A program made the translations under genes and the position numbers. The notes beneath the pieces are model-generated. The model saw only the letters and a list, made by a program, of their open reading frames with translations, ran no database searches and was not told where the DNA came from. A stretch of 6,609 bases of DNA from Deltaproteobacteria bacterium (GTDB lineage: Bacteria; Desulfobacterota; DSM-4660; Desulfatiglandales; HGW-15). The DNA lies in contig JAFGPH010000080.1 in assembly GCA_016926135.1 (NCBI GenBank), positions 1-6,609 of the forward strand, in the 5' to 3' direction. Of the stretch, positions 1-6,609 are shown piece after piece (positions within the stretch are counted from its first letter, which is position 1; every line of letters begins with the position of its first letter).

Positions 1-145
1 GACTCGGGGCCAAAGCGGTTGACCAACCTTACTTTGTATGGAATTCTCACCCACACCATTATGCCGACTTGGCCGGCGCATCTCCTGCAAATCCTGTCAG
101 ATTGTCTTTGGCTTTTCCCTTACCCTCCACCCTGAACCTTGAACC
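1..145. other. Intergenic segment, no supportable gene
   Basis: I see no convincing gene here. Short open frames run through it on both strands, but none has a ribosome binding site or a recognisable protein. One minus-strand ATG at 57-59 opens a frame to the left edge without a nearby Shine-Dalgarno. The segment lies downstream of the minus-strand flavoprotein gene, so it could carry that gene's 3' end. There is a weak GC-rich inverted repeat (GCCG...CGGC around 64-77) but no T-run, so I do not call a terminator. The right end merges into a heptamer repeat. Confidence 0.5.
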
Positions 146-156
146 CTAAACCTTTT
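122..156. repeat. Degenerate heptamer tandem repeat over the stop codon
   Basis: Five consecutive 7-base units can be read on the plus strand: ACCCTCC, ACCCTGA, ACCTTGA, ACCCTAA, ACCTTTT. The array covers the stop codon (146-148) and the last codons of the minus-strand flavoprotein gene. A related but different 7-base array lies in that gene's 5' leader. Function is unknown. It resembles the low-complexity CCTTGAA-type heptads I associate with intergenic DNA of some Desulfobacterota, which is recollection and not something checked here. Confidence 0.6.
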
Positions 157-2224
157 TTCTCATCCCCGCCAGGACGCCCAGGGGCACCTCCACGAACAGG
201 GGACGGTCGATCCTGTCCGTCACCTCACCGAGGTCAACGCCCTCCTCCTGGAAAAGGCGCCAGATCATGGGACGGCAGGTCTTGGAACCGCAGGCGCCCA
301 TGCCTGCCCTGGTGAGGGCCTTCAACTGGTTCATGTCCCTCACCCCATCCCGGATGGCCGCCCGGATCTCGCCTGCCGTAACCCTTTCACAACGGCAAAC
401 CACGGCCTCATCGGGCGGAAGTTCCCTTTCATAGACCAGGGAGGGCTCCACCTGCCTCTCCTGGACCCAGATGCCGGCGGCCTGCTTGGCCAGTTCCTTC
501 TCCATCCTGACCTGTACAAGCAACGTGCCGGGAAACCTCCTCGGACTGGAAAGCACCTTCTCCACAGGGTAATAGCCCAAAACGGCTCCTTCCTCATCGG
601 TTACGGGCACCTTCTCCCCCTCCTCCACCTTTTCCCTCCATATCTCATAGGGCAGGGTGACCAGGGGTCTCTCCCCGTCCTTCCGGTAGTCCACCAGGGT
701 GACGGCAAGACCCGGACAGATGTAGAGGCAGCTCATGCATCCCTTGCAGAGGGAGACATCCGTCATGTAGGGCAGGCCCGTGAGGGCGTCTCCTTCGGTG
801 CGGATGGCATTCTCCGGGCAGACCGAGGTGCAGGGGTTACAGGGAACCTCCTGATGGCAGTGGAAGACGGGAAACACCCCCTCTTCCTCGCTCGGTTCCG
901 GCCTCTTCAGGATCGGTCCGGGCCTGGACTTGAGGATCCGCTCGTTCTCCTCCCACTCCCTGGGAATCTCTCCCTCAAAAAGCCCCAGAGACTTGGCGAT
1001 CCGGAGTCCCTCGATCCTGCCCGTGAACATGGCGGCGGAGGCCTCGGCAATCTCCCGGGCATCCCCTGCCCAGGTGACTTCCATGCCCCATTCCCTGGCC
1101 TTGTGGTAGAATTCGTTCACCTCCGCAAGACCCACGGCGATGAGCACCGTGTCCACCTCAAAGGTCTTTTCGGTTCCCGGGATCACCTTCCATTCCCTGT
1201 CCAGTGCGCCGATGGTGACCGACTCCACCCGCTCCACTCCGGACGCGGAGACGACCGTGTGACTCGTATAGATGGGGACCCCCAGCCTCCTGAGTTTGTC
1301 CGCGTGCACCCTGTAACCGCTCACCGTGGGAAGCGCCTCGATCAGGGCCGCCACCGCGATTCCGGCCTGGATCGCGTGGTATCCTGCAATGAGGCCCACG
1401 TTGCCGCCGCCTACGATCAGAACCCTCTCGGAGGACTTGACGAGATCACGATTGACCAGGGTCTGGAAGGCGCCGGCGCCGTAGATGCCCGGCAGTGTAT
1501 TGCCTGGAAAGGAGAGCATTTTTTCCCTCGCCCCCGTGGCCACCAGCAGCTTGAGGGGTTTGATTTTTCTGTAGATGCCTCCTTTCACCACCCCCACAAT
1601 GCCGTCCGAAAAAACCCCCACTGCCGTGGCGTTCAGCCAGACCTCGACGGAGTCGAATCCCCTCACCTCCTTCTCCAGCAACCGGGCGATCTCAAATCCC
1701 CGGGTGCCCGCCCTGGAGTCCTCCACGGAACCGAAGAACTTGTGCGTCTGAAGCAGGAGTTTCCCCCCCAGCCCGGGTTTGTCGTCCACCAGCAGGGTGT
1801 CCACCCCCGTCTTCCCGAGTTCGATGGCGGCAGAAATCCCGGCCGGCCCCCCTCCCAGGATCATGACCTCCACCTCCCGAACAGGAGGCTCCCGCAGCAC
1901 GGGCACCCTGTCATCCTCGGGCAGCATCGGAAGCCCCTCCATCCCCTCTATCGACATCCCGTCTTCCAGGGGAGTCATGCAGGCCTTCGCGGGGATCCCA
2001 TCGACCACCACCATGCACTGGGAGCACTGGCCGTTGGCGCAGAACAGACCCTGGGGACTGCCGTCCTTGGGATGGTGGCCGAACACGTGAATGCCGTTCG
2101 CCACCAGGGCGGAGCTGATCATTTCCCCCTTATACCCTTTGAGGGATTTCCCGTTCCACGTGAATGCCACCCCCCTTCTTCTGGGTATCTCCAGGATGGG
2201 GTGTTTCATGATTCTCATCTCCAT
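146..2224 (-). CDS. FAD-dependent oxidoreductase with 2Fe-2S, two 4Fe-4S and BFD-like domains
   Basis: This 692-residue protein is probably a cytoplasmic dehydrogenase that passes electrons from an amine or amino-acid-type substrate, or from NAD(P)H, through a chain of iron-sulfur clusters. In order: a Fer2_4-type [2Fe-2S] domain (about 15-100, Cys62, 67, 70, 82); an FAD dinucleotide fold (GGGPAG 124-129) with an inserted NAD(P) fold (GGGNVG 272-277) and a distal WAGD (385-388); a dicluster ferredoxin (Cys456, 462, 465, 469 and Cys493, 496, 499, 503); and a BFD-like [2Fe-2S] domain (Cys610, 612, 645, 650). The architecture resembles the alpha subunits of sarcosine oxidase, hydroxyproline dehydrogenase and archaeal dye-linked proline dehydrogenase, but with the ferredoxin fused in. 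Those enzymes need a catalytic beta subunit, and none is visible here. The substrate is therefore unknown. I chose the ATG at 2222-2224 because AAGGAGAGG sits seven bases upstream; an in-frame ATG at 2254 would add ten residues. Confidence 0.93.
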   Translation of the reverse strand: MEMRIMKHPILEIPRRRGVAFTWNGKSLKGYKGEMISSALVANGIHVFGHHPKDGSPQGLFCANGQCSQCMVVVDGIPAKACMTPLEDGMSIEGMEGLPMLPEDDRVPVLREPPVREVEVMILGGGPAGISAAIELGKTGVDTLLVDDKPGLGGKLLLQTHKFFGSVEDSRAGTRGFEIARLLEKEVRGFDSVEVWLNATAVGVFSDGIVGVVKGGIYRKIKPLKLLVATGAREKMLSFPGNTLPGIYGAGAFQTLVNRDLVKSSERVLIVGGGNVGLIAGYHAIQAGIAVAALIEALPTVSGYRVHADKLRRLGVPIYTSHTVVSASGVERVESVTIGALDREWKVIPGTEKTFEVDTVLIAVGLAEVNEFYHKAREWGMEVTWAGDAREIAEASAAMFTGRIEGLRIAKSLGLFEGEIPREWEENERILKSRPGPILKRPEPSEEEGVFPVFHCHQEVPCNPCTSVCPENAIRTEGDALTGLPYMTDVSLCKGCMSCLYICPGLAVTLVDYRKDGERPLVTLPYEIWREKVEEGEKVPVTDEEGAVLGYYPVEKVLSSPRRFPGTLLVQVRMEKELAKQAAGIWVQERQVEPSLVYERELPPDEAVVCRCERVTAGEIRAAIRDGVRDMNQLKALTRAGMGACGSKTCRPMIWRLFQEEGVDLGEVTDRIDRPLFVEVPLGVLAGMRKKV

Positions 2225-2226
2225 CG

Positions 2227-2254
2227 CGCCTCTCCTTGCACCTTGCACCTCCAT
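2227..2254 (-). repeat. TGCAAGG heptamer repeat in the flavoprotein leader
   Basis: On the minus strand two exact TGCAAGG units (2234-2247) are flanked by degenerate ones (ATGGAGG upstream, AGAGGCG downstream), keeping a 7-base period. The last perfect unit supplies part of the Shine-Dalgarno. It parallels the heptamer array at the other end of the same gene. Confidence 0.5.
2229..2237 (-). promoter_or_regulatory. Shine-Dalgarno deciding the flavoprotein start
   Basis: On the minus strand AAGGAGAGG ends a few bases before the ATG at 2224, with seven bases between AGGAG and the ATG. This supports the internal start over the farther ATG at 2254, which has no comparable site. The site lies inside a heptamer repeat. 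Confidence 0.75.
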
Positions 2255-2303
2255 TTAGTACACATCCATCCCGTTGTAAAGGGACGAAGCCGACCTTCCG
2301 AGG

Positions 2304-2332
2304 TTGACATCCCCGCTGTGGCCCCATAAAAT
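2304..2332 (+). promoter_or_regulatory. Sigma70-type promoter for the membrane protein gene
   Basis: A perfect -35 box TTGACA (2304-2309) is followed after exactly 17 bases by TAAAAT (2327-2332), five of six matches to TATAAT. Transcription would start near 2339, giving an untranslated leader of about 170 bases before the ATG at 2512. This is the best promoter match in the window. The promoter call is inference from consensus. Confidence 0.7.
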
Positions 2333-2359
2333 CCGGTTCATCCGGCAAATGAGTACCGG
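2333..2359 (+). promoter_or_regulatory. Inverted repeat at the predicted transcription start
   Basis: CCGGT (2333-2337) pairs with ACCGG (2355-2359), and CAT (2339-2341) with ATG (2349-2351), around the loop CCGGCAA. It begins directly after the -10 box and spans the predicted start site. It therefore fits an operator in DNA better than a transcript hairpin. No regulator is identified. Confidence 0.35.
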
Positions 2360-2371
2360 TAAGGGCAGGAT

Positions 2372-2422
2372 GCCGTCAGGGGGAAGACGGCCAAGGGGGG
2401 TCTTAGGAGTGGCCGGCGTCTT
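2372..2422 (+). promoter_or_regulatory. Alternative hairpins in the 5' leader
   Basis: GCCGTC (2372-2377) can pair with GACGGC (2386-2391) as a six-base-pair hairpin with an eight-base loop. The overlapping segment AAGACG (2384-2389) can instead pair with CGTCTT (2417-2422). The two pairings exclude each other, the layout expected of a switchable or attenuated leader. I recognise no known riboswitch core. In GC-rich DNA such pairings also arise by chance. Confidence 0.3.
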
Positions 2423-2459
2423 CGTCCTTTTACGGTGTTACGGGATGGGGTAACCCTTG

Positions 2460-2480
2460 GGCGGCCCTGCCAGGGCCGCC
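2460..2480 (+). promoter_or_regulatory. Perfect 9-bp GC hairpin ahead of the ribosome site
   Basis: GGCGGCCCT (2460-2468) is followed by a three-base loop GCC and its exact complement AGGGCCGCC (2472-2480). No T-run follows on either strand, so it is not a typical intrinsic terminator. It ends 14 bases before the AGGAAGG ribosome binding site (2495-2501) and could affect translation or mRNA stability. A smaller hairpin, GTTAC/GTAAC (2437-2454), precedes it. Confidence 0.5.
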
Positions 2481-2511
2481 GAGGACCGTCGTTGAGGAAG
2501 GTCGACACACC

Positions 2512-3303
2512 ATGGCGGGCAATGCACCGGACACCTTTGAAAGGCAAAAGACCCTCCTTGGGTTTTTCTCCACGCTCTTCCTGCTGATCTCCTTCGCCCT
2601 TTTGCTTCTCGCCCTGTTGCTTCCCTTTTACGACCCCTTGAAGGGCTCTCCCTTGCGAGCCTTTCTCCCGTTGGCCGTGATCGCCCTGGCCCTCCCCCTC
2701 ATCCTGCTTCGGCGCTGCATACTCAACCCCATGATGGAACGCCTTCGTGAGGCGACCGTAACCGTCCTGGAAAGCGTTCCCCGGCCGATGATCATGAGCT
2801 CGAGCGGTGTGATGGCATGGTCCGGTTCTCCGATGGTGCTCCGCGATCCCGCACCAGGTCGCGGCCCAGGGAAATACCTGGTCACCCTGCAGGTATCCAA
2901 ACACCAGGTGCCCACGGAAGGGGAACAGGAGGTGGAGGCTTACCTTCGGCCTCAGGCCCCTGTTTCTCAGATCGTCATACGAAGCAGCAGGGGATGGTTT
3001 ATGGGCAGGCTCATGTCAAGGAATGACCTGAAGGCCGAGGCGGAGAAGTTCACGAGGCTCGTGCGGGCTGTGATCGGAACGATCAGTGTTGTCTTCGTTG
3101 GGACCGTTGTTTTCTTCGCATGGCAATACCTTTCACAGAGGACCGTCGCCCTTCGCCCCCTTTTGACGGCTTTCCTGGGGGCTGCGGTCTTCGTCCCGCT
3201 TCTCTGCTTCCTGATGCGCCTCTCCCTGCGAAAACTCAGCCGCTTCGTCGAATCCTTGGACAGGGAAGATCCCCACGAATACTGGGATCCGCTGGCCCCG
3301 TAA
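2512..3303 (+). CDS. Four-helix integral membrane protein of unknown function
   Basis: I do not recognise this 263-residue protein. Hydrophobic segments lie at about 15-39, 48-66, 187-208 and 217-236, forming two helical hairpins around a soluble middle part of about 120 residues (67-186). The positive residues beside the helices (Arg67-Arg68, Arg182, Arg185) suggest that the middle part and both termini face the cytoplasm. The middle contains a short Gly/Pro-rich loop (PAPGRGPGK, 113-121) and then probable beta strands. There are no cysteine clusters, nucleotide loops or obvious catalytic motifs. The start ATG has AGGAAGG ten bases upstream. It is the credible frame here because the overlapping minus-strand frames are low-complexity and charged. 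The gene has its own promoter and a long leader, and converges on the hydrolase gene with 11 bp between stop codons, so its function cannot be read from operon partners. Confidence 0.8.
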   Translation: MAGNAPDTFERQKTLLGFFSTLFLLISFALLLLALLLPFYDPLKGSPLRAFLPLAVIALALPLILLRRCILNPMMERLREATVTVLESVPRPMIMSSSGVMAWSGSPMVLRDPAPGRGPGKYLVTLQVSKHQVPTEGEQEVEAYLRPQAPVSQIVIRSSRGWFMGRLMSRNDLKAEAEKFTRLVRAVIGTISVVFVGTVVFFAWQYLSQRTVALRPLLTAFLGAAVFVPLLCFLMRLSLRKLSRFVESLDREDPHEYWDPLAP

Positions 3304-3314
3304 GGCTCCCGTCC

Positions 3315-4145
3315 TCATATTCTCCCATGCCCTGCAAAGGTGGCGAAGTTCCTGAAATAGCCTTCCCCTCCAACCACATAGGTGTCATTGTGGCCTGCCC
3401 CACGGATGGGGTAGAAGAACTTGGGTGCCCCTGCCGCCGCGTAGAGCCTCTCCCCCATGGAAAAGGGGATAAGTTCGTCCGCGTCGCCGTGAATGACGAG
3501 AAGGGGGACCTTCACCCGGGAAACCTTCTCCAGATTGTTGTAGTGGTCCGGCACAAAAGGGGAGATGGGGAGAAAGAGCGGCATGGTCTTTGCCATGTCC
3601 CTCATCGAGGTGAAGGCGCTTTCGAGGACCAGGGCCTTCACCCTTCTCCCGAGCGCCACCTCGACGGCCACCGCGCCCCCCAGGGAACGTCCGAAAGGGA
3701 CGATTTCATCCGCAGATATTCCCTCCCTGTGAAGCAGGTAATCATAGGCCGCCAGCCCGTCCGCATAGATCCCCTTTTCCGAAGGGCGCCCCTCGCTCTT
3801 CCCGTACCCCCGGTAATCGAATATGAAAACCCTCAGCCCCTTCCCCAGAAGCCTGGAGACATTGTCCAGGCGGTGGGAAATGTTTCCCGCGTTCCCGTGG
3901 CAGAAGAGGATCACCGGGCCTTCCTGCCTGGAGGCGAAATACCAGCCGTGAAGGCGCTTGCCGTCCCCGCTTTCAAAGGTGACATCCTTGTACGGGAGGC
4001 CCAGGGCCTGGGGAGAGAATTCCAGGCTCCGCTGCGGAAAAAAGACAAAGAAGTTCTCCACCCGGGGGTAGAAGAGATAAAAGAGCGCCCCGCAAAGGGC
4101 AACCAGGCACACGAGGTATATCCATTGGACCGGCATGAAAAGCAT
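3315..4145 (-). CDS. Membrane-anchored alpha/beta hydrolase (ABHD13/ABHD17/Bem46-like)
   Basis: This is a 276-residue serine hydrolase of the alpha/beta fold. It starts with one hydrophobic helix (about 8-26) that is likely an uncleaved membrane anchor. The catalytic domain shows the oxyanion motif HGNAGN (83-88), the conserved DYRGYGKSEG segment (110-119), the nucleophile elbow GRSLGG (152-157, Ser154), the acid in HGDADELIP (Asp223) and the base in GAGHND (His252). These are the hallmarks of the Bem46/YfhR/ABHD13 group. Relatives include eukaryotic depalmitoylases, but most bacterial members have no known substrate; an ester or thioester is likely. The frame stays open to a TTG at 4247. I prefer the ATG at 4145 because a promoter candidate falls at 4182-4210, inside that extension, and the extra 34 residues look unlike a coding N-terminus. 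No strong ribosome site supports either, and a GTG at 4166 is also possible. Confidence 0.9.
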   Translation of the reverse strand: MLFMPVQWIYLVCLVALCGALFYLFYPRVENFFVFFPQRSLEFSPQALGLPYKDVTFESGDGKRLHGWYFASRQEGPVILFCHGNAGNISHRLDNVSRLLGKGLRVFIFDYRGYGKSEGRPSEKGIYADGLAAYDYLLHREGISADEIVPFGRSLGGAVAVEVALGRRVKALVLESAFTSMRDMAKTMPLFLPISPFVPDHYNNLEKVSRVKVPLLVIHGDADELIPFSMGERLYAAAGAPKFFYPIRGAGHNDTYVVGGEGYFRNFATFAGHGRI

Positions 4146-4181
4146 TCGCCAGAGTCTGTTTCTCACCCCAACCGGAGCCTT

Positions 4182-4210
4182 AGTACACCGTTTCACAAAT
4201 CCGTTCACAA
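4182..4210 (-). promoter_or_regulatory. Candidate promoter for the hydrolase gene
   Basis: On the minus strand TTGTGA (4205-4210) lies 17 bases from TGTACT (4182-4187). Each box matches the sigma70 consensus at four of six positions. Transcription would start near 4175, about 30 bases before the preferred ATG at 4145. The call is moderate because both boxes are imperfect. Confidence 0.4.
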
Positions 4211-4212
4211 AT
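4188..4212. repeat. Tandem direct repeat CCGTT(T)CACAAAT
   Basis: CCGTTTCACAAAT (4188-4200) is followed immediately by CCGTTCACAAAT (4201-4212), differing by one inserted T. The pair covers the -35 box and spacer of the candidate hydrolase promoter. That position fits an operator bound by a dimeric or tandem-binding regulator, but no regulator is identified. Confidence 0.45.
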
Positions 4213-4254
4213 GCCGATGCCCTCGCAGGAAGCCGGAAAACCTGCAATATTGTA

Positions 4255-4283
4255 TTGCGAAGGAGCGTCCAATCTCCTACACT
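4255..4283 (+). promoter_or_regulatory. Candidate promoter for the receiver-PFK gene
   Basis: TTGCGA (4255-4260) and TACACT (4278-4283) are separated by 17 bases; each matches the sigma70 consensus at four of six positions. The predicted start near 4290 leaves a leader of about 45 bases. The ribosome site GAGGGA (4324-4329) stands five bases before the ATG at 4335. Confidence 0.45.
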
Positions 4284-4334
4284 GGCGTATCATAAACCAT
4301 TTGATCCGCCATTTCCAGGCCATGAGGGATTGCC

Positions 4335-5810
4335 ATGAAAGAAAAGCACAGGATCCTGATCGTAGACGGCGACGAGGCGGCGAGAGAGAACTGGGCAGGC
4401 ATTGTCCGGAAAGACCCTGACTTTCAGGTCGATCAGGCCTCTTCCGGCAAAGAGGCCCTCAGGAAAATACGCAGGGTCGTCCCCGACATCGTGCTTTCCG
4501 CCCTGAGTGTTCCCGATATGGAAGGCCTCTCCCTCTGCCGGGAGCTCAAGTCCGATCCTGACGCGCCTCAGGCGAACATCTACTTCATCCTGGTAGGCCC
4601 GGCCGGCACAGAGGGGGAGAGGGTACGCCATGTGGAGGTAGGCGCCGACGACTACCTGGCAAGCCCTGTCAGGCCCGACGAGCTTCTCGCCAGGGTCAAG
4701 GTGGGCCAACGGATAGCCATTCAGCTCAAGAGGGCGGACCTGGAGTACAAGCGCATGTTCCAGGAAATTGATATGCTCCTGGTTCAGGACGGAGGATGCG
4801 CACCCGGCTACAACCCGGTCACCGCTTTTATCACCTACCATATGGAGGCCCAGGGAAGGAGGGTTTACGCCACCATGGAAGGTTTCAAATCCCTGGCCTC
4901 CGGTAAAGACACCGACTTCCTCCGTCTCGTCTATGATCCCGTGCTTTTCAAGAAGCTGGATCGACACCCCGGCGTATATCATGCGGCCCCCCTTTCGGAA
5001 TGGAGGGGCGCCCAACTCAGGAGCGAGCGGTACAAGGACTTCCTGAAGCCCGAGGTTCAGAGGAAGGCGGCTGCCATCATCAAGAGGAAGAAGGTGAGAG
5101 GCATCATCGCCATCGGGGGCAACGGCACCTTCAAAGGGATCCGCTCCCTCTGTGAAATGATCCCCACATCCATCCAGACCTTCTTCATTCCCGTCACCAT
5201 CGACAGCGACGTGGCTGGCACGGACTGCATCGGCCAGTTCACGGGTGTCGAGATCGGCGCCGAAAAGATCCGGTGTTACATGGCCGATGCCAGGACCCAT
5301 AAGAGGATCTACATCGTGGAAATGATGGGCGCCAACAGCGGCTTCCATGCCCTCCACTCCTGCCTGGGCGCGAGGGCCCACATGGCCGTGCTGCCCAACA
5401 GTGTGATCGACCACAGGAGAGTGGCTTCGGCCCTCAACAGGAGAGACGAGGCCGTCATCGTGGTGGCCGAAGGGTACAAGAAGCTGGAGAGGGAAGCCAG
5501 GGGCATCAAGGACAACGCAGCCGAATACTTCTACAAGGAACTGGTGGCGACCGGTATCAAGATCAGGCGCAGGGTCGTGTGCGAGCCGTTCTCCAGGGAC
5601 ATTCGGGGGGCCGCTCCCAACAACATGGACATCTCCCTGGCCCAGCGTATGGCCTATAACGTGGCATCCTACATGAAGGCAGGGACCAGCAGACTGATGC
5701 CTGCCGTTCAGTCCGGCAGGGAATACGCCATCCCCTTCAACGAGATCGAAACGGACAACCTGAAGGAGAAGGACCTGATGGTGCTCGCCGACCGGCTCAC
5801 CAGCGGTTAA
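4335..5810 (+). CDS. Receiver domain fused to 6-phosphofructokinase-family domain
   Basis: This 491-residue protein joins a response-regulator receiver (about 5-124) by a charged helical linker (125-145) to a phosphofructokinase fold (about 146-491). PFK enzymes phosphorylate fructose 6-phosphate. The PFK part shows DGGCAPGYN (152-160), GGNGTFKG (261-268), VTIDSD (287-292, catalytic Asp290 with Asp292), HKR (322-324), MGANSG (331-336), AEGYKK (378-383) and IRGAAPNN (423-430). The last resembles the IRAVPSN stretch of plant and mixed-group PFKs more than bacterial PfkA. Position 264 is Gly, as in ATP enzymes, and the Lys of PPi enzymes is Val287. The receiver keeps its shape (ILIVD, VPDMEG, GADDYL) but has Ala56 for the phospho-acceptor Asp, Val87 for the Thr/Ser, Ser110 for the Lys and Gly12 in the acidic pair. 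It is unlikely to be phosphorylated in the usual way. Both domains share one uninterrupted frame. Whether the kinase is active is open. Confidence 0.92.
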   Translation: MKEKHRILIVDGDEAARENWAGIVRKDPDFQVDQASSGKEALRKIRRVVPDIVLSALSVPDMEGLSLCRELKSDPDAPQANIYFILVGPAGTEGERVRHVEVGADDYLASPVRPDELLARVKVGQRIAIQLKRADLEYKRMFQEIDMLLVQDGGCAPGYNPVTAFITYHMEAQGRRVYATMEGFKSLASGKDTDFLRLVYDPVLFKKLDRHPGVYHAAPLSEWRGAQLRSERYKDFLKPEVQRKAAAIIKRKKVRGIIAIGGNGTFKGIRSLCEMIPTSIQTFFIPVTIDSDVAGTDCIGQFTGVEIGAEKIRCYMADARTHKRIYIVEMMGANSGFHALHSCLGARAHMAVLPNSVIDHRRVASALNRRDEAVIVVAEGYKKLEREARGIKDNAAEYFYKELVATGIKIRRRVVCEPFSRDIRGAAPNNMDISLAQRMAYNVASYMKAGTSRLMPAVQSGREYAIPFNEIETDNLKEKDLMVLADRLTSG

Positions 5811-5817
5811 CAGGACG

Positions 5818-6609
5818 CTAGATGTGGAACTCCGCCACGTCCCCATCCTGGAGCACATAGTCCCGCTGGACCATCTGGCCTTCGTAGACCGCCTTTCCCC
5901 AGATCCGGGCATACTTGAGCTTCTGCTGGAAATCCTTGTGGACCTTGACGGCCAGGTCCTCCAGGGTGCTCTCACGGGGAAGCACGAAGGGCGCCGTGAA
6001 GTCCGGATCCTTGCCCCGGGCCCGGGTGTAGACCCTGATGATATTCGAGAGTTCGTAGATTTTCTCGACGAGGGCATGGACGTTGCGCTTCTCCCTCGCA
6101 GAGATCCCCAAGCCCGGGAAGGTCAACTCGGCGAGTTCGAGGAACACATGGTAATCTTTATCATCTTCATCGCTGTCCACCTTGTTCACCGCCGCAATGA
6201 CCTTCTTGATGAAGGGCGGCTTACGGAGATCCTCGGGAACAGGCGTGCTTTCGGGAAAGACGCGCCACTCCGCCAGCATGGAGAGCACCTCCTCCAGTTG
6301 CTCCAGGGGGTCGGCATGCAGGTCCACCAGGATGACCAGCATGTCCGCCCGGCGCAGCAGATCGGGAAGGTAGGGGTCCGTGTACTCCCTTGTGAGAGGA
6401 GGTGTGTCGATAAGCTGGAACTGGATGTTCTCAAAGTTGGCCATGCCCGGGGTGGGCTTCCACGTGGAATGAGGAAAGTCGGCGATCTCGGGCGTGGCGT
6501 TGGTCAGGGCCGCTACCAGTGATGATTTGCCGGAATTGGGTGGGCCGATCACGGCGATCTGCCCGGCCCCCTCCCTGGCGATGGAATAGGCGGTCTCCCT
6601 CCGGGAGCC
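5818..6609 (-). CDS. DRG/Obg-like GTPase with C-terminal TGS domain (partial, N-terminus off the edge)
   Basis: The visible 263 residues are most of a TRAFAC-class GTPase of the DRG (COG1163-like) type; the reading frame continues through the right edge of the window. The segment REGAGQIAVIGPPNSGKS leads into the P-loop (G1, visible residues 22-29). Then come G2 (FPHST, Thr49), G3 (DTPP, 68-71), G4 (NKVD, 142-145), G5 (Ser170-Ala171) and a TGS domain (about 210-263) ending EGQMVQRDYVLQDGDVAEFHI-like, as in DRG proteins. Relatives bind GTP and often associate with ribosomes or RNA, but the role of bacterial members is unclear. G3 has Pro where most GTPases have Gly (DxxG). The GTG at 6552 is an internal valine (IAVIGPP), not a start, since the conserved sequence runs upstream of it. 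The stop is 7 bp from the stop of the receiver-PFK gene. Confidence 0.92.
   Translation of the reverse strand, partial: GSRRETAYSIAREGAGQIAVIGPPNSGKSSLVAALTNATPEIADFPHSTWKPTPGMANFENIQFQLIDTPPLTREYTDPYLPDLLRRADMLVILVDLHADPLEQLEEVLSMLAEWRVFPESTPVPEDLRKPPFIKKVIAAVNKVDSDEDDKDYHVFLELAELTFPGLGISAREKRNVHALVEKIYELSNIIRVYTRARGKDPDFTAPFVLPRESTLEDLAVKVHKDFQQKLKYARIWGKAVYEGQMVQRDYVLQDGDVAEFHI

Follow-up and report, generated by a model that had tools for sequence, protein, structure and literature searches.

A Degenerate Receiver Fused to a Phosphofructokinase Domain in a Bacterial Protein Family with Different Input Domains

Main Finding

The window, which is the whole stretch of 6,609 nucleotides analysed here, holds a gene in which a response-regulator receiver domain and a phosphofructokinase (PFK) domain are joined in a single protein of 491 residues. 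Judged by its sequence, this PFK domain falls within a deep and conserved clade whose members carry a receiver, a cNMP-binding domain, or neither of them. The best explanation, to which we give a probability of about 0.5, is that the protein is a sensor-gated, probably ATP-type sugar-phosphate kinase that would work beside a housekeeping PFK. In the window protein itself, the receiver has lost the residues of ordinary phosphorylation, and the signal that it would receive is probably of another kind than in most of its relatives.

The Fusion Gene and Its Occurrence

The initial annotation described one uninterrupted frame running from the receiver to the PFK domain, and ORF analysis gave exactly this: an ATG, 491 codons, and then a stop, without interruption. 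The sequence GAGG lies seven bases 5' of the ATG. Both domains scored above the Pfam cut-offs, with an E-value of 7e-18 and 65.2 bits against 30.2 for Response_reg (PF00072) and an E-value of 1.5e-47 and 162.7 bits against 30.9 for PFK (PF00365). Their limits (Table 1) agree with the ranges of residues 5-124 and 146-491 that had been read from the sequence.

Table 1. Features of the fusion gene and its divergent neighbour in the window.
Feature	Position	Strand	Basis or remark
Receiver-PFK fusion gene, 491 aa	4335..5810	+	Open frame, ATG start
Receiver domain, residues 7-122	4353..4700	+	Pfam
Codon 56, Ala in place of the phospho-acceptor Asp	4500..4502	+	Asp in 99/120 (best 120 of 1384)
Codon 110, Ser in place of the conserved receiver Lys	4662..4664	+	Lys in 110/120 (best 120 of 1384)
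Linker helix, residues 114-141, continuous with the last helix of the receiver	4674..4757	+	AlphaFold2 model
PFK domain, residues 149-444	4779..5666	+	Pfam; conserved similarity extends to the C-terminus
GGNGT, residues 261-265	5115..5129	+	E. coli D103 is Asn (270/289 rows), G104 kept (289/289)
PVTIDSD, residues 286-292	5190..5210	+	Val at E. coli G124 (289/289); T125, D127, and D129 kept
MMGA, residues 330-333	5322..5333	+	E. coli R171 is Ala (275/289 rows)
Alpha/beta hydrolase, divergent neighbour	3315..4247	-	Pfam PF12146/PF00561; 87 bp from the fusion gene

The fusion is real and does not result from misassembly. Homologues that consistently encode the two domains as separate proteins had been named as the observation that would speak against it; both domains were present in all of the best 120 of 1384 proteins retrieved with the window protein as the query, its own sequence included. 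Of the 85 genomes in the class of G001, 19 matched the fusion, 18 of them across both domains. The remaining match (G283) covered the PFK part only; the 5 kb of sequence retrieved there showed no receiver, and the hydrolase neighbour was still present. In the phylum sample around G008, 8 of 198 genomes matched, seven across both domains and one (G182) with the cNMP form. At a stricter threshold, the matches in other phylum samples were 11/247 genomes for G021, 1/198 for G013, 1/191 for G018, and 1/2 for G015. These counts show a genuine fusion with a patchy distribution, and those relatives that have a name are mostly labelled Deltaproteobacteria or Thermodesulfobacteriota. The idea that separate genes for a receiver and a PFK were joined by chance or by an assembly error is ruled out by the identical junction in many independently assembled genomes, and its residual probability is negligible. 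Nothing in the window supports it, although one of the 18 full-length matches (G259, L101) shows that splits can occur in single genomes: it has an in-frame TAG at the receiver/PFK junction, and P0269, which comes from the same contig, has an intact-looking receiver upstream in the same frame. The gene may be split here, or the TAG may have arisen by recent mutation or through an error of assembly.

The Receiver of the Window Protein

The window receiver matches PF00072 and lacks the phospho-acceptor Asp, which is replaced by Ala56. The acidic pair and the conserved Lys are not complete either (D11-G12 and Ser110); the residues found are Gly12, Ala56, Gly88, and Ser110. Normal phosphorylation control is not to be expected because of Ala at 56, Ser at 110, and Gly as the second acidic residue, and ordinary phosphorylation control of the window protein is thus unlikely. 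Within the best 120 of 1384 proteins, Asp56 and Lys110 occur together in 95, the acidic pair, Asp56, and Lys110 occur together in 60, and Asp56 is absent from 21. The nearest relatives, P0002 and P0003, are also degenerate (Ser or Asn at 56, Ser at 110), and they form a clade with the window protein in the 88-row tree (support 99).

The receivers of this trio share 60.5-66.1% pairwise identity. Pairs of receivers with Asp56 and Lys110, compared at matched PFK identity (n = 234), have a mean of 61.4% (sd 5.3). The trio diverges no faster than these pairs, and therefore the domain still seems constrained and is not visibly decaying. Such a rate is weak evidence, drawn from three sequences, for a retained structural or ligand-binding role of the receiver. 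The initial annotation had suggested that a signalling module directly controls a sugar-phosphate kinase. That the PFK domain is linked to signalling is borne out, all the more so since its clade also contains fusions to cNMP-binding domains; control of the window protein through ordinary receiver phosphorylation, given Gly12, Ala56, and Ser110, is not supported. Both the degenerate phosphorylation residues of this protein and the different sensor domain of its relatives had been passed over.

Input Domains across the PFK Family

The initial annotation had proposed a search of domain architectures and a tree, and these revealed numerous copies of the fusion and one PFK clade bearing two kinds of input. 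The genome search gave 23 loci with a family member: nine with a receiver, thirteen with a cNMP-binding domain, and one with the PFK domain alone (L015, from a PVC bacterium). The receiver loci (L001-L008 and L018) all matched the window receiver by BLAST (9/9), and the four that were scanned also matched by Pfam. In the cNMP loci, PF00027 was found by Pfam in 13/13, and it was also found in G182. Receiver forms occur mainly in deltaproteobacterial lineages, and cNMP forms in Chlorobiota, Bacteroidota, Calditrichota, and others.

The lists of proteins retrieved with representatives of the other architectures agree with this picture. All of the best 120 of 589 proteins found with L012 have the cNMP-PFK architecture; Chloroherpeton thalassium ATCC 35110 is the source of one of them. 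Their cNMP pocket is mostly intact, with G85 in 120/120, E86 in 107/120, and R95 in 114/120 of these best 120 of 589; the Chloroherpeton protein (P0134) has His where R95 stands. With L015 as the query, PFK was the sole Pfam domain in 21 of the best 120 of 631 proteins. Fifteen of these 21 have a short non-receiver N-terminus of their own (best 120 of 631), and three (P0271, P0276, and P0286) retain a partial or decayed receiver. By length, 18 family rows were labelled stand-alone; 15 remain after the N-terminus check, which removed P0269 together with P0247 and P0292, both of which start inside the linker and may be truncated gene calls. The receiver thus appears dispensable in some lineages. 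The PFK part is also the better conserved one, with a mean pairwise identity of 80% against 51% for the receiver (best 120 of 1384).

In the tree of 88 rows, which included ten other PFKs, the family was separated from these ten with support 100. The cNMP forms made up one clade (support 99), and the receiver forms without L018, together with 16 nested rows labelled stand-alone, made up another (support 99). L018, L015, P0241, and P0242 fell outside the receiver clade. For L018, a receiver form from Bdellovibrionales, this position comes from a quick tree, and a single receiver clade including it was not rejected (p-AU 0.81). Without P0269, P0247, and P0292, three switches between the stand-alone and other forms are needed, and six are needed with all 18 labels. 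The three concern the PVC-type rows and two clades, of 364 and 373 aa, that both lie inside the receiver clade. The receiver was therefore probably lost at least twice there.

Active Site and Effector Site of the PFK Domain

Residues were mapped to E. coli PfkA with the literature numbering. The counts refer to 289 family rows (151 receiver, 120 cNMP, and 18 labelled stand-alone), from which P0273, lacking a recognisable start motif, and the partial or decayed-receiver rows P0271, P0276, P0285, and P0286 are omitted. G11, R72, G104, G108, D127, D129, R162, M169, and R252 are invariant in 289/289 rows, and T125 and E222 are kept in 288/289. We take R72, R162, M169, and R252 to be sugar-phosphate and bridging positions. 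The catalytic Thr125, Asp127, and Asp129 are present in the window protein as T288, D290, and D292. That the catalytic residues are so constant speaks for an active enzyme.

Positions 103, 124, and 171, which presumably lie around the Mg-nucleotide on the phosphoryl-donor side, have changed (Table 1), which points to a different donor chemistry or to lower activity. Asp is found at position 103 in 17 of the 289 rows and Arg at position 171 in 11. The Asn103/Ala171 pair is not kept in 28 of 293 rows, some of which, P0134 among them, have D103 and R171 together, so the two positions appear to be exchangeable within the family. In all 289 rows, H249 is replaced by Arg and R243 by Val, Ile, or Leu. 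Given Asn103, Ala171, Val124, and the replacement of R243, the activity of the family could be low or absent. The window protein has GGNG, V287, and A333 in place of the GGDG motif, G124, and R171 of ATP-dependent PFKs. Asp104 together with Lys124 marks PPi-dependent PFKs, and the window protein has G264 and V287 at these positions.

We assume that the ADP/PEP effector site consists of R21, R25, R54, R154, K211, and K213 of E. coli PfkA. R21 and R154 are replaced in 289/289 rows, R25 in 287, and R54 in 272, and effector positions 212-215 are gapped in 289/289. The window protein has no such site: A164, Y168, P202, and M316 stand at R21, R25, R54, and R154, and 211 and 213 are gapped. It also falls short of the NCBIfam models for PFK, with 142.1 bits against a cut-off of 253 for the subfamily model PRK03202 and 115.6 against 371 for the equivalog TIGR02482, both of which describe ATP-dependent PFKs. 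Representatives of the three architectures (P0001, L012, and L015) lie below every NCBIfam PFK cut-off listed. As a control, L029, the second PFK in the genome of L012, passes two of these cut-offs.

Of the 23 genomes that encode a family member, 22 contain at least one further PFK match; the exception is G003, where nothing but the fusion matched. Among the 34 other PFK proteins, 27 were examined, and all of them have Lys at position 124, where the family has Val, and Arg at position 171. Lys124 is found in PPi enzymes and in some ATP enzymes. Since another PFK is present in 22/23 genomes and all 27 examined have Lys124, the family protein is probably not the housekeeping PFK.

Structure Models and the Linker Helix

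The full-length prediction that had also been proposed was successful in part. The AlphaFold2 model of the window protein (mean pLDDT 81.6, pTM 0.60) has good local confidence, and its 28 top VIA rows are all PFKs, but the PFK lobes are misplaced, with an rmsd of about 12 against known PFKs. For this reason, no interface or contact was taken from it. The short charged helix described between the domains is seen in the model as a single helix that prolongs the last helix of the receiver toward the PFK domain (Table 1). A helix at the same place (residues 125-151) is predicted for the cNMP relative L021. The model of the cNMP relative has an rmsd of 3.4-4.2 to the listed known PFKs, and its fold matches include PKA RI-alpha CNB-B. 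The best PDB sequence match of the window protein is PleD, through the receiver.

Neighbouring Genes

Of the 25 genomes or records for which upstream sequence was available, nine have the divergent alpha/beta hydrolase gene next to the PFK gene: the window, G278, G283, and L001-L006, which are six of the eight receiver loci L001-L008 from deltaproteobacteria. L007, with 163 bp upstream only, is left out of these 25, and the cNMP form L087 is not counted. The hydrolase stays beside the stand-alone form in G283, and therefore it goes with the PFK domain and not with the receiver; a functional link between hydrolase and PFK is possible. An account in terms of operon logic was rejected, as most neighbouring genes are not shared between loci. 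Among the neighbours of receiver forms that were scanned, in a subset of the receiver loci, none was a histidine kinase gene. In the cNMP locus L012, a gene with CHASE2 and class III nucleotide cyclase domains (Pfam; 3092-5464, minus strand) stands in divergent orientation next to the cNMP-PFK gene, and BLAST placed homologues at this position in L011 and L014. This cyclase neighbour is found in only 3 of the 13 cNMP loci, and these three are closely related.

Several further genes were observed around family members. A pyruvate phosphate dikinase gene lies directly downstream of the cNMP-PFK gene in L009 (7221-10058, plus strand), and a 4-alpha-glucanotransferase gene lies near that of L016 (2217-3752, plus strand). 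In L015, the stand-alone gene is closely preceded by a PTS EIIA gene (3351-3800, plus strand); a transketolase gene follows at a greater upstream distance, on the opposite strand. The window itself also encodes a 702-aa protein with 2Fe-2S, FAD/NAD, and BFD-like domains (146-2254, minus strand), which resembles the sarcosine oxidase alpha subunit in NCBIfam far below the cut-off, and a 263-aa protein with hydrophobic stretches (2512-3303, plus strand) that has no match in Pfam or NCBIfam. A small GTPase with a TGS domain (5818-6609, minus strand), below the Obg-type cut-offs, is convergent with the fusion gene and is truncated by the window edge. Antisense to the fusion runs an open frame of 595 codons (4290-6077, minus strand); similar shadow frames occur in relatives, and it is most likely a by-product of codon bias.

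Proposed Function and Alternatives

In the explanation that we consider best, the window protein would be a member of a distinct PFK-A-type family, with fructose 6-phosphate as the most likely substrate and ATP rather than PPi as the probable donor. The N-terminal input domain would control the kinase and would thereby replace the classical ADP/PEP effector site. Its last helix is predicted to run toward the first PFK strand and could pass the state of the input domain to the catalytic lobe or to the subunit interface; we infer that a tilt or rotation of the linker helix, imposed by the input domain, displaces the PFK lobes or the interface. For most relatives, the input would come either through a cNMP-binding domain or through a receiver that can be phosphorylated. 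In the small clade of the window protein, where the phosphorylation site is lost, the receiver may be a phosphorylation-independent regulatory domain that responds to a ligand or a partner. Since the window protein cannot be triggered by phosphorylation in the usual way, a ligand or a partner would have to be the trigger. The likely role of the enzyme would be to add a PFK step that is gated by a signal, while a separate PFK serves housekeeping.

There are other ways to read the same residues. The PFK domain might be a catalytically weak or dead sensor of a sugar phosphate (and a nucleotide), with partner binding as its output and the sugar-phosphate site kept for sensing. The replacements at D103, R171, and G124, the presence of another PFK in nearly every genome, and the scores below all NCBIfam PFK cut-offs are consistent with such a sensor. 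Pseudo-enzymes, however, usually drift at catalytic residues; here D127 and D129 are invariant and T125 is missing from a single row, and the rows that depart from the Asn103/Ala171 pair, some with both residues of E. coli PfkA, indicate positions that are exchanged within the family. We regard such a sensor as unlikely, though it is a reading of some weight. An active kinase that uses another phosphorylated substrate or an unusual donor, and is not a glycolytic PFK, is in our judgement slightly less likely again. It would fit Val124 (Gly in E. coli PfkA, Lys in the 27 other PFKs), the changed sugar-phosphate pocket (Arg at H249, an aliphatic residue at R243), the long distance of the clade from the ten other PFKs in the tree, and, in the PVC genome, the PTS EIIA gene beside the stand-alone form and the transketolase gene near it. 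Against a different substrate stand the invariant R72, R162, M169, and R252 and the nearly invariant E222.

Comparison with Known Systems

The sensor-gated kinase proposed here has the fold and the Pfam family (PF00365) of ATP-dependent 6-phosphofructokinases such as E. coli PfkA and S. aureus Pfk, and it keeps their D127, T125, D129, R72, R162, E222, R252, and G104. Unlike them, it has N103, V124, and A171, an extra N-terminal input, no ADP/PEP effector site, and scores below the NCBIfam PFK cut-offs listed. The PFK fold is also common to PPi-dependent phosphofructokinases, which, like the family of the window protein, are without the classical effector site; they have D104 and K124, whereas the family has G104 and V124. 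In enzyme-output response regulators such as PleD, a receiver is likewise fused directly to an enzyme, in that case a diguanylate cyclase. The window protein differs from PleD in its PFK output and in the missing phospho-acceptor. A likeness to cNMP-binding-domain enzymes with PKA-like allostery is seen in the relatives only, in which PF00027 has a largely conserved G-E...R pocket; the output is a PFK-like domain, and the window protein itself has no cNMP domain.

The initial annotation had called a glycolytic-enzyme output of a receiver unusual. The PFK instance and the interchangeable inputs do look new, but receivers attached to metabolic enzymes are already a recognised trend, for which pyruvate phosphate dikinase and thioredoxin reductase are named (PMC5847659, section 14). 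The idea of a metabolic enzyme under a receiver is the same there. The archaeal receiver-enzyme fusions of that section are reported with narrow ranges, and the section names no PFK (PMC5847659, section 14). The PFK module described here has two kinds of input and is found in several phyla. In the open-access literature, no account of a receiver-PFK or cNMP-PFK protein was found, and an earlier mention is possible in older reviews of response-regulator outputs. What looks new from these sequence comparisons is a PFK family with interchangeable signal inputs.

Biological Significance

In the usual view, signals from two-component systems and cyclic nucleotides influence the central metabolism of bacteria by way of transcription. 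As a tentative general proposal, a PFK family found in several phyla may have moved its control from a metabolite effector site to interchangeable input domains, so that a phosphorelay or cAMP/cGMP would act directly on a glycolytic-type kinase, and some receivers may by now have become phosphorylation-independent sensors. The natural variants, with an intact, a degenerate, or no receiver, with a cNMP domain, and with Asn or Asp and Ala or Arg in the active site, make the question testable by comparison. If the proposal is true, a PFK-type enzyme with a built-in receiver or cNMP sensor would be a direct and fast link from signal to central metabolism in bacteria for which little is known about the control of glycolysis.
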